Origin: Umbelopsis ramanniana AG
Taxonomy: Eukaryota; Mucoromycota; Umbelopsidomycetes; Umbelopsidales; Umbelopsidaceae
NCBI RefSeq assembly: GCF_025399195.1
Contig: NW_026252095.1
Location: 62,001-126,000 of the forward strand
DNA length: 64,000 bases
Direction: 5' to 3'
Shown here: positions 1 to 64,000 of the stretch, one piece after another
Layout: the number at the start of each line of letters is the position of its first letter
Numbering within the stretch: the first letter of the stretch is position 1
Program-made: the position numbers and the translations under genes
The notes under the pieces: generated by a model
Seen by the model: only the letters and a program-made list of their open reading frames with translations
The model's database searches: none
Told to the model about the DNA's origin: nothing

Positions 1-76
1 ATCGCTATCTACCATTCCGCACTTTGACGAGCGAGGACCGCCTCGAGGCACAGCGCGTGGGCAACCTGATCCATTA

Positions 77-2427
77 ATGTCGTATAATCCCAAGAGACAG
101 CGAAACGATGCGCCCTACCAACGACAGGACGACCCTTACCAACGACACAATGAAGGGTATGGCAGACATGAAAGACAACATGATCCCTATGGACGAAATG
201 ATCAGAGACGCGACCCGTATCAACGTCCAGACCATCGAGACGAACGAAGTCATCGATTCGACCATCATGACGGCCGTCACCATGGCTCAGATCGTCGTGA
301 TGACCCGTATCATCGACCTGACCAGCACTATCGATCTCGCGAAGACCCATACCATCGAGATGAGAGACACTCGTCAGACCGCCGTGACGACCCATATCAT
401 CGCTCTGAGCAACACCATAGACCTCGCGAAGACCCGTATGAGCGACACGGCTATCCATCCGACCGACATGATTCCCGCCGATCTGAGCAAAGGCCACGTG
501 AAGACTCACATAGACGAGACGACTACCCCCGGCATCCAGATTCAAGAACGTCTCAAGACTATGCTGCATCGTCTAAGCACCCTGAGCTCTCGTCTCAAGG
601 GCTACCACCGCCGTCCAAAGCCATTGAGGTTGATTTCGAAATGAACACCAATTTCCTCGTATGCGGAGAAGACGATGCAACCGCCAAACTCAGTACAGAG
701 GATGAGATAGTTCAATGCCTGCAAATTAAGTTTGGCGGTATGGATGAACTCACGGATTATGACTTTGTATCTTCCGCGGACCTTGTTCAGCAGGTCAATG
801 CAGTTAAGGTAAGCTGCGTTATATGCACTCCTTTCTCCATCACCTTTTCACCTTTTCCCCTTAGAACCGACTCAGTGGGACTCAACATGAAGTGTTTACC
901 CTCGCCCGAAGCCGAACCAACCCATTCGACCACATTGACAGTGCTATTTTCATGAACCGAGCGGCTACCAAGCTGGCTGTGTTAGACGTGACCTTTAACT
1001 TGATGTCGGTAACAGATCCATCTCAGGTAAGGGAGATGATTGTAAGACGAAGTACGGGTTCTATGATGCTAAACATAGGGTGATGTTGGTTTTACTGGGT
1101 GGGCTGTTTAGATTTTTCGATTTGCAGACCTTTGCGGCGGGCCAGGTGGATTCTCAGGTAATTTCTTTCCGGATACAATTTGGTATCGGAGCCCAATGCT
1201 AAAGCGTGGTAAAACCAAAAATTTTTTTTTTTTGGGTTCTCAAATTTTTCAGAGTACTTGCTCTGGCGCGCACATACTAGCGGCCAACGTATTCATGGCT
1301 ATGGAATGACGTTGAAAGGTGAAGCTGACAAAGAGTGGAGAGTGGATAAGTTCCATTCTGATGCCAATGTGCAAGAAAGCTTTACCATCATTGACGGTCA
1401 AGATCATACTGGTTAGTGACACCTAACAAGGCTGAGGTCAGATGTTGTGTTATTGAACATTCTGCAAACAGGAGACATTTGCAACCCCGAAAACATTGCA
1501 GCGTTTGCCGCCGAAGTACGGCAAGAGTGTCCTTCTGGCGTTGACTTGGTGGTGGCGGATGGAGTAAGTACCCCAATGAGAATCATCGGTGTAGCCTTCG
1601 TTTTCCTGACGTTCTTCTAGGGTATCAGCTTTGAAGGCAAGCAAGATAAGCAGGAGCTGATAGCACGACAGCTGTTGGTATGCCAAATCGCCACCATGCT
1701 TACGAGCCTCCAAAAAGGTAAAAAGACGACATTTTAGGATGCTTTTCAACCCGAGATTGACTGACCCGAAATAGGTGGTAAATTCGTATGCAAGTTCTTT
1801 GATATCACCCAAGAATCCACCGCCGGATTAGTATGGATTTTATACCAATGCTTTGAGAGTATTTGTATCACAAAGCCGTTGACTAGCCGGCCTGCGAATT
1901 CTGAGAGGTAAACTACGAAGGTCAGGCAAATGCATGTAGCCGAGGGTCTTACCAATGCATGACATTATAGATACATCATTTGTGACAAACTACGATTCAG
2001 CCGTCCCCAAGCCATCATCGACTATCTAATGAAAGTCAACCAGGCTATCAAAGATGAACCGACGACACAAAAGAGGGTATGCGGCGTGGTAGAGCATGGC
2101 ATACTCGAGCGGGACGAATCCTTCTTGGAATACTTGAAAATGCGTAACATGAAGTAAGATAGCGGCGGGCTGCAAACAGATAAGCGTTTAACGAATTCTA
2201 ACATTGGGAATTGGTTAGATATGCTATCAAACAAAAAGAAGCGTTGGAACGAGTGGAAGAGTTTGTACAACACCCGTACGTGCGGTATTTGTTTTGATGG
2301 TGTTGTTTGGAAGGCACTCTAACGTTATTTTTCTGGTAGTCACAACGGAGCCATGGAACCAGATCAGAGTCAAGTTCGACGGCGCTGCTTACGCGAATGG
2401 AGATTACCGCTGCAAAAGGAAAGCTAG
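77..2427 (+). CDS. Cap-specific mRNA 2'-O-methyltransferase (CMTR1-like), possibly 5' partial
   Basis: Exons 77-808, 865-1026, 1112-1157, 1253-1411, 1472-1563, 1621-1717, 1775-1907, 1971-2153, 2219-2275 and 2340-2427 give 582 residues. The RrmJ/FtsJ fold is clear: NRAATK near 275-280, the SAM-binding loop [18 protein letters not shown] near 302-319, VVADGG near 393-398, KFVCKFFD near 432-439 and SRPANSERY near 467-475. These supply a K280-D396-K436-E473 tetrad like that of cap methyltransferases, which methylate the 2'-O of the first transcribed nucleotide in the nucleus. Residues 1 to about 190 are an Arg/Asp/His/Tyr-rich low-complexity tail with repeated DPY units. I see no G-patch or WW domain, unlike animal CMTR1. 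The frame stays open from 77 back to base 2, so the true start may lie upstream; ATG 77 is the first visible Met. Function is well supported by motifs; the 5' end is uncertain. Confidence 0.88.
287..445 (+). repeat. Imperfect tandem repeat in the cap methyltransferase N-terminal tail
   Basis: Two copies, 287-358 and 374-445, encode a 24-residue unit of the form [20 protein letters not shown] followed by PYxR, spaced 29 codons apart. Shorter DPYxR echoes occur from base 130 onward. The repeat preserves the reading frame. Confidence 0.7.
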
Positions 2428-2582
2428 TTGTATGAGTTACCCTGGGGTGTTCTCACGCACGTGAGCTCATGATTGTGCTATAAACGGAAGGAGGGCGGTT
2501 CTAGTTAACAACTTGCCTAAATTTCAATGTCAGTCAATTGGATTTGTTCCATTGAAAAAAAAATAAAAAAAAAAATTAGTGG

Positions 2583-2590
2583 TATATAAA
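2583..2590 (+). promoter_or_regulatory. TATA-like element upstream of the CNT gene
   Basis: TATATAAA lies 70 bases before ATG 2660, a reasonable distance for a TATA box with a short leader. Identified by sequence only. Confidence 0.4.
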
Positions 2591-2659
2591 ATAAAATCAT
2601 TGGCCCATGAATCGTCCCTCTTCCCCTCTTCTTGGTGACCTCCTCGACCCATTTCAACA

Positions 2660-4653
2660 ATGGACAGCCATCTCACTCCTGGTGAAGATCATCTTCAAAC
2701 AATGGGCACGCCTTCCGCGCCTGGCAGCCCTCACCACGAAGTTCAAATAGACGACGACAATATTCTGCCTGTCTACAACGAGGACAAAAAAGAAGGTGGC
2801 TTTGATGAACGCTTGGAAAAGAGCGAATCCCCTATACCCGCCGGTGCAGCTACAGAAGAGGAAGCGCAAGCGTTTGATGGCAAATTGACGTTTGACAACT
2901 TTTTCGAACGCTACCGTAACTGGATTCGGTATGTATTAAACAGTCCCTCTGGTATGATGGTTGGGACGTGAATTAATGTAACAACCCGCGAATAGTCTTG
3001 CCACTTGGCTCATCTTCACTGGCTTCTTGATTGCTGCCCTTGTGCTGCAAGTGCCAAAAGGTTATAGTCAAGAAAACCTTATTCTTGGTCTGATTTACGC
3101 CTGGACAACCTTATACTTTTTGTTCTGCTTCATTCCCACCACCGTCGTCACCAAACCATGGAACCGCTTTTGGTCGGTGGTGTCTCGCCCCGTCATGAAA
3201 ATGCCACTGAAATGGAGAAAGCTTGCCTATTGCTTTTTCACCTTTGCCGTCATTGTCATTACCATTTTCTGCCTGCCCGACAATCCAGCCAGCGGGTCAA
3301 CCCGAGTGCGTAAACTAATTGCCTTGTTTGGAATGCTTGTCTTTATCGCCATTACTTGGTTGACTTCCAACGTAAGTACACTCCTACTCACTTTTACTTG
3401 CCCTACGCATTGTTTATTTAAATTCGCGACTCTCTTGAATAGAATCGAAGAGCTGTGCCATGGTTGACCGTCTCTAGTGGTATGCTGTTGCAATTCTTGT
3501 TGGCGTTGTTTGTGTTCAAGACATCTGTTGGTTTCGATATCTTCAATTGGATGTCGACGTTCGCTAGTTCTTATCTTGGCTTTAACAAGAATGGTCTAGC
3601 TTTTGTGTTCAGCGAGGATATTGCTAACATGGGAATGTTCATCATCTCCGTCGTCCCCGCTGTTATCTTCTTCTGTTCTACCGTCTATATCCTGTTCTAC
3701 ATCGGTGCGCTGCAATGGATTATCAAGAAGGCTGCTGTGTTCTTCATGGTCATTTTGGGCACCTCCGGAGCTGAATCCATTGTCGCTGTTGCCTCACCTT
3801 TCATTGGCCAAGGTGAATCGGCTCTTCTCATTCGTCCTTTTATACCCTACATGACTAGATCGGAACTTCATCAAGTCATGACTTCAGGTTTCGCTACGAT
3901 TTCCGGTTCTGTGTTGTATGCATACATGCAAATGGGTGTCCCTGGATCCGCTTTGCTGACAGCCTGTATCATGTCTATTCCTTGTTCATTGGCTATCAGC
4001 AAGATCCGATACCCTGAAACCGAAGAGTCCTTGACCACGGGTCGAGTCACCATCCCCCCTAGAACCGAGCATGAAGCCAACATTCTTCATGCGGCAGGGA
4101 ATGGCGCTGCCATTGGTTTGAAAATCGGTGGTTTGATTTGTGCAAATATCATTTCTCTTTTGGCTCTGCTTGCCGCCGTCGATGCTGGTCTGACATGGAT
4201 AGGCAACTTTATCACCATCCAAAATTTAACTTTGGAACTCATCACTGGATATATTCTTGTCCCTGTAAGTAGTCACACTCTACCGCGTCTGGATGGTGGT
4301 CGAAATTTTGATACTATTGTTGTTCACAGGTCGCTTGGTTGATGGGTATCGAAGATGCTGACTTGGTCCCTGCTGGACGTCTGTTGGCTACCAAGTTGTG
4401 GGCAAATGAGTTTGTCGCTTACAGTGACCTTACTACTACGTTTAAGGGTACCATCACGGATCGTACTGTTACCATCATTACTTACGCTCTGTGTGGTTTC
4501 GCAAACTTGTCGTCCATCGGTATCCAAATCAGTGTCCTTGGTGCACTCGCTCCAGAGCGCACAGGTGAGATTTCCCGTCTTGCCGTCTCGGCCATGCTTT
4601 GCGGTGCCTTGTGCACCTGTTTATCAGCATCCATGGCTGGTATGTTACTGTAA
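2660..4653 (+). CDS. Concentrative nucleoside transporter (CNT/SLC28 family)
   Basis: Exons 2660-2928, 2996-3371, 3443-4264 and 4330-4653 give 596 residues. After an acidic cytosolic N-terminus (about 90 residues) come repeated hydrophobic segments. Family hallmarks are ASPFIGQGESALLIRPF near 332-348, the following MTRSELHQVMTSGFATISGS, and the late LATKLWANEFVAY segment. In CNT proteins these loops form the nucleoside and cation site, so this is probably a plasma-membrane Na+- or H+-coupled nucleoside importer; cation preference cannot be read from the sequence. The start ATG follows a TATA-like element, and the stop TAA comes shortly after the final hydrophobic helix, as is usual. The length is normal for eukaryotic CNTs. 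It is transcribed away from the cap methyltransferase in the same direction, with no sign of functional linkage. Confidence 0.93.
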
Positions 4654-5324
4654 TTGTATTTCTATGATTGTGTAGCTAGGGAACTCGCCCAAACCAAAAA
4701 ACGCTCTTTATCTATGTCATTAATAAAATTTAAAAAAATTGGAAATCTATGGGCTCGTCTAAACGGCCACTCCATGATTGGTCAATCCGCTGTATTCATA
4801 TTCCGCCAAACTGGCCCATTAAATTGAATGTGATAGGTTGGGATAGTTCGTTCCGTCATGCCAGCAGCAGATCAATGAGGAAGCTAGTGTGAGAACGAAC
4901 CGCTACGTTGTTTGAAACAGTGTGTCAGCTAACGCTATTGCTAAGGAGATTAGAGCTGGTAAACAGTGGCTGAACAAAAAGACATTGCATGGAGGACTAT
5001 TGGCCGTATTTGTTGTCTCTCCACCATGGTAGCCTTTGTTCACCTTCATCATCGGTCGTACAGCCGTCAAATACCCGGTGGCGACGCTTTACCCAATAAC
5101 TAGCATACAGACGATAAGTGTGCGGGTCATAAGAGACTTTGAAAAATAGAGGGTGTTGGGTGAATCCCCTTTGTCTTTCTTTTTTTTAAAACTGCTTCAG
5201 GGCCAAAATTTCATTTGCTGAGCAAAATTGGAGCCACCCGCCCATTTGAGAACTTGAATCTCAGCGTACTCTCCAACGGTTCCCTGACTCTTCATCATAC
5301 CAAGGGGCATTTCTTTCTTTGCTG
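4654..5324. other. Intergenic, 671 bases, no gene seen
   Basis: Contains the 3' flank of the CNT gene (AT-rich, with AATAAAATTTAAAA near 4720) and the promoter side of the next gene, with a pyrimidine/T-rich tract near 5170-5190. No open frame of note on either strand. Confidence 0.6.
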
Positions 5325-6965
5325 ATGCTCTCTCAATCCAAACAAATGTCTGGTGATGTTCGTAAATCAGCTGGCAATCTCAGATACGACGACGTGCCAT
5401 CCATCAAACCTATCGATTATTCCAAAGTCGACTATAATCAACCCTCCAACCGAAATTCAGCCTATGATGCTCCTCCTGCCCCTCCTTTACATGCCAGTAG
5501 AGACAGCAGTTATGGACCTCCCGAATACCTTGATAGCGAACCGCCGTCTGACGAAGAAGTAGTCAAGCATAAGAGCAAACTGCCATTCTCCAACTTGTTT
5601 CAGAAGAAGAAGAAGGACGACGCTAAGCGGTCCGGCGATAAAAAGACACGGTCTAGAGCCACCAGTAGAGCTTCACAAGGGTCTAGCGAAGCAGAGCTCG
5701 CCATTGCACAGGCCGCATATGCTTATTATCCCCTTGATCAAACTCGTGCCAAGCCATTTGGCGGACCTTCCGAGTATCAACCGCCACTACCCATGAAGAC
5801 GAATGAGAGTAAGTTATAAACCATGACGGTTACGGCAGGCAGGCAGGGCATGTGTCACTAATTCATCCTTTGGGATTTATTTTTAGGTTATGCTTCGTCT
5901 ATGGCCACATCGTCTGTTCGACCTACCACCCCGGCTAGTGGTGGTCAGGACCTATTAGATGCTTCATATTCTTCTTTGCCACCCATAGAGCCGACGCCTC
6001 GACACTTGAAGACGAGATCCATGCAGGATCCCGTCCGTTCGTTAGCCGAACTACAACGCGAACTCAATATTAAAAAGCAGATGCTGGACCAGTACCACCA
6101 AGAAAATCGACGACTCGTCAACGAAAAGGAGGCTCTCAATACCACCCTCGAAAAGCGGGAGGTGGAACGCCTAAAATTAGTACAGAACTTTGATGAATAT
6201 TTACAATCCGTTCGAGCTACTCCCGATACGCTTGCCACCCTTTATGATAGAATTCATTCGCTCAAGGCGGTCATTCACGATGTAGTGGAAGACCTGGTGG
6301 CCAAAGCGGATCGCAAAACTGCCACCAAAGCGCTGCGAGATACATTCTGGGTCAACATGGAAAGCAGTATCTCGAAACTCGGCACGCCATTGAAGCGACG
6401 TTATATCGCCATGCTCACCGAGAAATACATCATGGACCAACTTGTAGAATGTGTTTTCTCTCTCGTCACATACCCCGGGTTACCCATTGACCAAGCGTAC
6501 TCTGACTTGTTCAATTGGGTGGAACAACAAGATGAGCCATTCTCCATACGACTGCGTCAAGAGATGGCTCGGGTGGTGGCTTCACGACAAAAGGGAGACG
6601 ATACAGATGCTGTGATTAAGCAGGAGAAGGAAAGAGTGTTGCGGTTTTTATGTCGACGTCTGGCTATAGCCTTTCCGTTCATTGTTAATTTCGACAAGGA
6701 GGAGGCCGATGCTCAAAAGAGATTTGTGGCAAGGTTCCGCCGAATTGTTGAACAAGCGTTTGCCCTGTCTTTGGCCATGAAAGGCCAGGAGGTCGATATC
6801 ACCACGGGCCAAATCATGGTGGGCGAACAACCGTTCGATCCCTCCATCATGGAAGAAGAAGAAGGCAAGGACTCGGGCACAGTGCGGTTCTGTATCTACC
6901 CACCGTTTATTGATCGCACAGGACAGAGACGTTTCCTGGAGAAAGCTAGAGTCTATTGCGACTGA
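5325..6965 (+). CDS. Unrecognised coiled-coil protein, probably fungus-specific
   Basis: Two exons, 5325-5808 and 5887-6965, give 520 residues; the split codon AGT (Ser) is restored across a 78-base GT-AG intron. ATG 5325 is the first Met in frame; a second Met (5346) is possible. Residues 1-180 are disordered, Ser/Pro-rich with a basic patch (LFQKKKKDDAKRSGDKKTRSR). Residues about 210-270 form a charged coiled coil (AELQRELNIKKQMLDQYHQE onward). The remainder is a helical, compact-looking domain of about 250 residues with a Trp/Tyr-rich middle and the closing motif FLEKARVYCD. I do not recognise the family and assign no function. The ordered C-terminal half with conserved-looking aromatics suggests a folded adaptor domain, which is inference only. 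Confidence 0.8.
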
Positions 6966-7337
6966 GAAATCCCACGTGTTTGTTAACTACCTCCACTTGT
7001 ACTTTTAGCCTCCTTTTATTCCCCTGTACCAACACGCAACTTTTTATGCCTTTTTATGTTTTGTTGATGCTGGAGATTCCAACTAATTTTTGGTGCTGTT
7101 TTGGTACACTTGACTTTTTTTTTTTGGGGCGTTAAGAATATATAATTTTATTATCAACATGGCATGAAGCTGTAGAAGAATTGAACTAAGCTGAGGCTGC
7201 TGCTTCAACCAGACATTACCAATGAATGAATGAAGGGCTTGTTGGCGGCCCAGCTAGATGACGTCGGACTTTGATTGCCGTTTGGACTCGACATTTTTTT
7301 TTTTTTTTTGCCTTTTCTTTTCAACCCATTGTACGGC
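6966..7337. other. Intergenic, 372 bases, 3' flank and CSL4 promoter
   Basis: Holds a T9 tract near 7120, AT-rich sequence (ATATATAATTTTATT near 7138) typical of a 3' end, and a T16 tract at about 7293-7309 just before the CSL4 start. CACGTG occurs at 6974-6979. No gene seen. Confidence 0.5.
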
Positions 7338-8125
7338 ATGGCATCGACGATAGTAACACCAGGCCAACGGTTAGGCTATGCGCAAGATTTCACAGCAGGA
7401 TCAGGTACCTACGAACGAGATGGACTTTTGTACGCCAGTGTGGTTGGCGTGAAGAAAGTGCTCAAGGACGCTACCAGCCATGTAAGTGACTGTCCATGCT
7501 GAAGGCAAAAGTCAACATTCATCACTAACCAGGTGACGCATCAGCTCGAGACCATCACCATTGTCAGAGAAAAGGAGCAATCGGCTGTGCCTTCGGTCGG
7601 CAGCATGGTAAGTGGCATGAAACAAAACCAACGCATAACAAGGGTCTAACTTGGGGGTCGGTTCCCATAGATCACAGGCAAAATAACCAAGGTGAACCCT
7701 CGATTTGCCAGCGTCAGCATCAACGTCGTCGACAGCACGCCGTGCAGAGAAGATTTCCAAGGCGTCATTCGGTGAGTTTATTTTTACCCTTTTTTTTTTG
7801 TCTATTTCCATCCACCTTGAACGAGTTCCAAGAATTCGGCGATTAACATGCTATCTTGTCTTTCTTCAGGGTCCAAGACGTTCGGGCTACGGAACGAGAC
7901 AAAGTCAAGATTTACAATTCTTTCCGACCAGGTGATATCGTTCGAGCCCAGGTCATTTCCCTCGGTGACGCTCGCTCTTACTACCTCTCGACCGCTCAGA
8001 ATGAACTCGGCGTCATCTTTGCCAAAAGTGTCGCGGGTGAAACGATGATTCCTGTGTCGTGGCAAGAAATGCAGTGCCCGAAGACCAAAGTCATAGAATA
8101 TAGAAAGTGCGCGAAACCATTTTAA
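7338..8125 (+). CDS. CSL4: Exosome complex subunit CSL4
   Basis: Exons 7338-7481, 7533-7607, 7671-7771 and 7870-8125 give 191 residues, close to human EXOSC1. The order fits the family: an N-terminal domain beginning VTPGQRLG, a central S1 RNA-binding domain ([20 protein letters not shown], then [31 protein letters not shown], interrupted here only for length) and the C-terminal treble-clef remnant ending [14 protein letters not shown]4 is one of three S1/KH cap proteins on the nine-subunit RNA exosome ring and acts in nuclear and cytoplasmic 3'-5' RNA decay. The treble-clef retains Cys in [14 protein letters not shown], so partial zinc binding is possible. ATG 7338 is chosen because upstream sequence is a T-tract leader. 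Confidence 0.92.
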
Positions 8126-8472
8126 ATGCCTTTTGGCCATGTAAATATCATACAAGCATTTCGTGTATTCCAAAAGAAAAAATTATTAAAAAAAAAAAAA
8201 ATCAAATCGATAAACAACAATGATCAGAATTAGAAAGAAAAAGAATGAACAGAAAATACTGTAACGGTGACAGATTGGTGTATCAGGTGGTTGCGATAAT
8301 GAAGCGGAATGGGCATGGCAGTTGAGGTTTTGTACAGAATGTTTGGAAGGAGAGGAATGTTTACAGTAATTACAGATTGGGATAGAAAAAACAAAGCAAA
8401 ATTATACATTGTGAGAGAGAAACCAGATTAAAAAATGCGAGGCAGGCAGGTATTACAGGTCAGGCCGGCTGG
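8126..8472. other. Convergent intergenic region, 347 bases
   Basis: 3' flanks of CSL4 (+) and the next minus-strand gene. A-rich tract near 8180-8200. No coding potential seen. Confidence 0.5.
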
Positions 8473-9742
8473 CTAGGCTAAAGGGTGGGTAGCAATGTGT
8501 TCAAGGTACATTTCGTCACTGTGGTATCTCCATTCTGGATGCTGAGCCAGTTCATTGCTATCTGCTTTCTCCCATTTTGGCATATCTAATACGGAAGTGC
8601 TTATTAGTAAAAGAAGTGGAAGGATGAACCCCAGAGCACTGGCTGTTTACTTACCAAGAGAAGAAAGAGAAAACAATTTGTTAGCCAATCGTCTTTCTTG
8701 CAGGTTTATTTGGCAGTCGCCGTCCTTATGAGTTGTCACTCCCCACACAGGTGGAGGGCCAAAACATTGGTGACCACTGCGATAAACAAGGAATGTCAGG
8801 GCTGCTTGGTCTTGTCTATGATTATGCCTCGATGAACCACGAGGGGCAATGCAGTCCTTATCTAATGCGCATTGATACCAAGGGGTCATGATATCATTGA
8901 CGACGGTAGCGTTGTTTGCGTCAAAGCCAACGATGGCGCCATTGCAGTTGATGTACTCCTCATAATCGGATTTCTTCGCATTGTAGTAATCAAACAGACC
9001 TTGATGCGTCCAGGTACCCATGTTAGAAGATGACCGGGGAGACCAGAATCCATGGCGACGGATGTAGTGTGGGATGGTTCTTAAAAAGTCCGCGGAGGCT
9101 TCATCACCCGAGTCAAGCCAAAGGATCACGCCGCCATATTTTTGTCTGACCTCTTCGACAATGCCGGCCTTCCAGCCGTATTCGCCAGCTCGGACATTGA
9201 CGTCCCAGAAGGAAGGGTATATATCGAAATCGAAGATAACGTTCTCGTCAATGACTCCCTGGTCTTGCAGTTGGTCAAGAATGGGAAGGTGAGTGCGGTT
9301 GAAGCCAATGTTGTATACCACGATTCGAGGAAATTCTTCCTCTGGGATTTCTTGTCGTAAGTCGTGCAAATTGTAGAGAAAGTTCTCCAATGAACAGAAA
9401 TGATTTCCACTGGCAGCGGTCACAATGGTGTATGGGTATTTATGATTCGCAGGCCGACGTATAAGCTGGAGGGGTTCCTGGACGGGGTTTAGGAACGACT
9501 TTAGAGAGCATCGGCTGGGTGGAGAGCAGATTCGGTCAAACGATAAGGCTGATAATGAGACGAATTTAGGTTGGTTAGTACACCTCAGAACACGACAAGG
9601 CCATTGAAATAAAATGAAATGAAAAAAAAAATGACTACTAACTGGTAGTTGTATATGATTTTGCTATCCATCTGGTCATAAAGACAATCCAGACGATGAC
9701 CAACGTCATGATTTGAATAACCCCAGTGCGTTTCAATCCCAT
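8473..9742 (-). CDS. Type II membrane protein, glycosyltransferase-like (DUF1647-like)
   Basis: Exons in coding order 9742-9643, 9548-8655 and 8585-8473 give 368 residues. Residues about 8-24 are a single hydrophobic anchor (VIQIMTLVIVWIVFMTRW) with a short basic cytosolic tail, the usual topology of Golgi glycosyltransferases. The lumenal part carries PRIVVYNIGF, GEYGWKAGIVEEVRQKYGGV and LWLDSGDEA; the last resembles the acidic metal and sugar-nucleotide site of nucleotide-diphospho-sugar transferase folds. The pattern of a VVYNIG strand, a GEY.WK helix and LWLDSGD recalls the DUF1647 family of animals and fungi. Three exons are needed: the final one supplies MPKWEKADSNELAQHPEWRY and the true stop, since a read-through stop at 8647 follows a good GT donor. 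Substrate unknown; family assignment moderate. Confidence 0.75.
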
Positions 9743-12714
9743 GGTGGATGAAGTAGAGAAAAAGTGATAGGGAAGGGGAAACCGTTCTGATTCAGGTTGA
9801 AGTGGGGAGAGGTTTGCCTTTTAATATGTGCACGATTTGTTTTTGTTTTCCCGTTTGTGGCCCAGCGCAAAGCCAAAAGTTTTTTTTGGGTCTACCTAAT
9901 TCGGACTGTTGTATGTTATTCTTGTGTATATTTTTAACCTCAGTATTTTCGGACGCTGGTGGCATCAGAAGCGAGATAACCGACTCCACCCCTGCCAACT
10001 CATCGTATCCATAGCTTGACAAGAACGGTAGGTTACGCACGTTCAAGCCGGTGAACCTTCGCGTGGTGAGGACACTTTTGAAAATCAATCAATCTATCCC
10101 GGTTGAAAGGGATGTTGAAAATATATGAAACATTAGGTACCGTATGCAAATTTTTGATGCCAGCACCTTCTTTGTTTTAAACGTCTTGTTCCAGTGTCAT
10201 CGGCTGTACAACCCACGTCATTCCATGAACTACAGCGCGATGAATCATCTTGTCAAATTGTTCTGTTTTTTTTTTCAATGTACTTGTCTTCAAGTAATCA
10301 ACCGCCAAGGTCTTTGATCCGGAACTCAATGTTGACAGTAGGAGGCTTCTGTCTATGAACGAGGCAAAGAAAAAACCAACAAGCGTGACCGTTGGAGGCG
10401 TTTTTTTTTTTTTTGCTAGCGGACAGAGCTGATAACCAGGACAGCTCAGCAAAGAGAGCACGTTCACACTAAGGGACTGGGACCTGACACACTTTCTAGT
10501 CAGCATTCAAACCATCGCCGCCTATCTCACTCCCCAAGGACAATAGCTTGGCTACCCCCCAATTCAGATCATCATGCCTTTCGATAGCAGAACGTGACCC
10601 CCCATCGAGCTGGATTATCTTTCAGCCATACTCCTTACCAGCGTTATTACTCTAAAGCAACTAATCGCCACGCGTGTTAAAGGATGATCAGCAAAAGTGG
10701 GACCTCTAGATCCGGTAGCTGAGCTCTATTCATAGCCACTGAAGATGTATGGTGGCGGCCGATACTCATTTCTGCTGCTGAAGTCACCTTGCCATATTCA
10801 GGCAAAAGACGATACCGGGTAGCACAACGAAACGCCAGCCGAAAGGTCGCAAAAGTCGTTGTAACAAGTCAACGAAACCTACTCGTCGAAATAGGAACTT
10901 CTTGCAAACACATCTAGGCAGAAAGAAAGTTAGAAAGTCCAAACAGTGAGATCATGTGCGATGGATACTCATCCAATGAAATGCACATATCGAGCCATTC
11001 ACCCCTTTGACTGTTATTTTCACTGATTCTGGTAATTTAATATGCTTGGCTTCGTGTAGAACCAGGGGAAAGAGGCAAAAAAAAAAATACCACACACGTC
11101 GTAGTGGATGGGCTGTGTTCGGATCCAATGATTTTCGCTTATGCAGTTCAACCCGAAGCCGAGCGAAGAAAATTCAACTTATATGGCAAGAATGCGTTCC
11201 TTGGGTGGCAGCTCTGCTCTAGACGGTACTCAACTCGCGATGGTGCTACCGCTTAAACATCGTTCCATGAACCGGTTCCTGCACCACCGCCCATTCATGA
11301 CCCTTTGCAACAAATACAACAATGTCCTCTTTACATTCAGTGGGTAGTAATAATATGCAGCATTTAATAATGACATTAACACATGAATATACAATGCATA
11401 GCGTCCACGGAAAAGATCAGCGATACCAGAAGCAAATCTCAGATGGTGGCGCTAGTTGTGAGGTCTCAACGGACGGACCGTAGATGAGAACCAATTGTCT
11501 TTCAAGCCCGTTTTCCTTCTCAATGCACATCCATGTATCAACATGTTGGGGCGTGGAGATCGAACAACTCGAAATAAACGAACCAGGCAACAGGAACTTG
11601 AGGAAATGTATGCGAGAATATCTTTAACTTGTTTGTTTTGCTCACACACTTAATTTTTCTGAAACCTACCTCATAATGATGAGAGGCAAAGTGCTAGTCA
11701 CTTGTAACCAACAGCGGAGTGAGCCACACACGATGAAATCCTGTTTCGCCAGCTATGGTAGAGGCAAATGTTTGTTGATAAGTTTCTCTGCGCAGTTAGT
11801 TGGCGAGAGGCTCAGTTTACTTGGTACTGTGAGTTGTCATTGGAACCTTTGTGGGGTATCTGTTTTGACGACTGACGGTTTGAGTCAAGCCTCCATAGCT
11901 TTCTTCGAGAACAAGCGAAATCCTTGAACATTGTCCTGAATGGAATTTGGTTTGCTTTGGTTGTAAAAAATTTCTCAGTGTTGGCAGCAATTATAGTGGA
12001 CTGTAGTGTTAAATGAACGGAGGTGACTGATGGGCATCCCACTGACTTTTGATGTCAAGTTACCACTATCCCGGCGGTGTCGATCTATTGTTTCCACACG
12101 GCGTACATCCCTGTTCTGATATAAGTGTCTTCACTCAGTAGCACTATCTTGCGTGTATGTATAAAATAGAAAAGTCTGTCCAGGTGATTGACTCATATCT
12201 CGGACAATCACCACTTCGGGCGGAAATCGTTATCAGGCGGTTGACGGACGGCGGCCAATATGCCAAACGAACGCTCTGGTTAAGTATGTTCCGATATTTT
12301 GTAAATATCACTTATTTAAAGAAAATACGGTGGAAAATCTAAGAAGCATATTTGTATGTTTTCGCAAGAAAAACCGCTATCACTCAGAAGCGGACAAAGC
12401 TCATGACCGTGCCTGACACCTTCACAAGTATACACAGAACTGAGAATTTGGCATAGCATTTAAGCTTGTCCGTTTTATTCTCTCCAAAGCACCGTCAAAC
12501 TTTCTTTGCTGAAACAATATAACAAACTTAAAGAGTCGCCATAGAGTAAAATGTCGTGAAAATACCGTTCTTTTTCTGAAAGTCCTACGAGCATTCAGGG
12601 CCAGAAGCACGTGACATTAGCAGTCACATTTTTTCCAAGTCGAAAAAAAAAATCCTGTAGCGATGGCCAATAGACGCTAGCAAGCTATATAGAAGCCAAA
12701 CCGTTCTTGCTCAA
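9743..12714. other. Gene-poor stretch of about 3 kb, no supportable gene
   Basis: All open frames are short and their codon use looks random. The best is a 109-codon minus-strand frame at 10177-10506, whose last about 50 codons (after a possible acceptor near 10356) read like a small protein end, ...KKKTEQFDKMIHRAVVHGM..., but I cannot link it to a family or find an upstream exon. T/A tracts occur near 10270, 10400 and 11080. CACGTG at 12608-12613 lies about 100 bases before UTP14 and may belong to its promoter. No terminal repeats, transposase motifs or tRNA B-boxes seen. It could hold non-coding RNA, a decayed element or a long regulatory region. Confidence 0.5.
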
Positions 12715-15700
12715 ATGGCAGCACCGAAGAGAGGAAAGAGCAAGCAACCTAGTAAAAAGGGAAAGCAACCTACAGTTCCAAGACCAACGCTCGAAAATGT
12801 ATTCGAAGCCGAAGACGATGAGCAAGATCTAGCCCGTCGTGGTCACACCTTTGACGAAGTCGACAATTACGAGTACAATGTTGACAACATTGACGACGAA
12901 GATGACGAAGATATCGACAGTGACGATGCTTTCAATGAATCAGACGAGGAGCGCTTTGAGAATTTCAAGTTCGCTGGTTCCAACGACAAGGTAATTGAAC
13001 TATCTCTGTTACATCCATCGTTTCCTTTGTACGCAGTCTAATCTTTTGACTATTCTATCAGAGCTCTAAAAGTCGAGGTAGCAAGTCGGCTCTTTTGGCT
13101 GACGATGACGATGAGTTAGACGAAGAAGATGCTGCCGAAAGCGAAGACAACGATGATGATGAAGAAGAAGAAGAAGACGGAGAAGAATTCATGGATTTGT
13201 CCGAGATGCTTGGTGGCGACAATGATGAAAAGACAACCAAGAATTCTGCATTCGAAACTTTGCTTCCTGGTTCGGATAGTGAAGACGAAGCTGGCGATTT
13301 GGAAGACTTTTCGGACGATGAGGATCAAGATGAAGAAGAATCAGGCGACATACTGTCTTTTGTCTCATCACTTCCTACCAAGAAGCGCAAAAATGCTGGC
13401 GAAGATGGTAGATCTAAGCGATCAAAGAAATTGGCAGAGAGAACAGAAGCCTACGATGAATCCGAATTCAGCATGCCGGCCCATTCCGCCAGTGTTAGTG
13501 GAGCGAAGAAGAAGTTGGACCTTGCTGATCTGATGGGAACTTTGGATGACGATACTGGCTTTGGTGGGCTCAAGAAGAATCTTGAAGCCTTAGAAGGCTC
13601 TGGAAAAAGCAAAATCAAGGATACCTTGTCCGCTCCTTTACCCAAGCGTATTCAAGATAGACTCAATCGCCAAGCAGCATACAAGGAAGCCAAGGATGAA
13701 GTTGCTAAATGGCAACCTCTTGTTAAACAGAACCGTGAGGTAATGTATAGTTTGTGTGTATTCTGGATACGTTCTTCGCAAAAGGTATTAACTGTGCATC
13801 TCTTTATCAGGCTGATCACCTCTCGTTTCCTATGGTGGAAAAAGCCGCTGCTCCCAATAGCAATGCTTCTCTCACCTCAACCTTCCAAGCCGAGACTTCC
13901 ATGGAAAAGCAGATCGAAGAGGCACTTGCTGCTGCTGGCATGAAGGATAAGGAAGAAGAAGAATTTGAGGCTCTGGAGTTGAACAAATTGTCTGTTGAGG
14001 AAGTCCAAGCTCGCCGAAACGAGCTTCGCATGATGCGAGAGTTGATGTTCCGACATGAATTGAAGGCCAAGAGAATTAAGAAGATCAAGAGTAAAGCCTA
14101 CAGAAAGGTGGCTCGTAAAGAGAAGCTTAAGGAATTAGCCAAGATCCAAGCCCAAATAGCAGAGGATGATCCCGAAGCTGCAAGAGAAGAGCAACTTCAA
14201 GCTGAAACCGACAGAGCTTTGGAGCGTATGTCTCTCCGCCACAAGAACACTGGAAAGTGGGCCCAGCAGCAAATCAAGAGAGGAAACTTGGACGCTGGTA
14301 CTCGTGATGCCATTAACGACCAAATTCGTCGTGGCGAACAGCTGCGACGTAAAGTGCAGGGAATGGATTCGGATGAAGAGTTCAATGACTCTGACAACGA
14401 CGAAGATAGCCCCATCACAGCCGAAGAGCAACTAAACCAGATTAGAGAAGAACTAGACGAAGAAGAACCTGTTGGAACCGGTATTTTTGCCATGAAGTTT
14501 ATGAAAGATGCTGCCAAGCGGGAAAAGAAGGAAACAGAAGCATTGTTGCAGTCGACGCATAACGATCTGTACCTTGATGGCGATGACTCTGGTGACGAAG
14601 TGGAAGCCAAGCAAGACAACTATGCTCAAGTTGCTAATAACCCTGGACGTATGATGTTTGGTGTTGGCAAGGTAGGGTATCCTGACGGTTTCGAGAGGGC
14701 AGGCCGCCAACGACGTGAATATTAAATGTTTGTTTTCTATCATTTTCCTACCAGATTGGCAAACAAGACCAGAAGGAAGTGACTGACCCGTCAAGTGTTA
14801 ACATCACCTTGAACGAAGCTGGTGAGGTTCAGAAGGTTTCAAGCTCTGCTGCCCATGCTACCAAAATGTCCGGACCAGTCAATGTCAAGCTTCCAAGCAA
14901 GAGTCCATTGGCGGATCTGGACAATGCTACCGCTAGCAACCCATGGTTGCAAGCAGATACCAGCAAATTAGCCAAGCAGAGCCGCAAAGCTAATAAGGCA
15001 CAAGGAAAGATTGAAGACAAAGCAGAGCACCTTATTTCCAAGATGAAGAAGAATCAGAAATCCAAGCAAGAAGATGCTGAGGAGGATGTTGAAATCGATC
15101 TCGATAACGTCCTAACTATTGCCCAGGCCAAGGACAAGACGAAGCAAGCCAACAAGCCTACCAAGTCAACGACGGCCTCAGCGAAGACCAACAAAGAAAA
15201 CGGAGATGCTGCCTTTGCTTCAGATGACGACGACGATGGCTCTGACGTTGATGAAAACGGCGGTATGGTCCACACCAAGAACCCATTAGCTTTCACACAA
15301 CGTGAGCTTGTCGAGCAAGCGTTCGCCAATGACAATGTCGTTGAAGAGTTTGAGGAAGATAAACGTGAAGCAATGGAGGAAGATGCTCCAAAGGATGAAG
15401 ATCTCACATTACCAGGCTGGGGTGCATGGGGTGGTAAAGGACTCAAGGATAGAAAGAATAAGGTCGTCAAGAAGGCACTTCCTGGTGAAGGTGTTGCAGC
15501 TAACAAACGAAGAGATGCAAAGCTGGGCAATGTTATCATTAGCGAAAAACGTATCAAGAAGGTAAGCTGCTCTGCTCTACTGTACCCACCGTGTTGCACC
15601 TGTTTATTAATCATGTTTTTATCTCTCCTTCACGTAGGCTGCTAAATACCAAGTTACTTCTATACCTTTCCCCTTCCAGAACAGAGAGCAATACGAACGA

Positions 15701-15823
15701 TCATTGCGTGCTCCACTGGGTAAGGAATGGAACACGACTGATAGTTTCCAGAAGATGACCAAGCCTAGAGTCATGACCAAGCTGGGTCGTGTCATCGACC
15801 CACTGAAAGCTCCATTCAAATAG
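12715..15823 (+). CDS. UTP14: U3 snoRNP / SSU processome protein UTP14
   Basis: Exons 12715-12990, 13062-13739, 13811-14671, 14755-15561 and 15638-15823 give 935 residues, all junctions in phase. Family landmarks are SKAYRK in the basic middle, ERMSLRHKNTGKWAQQ, GTGIFAMKFMKDA, the NPWL box near residue 650, LPGWGAWGGKG, and the C-terminal FPFQNREQYERSLRAPLGKEWN. Utp14 is a nucleolar component of the 90S pre-ribosome that activates the helicase Dhr1 to release U3 snoRNA during 18S maturation. The N-terminal 300 residues are strongly acidic (runs of Asp/Glu), as in relatives. The length is close to the yeast protein. CACGTG about 100 bases upstream may be a promoter element. Confident call. Confidence 0.95.
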
Positions 15824-15925
15824 AAGCCAACCAAACCCACACTCTCATTCTTAAAAAATCGTTCATCCCAATGTACTTGTATTTTACTTGCAACTTTTAT
15901 CATAAAATGTCATTGTTCATTCTAT

Positions 15926-18445
15926 CTATCCATTAAAATCGGTCACTCCATTTTGACTAAACTGCTTCAAAACCTCCATGGCTGCACCTCGAACAGGCTG
16001 CACTTTGCAATTTTTTGCAATATCTACTAGTTTTAAATGCACGCCGTGTTGTGCCATCGAGGTGGCTGCTTCCTTGGTTCCATGCTCCAAAAGACATCGG
16101 ACAATTTCCACTCCTCTATGCTGAACCTCTACATTCTCGTCTTTTTCCAAGAGCTGCGAAACTCTCTGGTACCCATTTTCCTTGATCATCATCGTGCATG
16201 CTCCAGGACTGTTGGCCAGTATGGCCAGTGCGCCGGAAGCCGCTCGTCTAGTTTCAAAGTCCTCAACGTCAGATAGCGCAAGCAACAGCTTGATCTTCGC
16301 TTGAGCACCAGGTTGGCTTGGGTCACTGTACGATTCAAACACGGGGGCAGCAAACATCATATTGCATAAAAGCTCGGTCGCTGCCCTTCGAATCATCACA
16401 TTTTCGGAAAACTGTAGGCCTTCGATGATGGGGAGCCCTTGTTCCATGTAAATCCGAGCTCTGATATTTTCGTCCATGGATGCCAAATTCGTTAGACCCA
16501 TGAGTCCTTCAAAGTTACGAAGTGGTTTCTCATCTTGACAGAGTTTTAATAGAGGCTTGACAAGGTTGTGAGCAGCTGCTCCCGGGAAAGCAATGCGCGG
16601 ATCCATAGTGATGGCAATCTTCGCAAGGGCTTGCGACGCCACTTGAATGTAATCTAGCTTCTCAGTTTGCTGAGCACCCACCAGTTGCAAAAGACATTTC
16701 GCTCCACCTTGCTGAACAATCGTGCCACGAAGGTTGTTCGGGGTGATGATGTTGAGAAAGGTCTGACAGGTAACGGCTTGTACATTGCTGCTTTTGTTTC
16801 GGCTGAGTTCTATGAGAGCTGGGACCACACCATGTTTGACCACGATGGCGATGCGCGCATTGACAGCTTCATCCTGGTCTCGTGGATCTTCCTCATCTTC
16901 CTTCGGCTTCTTTCCACCTTTTCCAGCTCCTTTGGCATTGGCGAGGTCTCTGAGCTTCTTCATTTGCTTTTGCTGCTCGCTCAGCACTGGCAAATACCCT
17001 GTCACATTAGCCAATATCGTTCCAATACCAAACAACATGGCACTGAGACCATCCTTTGTTTGAGCAAGTTTGAAGAGACGGGACAAAAATTCTACATCGT
17101 TGACAAGCGCCTCCTTGACAGATGCTTCCATACTGTTGTAAGCCAGACCTTCAACTGCAACCAATAGTTGTGAGCTATCGGTTGAGCTGTCCTTGATAGC
17201 GTCTTTAAACGTTTCAGAAAGCTGTTCTCTGCTGATATTGTGTTCCTTCATTGCACTAGCAAGATGATCTACTTCGTTGTTGGTGGCACTGCTATCCAGA
17301 CCAGTACTGTCTGTTCCTTTGTCGTTTGCATTACTTAGTTTAGTCAAGGCAACACTTGCCGAAATGTGTAGTTTGGAGTCTTTTTCAGATTTCGCCGATG
17401 CTTTTGTGGCAAGCCAGCTGCTGCAGTTTTTTGATATATTTTTGCGACAATGCGAATCAGAGCATGCTTGTGCCAGGGTATTTGCGAAAGCGACTTGTAC
17501 TTCAATCTTCTCAAAATCAATGGTGTCCATGATGTCCTCCAGCAAGCCTTGCTGATTGAGGATCTCGGCACCGACAGAGAGGTTTGCCTGAAACAATACT
17601 GTCAAGGTCGAGAACGCATTGACCTTGTCTGCCGCTTTTCCGGAATCAAAGCATTGCTTAAAGCACAAGCCCGCTATACTGGTCACCTTCGTAAGAAGGG
17701 GTGATCCGTTTTCTTGCTTTTCTGACATTGACCTGCTATTCAAAGTACTTGTGATGACGATGATGGCGGCTGTTTTGACGTCGCTGGTTTCGGCTGGATC
17801 TCCACAAGACTGCAATATATCGACAAAATCTTTCGACACTATAAGTTTCTTTATATTGCTGGTCTCATTGTCGGCATCTGACACTGATCTGATGATATCC
17901 TTGTATCGTCGAAGTTTAGGACTATCTTCTGGCGTGACTTGGTTGGATTTTTGCTTCGCCTGTGTATCTTGGATTTCGACATACATTTTTTGAATGAGCG
18001 ATTCAGCAGCTTTGACAATATCTCTGTTCGTTCCACCTCTTTGAACAGCAGATCTAATATCAGCTGTGGCGTCATCTCGACGTCCCAGCCTGGAGTATAT
18101 CTCTGCTCGCTGAATAAGAATTTTCGCTACACTCGCGTCGTCCTTCCCTGGTAGATCTACAGCCTGAGGTTTAGAAAAGGGAGGTTGTTCATCGACTACT
18201 TATGTGAGAACAGAGTCTTCTTACATACCTTGTGTGAGATCGTCTATGGCTTTTTCCAAGTGTGCCTTAAAAACAGCTGTCAGTATCTCATTTGCAGTTG
18301 TAATCTGTGGTTGTTCCTGGAAAAGGAATCGTAGAGTTATACCTTGTCCGCTAAACGACGAAGAAGGAATCATTAGTACAGATTTCGCGACGGTTTCGAA
18401 TCAGCTAGAGCGATGTGTATGGTACTGACCTTCCTTATTGTCCAT
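15926..18445 (-). CDS. UNC-45/She4/Cro1-family myosin chaperone
   Basis: Exons in coding order 18445-18430 (16 bases), 18342-18229 and 18156-15926 give 786 residues. The first about 120 residues contain a degenerate helical repeat region (ILIQRAEIYSRLGRRDDATAD resembles a TPR helix pair). The rest is armadillo-like: the UNC45-central region near 300-480, then the UCS domain with GALAILANSPGACTMMI and HRGVEIVRCLLEHGTKEAA. UCS proteins fold and stabilise myosin motors, so the likely role is actomyosin function, endocytosis and cytokinesis in the cytoplasm. The short first exon and exon 2 boundaries were chosen because only acceptors at 18343/18344 and 18157/18158 keep the frame open. It converges on UTP14, 102 bases apart. 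Confidence 0.88.
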
Positions 18446-18561
18446 GTGGAGCATCAAGTATTGGTTGGATTCAAGCAGTCGGGGCCTTTGGCAGGAAGTA
18501 CGGTCACGTCCAAGCCTAAAATGAAAAAATGCGAGGCGGGCCTGTAGCTAAGTAGCCAGCC

Positions 18562-19370
18562 ATGTCGCAATTAGGGACCATTCGACGACGCGTGCAGGCC
18601 ATTTTCTTTGACATTGGCCGTGCTCGCAACACATGGGACGAACTCAACTCAGATGCATTCACATTGGCTAATGCTTTAGTCAATGCAAAGATCCAGCAAC
18701 AGTAAGTTGTTTCAAACACTTGTCTTCAACATCCCCTTGCCGATATTGTGGATCTAACGTACATTGTCTAGGTACGCGGAAGATACCTCGTACTGGCACC
18801 CGGCATTGACTCATGCTATAAAGGATATCCGAGTGAGCTATGAGCGGAAAATGGAGACTACGATCATGGACATTAATGAATCATTGTCCAAAATAACGGC
18901 CAAGATGGTAATAGTCGCATCAAATAGGGTGTATGGTTTGTTCAATAATAACAGACTCTCTCCTAGCATGCACAACTTGTCAAAATGGAAAACCTTGTCA
19001 ATCAGCTAAAAGATACATATAAGCGCTTGGTGGACTTACAGGGAAAGCAATTTGCTGACCACTCTCCACTGTATGCAACATGCCCAATGTTAAATTTTGG
19101 TAAGATGGTTGAAAGCGATTTAAAATCAGCAAACCGCATCCACCGCTAACCTTCATATCAGTTGAACGTGCAAGCGACGTGTTGATCATGTACCAATCAG
19201 AATACAAAACAAAGATGTCGTTGGTGTCAAGTGAGGGCCTGCGCAACTGTAAGAACAATGACGAAGGATTGGTGTTGCTCTCGGCATGGCTTAATCAACC
19301 CAGTCTAAGGACAAAAGACCTACAAGATTTAGACGAGCTTTGCGACATTGAAATGGCGATAATGGAGTAA
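18562..19370 (+). CDS. Small coiled-coil protein, CINP-like
   Basis: Exons 18562-18701, 18772-18907, 18967-19099 and 19162-19370 give 205 residues. It starts MSQLGTIRRRVQ, continues with amphipathic helices (ERKMETTIMDINESLSKITA; AQLVKMENLVNQLKDTYKRL) and ends with a Trp-containing segment, VLLSAWLNQPSLRTKDLQDL, near the C-terminus. Size, helical coiled-coil make-up and the late S-x-W-x-x-QP-x-L motif resemble CINP, the cyclin-dependent kinase 2-interacting protein linked to replication and checkpoint signalling in animals. That identification rests on weak similarity and I keep it provisional. It is divergently transcribed from the UNC45-family gene with 116 bases between start codons. Confidence 0.65.
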
Positions 19371-19463
19371 CCTGGAGATACTGTCACACACCGGGGTTAT
19401 TCAAACAGTGTTCCATTTTTATTCAGTTTATATATTGACACAATTTCAAACGCTACGCATAGT

Positions 19464-21292
19464 CTATGACAGCTTGGCAGCCTAGATAATAGAGTAACTG
19501 TAAATACCATATACATAGCGTGCACCCACTTTTTACCTTCATACAAATCACATACCTTTTGATACAAGCTTGAAACAACCTTGTCCATTTGCTTTAGCGT
19601 ATCGATAGCTGCTTCATAGGTTTTCTGTATGGCAACATCGCGCATTAATGACCCTGTATTAATTTCACAAACCATATGAACAATATAACTTACGTCTTCC
19701 TCTGGCTCATCAAAGACAATGAGACAGCCAGCTCCTTGATCAAGAATACCATGGAATGCCTTGTCCAATATCATTTGTGAAAGCCTGCAAATTCAAATTA
19801 GCACCACTGCCTCTAACTTTAAATCCCTAAAAGCTAGCTTGCTGGATACACTCACTTGGTCTCAACCTGTTGTGTAGGGAGCTTGACCATGGCGGCGACA
19901 TGTGATATCTCGACTCTGGAGAAAGGTTCTATGATTCTAACCAAATTCTGCTCAAGAAGTGTGTCGTATAAGGATGCGAGCTGGCTTCGAATGATGGGGT
20001 CATTATTGAGCTCTATAGATGATGGAAGGTATGAGTATCAAGATAATGAAATCATGTCTTGGAATGGATCCTCCCCCTTACCATTAGGATAAGTTGCAAG
20101 AGCGGTCTCAAACTCTTGCAAACTTCGATTTTGATGAGCGTTGGCAACTGCTTTCATTGCCTCCACTTCTGATCCTGCATACTTCAATGCTACCTTGCCA
20201 GTGATGATCGCATGTACATCTTCAGTCTAATTGAGACATTAGTCAGTGCTTGCGAAAGCTTAAAAAGCACACAGAATAAGACGTACCAAGTTTAGCATAA
20301 TCTTGCAAAGAAGCATGTATTTTAAGGCAAGCACGGCCTTGGGATCGTCTTGGCTGGAATAACCTTCGAATGTCTCAAAAAAGTATGAATATGCTGTCTT
20401 GTAATCCTTTTCTTCAGAGTGAAGTACACCAGATTGCATGTCAAGCGCAGCTTGTAGCAGTGGTGGGCAGTAGATGGCGTTTGCTGATGTACGTGCTGAT
20501 GTGAGAGCGGCCTGATTCCGGAAGTTCATTATAAGTACAGAAGAAAGCAACCCCAGCCATTCATATTCTCTCGATCATCTTACCCTTGACTTTGGTATAT
20601 TTCGAAGTGCATGGCATGCTCGACTTTCCAACAACTGAACCTCTACCAGCATCATCTTGTCATCAAGACGCTTAAGTTCCTTCAAAAGCTGTGCGATCAA
20701 ATCCAGTGCCTGATGATACATCTTGTTATCCAAGTAGAGGGCAACGAGACGAGTCTCTAGCGATTGCTTGAGGAAGATGCGCTTCTCGTTGATGGCCCAC
20801 TCTATGTTCTCTCTGCACACTTCAATTTGAAGCGGTAAGCAGTCAGGAATTGTGCTGAAAAAGTCGATCATCGTTCTGACTGAAAAGATAAAAGATATGA
20901 GAACGGTTGTCACTAGTTTTTCATCGTTGGCAGCGTCCTTAAAACTCACTAAGCTTAGCAGTCTTTGCCTTTGCGATGGAGGACATGAATTGTCGTGAAG
21001 ATCGGATAAGAGTTGCAAGTTCTTGAGGTCGTCTATGAAATGGCACACATAAGCTTACATTTACTTTAAATAGTGATGCTGCATTGATTCAATCTTACTT
21101 GAGGTCTCTATAGAGCTCTCCTAGGTTGACTAGAGCGGTTTCCTGTTCGCGCAGGACATTCTCGTTCGTGGAGTCAACTGACAAGATCTCGTTGTAAGTT
21201 TTAATCGCTTGCTCATTGTCTCCAACCTGATGAAATTCTGCTGCCTCTTTGAGTTTTGGCGTTAAGATTTTGTTAGATGCAGTGGTTGCCAT
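19464..21292 (-). CDS. RPN6: 26S proteasome lid subunit RPN6 (PSMD11)
   Basis: Nine exons in coding order: 21292-21099, 21032-20950, 20879-20584, 20511-20287, 20226-20082, 20012-19856, 19784-19694, 19624-19556 and 19481-19464, giving 425 residues against 422 in human. N-terminal helical repeats include [46 protein letters not shown] and [16 protein letters not shown]; the PCI domain follows ([36 protein letters not shown]) and a C-terminal helix ends QKAAKLS. Rpn6 clamps the proteasome lid to the 20S core and the ATPase ring. The last exon is 18 bases and restores the family's terminal KAAKLS; reading through the preceding donor would give an unrelated tail. It is head to head with RPN7. Confidence 0.97.
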
Positions 21293-21485
21293 GTTGGTGG
21301 ACAGTCTGGTCTCGATACAAAGGTACGCTTCCTACGCGTATAGCAGCTTACGAGTCAAGGGGTGATGTCAGATACGAAATTATCACGTGACTCCGCTCGC
21401 GTATGTGACGTCGACATCCAACGCGTGTCCAGTTCAGCTTAAGGGACCTGCACAACGCTTTGAGCACCAACCCACAACTTTCAGC
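21293..21485. promoter_or_regulatory. Bidirectional promoter shared by RPN6 and RPN7
   Basis: Only 193 bases separate the two start codons, so both promoters and 5' leaders must sit here. It holds a CACGTG palindrome (21384-21389) and a CRE-like TGACGTC (21406-21412) near the middle. I see no yeast PACE box (GGTGGCAAA), the Rpn4 site used for proteasome genes in ascomycete yeasts. Which factor acts is unknown. Confidence 0.65.
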
Positions 21486-23059
21486 ATGTCTGCAGACGAT
21501 AACCATCTCCAAAAAATACCTGATCTCAAGATTGCTGTAAGTGCTGAGCTATGCAAGTGTCATTACCGCTGTTTTTCTATACCTATACTGAATTTGACTT
21601 GTAGCACTACCGATTCATTGCCACCAATGGACCAGAGGAGCAGCGAGAAGAAGCGAAGAACAAGCTTTTCGACCACATAAAAGAGAAGCGTAGGTTTCAG
21701 ACACTTTGGAATAGATCTTGACATAATTAATCTGCTGATTTATAACATTGTCTTCCAGAAATGGCACCTTTCTACCCCATCATTGCCGAAGAGTTGAACG
21801 TACCGGTTGATCAGGAACTGCTTAAGAGCATGGAGCAAGCTAACGCTGAAGCTTTGGCGAAGCTGGAAGAGAAGATCGCCGATGCAGAGCAGAACTTGGG
21901 CGAAACAGAGGTCAATGACGGTTTGCTTGCTAAAGCTGAACATTTTGCGGAAATTGGCGACAAGGTTGGAAAGATGACCTATACTTGCGATTGCTAAAAG
22001 GATATGATATACTCAACACACTTTTGTCAATAGGAAAAGGCACTCGAACATTACAAAGTTGTCCAGAACCGGGCCATCACTACAGGAACCCGCATCGACA
22101 TACAATTTGCATTGATGCGAATTGGATACTTCTTCTTCGACAACAACCTAGTGCGCATTAATATCGACCGGGCACGAACCTTGATTGAAGAAGGTGGTGA
22201 TTGGGATAGACGAAACCGATTGAAGGCGTACGAAGGCGCATATTTGATGTCCATCCGCGATTTCAAAGGAGCCGCTGGACTATTCTTAGACACTTTGAGC
22301 ACATTCACCAGCACCGAGTTGATGGAATACAACGATTTTGTCAAATACGCCGTGTTGACCAGCTTAATCAGTCTTCAGCGAGTTGAAATCAAAAAGCGGG
22401 TACGTAGGTTACAACAGCGCAGAAAAGAGATAAAGAACCATACGTCTAATTTGATATGTAGGTATTGGACGCTCCCGAAATTCTTGAGGTCATCTCGGAA
22501 ATACCATACTTGGAGGACTTCATGACGAGCTTGTATAACTGCAACTATGCACAGTTCTTCCAGTCGCTGGGTAAGTTTACGTTCATACTGCTGGTGGGAG
22601 GATTTGATTCATCGTAACTGACATGCAATTGGTGTGTATCAGCCCACATTGAAACCTCGTACTTGCGATCTTCACGATATCTCTCTACACACATTCGTTA
22701 CTATGTTCGTGAAATGCGAATAATTGCCTATGCACAACTTTTAGAGAGTTACCGATCCCTAACCCTTGAGAGCATGGCAAATGCATTTGGCGTCAGTGAA
22801 GATTTTGCGGACAAGTGAGTACCGTTGATTGCGCGTTTTATAAAGTGTGTATACCAAATACTTACCTTTCAACGTTTTCAAAAGGGATTTGTCAAAGTTC
22901 ATTGCAAATGGAAGGCTGAACTGCGTAATCGATAAAGTCAACGGCATCATCGAGACGAACAGACCAGACAATAAGAATGCGCAATACCAAACTGTCATCA
23001 AGCAAGGAGATGTTTTGCTGAACAGAGTCCAAAAGCTTAGTAGAGTCATCAATGTATAA
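21486..23059 (+). CDS. RPN7: 26S proteasome lid subunit RPN7 (PSMD6)
   Basis: Seven exons, 21486-21536, 21605-21689, 21759-21964, 22034-22399, 22462-22570, 22643-22814 and 22885-23059, give 387 residues (human 389). Diagnostic segments are the early [42 protein letters not shown], a helical-repeat block ending [19 protein letters not shown], then the PCI domain ([39 protein letters not shown]). Rpn7 is a structural lid subunit that nucleates lid assembly with Rpn3 and Rpn15. All seven junctions are in phase; the third intron uses a weaker GTTGGA donor. The 193-base head-to-head arrangement with RPN6 suggests coordinated expression of two lid partners. Confidence 0.97.
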
Positions 23060-23243
23060 AAGATTTATTAAATTGCTTTTCTGTCAAGCAGAATATGAGT
23101 AGTGTCTCATTTCCTCTGTTGTGGGTTCATTTATTTTTTTACGTAACATGGGCTTATGGGCAGTATCATCTGCAACAAGTGATTTCCATCCATTTGGATG
23201 ATGAACAATATGTTACGCTTTATCTATCCGTTGGCACGCTTCG

Positions 23244-24743
<1,500 letters not shown>

Positions 24744-25104
24744 GTGAAATGTCAAGTGAAAAGCAGGTGAACAAAGCAAAGAAGTGCCGACGGGCCGTGA
24801 AATCGATCGGCATCGATGAGGCCGTGGGCCCGCGCTGAATATTCAACCCACTTCCTCTTGAACGCTGCATAACAATGTAATCTCAATAACGCTTAGAGTT
24901 GAAATAATGCCATGAACTTCTATTATCTCGTTTTGTTAGAATATATGCGTTAATTTGACCATTAACTGGGCGGCTTCCCTCGCAGCTAGGTTTGGCAGGC
25001 ATCGTCCTATTCATCGACGCAGGTCCGCCCCGCTAAGCCACACAAAAGTTCCAGTCCATGGCAGCTCTCTGTCGTTGATCTTTGTACTTGAACCCCCCAC
25101 TAAA
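24744..25104. promoter_or_regulatory. Divergent promoter region of ferrochelatase and RTF1, 361 bases
   Basis: Space between two divergent start codons. The ferrochelatase-proximal part is moderately GC-rich (GGCCGTGGGCCCGCGC near 24820); the middle is AT-rich. No gene seen. Confidence 0.5.
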
Positions 25105-27006
25105 ATGGACGATCTTGACGATTACATTTTGGCCTTAGCGGACAACCAGACTGAGAATGGAGGCAAATCAAATTCTCGAGGTAGCAAAAGTCGACGATCA
25201 ACCGAAAGTCGTGGTACCAAACGATAGTACGTAACATTTAGAACAGGCATTCTCCTAATCCAAAGAGTTAAATACACAATGCTACGCAAAATGTCGCTAA
25301 CAGACTTTCTATCTTGCTTCTTTCCACTCCTAGCGTATCCGAAGATGAAGATTCAGATGACATTGATGTCGGAGATGCCTCCGAAGATGACGAAGATGAA
25401 GAATCTGACGAAGAAATAGACGAATATGGACCAGACTTGTACAAAGACGAAGAAGACAAACGAAGGCAAGCAGCTGAAGACATTGTTTTTTAAATTTCTT
25501 GCTCCCATCTAAATTGCATTGTACTTTCCTTTAGACTTCTTGCTCTTCCGGAAGTAGAGAGAGAACAAATTCTCAGTGAACGTTCCGAAGAGAGACAGCG
25601 TAATTTGGAACGCTTAGAAGTTCGAAAGCTTTTGAAAGATGGAAGAAAAGACGACTCTAAGCGAAGTAAGCATCAAGGGAATATTATTTTGTAAATGGTA
25701 CAGTCACCGTGTATCTAAGACTTTGTCTTTCAAGGATCCACGCGCACCAAGGAGACAGGTGCTTCTCGCGCTTTGACCGAGCTCGCTCGTAGACGCGAAG
25801 AAAAGAAAAAAACACATACTCGAGGTAGTCGCCGTGACTCAATGAGCCCAGATCGAAAACGAAGGCGAAGATCTAGAAGTCGCGGATCTAGCGATGACGG
25901 TTACTCTGTCAGTGAAAGTGAGAGTGAAGAAGATCAAAAGAAAGACATCAAGCGAACCCCTACACTCGATGAAATCAACGCCATCACACTTACGCGACGC
26001 ATGGTCGAAAGTTGGATACACACACCGTTCTTCGAAGATACTGCTGTCGGCTGTTACGTACGACTCTTTATTGGGCCTGATCCACAAACAAAGACTCCTG
26101 TATACCGACTTTGTGAAATTGTAGACGTAATACCCTGGCACAAAACCTACAAGGTTGCGGAAGGTGTGTGGAGCAACAAAGCGGTCAAGGCAAGACATGG
26201 AAAGGCTCAGAAGCCCTTTCCAATGGACATCATTTCCAACGGCGCAGTTACGCAACAGGAATATGCTCGATTTTTAACCACCATTGAAGTTGAAAAAGGT
26301 CGTAAGCCTAATGCTGATGATATCGAAAACAAAAAAGAAAGCCTCAAGGCTGCTCGGGAATATATCTTAAACGACAAGGAAGTTGCCGATATGATTGCTA
26401 AAAAGAGAGAACTTAACAACACGATTTCAAATGTTGCAATGGAGAAAACCATGCTGCACACCAAACTTGAACAAGCAAGAAGCGATGAAAACCATGCTGA
26501 GGCTGACCGCATCCAGAGGCAAATTGCCGACTTAGAAGAACGCGCCACCAACATCACTTCAGCTGGAAAATTAAACATATGGGCTGACCTCAACAAAAAG
26601 AACAGAGAAAAGGATAAGGTGGAAATGAAGGAGGCCGAAAAGATTGCGCTGCTTGCCAGGAAAAAGCTTGGTGCTGTTGCTACAGATCCCTTCGCTAGAC
26701 GCAGAACCACTCCTAAGCTTGTTCATACACCTGGTTCAGGGTAAGTGCCTACCTACACTGATCTATCATATTTGCCCTCCATCATCTCTAACACGAACAT
26801 ATTTCACTAGAACTCCAAACAGCGCAGGCACACCTACAGTATCGACGCCGAACCCTACAGCTGAAGATGAAAATAGCATTATAAATCCAACCATCAGTGA
26901 AGAGGCTGTAGCCCTTGGACAATCCACCAGCACGCAATCTGGCTACGAGCAGCTGGTCAGCAAAGTAGCAATAGATATTGATCTCGGCTTTGACGACGAC
27001 GATTAA
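25105..27006 (+). CDS. RTF1: RNA polymerase II-associated PAF1 complex subunit RTF1
   Basis: Exons 25105-25226, 25334-25465, 25535-25665, 25735-26740 and 26811-27006 give 528 residues. After an acidic and Arg/Ser-rich N-terminal half (including LEVRKLLKDGRKDD and the ALTELARRREEKKK stretch of the histone-modification region) comes the Plus3 domain, about residues 203-330: TLTRRMVESWIHTPFFED, GCYVRLFIGPDPQTKTPVYR, EIVDVIPWHKTYKV. The Plus3 domain binds phosphorylated Spt5; RTF1 promotes H2B ubiquitination and elongation in the nucleus. A coiled coil follows and the end is acidic (DLGFDDDD). The second intron (25466-25534) needs a GC donor (AG|GCAAGC) to keep the frame into LLALPEVEREQIL. The gene converges on cullin. 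Confidence 0.95.
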
Positions 27007-27176
27007 TGTGACAAGGAAGTTCCTGGGCATGATCGACATGTCGTTTTTCGACCACTTCTTGATATATTTAATAAATTCCCCCCACACACAAAGAAAAAGA
27101 AATAAACCAATGGACAAGAAGTTGTAAAGTAAATCAACGTTTTATATATACATCTTATACTGAAATAGATCCGTAA

Positions 27177-30434
<3,258 letters not shown>

Positions 30435-30584
30435 GAATTGATAGTGAGCCTTTGTGAAAAGGTGTCAAAGGAAGCATTGCCGACCATGGCACTGAGCCGT
30501 TTCCGGAAGTCACGTGCTGTTGAGTATAAAAATTGGGCAGCAATAAGTGCCTGTGACGGCTCCCAAGCTTGCAGCCTTCACGAC
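30435..30584. promoter_or_regulatory. Bidirectional promoter between cullin and TAF7
   Basis: 150 bases separate the start codons. Contains CACGTG (30511-30516) and TATAAAAA close to 30523 on the TAF7 side. The frame of TAF7 is open upstream to a Met at 30486, but that extension has the composition of promoter DNA and would leave almost no leader. Confidence 0.5.
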
Positions 30585-32005
30585 ATGTCCGATTCGCCAG
30601 CGTCAGAAAAGCGCCAGAGAAAGCCAAGGCAACATTCTTCACTTCGGTCGAGCTCCAATGATAAGAAGATTAAGATTAAGATAACGGCAGCTCGAGAAGC
30701 CAATAGAGATCATAGTGGATCCGAAGACGAACTTGAACCGGATGTTGCTATTGAAGAACAATTCATATTGCGAATGCCTCCGGGCGAAGCTTGCAACAAA
30801 CTACGAGATATGGTTAGGAAACGAGACGTGACCGATGGCGTCAAGTTTGTTTTCAAAGGTATGATTAATATATGAAAGTTGCGCCATTTGGACACTATTA
30901 ACACTATTCCCCTTAGATCCAAGACATGGTCACTTTTACATTGATGGGCAACAATTCGACACAAAACTTGTTGATCTCCCAACTATAATAGAATCACAAA
31001 AGACAATCGATCAAAAGCAGCTATATAAAGTTGCAGATATATCCCAGGTCCGTAGCGTAGTCATTAAGCGTCAATTTTTCATACCATCGCTGACTCTCGA
31101 TTCAACATATTAGATGCTTCTCGTTGAGCCTCATAACTCACAAGAAGAACCTCATACTTCCTATCCCTTCAGCGTTCGGCGGAATGCTGAACACTATTTG
31201 TACCCGGATGGTGTGACGCCACCGCTCAAACATGTTCGCAAAAGGAGATTTCGAAAGCGATTGTCCAAACGCGTGAGTTGATTGTTTTATGTTGCAGCGA
31301 TTTTATCATGTCAATTGACACAACTCTGTCTATAGACCATTGAAGTTGTTGAGAAAGAAGTCGAGAGATTACTAGAAGTGGACGCTACTGCAGAAGACGT
31401 TCGATATGGTAGGTAGCTCGTCGGTAGATTGACATGACTTGGTATTCGGTACTAAACATGCTGCTAGAAATGAGTGATAATCGCGACCTAGAGCCAGACT
31501 CAGACATAGGTACCCAAGACATTGATGTAGAGGACACGGATGAAGGAAGTGAAAGCGATGAAGATTTGGCAGCAGCCATCGACCGCGGTCTTGAGGAACT
31601 TGAAGAAGAAGACGAAGACGATGATGAAGACAGCGACGATGATGACGATGACGATGACGACGATGAAGATGATGAAGACGATGAGAAAGGAAAGCACAGT
31701 GAAATTGGTATGTATAATGTTGATTTGAAGATGTATGCCAACTGAAAACTGACTATGAGCAAATAATACAGCACAAAAACGACAAGAAATATTGGAAATT
31801 AAGGCTGCTATTCAGCGCAAGAACGTCGATCTAAACTCTGCCACAAATGCAATTCTAAAGGTATTTACTTTTGTGACCGATCTAACTTCACTGCATACTC
31901 ACCTTTCCCCGTTCTTTTTAGCAACGTTTCGAGACCGTTGTCGAAAACTTGAAGAAACAGCTAGCTCTGAAAGAAGCGCATTTGGCGGAGCTCAACAAGG
32001 AATAA
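30585..32005 (+). CDS. TAF7: TFIID subunit TAF7
   Basis: Seven exons, 30585-30858, 30917-31047, 31114-31272, 31336-31408, 31468-31707, 31772-31860 and 31922-32005, give 349 residues. The TAFII55 N-terminal domain is unmistakable: [51 protein letters not shown] (two segments joined across an intron), [12 protein letters not shown] and [21 protein letters not shown] long acidic run (poly-Asp, coded at about 31600-31690) and a C-terminal coiled coil ([20 protein letters not shown]) follow. TAF7 binds TAF1 in TFIID and restrains its activity until initiation. The start at 30585 (MSDSPAS) is preferred to an upstream in-frame Met because of the short shared promoter with cullin. Confidence 0.94.
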
Positions 32006-32065
32006 ACTCCACGTGCATTATTAGAACGAACGATTATTTCATTCTTCCTTCATTTTACCTTCCCA

Positions 32066-32565
32066 ATGACCATTCTCAATCAGCCACTACGATCTGAAGT
32101 CATTGCTCTGTACAAGCAGGTCTGTATATCTACCAAACCATAATAAAACTCGCATTTCTGTAAACGCTCTGTGTGTTGTAAATGAGAAGTATAAAAACTG
32201 ATGTCGACTTCTTCAAATCCGAATAATAGCTGGTTTACTTGGGCCGTGACTATCCCGCAGGGTATACCAACTTCTTTCGACCTAAATTGAAGGCGGCATT
32301 CATGAAGAAGAGAGATCTTGTAGATGAAGCCGAAATACGTAAATCCATAGCGTTTGGTAACTACATTATTAAAGGTGAGTCGTATAGAATGCTCATTCAC
32401 TCCTCTTGTCTTCACTAACCCTCGCGCTTTCCAATCTCTTGCAAACCAGAATTGGAAGCCATGTACTATTTGAAAAAATATAGAACCCTAAGGGCAAGAT
32501 ATACCGTTCCAGAAGAAGATGCTCATATAGCTCTTCAAAAAGCGTTAGAATCACAGCGCATCTAA
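32066..32565 (+). CDS. LYR-motif mitochondrial protein, ETFRF1/LYRM5-like
   Basis: Three exons, 32066-32119, 32230-32374 and 32450-32565, give 104 residues. The LYR signature is in the form LYKQLVYLGRDYPAG near residues 15-29, followed by a basic helix (FRPKLKAAFMKKRDL) and ELEAMYYLKKYRTLRARY. This layout matches ETFRF1/LYRM5, which binds electron-transfer flavoprotein with the acyl carrier protein and removes its FAD in the mitochondrial matrix. Other LYR proteins lack the GRDYP and LEAMYYLKKYR combination. There is no separate presequence, as usual for this family. Start codon chosen as the first Met in frame, 60 bases after the TAF7 stop. Tandem with TAF7; the short gap leaves little room for a separate promoter. 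Confidence 0.88.
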
Positions 32566-33009
32566 ATTGCAAGCCTTTATACTTGTGGCAAATGATGCTA
32601 GTCAATGCGCTATCTATCTTGTATATTTTGAACACATACTGTACACTAAAAAGAAAGGATGTTGTAATTATCCTTGAACATATCAAACAATGTAAGCTTG
32701 AAATCATATGGTAATGGAGTGTGAACCACCTTACCTTCCTTTGTACTGCATGTCATATCGTTACAGAGTAGCTTTAGAGCTATTACACTTCCTTTTCACT
32801 TCATCAACCATTTCTAAGAGTACCATTCTTAAGATCTACATTGAATATCTGGAAGGTAGTGCAATGATATCGCTTGGGCATTGTCTGCTGCCAAATTGGC
32901 ATAGAGTCAACTACAGCATTTGATTGGCCAATTTCGATTCTGCTTTTTGCCATGAAAACCTGTACGTGTTCCTTACAGTGAAGTCTCTTTTCCAGCAACT
33001 TCTATACTC
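32566..33009. other. Intergenic, 444 bases
   Basis: Lies between the LYR-protein stop and the GET3 start. AT-rich, short frames only, no recognisable element. Confidence 0.5.
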
Positions 33010-34510
33010 ATGTCTGACCTCTCTGACGACGACTTTCAGCCTTTGGATCCCTCTCTGCAAAACATCCTAGATCAAAATTCCTTGCACTGGATTTTTGTTG
33101 GTGGCAAGGGTGGTGTTGGTAGGAACCTTTCAGAGTAGCGCAACCATCATTGTGCCTGTAGCTGACATGAGCGATGCTCATATGCTGACTCGATTCACTA
33201 GGCAAAACAACTACTTCTTGCTCATTGGCTGTTCAGCTAGCAAAGGTTCGAGAATCTGTACTCCTTATTTCCACAGATCCAGCCCACAATCTGTCCGATG
33301 CATTCGGCCAAAAGTTCTCCAAGGAAGCAACACTTATCAACGGCTTTGACAACCTCTTTGCCATGGTATGGAATGATTTTTGAAAAAAGGCGCACTGTCA
33401 TATAGCCAATACTAAATGTTCTTATAGGAAATTGACCCCACATCTAGTATCCAAGAGATGATTGAGCAATGTAAGCAGATTGGATGACGAACAATTAACC
33501 TAATTTTTCCCGTCCTTGTTAACACTGTCTGTTGAAATTTGTTAGCGGATCAAAACAATGCCATGGGATCCATGTTCCAAGATCTTGCTTTTGCTATTCC
33601 TGGTGTCGATGAAGCAATGGGTTTCGCTGAAGTTATGAAGTAAGTTCTTGTTTCACGAATATTGGGACGCCGTTGGCTGTCATACTGATGCGCTTCCCAA
33701 ACAGACAAGTGAAGACCATGCAATATTCTGTCATTATTTTCGATACTGCTCCCACTGGTCATACTCTCCGTTTCCTGTCTTTCCCAACCGTGCTGGAGAA
33801 GGCTCTTGCCAAGGTCAGCACTCTCAGTGGACGCTTTGGTCCCATGTTCCAACAGGTAAGCCAAGCAAGTTTGTAAGACTTATCACATGAAAATTTCTTG
33901 CTTACCATTTTATATTTTAGATGTCTGGTATGATGGGAGTGAACGCTAACCAGGAGGACATGTTCAGCAAGTTGGAAGAAATGCGTTCTGTCATTACAGA
34001 AGTGAACAACCAGTTCAAGGATCCTGTAAGTTATCACTCGTGCTGTCAAGGTTTTTGAGTGGTGTAATAACAACGTCCAACATTAGAACACAACAACATT
34101 TGTCTGCGTTTGCATTTCAGAATTCTTGTCTTTGTATGAAACTGAGAGAATGATTCAAGAATTGACCGCATACAAAATTGATACTCACAACATCGTGGTC
34201 AACCAGCTACTTTTCCCAAAGAAAGGTAAGGAACAAAAAAAAAACCAGATATTTGCCATTGTTTTAATATGTCTTTAATCTTATTCTTTACGAAACGTTT
34301 TTTTTATGTACAAAAGGATCAAATTGCGAACACTGTGGAGTGCGCCATAAGATGCAGCAGAAATATCTGGACCAGATCTATGATCTTTACGAGGATTTCC
34401 ACATTGTTAGAATGCCACTGTTGACCAAGGAAGTCCGAGGCACTGAGGATATAAAAGAATTCAGCAAGATGCTCATAGAACCATTTCGTCCCAAAGACGA
34501 GACTGAATGA
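33010..34510 (+). CDS. GET3: GET3/ArsA-type ATPase for tail-anchored proteins
   Basis: Eight exons, 33010-33118, 33202-33365, 33428-33470, 33546-33639, 33705-33855, 33921-34025, 34087-34225 and 34317-34510, give 332 residues. Motifs: deviant P-loop GKGGVGKTTT (residues 32-41), [12 protein letters not shown] (switch I), [16 protein letters not shown] (switch II), a Met-rich hydrophobic groove ([12 protein letters not shown]) and the zinc pair CEHC (C272/C275) for the homodimer. Get3 receives tail-anchored proteins from Sgt2-Get4/5 and passes them to the Get1/2 receptor at the ER. Zinc ligands plus the methionine-rich insert separate it from bacterial ArsA. The first intron cuts between the Gly and Lys codons of the P-loop. 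The length is slightly below the usual 340-355. Confidence 0.96.
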
Positions 34511-34607
34511 ATGAGTAGACCATATAGTAATTAAAAGAATAACCTCCACATCAATTCATGTTGGTACAATGCCTATGCTGTATGTTTCACATTATCACCG
34601 TCGCCAT

Positions 34608-35537
34608 CTACGTCTCTCTCATTGCTTCGCAGGCTGCTTGTTCGCTGCGCTCGTCGGATGAATACACGCTGTAATCTTCATCTTCCTCGTCCTCACTGTT
34701 GATGCTGTCATAGTTATAGTCTGAGTCCGATATTATTTCGATTTCATAATCCACTTCTTCCCCATCGTCGTCATCTTCATCTTCGGTTTCCCATTCTGGT
34801 TGAGGTAGACCGCTTTCCGAATCGGATTCAAAGTCCAATACATCATGACAACCTTCGATGTTGAGGTATTTGAGCTTAGGGCATTTCATAACCGCCTTCA
34901 CAGATTTTTCTGTAATGTGATTACAATCTGCCAGGTTCACTGTCTCCAGGTGTGGGTTTTTTGAGGCGAGCTCTACCACCGGATCGTCCACAGTGCAGAT
35001 TCCAGATAGGTTGATGACTCGCAGATTGGTACAGTACGTAGCTATGGACACTACACTTGGTGTGTTCAAATACGAACAAGAGCATAAAGAAAGGAAGTGA
35101 AGATTCCTTCCAATGGCTTTCATTATGATTTCAATATCTGTATTTCTCCTACAAACATGAGAAGGGATGATGTCAGGCGGTGTTGTCAACATGCTGCTGC
35201 GGTATAACTGGTTTCCTTACAGTGCCATACACATATCGAGATCTAAATGGGTTATATATAAGCATTTTAATAGTAGTTCTACAATCTCTTGGCCCTTTAT
35301 GCTATCCCATCGGCGTGCTGTCATCGATAAGTCCAGAGTGTGAACATATACAGCGTTGTCAGCACTTAGGTCCCTCGAAAAGCGACGAAAACGGTCGGCA
35401 GTCAGTAAACTTGGAGACTCATAAAGGACGGGGATGGCGAGAGCTCTAAATTGACTAGAAACTCTGGTGCAATTAGCTAACGTCGCTTGATTTAGTTGTG
35501 ATATGATCTCTTGCAAGATTTCAGTTGGAAGCGACAT
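34608..35537 (-). CDS. F-box/leucine-rich repeat protein
   Basis: Two exons in coding order, 35537-35221 and 35148-34608, give 285 residues. The N-terminus is an F-box (MSLPTEILQEIISQLNQATL, then CTRVSSQFRALAIPVLYESP), which would contact Skp1. The middle has leucine-rich repeats of the cysteine-containing type (LHFLSLCSCSYL, LRVINLSGICTVDD, LETVNLADCNHIT, LKYLNIEGCHDV). The last about 85 residues are very acidic (EDEDDDDGEEVDYE and similar). It is therefore a candidate substrate receptor for an SCF ligase, whose cullin is encoded at 27177-30434. The substrate cannot be inferred. Resembles the Amn1/FBXL group in repeat style but is too short for certainty. Divergent from NPL4, 121 bases between starts. 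Confidence 0.85.
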
Positions 35538-35658
35538 TCAGCAAGTTGAAAGAGATCTCGAGCACCGTGACTTTCAAATTTTAAATGGGAGTGCTGAAAT
35601 TGGGACTTTGCCGCGCAAGCTCCACCCCTTTACGTCAATCAACTTTACTTTGATATCA

Positions 35659-38091
35659 ATGGTAATTATAGCTGACCAACCATTTCCAATGCTGAATTTA
35701 TGCTAATGATGTGCATGGTAGTTGTTGCGTGTTCGCTCAAAGGACGGTACTGTCCGAATTACCGTAGACGGCGCCGATACATTCAAGGACATAGCTGACA
35801 AGGTAAGTACTTGGTAAAGCATACTATCCTGATGCCGTAATCAGACTAATTTGGCCCATGAAACAGACAGCAGCAGCATTCAATGTCACGGATACAAGCA
35901 ACATGGCTTTTGGAAAAGGGCCTTCTCCGCAAGAAGCCGCACCTTTACCCCAGCTAGCTCACCAGACAGTTAACTCAGCTGGCCTCAAGTATGTATATTG
36001 ACTACGTAATTTTGGCCACCTTGACGTGTAACTAATATTCATGCTCTTTCAGACATGGAGATATGATTCATCTTGTATTTCTTGAAACTCCTCATTTGCA
36101 TACTCCTGGAGAACATGCTGATGAGCCTCAAGCTACGGTGACCAACGCTGGGCCTGCTCAGGAATTCGTGGATATTGATGAATTGAAAACTATACAGCAA
36201 GATCCTGTCGACGATCTTTTAGAGAAGCAGGATGGCTTGATTGCAAGATCAAGAGACAGTAATTTGTAAGCCAACTTTTCTCCCCTACAAGTTCAGCCTA
36301 AATCATGGACGATCGCTTACTAACATATGCCCCAGCTGCCGACATGGAACAAACGCTATGTGCGATTACTGCATGCCACTTGAAGTGAGTCATTGATAAA
36401 GTATTTGTAACATCACATATTGCATTTTACTCACCTTTCATTCGCAGCCATACGATCAGAAATATTTGGAGCAGAACAAAATCAAGCATATGTCTTTCCA
36501 CGCACATCTCAGACAACTCAACGCAGCTCAGCAGTCAAAAGCCGCTTCCTCCACTATAACGAAACAGCTTCCCCCTCTTGAAGAGCAAAATTATAAAGTG
36601 CGAGTACCATGTTCAGGCGGACATGCCCCATGGCCAGAAGGTATTTGTACCAAGTGCCAACCAAGTGCCATTACGTTACAAAGTCAGGTAGGCGAATTTC
36701 ATGCAACGCGTGTCACAATTCCACAAGCTGAGAGATTAACATCATTTTTTTCAAGCCATTTCGCCTTGTCGATCATATAGAATTTTCCTCGGCCTCGCTA
36801 ATCGATAACTTTATCCATTATTGGCGTGCCACTGGTTGTCAGCGTTTGGGCTACCTCTATGGACGATATGAGCCGTACACAGAAGTTCCGTTGGGTATTA
36901 AAGCTGTTGTGGAAGCTATATACGAGCCACCTCAGGAAGATCATATGGATGGATTGGCGCTCTCCCTGCCTTGGCAAGAAGAGAACTCTATCAACCAAGT
37001 GGCAGCAGCTTGTGGTCTTCAACCTGTTGGAATGATATTTACTGACCTTCTTGACGACGGTACCGGTAAAGGCACAGTAGTGACAAAACGACATGTGGAT
37101 TCTTTCTTTTTGTCCTCTTTGGAGTGTTCATTTGCAGCAGAAATGCAGCGTCTGCATCCAAATAGATCCCGGTATTCACCCACTGGAAAATTTGGTTCAA
37201 AGTTTGTTACATGCATCATCTCTGGAGACGAACAAGGTGGTATTGGTGTGAGCGGTTATCAAGTCTCAAATACTATGGTTGCCATGCAGGAAGCTGGAAT
37301 TGTCGAGCCTAGCATGAAGCCATCGGTTATGCTTGTCAAGGAAGGTATTCCTCACCAACGCTATGTGCCAGAAGTGTTTTACAAATACAAGAACAAATAT
37401 GGCGTTGCCGTTCAAGAGCCGGCTAAACCCACTTTCCCAGTAGAGTACCTTCTTGTCAATGTAAGTAGTAGTCTGGGCCTGGGGATTTTTTGGTGTGACA
37501 TGTCTTATTAACTTGTGTTTGACAGGTCACCAATGGCTTTCCACAGAACCCAAGCCCTGCATTTGCATCCGTCGTTCCATTCCCTATTGAAAACAGAGCA
37601 GGCTTAGAAACGCAAAATCTCGGCAAGCTGAGTCAAAGACTTTCGTCATGCAATTCTTCGGCGGAATACCTCACAGCACTGTCCGATTTCCACCTCCTTT
37701 GCTTCATTCGATCGAGTGGATTGCTATCCACCGAGGAGTTTACTGCCTTGTGCAGAGCTATCATGCAACATGACGTCGATACCTTTACTAGCATACAGCA
37801 ATCCAATGGATGGAAAACACTGGAGACGGTGTTGCGAGAATCAGGTAAGCCAAAAAAAAAATTATAATCGATAAACTATGTCAAAAAAAAAAAGTGAATG
37901 AATGACCGACCTATCTCCGTACAGGAGGCCATCAAGACGGTTCTGCCGACATGTCGCGCACAACGTCAGCTACTTCTGGTGTTGCAACTCCGGGCACATC
38001 TGGGTCTGTGGAGGTCACTTGCAGATTCTGTACGTTTGTTAACCCAGCACGAAGTTCCAGCTGCGAAATGTGTGGACTTCCTCTCGACTAG
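35659..38091 (+). CDS. NPL4: NPL4, CDC48/p97 cofactor
   Basis: Nine exons: 35659-35661, 35722-35802, 35867-35988, 36053-36265, 36336-36384, 36448-36687, 36756-37460, 37526-37844 and 37925-38091; 632 residues (human 608). The first coding exon is just the ATG, spliced to LLRVRSKDGTVRITVDG, the ubiquitin-like domain start. Then the zf-NPL4 fingers (CRHGTNAMCDYCMPLEPYD; CSGGHAPWPEGICTKCQPSA), the inactive MPN domain (FIHYWRATGCQRLGYLYGRY; EEPVG-type core replaced by ACGLQPVGMIFTDL), the C-terminal domain, and a final NZF zinc finger (VTCRFCTFVNPARSSSCEMC), as in animals. With Ufd1 it guides ubiquitinated clients to Cdc48. The yeast protein lacks this terminal NZF, so direct ubiquitin binding here is likely. 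Confidence 0.95.
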
Positions 38092-38473
38092 GCTAGAATT
38101 TTACACTTCACCACATTGTTGAATGTTTTTTTTTCTTAAACCAATAATCGAATAGACGTGAGATTGCAGCCAGAATAATGGACTACTCTCACATGCTTCT
38201 TTGTATCAAAAGTACAAGCTTGTAAATCTAAAGGGGCATCCCTCACGCTTCTATTTTTTCCATTTGTGGTTTACGTTCAGTTTTATGACATTAAACGATA
38301 CAGCTCACGTTGTATTACCGCGATGGTGTATACTGCGATTTATATTATGTGCCCATTGTAGAAGAGGCAGGAAGTTAAGGCTTATTATACAGAAGGAATC
38401 GAATGGGGTCGGGGTTGGCCTGTACGCAATTCATTATTTGCGGGTCCAGTACATCGTAGCAAACCGGATAGAC
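38092..38473. other. Convergent intergenic region, 382 bases
   Basis: 3' flanks of NPL4 (+) and the following minus-strand transferase. T8 tract near 38126. No supportable gene. Confidence 0.5.
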
Positions 38474-39656
38474 CTAGTTATCAAGATACCAGAGGCCGAC
38501 GTCTTGCAATGCAGCTTTCTTGGCATCGCCAACTCTGTAGTACAATATACATTAGCTATTGAAAACACCATCCATTCAATGAAACAAGGACAAACCTGTA
38601 GTTAGCGTGAACCATCATTGGCTCAAACCCAAGGGAAATGGGTAATTTGGAACCAAAATAGAAGTGGCCGTTAGGAAAGAGCATCAAGTCAAGAAGAAGC
38701 ATGGGCGACGTTTTGTACTGCTGGTCCATGCCGGCTAGGACTCGATTCATAACACGTTGTTGCGTCAAAGCGGGAATACGATCCTGAATATCGATGGTAC
38801 GCCCCATAACCCGTTTGCTGACATCTGTCGGACGCATCAAGTAAAAGCCACTGTTGATGGAGGTGTATTGCGTTTCTTGGCTGAAAACCATATGCAAGTT
38901 TTTGCGGCTCTTCAAATTCCACATAAGATGAGTGTAGATGTTGGGGTTGACAAAGACGATATCCACATCCGAAAACCAGACAGTGACATCAAGGTACAGC
39001 AATCGCTCAACAATAAGGGATTTGGCATGGGTGATAGGAGTGTAGCTGTTTGTTTTCCAAGCAGCAAAGTCACCAGAAAGCTGGACATGTCGCCATTCTT
39101 CAGGAATAAGAACAACGTTGCTACCCAGTCCTATGTTGGTCAAGGCATCCACGAGCTCTTGATCAATAGCAAACACAAGGAAATTGGTAATTTCCGTGCG
39201 TTTGAGAGATTCTATCCAGTTGAGAGTGTATTCGAGCATTCCGTGGTTGACTACAGCAATCAACAGAGTTCGTTCAGCTACTTCGATGAAGTTGCGTTCG
39301 ATAGCATCGATAACTTCTTGAGCAGGTGGGTCGTAAACACGCTCTTTGTAAACCAATTTACCGTACATCTCATCCTTGAAATAACTGGCGGCACTGTCAA
39401 GTTCTTTTTCTAATTTATCTGTGTCTTCATTGGTGACGTGAGGACAGTCTTGCACAATAGGAGCTTCTTGAATGGGTACAGGATGGTGGTCGATATCTGA
39501 GACGGTGTCTGTGAGGTCTTTGTTACTGACATGAGTGATGTATGTACCCTCCAAAAGTGATGACCGGTAGTTGAGGAACGCAATAACGCCGATGAAACCA
39601 AGGAGAAATAGCAACAACGATATGTGCCATCTTCTATGTGGGCGGTCGAAAGTCAT
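38474..39656 (-). CDS. Nucleotide-diphospho-sugar transferase-like, type II membrane protein
   Basis: Two exons in coding order, 39656-38596 and 38534-38474, give 373 residues. A hydrophobic anchor lies at about residues 11-29 (WHISLLLFLLGFIGVIAFL), followed by a stem to about residue 115. The catalytic part reads RTLLIAVVNHGMLEYTLNWI, VFAIDQELVDAL, KSLIVERLLYLDVTVWFSDVDIVFVNP and TSINSGFYLMRP. WFSDVDIVF contains the DxD motif that binds metal and the sugar nucleotide, and the whole pattern fits the Nucleotid_trans (GT77-like) family. Likely a Golgi glycosyltransferase; donor and acceptor unknown. The short last exon adds VGDAKKAALQDVGLWYLDN, the expected family ending; without it the protein would end in an unrelated read-through tail. 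Confidence 0.88.
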
Positions 39657-40549
39657 GATGCTTCAAAGGAAAAAGGCGAAGATGAAGGGGGAAAGCTGGA
39701 TTGCTCAGGGCAAACAGACGAAGGAGTGGAGGAAACAAAGGGTATAAGCGCTTGATCTTAGAGAGTTTATTTAAAAAAAAAAAATTCAAGGGAATTCTGA
39801 TATCAAATGCGATGGGGTTAATCTTGACAATCCGGCGCACTTTGGATCATCGGCAGAAGACTTGCCATCCAATGAGAACTTTGGTTATGATGCATTTCAA
39901 GTATATTCTATTCCTAGATGATAAACACAGACACGCCGGAATTCGTACCACTGGACGCATCTAATGCAGTAGTAAATCCAGGGATGGTAGGCCCCCCGAT
40001 GGCTGCACAGTGAGGAGTATCACTGCGCCTCCCATCACCACTCCACGTTACCGCCATATTACCTTAAGAGCTTCCTTAACACGATTCAAATTACTGTTCA
40101 AGAAATGGGATTGTTCAACTTCAAACAAATTTCTCGGTAAGCTTTGGCAACAGAAGTTCTGAAAAACGGTAGAAGAATCCAGTTGACAGCAAAGGCGCAA
40201 GGAGGAAGTGATAGCCCACATCGTGGCATAGACCATTGTTTACGTTTCAGTGCCAAAAAATTTTGAATGACTTTTTTAGCCATGTTTTAAGCTCGAGTGT
40301 CTAGCTCAACAAGCGCCATCTGTACTCTCTGTATGACTATTCACCCCTCAAACCGGAGTCTTATAAAGCAATAGAACTTCTAGAATGTAAAAACGCACAC
40401 CATACAAGAAAGAAGTGTAGTTGTCGCCGCCATTTTAGGATAATATCATCTTGGCAAGCATATAAAAATAGAGATTTTACAAATATTCATGAACTCGTTT
40501 ACCGCTGGTCATGTTAGCGCTGATATAATGTTTATCATGTCATGCTTTA
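39657..40549. other. Intergenic, 893 bases, one weak micro-gene candidate
   Basis: Contains the promoter of the transferase (A9 tract near 39775) and the 3' side of the FAD oxidoreductase gene. A minus-strand Met at 40283 in strong context (AAAACATGG) opens a 61-codon frame; splicing of a plausible 86-base intron would instead give 25 codons. Neither product is recognisable, so it is not called as a gene. Confidence 0.4.
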
Positions 40550-42133
40550 CTAAGCCGATGGTAACTGAAATCGTTGCCTAGGGAGGAAAATATTGGCTAT
40601 GTCATCCGCGGCATTACATTTTCCAGAAACCATTTCTGCGACGCGTCGTCCACTCCACCAACAGAGCGGCATTCCTATGTACGACGACGGAAAAAGTAAG
40701 TTAACACCAATAATCACAGAATGGGTCTATGTAGTGAATCCTCACCATGACCGTTATAACCTGCGGAAACAAACTGGTTTGGAGCATGTTCTAAAGGTCC
40801 AATATAGGGCAAATGATCTTTGGTGTAGCCTTGAACACCAGCCCATTCAGCCTCTTCATATTCAGGCCAGTCTTCGTTGGGAAAATGGGAACGCACAAAC
40901 TGGCGAATGTCGGTATGCAGTACCGGATAAATCGAAGAGTCGTTGGCTCTTATCATTCCTCCTAGCCCGGTCCCGAGGAAATCCATTGTCTCATGATCTA
41001 TAAAGGGCCGATTTTTTCCATCGATTGTACTTCTTCCTCCACCAACAATGACGATGTTGTCCTTATCGCGCTGAATAAGATAGTGCGCAACACTGTGCCA
41101 AACAAATCCCCTCTCCTTCCAAATTTGTTTAGGCATTTTCAATGCCATCACTTGCTCGCTAACCGGAAAGCAAACTTCTCGAAGCTCGGGAAGCAAGTGT
41201 CCCATCCAACCATTTGTACAGTGGATGATAGTTTTGGCTACTATGATCCCTTTGTTTTCAGTGTGCACTGCCCATTTTCCAGTAGGTGTAGATTTGACAG
41301 CAGTCACCGGTGTTTGTGTATATAGCTGGACGGCATTGGCTTTAATCAGTCTCTGGAAGACTTCCCATATCCATTTGGCAGGGAACATTTGATAAGCTTC
41401 TATTTTTATAGCACCCAGAACATCGGGCGAGCGCAGTCTCTAGTGGCGAAACGATGAAAGAATTTGACAGTGTTAGTGTAATGCTTGTACACCTACTACC
41501 GCGGAGAATTTAAGCCCGTACCTGCCGTGCTTCCTGTTGCTCCCAGACTTCGCACATGCCCCATTCGCGATTATGTTTTTTGCAGAACGCAACTTCTTGC
41601 TTGGCAATCTCCCATGATTCTTCAGTGCAATACGCCATTACATTGTCTCCTTTCTGAACTTCTGCAATATCCGCAATACCTATACAATAGCCTATTAGCG
41701 CACAAGCCTCCTTGGAAAAGACCGCGCCGGTCTGAACCCCTTATTTGAAAACTATACCTTCGTCATAAAGGAAGGACGCTATTTCCTGAACGTTTGCCCA
41801 CTCAAGGTCCCTTCGCCATAGAGCATAGTCCTCGCCAAAGAGTTCGACGTCGCGCAGTATGTTACGATGGTTATAAGGTATGAGGTGACCTCCATTTCGA
41901 CCTGTAGCACCCTCAGCTACTCCACGGGCGTCCAAAACAGTGACTTGGCAATCTTTGCCTATCATTTTGGATAGATGGTAGGCTGTGCTCGCTCCTGTAT
42001 AGCCTGCACCAATGATGAGGATATCTGTCTCGTGGGGAAGGTTGGGCGTAGACTGGAAGTCAGATAGGGGATTTTTGGCATTTTGTAGCCACCATGATGG
42101 CAATGGGTATTTGTCGGGGAGCCCTGGATCCAT
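40550..42133 (-). CDS. FAD-dependent oxidoreductase (DAO superfamily)
   Basis: Exons in coding order 42133-41758, 41679-41522, 41439-40746 and 40674-40550 give 450 residues. The Rossmann motif is DILIIGAGYTGASTAYHLSK near residue 40, followed by the family's ARGVAEGATGRNGGHL, an FAD-linked motif typical of gamma-glutamylputrescine-oxidase-like and fungal amine oxidoreductases. Near the C-terminus come GYTKDHLPYIGPL and SAGYNGHGMPLCWWSGRRVAEM, the second FAD site of DAO proteins, completed only when the last exon is joined. Likely oxidises a C-N bond of an amine or amino acid using O2, in cytosol or peroxisome; no SKL ending is present. Exact substrate unknown. Tandem with, and downstream of, a transcription factor gene on the same strand. 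Confidence 0.9.
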
Positions 42134-42445
42134 GAGCACAGCAAGTCAATGGCTCTCACGTAAAGAGATTTTTATGCCAGCTATAAGCGTGGAAATTCGC
42201 ATAGACTACGGGTTTGAAAGTCAGTTGGTTTCCATATCGCCACTGAGTCATTGGCCCACGGCTGACAAACGCGGTGTGAGAAATCGCTATCTAATGGAAA
42301 CTGTCACAGCACATTGGCAATTATCTCACGACAGCAATGTCAGGTTAACCTATTTCACACGTGTCAACCAGACAAACAATCAAATTACCATTAACTGGTT
42401 TAAAAAAAAAAGCATGGAGATCCACCGCTTGGTTAGCAGTAAGAA
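42134..42445. promoter_or_regulatory. Promoter region of the FAD oxidoreductase, 312 bases
   Basis: Separates the transcription factor stop and the oxidoreductase start on the same strand. Contains CACGTG at 42358-42363 and an A9 tract near 42402. No gene seen. Confidence 0.4.
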
Positions 42446-44221
42446 TTACATTGCTCCCTGTCGTTTATTGATGGCCATACGCATTGAACCCTTTTTCTTA
42501 GCGCGCTTTTTACGTATGTTTTTTGCAATGGGATCAGCTCTAAACACTTGGATGCTGTAATCATCTACAAGTGGCTCGCTTGTATGCTCGATTTCCAAAA
42601 GTTCAAAATCACTATCTATTTTTTCTCCGTAAAATCGTAAGTTGAACAAATCATTTTCATACGCTGAGGTTCCTCGCAATAAGTGATTGTTCAACAACAT
42701 TTGTTCTCGAGCAATGACTCTTGTTGAATCGTCGTCTTCCGAATAATGGTGGACCATTTTCGCGGCATTATGAATAGCAAAGAACATGTGGTGATAAGTG
42801 CTCTGGTCGCAACCAATCTCATGCAAGTACTCTAGTCCGGAGAGTAGTTCAGAAATGGTGTCGAGTGTGTCAAAGATCATGTCATTCGGCGGTTGGCTAT
42901 CGGGTAACAAGAATTGAAAGAGAATGACCAGGCGAATAGAGTGATATGACAAATGCAGGTGAACATCGACTTTGGGTTTGAAGTTAAATTTTCTGGGGCC
43001 TACAAAGTTGATGTTGGATCGTTCGCTCAAGGTCGCGTCCTGAAGAAGAGCGAACCAGCTACGATGATCGTTGGTGAAGTCCATGTATGCTTTGGAAGGG
43101 AGGACCTGACCTTCAGGAGCATTAGGATCAAAGAACGCACGAAACTTAAGACCAGTGATGGCGCGCCGAATGACCCCGCCTAGAGCCGCAAAGTGGTATA
43201 AATTCAAGGTCTCCGGATCCGTCACGGTTTTCTGCTCGATCATCTCGGTCAAGGTTGGCACATGCATGGGATGGTCTTTTCTCAGTAACAGTGGTCTATT
43301 CAAGGACAATCCAACCCAAGCATCTATATAGTACCATCGACACCAGCAGAGGCGGATCAGTTCTTGGAAGTTGGGGCGGGATTTATCGCTTTGCGTCAAA
43401 TGAAATAATGCAATGGATGCCAAACTCCCCCAGGTCTTTTGCTGATCATATAACCGCATGAGATTAGAGGCGTAACTCAAGCAAAAATACGCTAAAACGG
43501 CGTCTGCATTCATACTGTCAAATAAAACATCCATGCGGTTGCTTGCTTGTTTATAAAACGCCGCAGCCGTCGCCATGCCGAAATCTTCAGTGCAGTCTTT
43601 GCCGATGAATGTCGCCAATGTAATGGCAGCTAGACCATCCACAATGGGTTTCGGCCGAGATCGCCAATCCTTGGCTACATCGATCTTCAGCGGCGCAATC
43701 TTAAAGGCTAAGCAACACCAGTCCTTCTGGGCCTTTCCCATAATAACGTCCATGATGTCTTCGTAGGATACTTTCATCTGTATGGGCGATATGATGGGAT
43801 TCGGATTCTGCAACATGCGCTCTATATCGAGTATGGGGGGCGTAGGATTGGTATAATCTGGAAGTACGTTGGGTAGGTCGTACTGATCTTCATGTTGAGG
43901 TGTGCTCGGTCGATTGGCAAACCGTTGCATGATAGTCTCTAATTCGCTATAATTTTCTACATGAAATAAAATCACAGAATGCTCAGAGCAATCACTTTCA
44001 ACGTCGCTCACTCTATCAGTATCTTCGGGTATATTGTCTTGGGGGTTATCTATTATCTGAGAATGGGTTTCACTATCAAAGCGGTCCGTTGTTGAATGGT
44101 GCGTTTTTCGAAGCGACATGGCTGTAAATTGTGAGTATGCCGAGAGCAAGTAATTGTGTTGAAGGAGAAGAAAAGAAGAAAAAGAGATGGAAGCTTCAGC
44201 AGAGAATACTTTATTTCCCAT
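42446..44221 (-). CDS. Fungal-specific transcription-factor-domain protein, no zinc cluster
   Basis: A single uninterrupted frame of 591 residues from ATG 44221 (strong context CCACCATGG); ATG 44119 (MSLRKTHHS) would give 557 and is a fair alternative, because the intervening sequence is pyrimidine-rich like a leader. The middle matches the fungal transcription factor regulatory domain: AITLATFIGKDCTEDFGMA, YFCLSYASNLMRLYDQQKTW, FQELIRLCWCRWYYIDAWVGLSLNRPLLL. There is no Cys-rich Zn2Cys6 cluster at the N-terminus and no upstream exon that could supply one. The C-terminus is basic (KNIRKKRAKKKGSMRMAINKR), likely a nuclear signal. Role probably in regulation without standard DNA binding, or binding through partners. 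Lack of introns is unusual in this window. Confidence 0.8.
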   Translation of the reverse strand: MGNKVFSAEASISFSSFLLLQHNYLLSAYSQFTAMSLRKTHHSTTDRFDSETHSQIIDNPQDNIPEDTDRVSDVESDCSEHSVILFHVENYSELETIMQRFANRPSTPQHEDQYDLPNVLPDYTNPTPPILDIERMLQNPNPIISPIQMKVSYEDIMDVIMGKAQKDWCCLAFKIAPLKIDVAKDWRSRPKPIVDGLAAITLATFIGKDCTEDFGMATAAAFYKQASNRMDVLFDSMNADAVLAYFCLSYASNLMRLYDQQKTWGSLASIALFHLTQSDKSRPNFQELIRLCWCRWYYIDAWVGLSLNRPLLLRKDHPMHVPTLTEMIEQKTVTDPETLNLYHFAALGGVIRRAITGLKFRAFFDPNAPEGQVLPSKAYMDFTNDHRSWFALLQDATLSERSNINFVGPRKFNFKPKVDVHLHLSYHSIRLVILFQFLLPDSQPPNDMIFDTLDTISELLSGLEYLHEIGCDQSTYHHMFFAIHNAAKMVHHYSEDDDSTRVIAREQMLLNNHLLRGTSAYENDLFNLRFYGEKIDSDFELLEIEHTSEPLVDDYSIQVFRADPIAKNIRKKRAKKKGSMRMAINKRQGAM

Positions 44222-46257
44222 GGTGGATCTATTTTCACTGCATTGGAATCTTTATTTTGATAAAAGAACTTTGTGAGATTAAAAAAAAAAAAAGAAGGTT
44301 GTGCTGCTGGTGTACCGTTGGACAAGTCTGCTACTCTTTATGAACCTGGTTGTAGCATCATGAGGCACGCCGCTTTAGCCGTGCGCCGAACTTTACTGCC
44401 ATATACTATCGATTGTCCTGACTTCATTACCATGGAAAATCCCATGTGGATAACAAGGGTTCCTATTACCACTGGCACGCACATTCAAAAAGACTAAAAG
44501 AAAACTATCCTCATGGGATGTCCGAATGGAGACCATTTGGCAGCACAAAGGCTTGAATGGCATATTCCAGTGTTTGAACTACTTGCCAGTGTTTACAAAG
44601 AGGTCTATTTTCGTCTCGATAGCCACAACGCCTCTCCGCCCGCTTCTATACGGCACGTTCTTGCTTTGCGCTTCCAAATCAGTCGAATCAACACACTTCA
44701 ATTGATAAGATATAAGCGCCCCTCTGAGTGAGTTATAAGACATGGTGCGGTCAAGGTACGTTAGTAGCGACGAACACGAAGTACCAAATATCATCTATAA
44801 GCTTCGCCCGCTCAATTTACGGGGTGGTGACCACGTTGTGATAGGCTATGCTTCAGTTCTAGACTTTTAAACTGAGCATTTTGCAATCCTGATGACTTTT
44901 AGTGCATTATGCCGAGTGTCCTATGGTTGTAGATCAACTGAACACATCGATCGAAGCCAAACAAACCACGCCACCAATGCTCTTACGCAGCGCTAGGCAG
45001 GGCCGTTTCTCTGCAGGCTGTCAGTCTCATGCAATTGAAGAACAAAGTACAAGTAAATGAATGTGGTATGGCCTTGTAAAACCGCAAAGTGGTTTTACAC
45101 CCAGACTGTTAAATAACCATCGGCTTTTCGTGACCTGGAAGCCCATATAGACCACTCGGCAATCCCGACTAGCTGAACCACAAAGTTATAAACACCGAGC
45201 AGGAACGTACGAGATCCCCGCCGGCTTTTCTTTATTAGTAACGAGCGAGATACTCTTTGGTAGTGCGACGGTGAGTTGAAAGAGTAAATGGATTGTCTCG
45301 TGAATATGGAAATGGCCGGAATCATGTTTGGTGGCGACAAACAAAACCTCGGTTGGGCGTGGTCTGCCTGCTCTCTGTATGCCTGCAGAAAGCTTTGCGA
45401 GGGATGTCCTGGTGATTTATCTCGCAAAGAAAGATTGAGACCTCAGCTCCATGTAAGGGAAATATGGACAACTTGTCATCAGTTTTAGTCATTCCGACAG
45501 CGGAGCTGACTCGAACATCTTTCATAAGCTTTGCTGGATTGGCCATGACATCGTCGCTGGCTAACCTGTTGTGATAATCTAAAAAGTTCCCTTCACGCGC
45601 TGAGCTGTGCAACGGGGTCACTTATTCGACGGTGAAACAGCTGGCTGGTCACTTCTCTCATCTATAATCCCGATGTTGAACAAGCTCCAGCTTTTGTGTC
45701 TAGTTAAAGCACATTTCATCAACCCTTTAGCAACGTCAATATTCAAACAGGGTACACAGCATGAGCTTTATTTGCCACTTAAGGTAGTAGTCCCTCAGAA
45801 GCTTGACGGTACCTGAAGTCAAAGCAACCCATCTGACATGGTGCCGATCAAAAACGCGCCATAGATAATCGATGGCTCATCTTAAATACAAATGGCATTT
45901 CCATATATGTTACAACGAAACAACGCCGTTTTTTCTCCCACCCAACAACGACTGTACGGCCGTGTGAATATCAATCCATAACAAACCGCACTGCTGGAAG
46001 AGTCCGTACAGGTCACCACTTCATTCCATAACACTTGTTACAAGCTAAACCAATATACCTGCCTTATAAAACCAGTTTCTAAGCTTTCATGACCCACTAT
46101 GATTCTGTTCTCATAGCTCCAGGGCAAGCAGCCATTGTTCACAGTTGAAACCGTCACCTTCTTACTACCGGTATTCGGACTAATAATTTGCCGACACTCC
46201 ACAGGCACGCGAGACCTCACCTTCCCTACCAACCAATTCACAATAACAAGACTGGCC
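44222..46257. other. Gene-poor stretch of about 2 kb
   Basis: Only short frames without family similarity. Contains an A13 tract near 44281 and ordinary mixed sequence after that. No terminal repeats, transposase fragments or tRNA signals recognised. The last few hundred bases presumably contain the PER1 promoter. Confidence 0.5.
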
Positions 46258-47223
46258 ATGTCAAGGCTACTCTGCATCGGATTCCTATTATCCTTAATCC
46301 TCACAGTAACATTAGCATCGACTGGTGATCAGAGGCCACAATATAGAAACTGTGTATCAGATTGTTCTGATAAATATTGCCCAACAGAGTTACAATTATG
46401 CCTTCGCGCAACGTTTTGGACATGCCAACAAAACTGTCAATACCATTGCATGCAAGAAATAACCCGACAAGCCATCCAAAATGGTGAGGAGGTGCATCAG
46501 TACCATGGAAAATGGCCTTTCCATCGCCTATTTGGGATCCAAGAGCCTGCCAGTGTTATCTTCTCCATGCTCAACGGTTGGATGCACTACAAGTACCTAC
46601 CTGTCATTCAAAAACAGATACCGAGCTCGTATCCGCTTAAAAAGCTGTACATTGCCTGGTGTATCATTGGTATCAACACGTGGGTGTGGAGCACGGTGTT
46701 TCATATACGAGACTTCCCGTTGACTGAAAAACTAGACTACTTCAGCGCAGGATTTGGTATTCTCTACTCGTTGTACTACGCCATCATCCGACTCTTCTAC
46801 GTACGAAACGCACTCATCATCAAAGGTCTTACTGCGGTGTTTGCCTTGATGTTCCTTGCTCATGTCAGCTATTTGTCGTTTGTCCGATTTGATTATGGGT
46901 ACAACATGCTCGCCTGTATCATTATCGGCTCCATTCAAACCAATCTCTGGTTGTGGTGGTCTATATTGCAGTACACGCCATGGGGAGACAAACAGAGACG
47001 CCCGTACGCTTGGCTCGCTGGATTTTCTGTCATAGCCATAAGCTGTGCCATGGCCCTAGAGGTCTTTGACTTTCCACCATGGTTCGGCGTCATCGATGCC
47101 CATAGTTTATGGCACGCAACGACCATTCCATTGGTGGCAGTGTGGTACACCTTTTTGTTGAAGGACACCAGCTATGAACTGACATTAGGGAATGTTCGAG
47201 GATCAAATAAAAGAATGGCCTAG
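46258..47223 (+). CDS. PER1: PER1/PGAP3-type GPI-anchor remodelling protein
   Basis: Intronless frame of 321 residues. A signal peptide (LLCIGFLLSLILTVTLAST) precedes a Cys-rich lumenal segment typical of Per1 (RNCVSDCSDKYC, CLRATFWTCQQNCQYHCM). Then about seven hydrophobic helices carry the CREST-superfamily positions: YIAWCIIGINTWVWSTVFHIRD with the conserved His, an RLFYVRNAL loop, and DAHSLWHATTIPLVAVWY with the second His pair. Per1 works in the ER and removes the sn-2 acyl chain of the GPI lipid so it can be remodelled with a long fatty acid. ATG 46258 is chosen because it directly precedes the signal peptide; upstream in-frame sequence lacks a Met. Length close to yeast Per1 (357) and human PGAP3 (320). 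Confidence 0.95.
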   Translation: MSRLLCIGFLLSLILTVTLASTGDQRPQYRNCVSDCSDKYCPTELQLCLRATFWTCQQNCQYHCMQEITRQAIQNGEEVHQYHGKWPFHRLFGIQEPASVIFSMLNGWMHYKYLPVIQKQIPSSYPLKKLYIAWCIIGINTWVWSTVFHIRDFPLTEKLDYFSAGFGILYSLYYAIIRLFYVRNALIIKGLTAVFALMFLAHVSYLSFVRFDYGYNMLACIIIGSIQTNLWLWWSILQYTPWGDKQRRPYAWLAGFSVIAISCAMALEVFDFPPWFGVIDAHSLWHATTIPLVAVWYTFLLKDTSYELTLGNVRGSNKRMA

Positions 47224-47327
47224 CGTCTTCCTTTTTTTATTTTTTATTCGTACTCTATAATAATACAGCCCCTTTTCAATGTGTACGGTATGTTGTTGCA
47301 TTATAGTCATACAGAATTGCCAAAAGT

Positions 47328-49220
47328 TTAAAGTAAATATACCTTTCGCTTGGTTTGAAAATTGTTTTCATCTATGGATTTTTTGTTCAGTCGAGAAAGC
47401 CAAGTGCGCAAGATAACAGCACTACCGGCTGCGAGGAGCATGGCTCCGCCATTCACCATATTGGAACCAATATAACGTGGAGCATCACTCGTCCAGCCCG
47501 TGTACAGCGCAAAAGTACAGATCAATGCACCAAAGTTTGCCATGGACGAGACGATTCCCGTTGCAGATGCCACGGCAACATCCCCTTCGTTTGAGTTTGC
47601 TGTCCATGCCATTGTCTGTTGATAGTGAGTAGAACGAATCAGGAACGCCACCAAATTTACTGCAATGCTTACCAAGGGAACGGTCGGATAGGTAGCTCCA
47701 GCGACCACCATCAATCCAAAATAGCGGGCACCCACGGAGGGAGCAAAGCTTAGGATCACAAAGCCCACGAAACTCAGTACGCAACAGCTAATGATGAACC
47801 AGCTTCGGATGGCGATACGGTCGCTCAATGACGTTGTCACAAAAACCGAAAGTGCACCAAAGACATAGGGTGGCACACTCATCAAACTGACCTGGATAGA
47901 ATTGTAGGTACCCATTTGTTGCACGATCTTTGGTATAAAGTAGCCCAACGACGTAGCTGCCATGACAGGTGATAGGTACAGAATGCAGAACAACCATGTT
48001 TTGCCATCCAATAGCCGTTCGCGTAATCCATGCCAATACTTCGACTGCGGAGCCTTAGTCTCATCGTCTTCTTCCATATTTTTATACTGTAGTCTTTCTA
48101 TGGCTAATTTCTTCTCATCGCCTTTAAGAAACCGCTTCACTGACGACGGTCTAGATGGAAGCACCCAAAAGTTGGCGAAACCAAACACCACCGATATGAT
48201 GCCGGATATCAAGAAGAGCCTAAGGTATCAATATTAGCTATGCGCTTTTTTTTCGATGTTCTTCTTACTCTAACCATGGTGCATTCAAGAAATTTACCAT
48301 TGCCAACCATACAAATTGCCTCGAGTGTCAATAAGCTGAATACCAGCAGAGATCAAACCTCCGAAAGCGCCTGTGGAAGTAAATGTCCAAAGCGTTAGAG
48401 ATATAGCATTTACCGGTGAAAGTCAAAGGTACGCTATACAGACCTGACACAGGACCGGCAAGGTAAGTAATGCCTAGTCTTGAAGAGACTTCGCTGGGTC
48501 GATACCATAACGTCATGTAGTATGCTGCGTCCAAATACAGTGTTAAGCCATAGTCAAATGAATGGAATTGAAGATAGTATGGGATACTGTACCAAAACCT
48601 GGCCATGCTCCTGCCTCACAAACGCCCTAAAAGTTCATCCCATTGATTAAAAAGTTGCAACGCATATCCTGATAAATCACCTTAGCCGTCTTACCAAAAG
48701 GAATCGGAGCAAGTAAAAATGCCATGGCTGGGAGATGGCAGCCATACAACAAACAACGATTCCCCAAGTGACCATAATTCTCGAGATCCACAAGCTTGGA
48801 TTGAGTTTCGTCATGACCAGATTGCTTGGTACCTCGAATATCTGTGGGCCCATCAATGGAATTAGCAAGCCACGGTAGATTGGATTCAATTCGAAGGCAT
48901 TGAAATATACTTGCGATATAAGCTACATAGAACAAGCCGAGTCCTATATTGTTTTCACGGGCCGTCAGCCCAGCAACAGTGGCGAGATCGTGACCTGATT
49001 CCTTGTTCATAGTCATTGCAAAGCCGACATTGGCTCTATCCTCGACACTCAAAAAGTACAAAATAGCAATCCATGGTGGAATCAACCAATCCAACTTTCG
49101 AACCAGTTTGCGTTCTTCTGGAGTGATCTCAGGTTCTACATTCGAGGTGCGAGATCGACGAGAGCGCACAGTGGAAGCAAGCGACGGCGGCCGAAGCTCT
49201 ACTTCGGTTGGTTTTGTCAT
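47328..49220 (-). CDS. MFS permease, Dal5-like anion:cation symporter family
   Basis: Seven exons in coding order: 49220-48915, 48841-48695, 48626-48593, 48524-48444, 48370-48298, 48219-47673 and 47615-47328; 491 residues. The N-terminus is cytosolic, followed by ERKLVRKLDWLIPPWIAILY, DRANVGFA and a block with VPSNLVMTKLNPSLWISRIM, GVCEAGAWPG and MTLWYRPSEVSSRLGI, all hallmarks of the allantoate permease (Dal5/Tna1/Vht1) branch. The second half has KTWLFCILYLSPVMAATSLG and MAWTANSNEGDVAVASATGI. Such permeases import organic anions such as allantoate, nicotinate, biotin or pantothenate; the substrate here is unknown. The first intron (48842-48914) has a GC donor (ATC|GCAAGT) and is required to join YVAYI to IFEVPSNL in frame. 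Confidence 0.9.
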
Positions 49221-49459
49221 GGTTAAGAAAGTCCTCCGCCCGCCTAGCATGCAGGTTATCAAATTTTCGCAGGCTTACCCCGCATGTCACATTGCTCGGC
49301 ACCAACTAACTAACAATCCCAAGCTATTGTTTCATCTTCATCAGGTATTCTTACATGATTTATTCTATGATGATGGTGTAGAAAGTGGTTTTGGGGGTGG
49401 GGGAATGAAAAATTATGATAAATTATAAGCTATCAAATACAAGCTTTCCCAAGAAATAT

Positions 49460-52400
49460 TTAGTAAACTTCGAGAATGTATCTCTCCTTGTCCTTCCACT
49501 CTTCAATAAGATCGGAAGCAGCACGCTCTTCCATACCACCATATTGCTTGAGGCCATAGACAACAGCGTCCTTGACATCGGGAACGGGCCAGGTGGGACC
49601 ACAGAGGTAGAAGTGGGCCTGTTCATTGATGAGGTATTCGTACAATTGACGAGAATCTTCTTGCATCTTGTGCTGAATATACACCTTTTGCTTTTGGTCA
49701 CGAGAGAAGGCAAGTCCCATGTGGGTGAGAAGACCTTCAGCATGGTAAGCCTCCAACTCCTCACCATAGAGGTATTCATTGCGACGGTTACGGGAACCGA
49801 AGTACAACATCATAGGACCAACTTCAACACCGGAGGCCTTGAGGACAGAACGTTCTTGGATGAAAGCACGGAAAGGAGCCATACCAGTACCGAGACCAGC
49901 CATGATGACAGGCTGAGTATCAAGAGGAGGCAACTTCATGACGGAGGGCTTGATGGACACAGTGACGTTGGCGCCGATCTTGAGGTCGCTCAAGTAACGG
50001 GTACATTGACCATAACGGACTTCACCGGTGGAGGTCTTCCAGTCGACAGCAACAACGAGGAGATGGACAGAGTTAGCGAACATCTTTTGAGATGAGGCAA
50101 TGGAGTAGTGACGGGGCTTGATGGGAGCGACAATGGTGGCCAACTGCTCGACGGTGGGTCTAGCCGAGGTGAACTCGCGCAATACATCTTCGTAAGTGAC
50201 GGTTTCGTCAACACGCTTCTTGTATTCCTCCTTGCCTTCAGATGAGATAAGGAAAAGTAATTGCTCACGCTCCTTGGCGTCAGTGGTGTATTCGGCAAGA
50301 GATTCGTAGAACTTCTTGGAGGGACGGCCAAAGATGTCGAGGGTTTGAGTGAAGAGTTGGAAGATGGTGCGGGTTTCGCGCTGACCGGCTTCGTTGGCAG
50401 GAAGAGCAATGATATCTTGACCATTGATACCGTACCATTCCAAGAAACGTTGAACTTGACGTTCGTCGTTCAAACCGTGAACTCCCAAGGCATCACCGAG
50501 GTTGTACTTGAGACCAGAGTTACCAGTATCGAACTCCAAATGGAAGACGTTACGATCGTAAGTGCCGGGAGTGAGACGTCTGTTCTCAGTGCACTTGACA
50601 ACGAAGGTATCCTCATGGAGATCCGGGCGCAATGCAGTCTTGGATGCATAAGCTTCCTTGAAGATAAGGTCCCAGGCAGCTTGATGCCATTTTCCAACAG
50701 TGGCGGCACCTTGAGATTCATCAGGAACCAAAGCAGAGTCTTCGTTGGTGGCGGCACGATCGGCAGGGATCTTGGGCAAGACGGCGTCAGAGATTTCGAG
50801 AATGGTCCATGGAGGCAAGAGATCAATCTTGGTCAAATCAGCCTTGACAGCATCAAAGATTTCTTGAATAAGAGCAGCTGTCTTCTTGGAACCATCCATC
50901 TCTTGGTAGAGAGCAGCCAAAGCAGAAGAAGAAGCATCGACCACGTTCTTGTTGAGAAGGAAGTAAGCGGTTTCGAAAATGAGGTTGCGAGACTTGTGGC
51001 TCAAGGCAAGGTTTTGGGCAATGCTGGCAACATCGATGGTGTACAATTGAATATCAAGTTGCGTGGCACGGAGCTTGAACTCGTTGGTAAGCTTGGGCTC
51101 AATCTCATCACCGTTCTTCCAGGGACCGTTCAACAACACGGTGGCCTTTTGGTTGCTGGAAGCCAAAACATCGTACTCCTTGATCAAAGCAACATCTTGA
51201 ACAGCAATGAAAGAAGCCTTCTCGTAAGCGTAGGCGTTGACATCGGCGGACTTGCTGAAGCGCAAGTGGCTGTTAACCACCGCACCACCAGGTCTGTAAG
51301 AATCCTCAACAATGCGAGTCTGGACGTGAAGAGACTTGGAGAGGATGTTGGAGACATGAGAAGCGGTGTGGGTCTTGGCGACTTCCCAGAAAATGGCTCT
51401 GGAAGCGGTATCGACCAAAGCGGGCTCATCGGCCAGCGATGTGTATTGTTCGCTGTTGAGATCAACAAAGTTGTTGGTCTCGCTCAAAAGCTGAAGAAGA
51501 TGAGCGGGTCTCAAGTTACCATAGTTGATAGATTGAGCAGTGACAATGCGAGGCTTCACACCGGTCCATTCACCGAAACGGAAGGAAGCAGCGACATCCA
51601 AGAACAAAGGACCGTTGAAGGCGAAAAGACCATCACCTTGTTCAAGAACAATGACACGCTTGGCTGTCTTGGGAATGGCATTAAGGAAATGAGCCTCAGA
51701 CCAAGGTCTGCACAGACGGACAGACAAAATGCCAACACGGTTAGCAGTGGCAAGCTGACCAACGGCTTGCTTGACGGTTTGGGAACCAGCACCCAGGGTG
51801 ACAATGACGGTCTCGGCATCGGAAGCACCAGAGTACTCAAAGATGTGATAATCACGACCTACGGCCTTTCCAACTTGACCGAGGATGTTCTCAACGGCAT
51901 CGTATGCGTTGGTGTAGCTGGTCTCCACGGCAGCAACATTGGCGGCGATGCTGGCAATCTTGGCGTAAGGGAGAAGGTCGACCTTTTCGATCTCCTTGGC
52001 GGCCTTGACACCATCAAAGTAGTGCAAGATAGGCAATGAGGTGGACTTGGAGATAATGTGAGCAGCCAAAGCCATATCATGGGCTTCCTGAGCGTTGTTG
52101 GAGGCCAAGAAAGCGAAGCCAGTGTTTCTAGCGGCGAGAACAGAGTCGACTTCAGGAGAGAGTTCAAGCCCATCATCCAGAGCATGAGCACCAACATGAA
52201 TAACAACAGGAAGCTTGGACTGAGCAAGAACATGCATGTTGGGGATCATAGTGAGAAGACCTTGGGAGGAAGTCAACACAGTGACAGCAGCAGGGGCAGA
52301 GTGGACGGCACCGTGCACAGCAGCAAGAGCACCAGCACGAGTATCCATATGAGCCACCTTGCCGTTCTGTCCATACACATTGGCAATGTTTTCAGCGGCC

Positions 52401-52747
52401 CATTGTTCAACACTTTCACCGAGGTAGCCGGTGGGCAGACCGGGGTAAACAAATGACAAATCAGATAGGCCATAAGCAATGTAAGCGGTAGCAAGGTTGG
52501 CGTTGACGAGGCGGGACAGGGTATCATCGGAAAGGTCATTGATAAGATGAGCGTTGGCGAGCTTGCTCTTAAGTTCGATCAAAGCATCTTCGTCGACAAT
52601 GATGGTTTGGCTGCTGCTGGTGGTGGAGGCAGCATCAAGGTCGGGGGTGCCTACAGCAGTAGGAGCGTCGTCTAAGGGTTGTTGCAAGTCAGAGGAGAAT
52701 GTCCTTGTCTTCAAAAGCGAAGCGATCAACGCTGTCGAGGCAAACAT
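49460..52747 (-). CDS. MET10: Sulfite reductase [NADPH] flavoprotein component, MET10-type
   Basis: Intronless, 1095 residues (yeast Met10 1035). The N-terminus is followed by a pyruvate:ferredoxin oxidoreductase-like region (FVYPGLPTGYLGESVEQWAA; HMDTRAGALAAVHGAVHSAP; VLTSSQGLLTMIPNM), then a spacer and a ferredoxin-reductase-type module from about residue 720: FAD binding with RHYSIASSQK (RxYS motif) and GEVRYGQCTRYLSD, and NADPH binding with VIMAGLGTGMAPFRAFIQER and YFGSRNRRNEYLY, ending RYILEVY. There is no FMN flavodoxin domain, as in fungal Met10. It feeds electrons to the siroheme subunit Met5 in sulfate assimilation. The codon choice is strongly biased (many GCC, GTC, CTC), consistent with high expression, and produces long spurious frames on the opposite strand. 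Confidence 0.95.
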   Translation of the reverse strand: MFASTALIASLLKTRTFSSDLQQPLDDAPTAVGTPDLDAASTTSSSQTIIVDEDALIELKSKLANAHLINDLSDDTLSRLVNANLATAYIAYGLSDLSFVYPGLPTGYLGESVEQWAAENIANVYGQNGKVAHMDTRAGALAAVHGAVHSAPAAVTVLTSSQGLLTMIPNMHVLAQSKLPVVIHVGAHALDDGLELSPEVDSVLAARNTGFAFLASNNAQEAHDMALAAHIISKSTSLPILHYFDGVKAAKEIEKVDLLPYAKIASIAANVAAVETSYTNAYDAVENILGQVGKAVGRDYHIFEYSGASDAETVIVTLGAGSQTVKQAVGQLATANRVGILSVRLCRPWSEAHFLNAIPKTAKRVIVLEQGDGLFAFNGPLFLDVAASFRFGEWTGVKPRIVTAQSINYGNLRPAHLLQLLSETNNFVDLNSEQYTSLADEPALVDTASRAIFWEVAKTHTASHVSNILSKSLHVQTRIVEDSYRPGGAVVNSHLRFSKSADVNAYAYEKASFIAVQDVALIKEYDVLASSNQKATVLLNGPWKNGDEIEPKLTNEFKLRATQLDIQLYTIDVASIAQNLALSHKSRNLIFETAYFLLNKNVVDASSSALAALYQEMDGSKKTAALIQEIFDAVKADLTKIDLLPPWTILEISDAVLPKIPADRAATNEDSALVPDESQGAATVGKWHQAAWDLIFKEAYASKTALRPDLHEDTFVVKCTENRRLTPGTYDRNVFHLEFDTGNSGLKYNLGDALGVHGLNDERQVQRFLEWYGINGQDIIALPANEAGQRETRTIFQLFTQTLDIFGRPSKKFYESLAEYTTDAKEREQLLFLISSEGKEEYKKRVDETVTYEDVLREFTSARPTVEQLATIVAPIKPRHYSIASSQKMFANSVHLLVVAVDWKTSTGEVRYGQCTRYLSDLKIGANVTVSIKPSVMKLPPLDTQPVIMAGLGTGMAPFRAFIQERSVLKASGVEVGPMMLYFGSRNRRNEYLYGEELEAYHAEGLLTHMGLAFSRDQKQKVYIQHKMQEDSRQLYEYLINEQAHFYLCGPTWPVPDVKDAVVYGLKQYGGMEERAASDLIEEWKDKERYILEVY

Positions 52748-53084
52748 GGTGTTAAGACAAAAGAGATGGTGAACAGAGATTTCCTCGATTTAATTTCATT
52801 GAATATAAGCCACGGTTGGATGAATAAACCTTTGGGTTCATCGGAGCACGCCATCCATCAATCGCTGCAGCCATTCACCGTCGTTCGAAATTGCGCAATT
52901 CAAACATTGGATGTGCACTGCTAAAAATTTTCATGTTCCGACTCACGATCCAATCACATTCAAGATCTCCATCTTACGGGGAAGTGTTACTAATGGGTTG
53001 GTTCCAAAAAATAACATATATTAAAAATACAAAAATGGAGGATACATCATACTAGTTTCAATGAAGTCTCTCTCTAAAGCCATT
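52748..53084. promoter_or_regulatory. MET10 promoter and IDO 3' flank, 337 bases
   Basis: Pyrimidine- and AT-mixed sequence. The end near 53010-53040 is AT-rich as for a 3' end of the dioxygenase gene. No CACGTG sulfur-gene box is seen in the MET10 side. Confidence 0.45.
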
Positions 53085-55331
53085 TTACTTTCTGAGCCAA
53101 TCAGTCCAAGAAATCTTTTGGCTCACAGGCTGCGTAGGCGCCTGAATATCCACTGGTTGGCTCAATGCGATCTTTGTATCAGCCGTTTCGTCTCGGCTTT
53201 GCTTTAAGAACGGCATCACATTGGTGCCTCCAGTACCTCGTACCACTTTAGATTCAGGGTCTACAAACTTGGCTAAACCCAATGTTGGGAGGAGATTATT
53301 AAGCTTGTGAAGGGAGCTGGATTTGGACAAGGAGGGAGACGTTGACAAGGCAGTCTGAGGGTATAAGATGTTGGGCTTGCTGGGAGCATCGTCTGCTTCC
53401 GAATTCGAATCCGTATCTGGCGCCTTTTCTGTCAATTTGATGTTGGTGGTGGCTTTGGTGTGGTCAATGGCAAATCCACCATGAGGGATATTAGGACCCT
53501 TGCGTGCTTGATTCACAATATATAAACTAACAATCTGTACATGCTTGTCGCGGAAAGCCTTGAGTTGATCGAGACACCCATTATAAGCTTCTAAGAGTGA
53601 CTTTTGCTGTTCGGTCAAATCCTCCTCCATGGCTTGCAAGTTCAACATGAAGGGTCTTAAATTGGCTGCCTTCTCCAAGTCTGCGAGAAAATGACGATGT
53701 TCTCTAGGCATGTATTTGCGCATGGTTTGAATAAAATTGTTGCGGTTGGGCTTCATCTCTTCTTGGGAACGTGTTCGCTCCATAGTGGCTAGCGTATCCG
53801 AATGGCGTTTACCAGTCAATTCAACAGCGGTATTGGTGGGTGGCATATTGTTGTACCGGTCAAGTCTTTGAGCATTGCTTGGACGACGAGCTTTTCTTTC
53901 GCCGGTGGGATGATGTTCAACGCCAAAGGCAACATCCAGAGCATGAATAAGACTGCTTTGTGCTGCACTGCCACCAGCATACTTCCTGTACTGTTGAAGC
54001 ATACGTTCTGCTTCGGATAGATGAGACATGTCGGCGTATTCATCCGACTCGGCATCCCATAGATTGTCCACGCCTTCATAGATGAGCCCTAGGGGAAGTC
54101 CTGCATCGGCCATGTTTTCCCAACCTGCCAAATAAGGTCTTATTTTCCAGTAAAATACATAAGGATCGCATTTTTCCGACATCCGAGCTAGAGCCACATT
54201 CATGTCGGCTAGACAGGAATTGATGTGAGTTAAGTCGGCGATGAGAGCCTTCTCGTCATTGGCTTGAACGTGGTCGAGCGCCTTGATGATGGATGCAATA
54301 GCAGGAGCGCCTGCTGCCTCAATGGCCACGGTGACGAGGTAAAACCAAGCTTCATCCACGGATCCAGAATAGGTAGTTAGTGCTGCCAAATTGCTGAAAG
54401 GGTATCAAAATAGTTAGTCATCGTTTCATAACCGAATTTTTTTTTTTATCTGATGATTCCGGAGTTTCACTTTTTCCCTGCCTCATTTTTTTTGTCGCTC
54501 CTTTTGAATTTACATACCTTAGGTCTAAGGGACCGTCTTCCCACAATGGCTTATAGTTCCATAGAACCACACTGGCGTGACATACCACAGGACAAACCCC
54601 AAGATGAGAAGCAATATGAGTCCAAGGAATGGCCAAGCACGGTGGAAGTGACTGAATGTACGTCATTAAACAAAAAAAATTAGTTAAGCTGTCAATCGTC
54701 TGACCACATGTGCGTGCCACGGGCCAGGAAAAAAATCTCCCCACCCGCCCGCCGGACTCAAGGATTTAAAGTCCTGAGGGCCAGCAATTGATTAATAAAC
54801 CGTGAAAAATAGTACCTCTGACACTTCCTCGTGTTTACCCCAGACATAGCCATGCGAGAGCATACACAGTACCAAAAACGCTCTTCGATACTCCGGTTTC
54901 GACTTGAGTTGCTTATGGTTCAAGATGGGAAGCTGTTCACCATAAATAAAAACAGGGCAATTAGCGTGACTGACAGCTACAGCGTATACTTTTTTTTTTT
55001 TTTCCTTCTTTTGTCGTATTGCAGATGTCGAAGCCAACATGCATAGAGCTGCATTCATTCATCTTTGACATGGTCATGTCAAGGTTGACCATAATGTCGT
55101 ATTTTCTTCCGTCGTTGATAAGCAGTTAATGAGAGTAGACGTTACCTTTCTGACCCTCTCTCTTAAACGACCAGCCAGCAACAGACCGTTGAAGTCATCC
55201 ATTGTGGACTCCCAGGGGTCAAAGTACGGGTTCAACAATCGACGAAGGGGCGGTTCAGGCGGCAAAAACCCCGTCTCTGGTGAGATGTCATAGTCTTGCA
55301 AGCTACGCATCATAGATACTTTGCCAGGCAT
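53085..55331 (-). CDS. Indoleamine 2,3-dioxygenase
   Basis: Exons in coding order 55331-55146, 54932-54816, 54651-54518 and 54393-53085 give 581 residues. The N-terminal domain holds DYDISPETGFLPPEPPLRRL and YRRAFLVLCMLSHGYVWG. The heme domain has SLPPCLAIPW, LWNYKPLW, FYLVTVAIEAAGAPAI, YAGGSAAQSSLIHALDVAFG, MRKYMPREHRHFLADLE and the distal end FRDKHVQIVSLYIVNQARKG, in which the His (codon 53541-53543) is the proximal heme ligand. RGTGGTNVMPFLKQSRDET near the C-terminus is the conserved JK-loop. It opens the indole ring of tryptophan to N-formylkynurenine for NAD synthesis. It is longer than usual: a Ser/Asp-rich linker of about 55 residues separates the heme His region from the GTGGT loop, and a tail follows. 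Family certain. Confidence 0.95.
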
Positions 55332-55557
55332 GAAGGAAAAATCTCAATTGAAAGAGAGAAGAAGTAGAGGAGTTACAATTTTGATGTTTTTTTATATAAG
55401 ATGAGTTTTTTTTTTTTTTTATACTGTTATCCCACGGATTTCTTTTTTGAAAAGAAGATAGTAATTTTTTTCCAACTTGGATGACACTGCATCACGCTAC
55501 CGTGGGACATAAGACTTAAACCTATGACATATTATACAACAACAAAAACTTTTTTAA

Positions 55558-56064
55558 TCAGTATCTGAGCGGGGAAGGAGATCTGTTACCCCCGTGTCTG
55601 GTTACGTTGTCCAAGGCGTAGTGTGGCATAGGCGGCGCCAGCTTGTCCCCTTTGTAGTACTGGTCATGTTCTTCGTCCACCAACCGGTGATGATTATAAA
55701 GAACCGACACTCTATCTCCCTGAGGTTGCTGCTCCTGTGATGATCCTGATATCATACTCCATGGCCGAAACATAGACGATGGTCGAGCACCTAACATGGT
55801 TTTAGGTCGTTGTTGGTATCGGGTGACTCTGCGATTCTCCTTCACCGCTGTTTCTCGTCTTTTCTTTGCCTTGTGTCGGCTGATCATACAGAAGGCAATG
55901 GCACACAAGATAACAGCGACTATAATACACGGGACGATAATGGTTGTTTTCGACACTCCTCCTCCTGAGTCTTGTCTACGGATCAATGGCCGGGTTGTGA
56001 GAAGAGGTGATGCTGTTGCCAGGTGGATTCCTGCCAAGATAAGGTATATGGGTTTTGAAGACAT
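55558..56064 (-). CDS. Small single-pass membrane protein, unknown function
   Basis: Intronless, 168 residues from ATG 56064. A signal peptide (IYLILAGIHLATA) is followed by a short lumenal segment with RRQDSGGG, a transmembrane helix (TTIIVPCIIVAVILCAIAFCMI) and a basic tail (SRHKAKKRRETAVKENRR) of about 100 residues, rich in Ser, Gln, Pro and Arg, including RPKTMLGARPSSMFRP and YNHHRLVDEEHDQYYKGDK. The layout, a signal peptide, short ectodomain, one helix and cytosolic tail, resembles fungal wall-stress or Mid2-like anchored proteins, but the Ser/Thr-rich ectodomain is missing. I do not assign a family. The tail has possible phosphorylation and PY-like motifs. Confidence 0.65.
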   Translation of the reverse strand: MSSKPIYLILAGIHLATASPLLTTRPLIRRQDSGGGVSKTTIIVPCIIVAVILCAIAFCMISRHKAKKRRETAVKENRRVTRYQQRPKTMLGARPSSMFRPWSMISGSSQEQQPQGDRVSVLYNHHRLVDEEHDQYYKGDKLAPPMPHYALDNVTRHGGNRSPSPLRY

Positions 56065-56627
56065 GGTATTTGAAAGGAGTGGGGTGATCAGCAAAGAGTG
56101 AGTATAAAATAGAAAGAAGCTTCAGCTTTAGGCGGGCTCCAGCATTTTTTTATTGCCTTGTGTTCACTTGTGTGTGACATTGATCTGCGTCGTCTCTTGC
56201 TGCGCTAAGGTAATTTGGAACATCTGGAACCCGCGCACCGCTTTGTTACCATCCATTATCTCGTAGCGTTCCCAATGTTTACCATTTATGTGCAATTTGT
56301 CTGCTAGCTATCTGCTTGATCAATTTGTACACGTGCGTGCCTTTCACCTCCTTCCCATGCCAAGTTATGGAAAAGCAACGTTCGCTCCCCTGGGAGGATG
56401 ATCGACGGACGGTTGACATTCACTGGCTTGGATAAGTGACTTGAGGATGTTGCCCAGAGCTGCAAAACGGATCATCGGCCCCGCCAGTTAAAAATCAGTG
56501 AGTAAGGCCAAACTACTCCACCTTATTGGACCAGCGGGGTTTCAGCGGTTCATCTTTCATCCCAATCGAAGTTTTATAAACTACTTTACCATTTGGTACC
56601 TCTCACTTTCCCCTTCCCCACTTTTGA
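56065..56627. promoter_or_regulatory. Divergent promoter region, 563 bases
   Basis: Shared upstream space of the membrane protein (-) and the mitochondrial carrier (+). Contains CACGTG at 56330-56335 and a TATAAA at about 56576-56581, 50 bases before the carrier start. No gene seen. Confidence 0.45.
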
Positions 56628-57772
56628 ATGTCGGAATCTTCTTTACAACAACAATCCACCACCACCCTGATGGCTCAAGACAAGACTCCAAAGTCATTCT
56701 TTAGTGAAAAGACCAAAGAGACCATGGCTGGTTTTGTCCTGGGAGGTATGGCTGCCTGTGGAGCTGTAACCTTCACTAACCCTTGGGAGGTACGAAAAAC
56801 TTTATTTTTTTTGGGTCACTTCTGTTTAGCCATTCAGCAATTCATGAGTATCTTCATCGGCGTAGGTGGTTAAGACCCGACTTCAACTTCAAGGAGAGTT
56901 GGTTCGTTCTGGAACCTTGGCGGCGGAGGCTAAGCCCTATCACAACAGCTTTCAGGCGCTAGGCCTCGTTTTTAAAGGCGAAGGCGTCCGTGGTATTCAG
57001 AGAGGTTTAGGAGCGGCCTATGTGTATCAAGTGTGTCTGAATGGTTCTCGACTTGGCTTTTACGACCCTATTCGTAATATCATTCTGAACGTCACTGGCT
57101 CCGAAGGTGTATCCGCCCGAGTTGCTTCCGGTGCTTTGGCTGGAATGGCAGGCGCTTTGCTTGGTTCACCGCTGTACTTGGTGAAGACCCGCATGCAGTC
57201 ATTCTCGCCTGTTTTCGCAACCATTGGTCATCAACATCATTACTCGTCAACCTGGTCAGCATTATCCAGTATCTGGAAGCTTGAAGGAGTTCGTGGCTTG
57301 TATAGAGGCTGTGATGCTGCCATGGCTAGAGCCGGTGTTGGAAGTGCTGTACAATTGCCAACATACGATTACTCCAAGCGATTCCTCAAGGCTCGTTTCA
57401 ATATGGTCGAAGGCACATCTCTTCACTTTGCTGCAAGTATGATTTGCGGTTTCCTTGTATGCTGCGCTATGAACCCATTCGACGTTATCAGCACTCGTAT
57501 GTATAACCAAAAGGTCGACCCTGTCACGAGAGTGGGTGTCTTGTACAAGAACCCTGTGGATTGCTTGGTCAAGATGGTTCAAACTGAAGGTGTAGGGGGT
57601 CTATACAAGGGATTTGCTGCTCATTATTTGAGAATAGGGTGAGTGTTCCATCTCGGCCATTTTTTTATATGCTGCTACATGACTAATCTATCTTTTCTTT
57701 AGCCCACATACTATGTTGATGTTTGTATTCTACGAACAATTGAAGACGGCATACAAGAAACATTTTGATTGA
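56628..57772 (+). CDS. OAC1: Mitochondrial oxaloacetate/sulfate carrier, OAC1-type
   Basis: Exons 56628-56789, 56866-57638 and 57703-57772 give 334 residues. Three mitochondrial carrier repeats show signature motifs NPWEVVKTRLQLQGE, SPLYLVKTRMQS and NPFDVISTRMYNQK. The strings AAYVYQVCLNGSRLGFYDPIR, QLPTYDYSKR and GGLYKGFAAHYLRIGPHTM are close in arrangement to yeast Oac1, which carries oxaloacetate, sulfate, thiosulfate and alpha-isopropylmalate across the inner membrane. The proposed substrates follow from that similarity, not from direct evidence. The first intron is placed just within the first signature (NPWE|VVKTR). A possible sulfate role is worth noting next to MET10, 4 kb away, but the neighbourhood alone proves nothing. 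Confidence 0.9.
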
Positions 57773-58767
57773 GGATAACGGGATGCATTATTATTCATGT
57801 ATACTATCATAGAGCGAGTATTAGATTTGTTGGCCGTCCTCGCACAAGAAAAAGGCAATCGCCTCTCATGTATATCCCCTTGTTGCCAAACCATCCTGTA
57901 ATATTTGATTCCTTTTTTTCCAACCTATTCGCTCTTGATCTGGACTGAATGTACATACAAGCGAATTGGCCAAGCTGATAGTGGTGGATACAAAGTGGAC
58001 GGCAGCTTGAATATGTTTATGTATATAATTGTGCATGTGGATGTCATGCAGCTGGCTGGCTGGTGATCAAACACTGTACGTTTCGGCTACATTTGCAATC
58101 ATTGTGTATGAACAGAAAGATAGCCACTAAAGGTAGAGCATTAGGCATCCATCTGCCTCAGTATTTGAAGCGGATCGTGCAGTGTGTACGCATGCGCTAG
58201 GTCGGTTCGGTTACATGAATAACCACCTTTTCTTGACAAGCTATCTTATCTTGCCCTTAGGGCTGATCCCGAAAGTTCTCTTCACAGACGAATTGGTAAT
58301 CTGCCTTTCTTGCCACTGACTGATTGTAGATAGCCCCTTGTGATTGACTGCCACTGCCACTAATTTAAGGTTTATGCCACAAACGACATACTGTGTTCAT
58401 CCCGAGTCTTGCAGTGACAACCTGATTTCTCTACGCTGATAAGGAGACGATCAGTGGACGCTTGTCCTTAGTCATAGTTTGAAGTATCTGTGGAAGAGAT
58501 GTGTACACGAAAACTAAGAGTGGCCATACAAAAAAATGGCTGTGTATCAAGTCGAGCAGACAGTTGGGTATGTGATTGAACAGATTAAGTCAGTGAAGAA
58601 GCGAAGACAATTTGGTTAAAATTGGAACACTACTTATGCAATTGAATTGTCTTTCATTATTTTAATTAAGCTCGCAACTGCGATAAAAAGAAAAACGATC
58701 AGATTATCTCTAAGCTCATAGTAAATCGCTATGGTAAACCGATTGAATTTCAGTAATATGAATAAGT
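57773..58767. other. Convergent intergenic region of about 1 kb
   Basis: Separates the 3' ends of the carrier (+) and the chitinase fusion gene (-). AT-rich mixed sequence; no frames of note, no repeats, tRNA or element recognised. Confidence 0.5.
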
Positions 58768-61700
58768 TTATGAGAATGCCAGTTGGCCAATAATGCTGTC
58801 ACCCGAGATATCGGTTTGAGGTATATTACCAGCAATCACTTTGTCAAATTTAGTGGGTAGGTTTGGCGTCTTGTCGGTCCATTGAGCCGTGTCAATTACG
58901 ACGTCGCCATGATCCGATACTTGAAAGGTTCCGTCGTTCTCACCACTATTCAAAACGTAAATTCTATATTTGTTGGAAACAGCATCTAAGGCTGCAAGAG
59001 TAGCGTCCAAATTGTTTTGCCCCTAGAATATAAATTTCCATTTGATCAGCATACTTCCTACCGCTAACACTAATACAAATCATTTCGACTTACAGTACTC
59101 CAGTTGGTTACAAAGATATGGCCTATGCCAGCATTGGGGTTACTTAATCTGTTTGTAATGATGTCCGTCAAGCAAGAGCCCGCCGGTTGAACTGCAAACG
59201 GGAAAACAGTCAATAAAACATAGAGAGGAATAGTATAACGGCAGAGCTACGTACATGTTTTACCCTCAGTCTTTCCACTGATGAGATAAACGTTGGCGAC
59301 AATGGAAGAATACAAATTGATCATCTTCAGCTTCGAGCAATGGTGAGGCACCTGGTATTCAAATGTTACTTCAAAATTTCAGATAAATTGACGTCGCACA
59401 CCTTTAAAAACAAACCTTTAGGATTGTATACAACGGCCATGAGGCTCGAAGTTGAGATACATATTGCCACTGAAGTTCATTCATATCACCTGTGAACAGC
59501 ATTTGAGTTGATCCTGTGGTCATTTCAGTTATGGTACTAGAAGAGCAAAGGTTAGTGAACCGGATGAAGGTTCTAAAATGGCTTTTGTGTACTTTACCTG
59601 ACCATATTGCTCGCTGGACCTTCATTACTGTTTGGCTGCTTCATGAGCTGCTGCTGAGTACCACCCATATCGTCGTCAGGTAAATCTTCGTCAACGTCCA
59701 TTGATTCAGTTACATCTGTTTGACCGTCATTCCAAGTGGGATATGAGACGGGACTGGTGAGGCGGCCGGTACCACACATATAGGGCATAGAAAATGCACT
59801 GAAAAGACTGCCAGATATATCGAGGTTGTTCGCACCCATCATCATGCCGATACCATTATAACCGAAGTAAGGGGAACCTCCAGCGCCTTGGTTGCCACCA
59901 CTAGTCTGACCATGGGCTGGCACCCACGTACCGCCATTATTGTTGGACAGTTGACTCAACTCGCTCAGTAGCAAGGCATACTCCTTGCTTCGCAACGAAT
60001 TCACCGCGTCTTGGAAAACCTGAAGTCCACCGACTTCATATGATGTTTGAGCAAATAGTTGAATACGATCGCAGTCTTCGTTGCTATTGTCGAAAGGTAC
60101 ATTAAGCATTTCTCTCAGACTCAAATCAAAAGGAGAATCACTAGAAAGAAAATTTTAGAAAAATGGGTTATACTCTTCTTCAGATTCTAGTATACACTTA
60201 CTGCATAAACCCGGTGCCAGGATCATTGACATTGCGAATTTGGTTTGTGACATATCTGCTTGGTCGGAAGTATGGTATACCGTTGACCGATACCGCGTTC
60301 TGTAAAAACATTTGAACTAACCCTCTGATATGATCTGCAATAGAAATCTAATCAATTTTGAACACAAGAGCATAGTTCTAACACTGCGAAACTTACCAGT
60401 ATCTGAATGAGTTAGGATGACGGTATCGAAGAGACTGGGTTGAGCTTTCTTTGAAATTGCCATGTTGGCAATAACCTAATAATCAATAGTAAGAAATTTG
60501 TCTTGATATTATTGTCGGTGTCCTTATTGTACTTACCGATTGCAAAGCTTGTAATTCTTCGGAGTATCCTTTACCAGCATCAATCATGATACCTTTTGTT
60601 GCCACAAGCACACCTCCGCTTCCCGATGCCATCATCATATTTTCAGCATTAGTTCCAAGACCGAAGGTGTTTTGCCAATTTTGAACTTCGATGACGAAGG
60701 CTGAGAAAAAGCTATTAGATGACATATTCCAAATACTGTGTTCATATGCATTCAATCAACTTACACTCTCCTCTACCAACTTGAACCATATGAATAACCG
60801 TTTTACGAGCAGTATAAGCCTTGCATCCAGTTGCCTGTCGTTTAGTAAGACCGTCAGGGCAAGCTTCACCAGGTTGCGTTTCGACAGTAGGAGGAGGACT
60901 AGACAGTCTCGGAGGCATGGTTGTACAAGTCAAGTTGTTGTAGACAGCTGCCAATGCGCGGTTATCATCCGTATCCTGTCCAAGAAGCCAAATCATTCCT
61001 CCTGCTAACCCTTTAGCGCCAGCATAACACATCTAAGTAAGAATTCAATATATTAGAACTGGTCGTAGCATCGGCTGATAAAAATCGATTGCTTACCTTG
61101 TTAGCTAATGCCTTTTCACTATCATAACTGGCAAACTGATTGAGGGAAGGATTCCAGGCCCATGATGCTTGGGAATATGGATCCCAGTATGTAGTCCAGG
61201 AAGGATCACTGACAATTTGAGCGAAAGTTGGCATAGCAGTTGCATCCATTTGAGCGCCTGTAAAAGGCTGATACAATCCAGGGTATTGAGAGCTGCTATA
61301 TGCCTGACCAGGTTCAACACCAACTTCCGTTCTAGAATAGAATGGAACACCAAGAACCAGTCGGGAAGGATCGCAGCCAGCATTAACCCATCCATTGACA
61401 GCGTCATCAATGGAATACTGCTCGCCTGTTGCTCCAGGAGTGTTGTCATAGATGGGTGCTTGGTGGTTAGTAATTGTATCCCAGGCACCATGCATGTCGT
61501 AAGTCATCAAGTTGACATGAGTAACAACAGAGCAAATGGCCTTCTTATCAAGAAATTGGTATTTGTCGTATCCTGAGGGAGCTGCAATGGACAATTCATA
61601 CATATCACCGTGCTTGTTTCTTCCAAGTTTAGTAGGTCCAGCAGTATTAAGAGCAGTCCTTAACAAAGTCAAGAAGTTGACATATTGAGCTGGGTCGTTG

Positions 61701-64000
61701 CTGCGAGCAGTGTCTTCACAGGTAGAAGTTATACAGTTTTGCGTGTTTTCTCTGTCGCCATAGGCGGCCTGTTGATACAATGGCTCATCACCGTGCTCGA
61801 ATCCGGGATATTCCCAGTCGATATCAATTCCATCGAAAGGAAAGAAGTCTAAGATTGATACAATGGATTGAACAAAGCTCTCGACATGGGCAGGGTCCGT
61901 GGCTGGCGTAAAGTAGTTCGCGTCATACCATCCACCAATAGACAACACAACTCGAACTCCGTCAAGGGCGGAATCTTGCAAGCGCATAAGGTCCAAAAGA
62001 TAGCTGAATTGTCCGCAAGCCAGGATGGTACTTCCATCAGGAGACTCTTTCAAGGTTGTTCCGTCCATTTTTGTAGTACAAGATGGATTTCGACCGCCTT
62101 CAGGTCCACCTGCATTGTAACAAGTAGTCACTGGGCAAGAACCATCTAAATGAAATAAATCAGTTTCAGAGATGAATAATGTTGACTATTTTACATAGAC
62201 AAAAATCATACCAGATTCTTTGTAGCCAAAGTATGGGACCTAAATACAAATAGTTCGATTATACAGTTCTGTTAGACCTCCATATTAAAATGCGAATTAT
62301 CTGACGATACGCCTTACCATGCTAATGACACCAGGAGCACACTGGTATGAGGAGGGGATTGCCATGCAATTATCGGTGTTGCTGTTGTCGAAGAAGAACG
62401 AGCTGATTGTACTCCAAGTACAGTCAGCAAGTGACATGCCAGAGCAGGCACCAGTGTCAGCAAATAGATCGGTAGGGTCGAGGTAGTAAGCATCCAATTC
62501 TGGGGAATAGGACACCATGGAGAAAGCATAGTTGATATGTGTAATCATTTTGCCCATCTCTGGTGTGATCTCCACAATCTGATTGTTGTTATGATAGAAG
62601 GTCCAGTTTGGATAGTAAGCCTTCAAGACCTTTCCATAAGGCGAAGATGGAGGCTGAAGAGTTTTGGTAGCGTCACTCGGGTTGCAAATAGGTAAATTCA
62701 TATCCTTGGGTCCGTAGATATCCTTTGTCCACCACAGAATGGTAATCCAGATATGGATCTCTTCATAGCTATATCATTAATTAGTTTAGTCAATGGAAGA
62801 GTAGCAATACCGTATGTGTACATTTACTAAAAAGGTGAAAACTTACTGCTGCCACATATCGATGAAACAGAAGTCATCTATAGATAGCCTCGTCAGTTAC
62901 AATATTCTTTCCGTATGGTCATTTTTAAATCATCACTTACTGGCACAATAATCAGATCCCTGGCACAAATCATCGTCACTAGGCATCAGTTTAATCATTA
63001 AACTTCCTTCAATTGTAACCTGTATTGATCATATTAGATGTTCTTCTTTCACAAACTTTGGCCAATGAATGTCTTGTACTTACAATGATAGTGAGCTCCG
63101 CATCAAGCTGTAGGACTCCACGATTATTCCAATATCTTCCTTGTATATGCAAACAAGGTGGAGACTAGAACGCAAAGTCCATAAATTAGTATGCTGAGTC
63201 CATAAATTATTGGGTCACATCAATCGTGAAACTTACAATGTCAAATACATTCAAAACGTCATCTATCGCCGGATCGGACAAACAGAATTCAATATCTATG
63301 GATTGGTAGTTATCTTGAACTTCAGTGACAACACCGGTGCCATTGACATAATCTGATGGTAAATTGAATGGTTTCAGTACTTATGACAGCTAATATTCAT
63401 CATTAGCAAGCAGAAATTTACCTGATTGAATACACCATTCCTCAGCAATACGGATTTCAAAGAAATCACTTGTGGAAAAAAGATGTCAATACAAGCTTTC
63501 ACAGACTGTTTAGCTTGAAAAACTTACGTTACAGGCCAAACGCAGGAATCACTCGAACAGTAATCTGTCTGTGAGACCTCCCCATCATTGTCAGGTTCAT
63601 AATTTGCACCGCCAACCTCATCAATGATGTTCTTCAAACTTGTTGGATCACACCATTGTTTAATGTTGAGCAGACGCTTATCGAGAGGATGGCGTTTTTT
63701 TCTCGCCTCTTCACGCTTCTGTAGCATTCTTCTTTCATTAGCAAGCTCCGGATACTTTTCTTGAAATTTCTTCAAGACGCCTTCTTGGAATTCGCGCTTG
63801 GACACGCTTCGTTTGGAAAAGGCTGGGTTGGCGGTGGCTGTATCAATCTCCTGTGTATATATAGCATTACAGTAAATTAATGGCAGAGAATTTCCACAGA
63901 AGCAGGAGTTTGATTTGGTGAAAAAGGTATTTCCGTTAGTAAATGTACAAAACTGACTCCTATGAGATGCGCCAGTAGCTTCAAGAGCCATAAAGAAAGG
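58768..64000 (-). CDS. GH18 chitinase fused to ComEC/Rec2-like metallo-beta-lactamase domain, 5' partial
   Basis: Eighteen exons in coding order: 64000-63528, 63468-63422, 63352-63237, 63164-63084, 63019-62941, 62877-62847, 62768-62318, 62239-62212, 62145-61097, 61032-60765, 60700-60537, 60475-60397, 60334-60202, 60140-59598, 59536-59416, 59351-59255, 59191-59094 and 59022-58768; at least 1367 residues, all in phase. Region 1: basic, KR-containing N-terminal segment and a Cys-bearing domain of unknown kind. Region 2: GH18 barrel (VLKAYYPNWTFYHNNNQ, VVLSIGGWYD, catalytic FDGIDIDWEYPG at 61811-61834, LMTYDMHGAWD, AGGMIWLLGQD). Region 3: TVIHMVQVGRGESFVIEV, IMIDAG, LTHSDTDHIRGL, LFTGDMNEL, LKVPHHCSK, the ordered motifs of ComEC-type metallo-beta-lactamase domains. 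The chitinase likely cleaves chitin; the second domain binds metal and may hydrolyse phosphodiesters (inference). The 5' end lies outside; Met at 63991 may not be the start. Confidence 0.85.

Follow-up and report, generated by a model that had tools for sequence, protein, structure and literature searches.

A LysM-containing chitinase fused to a ComEC-type metallo-beta-lactamase domain in Umbelopsis ramanniana

A single gene of Umbelopsis ramanniana AG was found to join a GH18 chitinase to a metallo-beta-lactamase (MBL) domain of the ComEC/Rec2 type, and the same order of GH18, Lys-Arg and MBL was present in an independently annotated protein of Umbelopsis sp. WA50703 (P0001). From the N to the C terminus the modules are a signal-like start, a LysM array, a dibasic linker, a Cys-rich stretch, the GH18 domain, a Lys-Arg pair and the MBL, and the very large protein encoded is probably secreted. 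The reading favoured here, to which an even chance is given, is a chitin-targeted precursor, probably cut by a Kex2-type protease, that would free a Mn-type nuclease, with processing, catalysis and role all predicted.

The window (the whole stretch of DNA analysed, 64,000 nucleotides) holds the 3' part of the gene (Table 1). The extent of 58768-64000 given in the original prediction had to be revised, as 64000 is merely the window edge, and the minus-strand gene, with its LysM array, occupies window coordinates 58768-69984, its 5' part lying beyond that edge (up to C9:131984). The splice model was built by script using codon scores trained on long open frames of the same gene, and was corrected by hand at four points at which it had divided exons too finely. 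The resulting prediction comprises 30 exons and 29 introns, every border being GT-AG, and its open frame (3,078 codons and a stop) encodes 3,078 residues. Scans of the window against Rfam and for tRNAs gave no matches. The adjacent open reading frames at 49460-52789 and 56866-57642 look, by their sequence, sulfite-reductase-like and mitochondrial-carrier-like, respectively.

Table 1. Features of the gene within the window
Feature	Window coordinates	Strand	Remarks
3' part of gene	58768..64000	-	18 of 30 exons wholly or partly inside window; splice model
Linker, LysM array to chitinase	63674..63814	-	Residues 1771-1817; six KR/RR sites, candidate region for Kex2 cleavage
Cys-rich stretch	62630..63604	-	Residues 1841-2030; no Pfam match
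GH18 chitinase domain	60973..62620	-	Residues 2034-2513; PF00704 E 1.1e-63, profile 4-317 of 317
GH18 catalytic motif DGIDIDWE (DxxDxDxE)	61811..61834	-	Intact; sequence
Seam exon: GH18 end, KR site, first MBL strand	60765..61032	-	Same order in P0001
Seam Lys-Arg	60838..60843	-	Residues 2557-2558; candidate for Kex2 cleavage; also present in P0001 (LSKRQT)
ComEC-type MBL domain	58768..60804	-	Residues 2570-3078 plus stop; covers eight whole exons and some of the seam exon
MBL motif I, IDAG	60573..60584	-	
MBL motif II, HSDTDH	60330..60409	-	Split by intron 60335-60396
MBL motif III, Asn	59606..59608	-	Residue 2886; ComEC-type residue (His in Pce)
MBL motif IV, TGD	59485..59493	-	
MBL motif VPHHCSK	59331..59351	-	

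The LysM array was delineated as 17 Pfam stretches by a scan of residues 1-1641 (E 0.01), and ChtBD1 was absent from the Pfam matches in that segment and in residues 1642-2554 (E 1). Six of the eight KR/RR sites of the whole protein fall within the 47-residue linker; none occurs in residues 1841-2520 or 2576-3078, and one lies at residue 2557. Six such sites within 50 residues were encountered in 0 of 2000 whole-protein shuffles, a procedure that does not keep the local Lys/Arg-rich composition of the linker. Kex2-type sites between the modules are present in the sequence, while their cleavage is a prediction.

An intact DxxDxDxE had been expected at 61811-61834 and was read there, and the original statement that one exon codes both the end of the barrel and the first strand of the second domain was likewise borne out, the seam exon being a single open frame that passes from AGGMIWLLGQD through LTKRQ to VIHMVQVGRGE. 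Two merged genes were ruled out as a candidate by this exon and by P0001, in agreement with the earlier claim of a single gene. A genome search with the chitinase gave 10 matches, of which three belong to this gene and the remaining seven, at 28-43% identity, to other loci; contigs with LysM matches and contigs with GH18 matches overlapped, among the matches listed, only at C9, the contig of this gene.

Domain searching gave Pfam matches to GH18, over the full profile, and to Lactamase_B, as the earlier domain assignments implied. The latter match was barely over the cut-off of 22.7 bits for the window protein (E 2.7e-5, 24.6 bits) and under it for P0001 (19.9 bits), and MBL families were the only Pfam matches in the C-terminal 524 residues at E 1. 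The predicted motifs IDAG, HSDTDH, TGD and VPHHxSK were all found in order. The window protein and P0001 are 85% identical in the GH18 tail and 43% in the MBL, in which all 14 compared motif residues are kept at that overall identity; motif II (HxDxDH) reads HSDTDH in the former and HSDKDH in the latter. Of 14 bacterial loci, seven were used for the structure alignment and the motif table and eight for a further alignment (A5), and alignment A4 was made without two window exons that were poorly aligned in A3. In the motif table, the middle Asp of motif II is present in 8 of the 10 rows with letters and is replaced by His in two bacterial rows (2 of 8 bacterial), the Asn of motif III is present in all 10 rows with letters, and the Asp of motif IV (TGD) and the His, His and Ser of HHxS are present in 11 of 11. 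Structure comparison was carried out with a model of P0001, the relative rather than the window protein, and identified the ComEC fold for its core, with Pce as the second-best fold. The structure-prediction check thus returned an MBL fold for the relative, and the ComEC/Rec2-type identity first proposed for the second domain is upheld by the motif set in both fungal proteins and by the fold of the P0001 model.

Pneumococcal Pce (CbpE) is a modular, wall-anchored MBL phosphodiesterase with choline-binding repeats. It resembles the Umbelopsis protein in this modular anchoring and in the second-best fold, and differs in carrying those repeats in place of LysM and in its His ligands of motifs II and III, which are Asp and Asn in both fungal proteins. 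The C-terminal MBL of ComEC/Rec2, as far as described in excerpts of PMC8579336 and PMC12455585 (PDB 9ic4), shares the compared motif residues and the core fold seen in the P0001 model, whereas the fungal protein is without the competence membrane domain, contains large insertions, lacks the GHP motif and is fused to a chitinase; PF03772, the profile of that membrane domain, gave no match in three segments of the window protein (E 1; E 0.01). The MBL also matched the profiles of Avs1a (NCBIfam NF041809; E 5.9e-12, 45 bits against a 420-bit cut-off; P0001 35.7 bits) and LmuA (E 1.1e-16). The MBL nucleases associated with Avs1a, HamM and LmuA in bacterial defence have long insertions, as has the Umbelopsis MBL, and proteolytic activation is known among them (excerpts of PMC12799240); they are, however, bacterial, and the Umbelopsis score is far under the Avs1a cut-off. 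Special kinship with Avs1a or LmuA was dropped, as these profiles also pick up ComEC domains of bacteria.

A genome search with the MBL gave nine matches, every one at this gene; a search with the Lactamase_B family listed seven further loci but missed this gene, in which the MBL is split over exons. The search for the same architecture in other fungi, suggested with the original prediction, found the GH18-MBL fusion in Umbelopsis sp. WA50703. No further relative with the MBL, of about 849-2,700 residues, was found at E 0.01 among the best-ranked 7,999 candidates by shared words, and a search of 7,860 candidates with the fungal pair at E up to 10 returned P0001, P0002 and P0003 (bacterial ComEC). 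In viral contigs, 43 stretches fitted a pattern and none was confirmed.

The original prediction knew of no described protein with this order. This stood for the GH18-MBL fusion, of which none was found among the papers listed in searches on MBL domains, GH18 and LysM in fungi: the two are separate genes in excerpts of PMC12506109, and excerpts of PMC13039781 describe no such fusion. It did not stand for the overall plan, for which a precedent exists in ORF2p of the Debaryomyces hansenii linear plasmid pDH5A, the closest design found. This protein of 1,226 residues, which came from a search for killer-toxin genes, combines a signal peptide, a LysM-type element, ChtBD1, GH18 and a NucA/NucB DNase fragment, with five Kex2 motifs, two of them ahead of the DNase fragment (excerpts of PMC8472843). 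A signal peptide or signal-like start, LysM, GH18, Kex2 motifs and a DNase-type part are common to both; pDH5A ORF2p differs in having ChtBD1, NucA/NucB instead of an MBL, a plasmid location and a shorter chain. LysM and GH18 also occur together in killer-toxin-like chitinases (subgroups C-I/C-II) and in the alpha-subunit of zymocin, which delivers a toxic subunit, a tRNA-cutting nuclease (PMC2614207 and PMC8042737, in part). The Umbelopsis protein shares with these chitinases the LysM modules and a GH18 domain with intact motif, but is without ChtBD1 (Pfam) and without a C-terminal Hce2, an MBL standing there instead. Hce2 (class III) gave no Pfam match in the C-terminal 524 residues at E 1, and a search of the genome with PF14856 gave 0 matches, as in 14 control genomes. 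The layout is akin to the carrier-plus-nuclease plan of yeast killer toxins, with a different nuclease.

According to the favoured reading, the gene would give rise to a precursor of about 3,080 residues that is secreted and in which the LysM array, judged by its family, may bind chitin and the GH18 domain, judged by its intact motif, may cut it. On passage through the secretory pathway, a Kex2-type protease could cleave the dibasic sites in the linker and at the seam. The MBL, by its motifs and by the fold modelled in the relative, would act as a ComEC-kind Mn-type phosphodiesterase or nuclease. The modules that bind and cut chitin would carry it to cells with chitin walls, or to what is left of them, and it would degrade nucleic acid there. 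The putative delivery-plus-effector role of the protein, proposed originally, gains support from three features absent from the original prediction, namely the LysM array, the dibasic cluster and the seam Lys-Arg kept in P0001. The bolder form of this reading, a chromosomal one-gene killer toxin in which LysM and chitinase carry a silent MBL DNase that is freed by Kex2 at the seam and enters and kills chitin-walled rivals, is considered rather doubtful.

The same secreted enzyme might instead serve feeding or turnover of the fungus's own wall, gaining chitin sugars, and phosphate and nitrogen from nucleic acid, out of fungal or insect necromass with no killing, a tentative possibility that is consistent with the resemblance of the adjacent open reading frames to ordinary metabolic genes. 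Umbelopsis species are, moreover, described as soil saprotrophs (PMC12002602 and PMC13042297, in part). However, feeding should need neither a long chitin-binding array nor Kex2 release of a nuclease, and divergence in the MBL far outpaces that in the chitinase tail; antagonism to other fungi is favoured over plain feeding because of this faster divergence and the likeness to killer-toxin carriers. It is improbable that the MBL is a LysM-anchored cell-wall or glycan phosphodiesterase like Pce that spares nucleic acid, since the Asp of motif II and the Asn of motif III, by which ComEC and Pce are told apart (excerpts of PMC8579336), agree with ComEC in both fungal proteins, the Asp alone not being decisive given the two bacterial rows with His. 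A catalytically silent or structural add-on at the C terminus of a LysM chitinase would accord with the weak Pfam scores and the fast divergence, but is very unlikely given the retention of every compared motif residue. An artefact, in which two adjacent genes were joined by gene model or assembly, draws on the purely predicted and partly hand-corrected splicing, and is scarcely credible as the seam lies within one exon and because the fusion is annotated in another species too.

Because LysM chitinases of filamentous fungi resemble the alpha-subunit of zymocin, a part in antagonism has been hypothesised for them (PMC2614207, in part). In this gene a nuclease-type enzyme bearing the full compared active-site set follows immediately after a chitinase and a dibasic site, which makes the carrier-plus-effector idea directly testable. 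Moreover, a ComEC-type MBL, which this analysis otherwise met only in bacterial proteins of DNA uptake and defence, here forms part of a fungal protein that is probably secreted. If the killer-toxin reading were true, an MBL nuclease would take the role of zymocin's anticodon nuclease, and the protein would be both a eukaryotic parallel to bacterial MBL pro-DNases activated by proteolysis and a toxin of an early-diverging soil fungus.

The gene was modelled on the minus strand of contig C9 (positions 120001-136000) of the 22.8 Mb, 123-contig assembly, in which the window spans C9:62001-126000. Dynamic programming combined codon use, trained on the long open frames of the same gene, with splice signals, and four places at which the script had over-split exons were mended manually. 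The final model runs from 58768 to 69984 in window numbering and encompasses 3,078 codons in 30 exons with GT-AG borders, a single start and a single stop. The original prediction, a chitinase fused to a ComEC/Rec2-type metallo-beta-lactamase (MBL) domain, was reproduced exactly at its exon 60765-61032, its GH18 motif (61811-61834) and its stop end at 58768. The GC content of the window is 44.6%, and 44.16% is reported for U. nana THIF13 (PMC13042297). Three consecutive units of AAACCCT, the telomere unit reported for that strain (PMC13042297), gave one exact match in the genome, at C1:39-59. Together with the WA50703 protein described below, these observations make an Umbelopsis or a close relative the probable source.

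Residues 1 to ~23 look like a signal peptide when judged by eye, and the features downstream are collected in the table.

Features of the 3,078-residue window protein
Feature	Residues	Window positions	Strand	Profile match or placement
LysM array	up to 1641		minus	PF01476, whole-segment E 1.9e-171
Six KR/RR sites in the linker	1771-1817		minus	linker follows the LysM array
Cys-rich stretch	1841-2030	62630-63604	minus	between dibasic linker and GH18
GH18	2034-2513		minus	Pfam E 1.1e-63, profile 4-317 of 317
KR at seam	2557		minus	between GH18 and MBL
MBL	C-terminal to KR 2557		minus	PF00753, E 2.7e-5

Within the array, 17 stretches each pass E 0.01 alone against PF01476. The Cys-rich stretch (~190 residues) gave no Pfam match and could be a separate, uncharacterised domain. 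Of the eight KR or RR pairs in the protein, six lie in the linker, one in the LysM array and one at the seam; residues 1841-2520 and 2576-3078 contain none. Six such pairs within 50 residues were obtained in 0 of 2,000 shuffles of the whole protein, a procedure that ignores the local composition of the linker, where 25 of 199 residues are Lys or Arg and such pairs are favoured. For P_proprotein, a domain of Kex2-type proteases, a single match was obtained in the genome.

Outside the window, a second LysM cluster (C32:244124-247027) accounts for 7 of the 29 matches listed in the genome search; no GH18 match was listed on that contig, and the cluster probably belongs to a separate multi-LysM protein. 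Two GH18 matches on one strand, ~2 kb apart (C7:262105-262728 and 264715-265512), are possibly tandem chitinase genes.

Among 7,424 candidates, a database search with the MBL as query returned a single protein, P0001 (NCBI hypothetical protein VKS41_009408, Umbelopsis sp. WA50703). Its 478 residues start within GH18 and continue through a dibasic seam (LSKRQT) into the MBL; since it ends early and lies on a 3,862-base contig, its LysM part and the last ~115 MBL residues are not visible. Identity to the window protein is 66/78 (84.6%) in the GH18 tail, 32/55 (58.2%) across the joint and 144 of 334 aligned positions (43.1%) in the MBL, where 53 window residues lack a partner; BLASTP gave 38% over 421 columns. 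The MBL diverges faster than the chitinase tail, yet the compared motif residues are kept. The full architecture was seen in one genome and the GH18-KR-MBL order in two. A further relative, P0002 (209 residues, JGI metagenome, 991-base contig), was found using a two-sequence alignment and is ungapped at three exon joins of the splice model. Its residues 1-21, ahead of SAITEMTTGS, resemble the tail of an intron that was retained, and with the places of three later introns ungapped this would fit a partly spliced transcript.

The only match outside fungal-like sequences in the protein search was a bacterial ComEC, P0003 (E 3.8e-6), which scores 291 bits against ComEC_Rec2. A scan of genome contigs yielded 14 bacterial loci, 13 of them Bacillota by description; ComEC_Rec2 was the best match of L031, the single piece tested, and the remaining loci were taken as ComEC-like because of their motifs. 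Alignment of the fungal pair with eight of these loci using hhalign gave 99.3% probability (E 2.7e-20) over 85 columns around motifs III to V, with motif II outside. In an 11-row alignment, all 14 compared positions (VGxG, D, HxDxDH, NxxS, the D of TGD and HHxS) carry ComEC-common residues in both the window protein and P0001. Two of these positions, the middle Asp in motif II and the motif III Asn, are reported to set ComEC apart from Pce (PMC8579336); this Asp is not universal, as His replaces it in two of the eight bacterial rows. In M. glycerini ComEC, most metal-ligand mutants are described as virtually inactive, while activity falls about five-fold when the middle Asp is mutated and about three-fold for a DNA-binding Ser (PMC12455585), the HxDxDH residues being placed here from that paper and the others by motif order. 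On its own, the ComEC domain of M. thermoacetica acts as a Mn-dependent DNase, and circular DNA is among its substrates (PMC8579336).

The splice model carries the architecture with intact motifs and a dibasic seam shared with P0001. The protein would be secreted, may be cut by Kex2 at its dibasic sites and would bind chitin, with predicted GH18 and MBL activities and a possible use as a toxin. HamM and Avs1a, bacterial relatives of this class of MBL, are described as pro-DNases freed when gating insertions undergo proteolysis (PMC12799240); the insertions of the fungal MBL might play such a gating part. In zymocin, a toxic gamma-subunit is delivered by alpha- and beta-subunits, and C-I/C-II chitinases are similar to the alpha-subunit (PMC2614207). 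No GH18-MBL fusion was found in the literature searched, which covered a minority of subscription papers, and neither 'lactamase' nor 'Umbelopsis' occurs in the main text of a GH18 survey of 373 fungal genomes (PMC8042737). ORF2p of the D. hansenii plasmid pDH5A is reported to combine a LysM element, ChtBD1, GH18 and a NucA/NucB DNase fragment preceded by two Kex2 motifs; according to its authors, these assignments await laboratory confirmation and DNase activity is not yet known from any linear plasmid (PMC8472843). The window protein is best regarded as a variant of the killer-toxin-like LysM chitinases that bears an MBL and has a putative toxin role. Beside ORF2p, it would represent another solution, with a different structure, for placing a nuclease behind a LysM chitinase.
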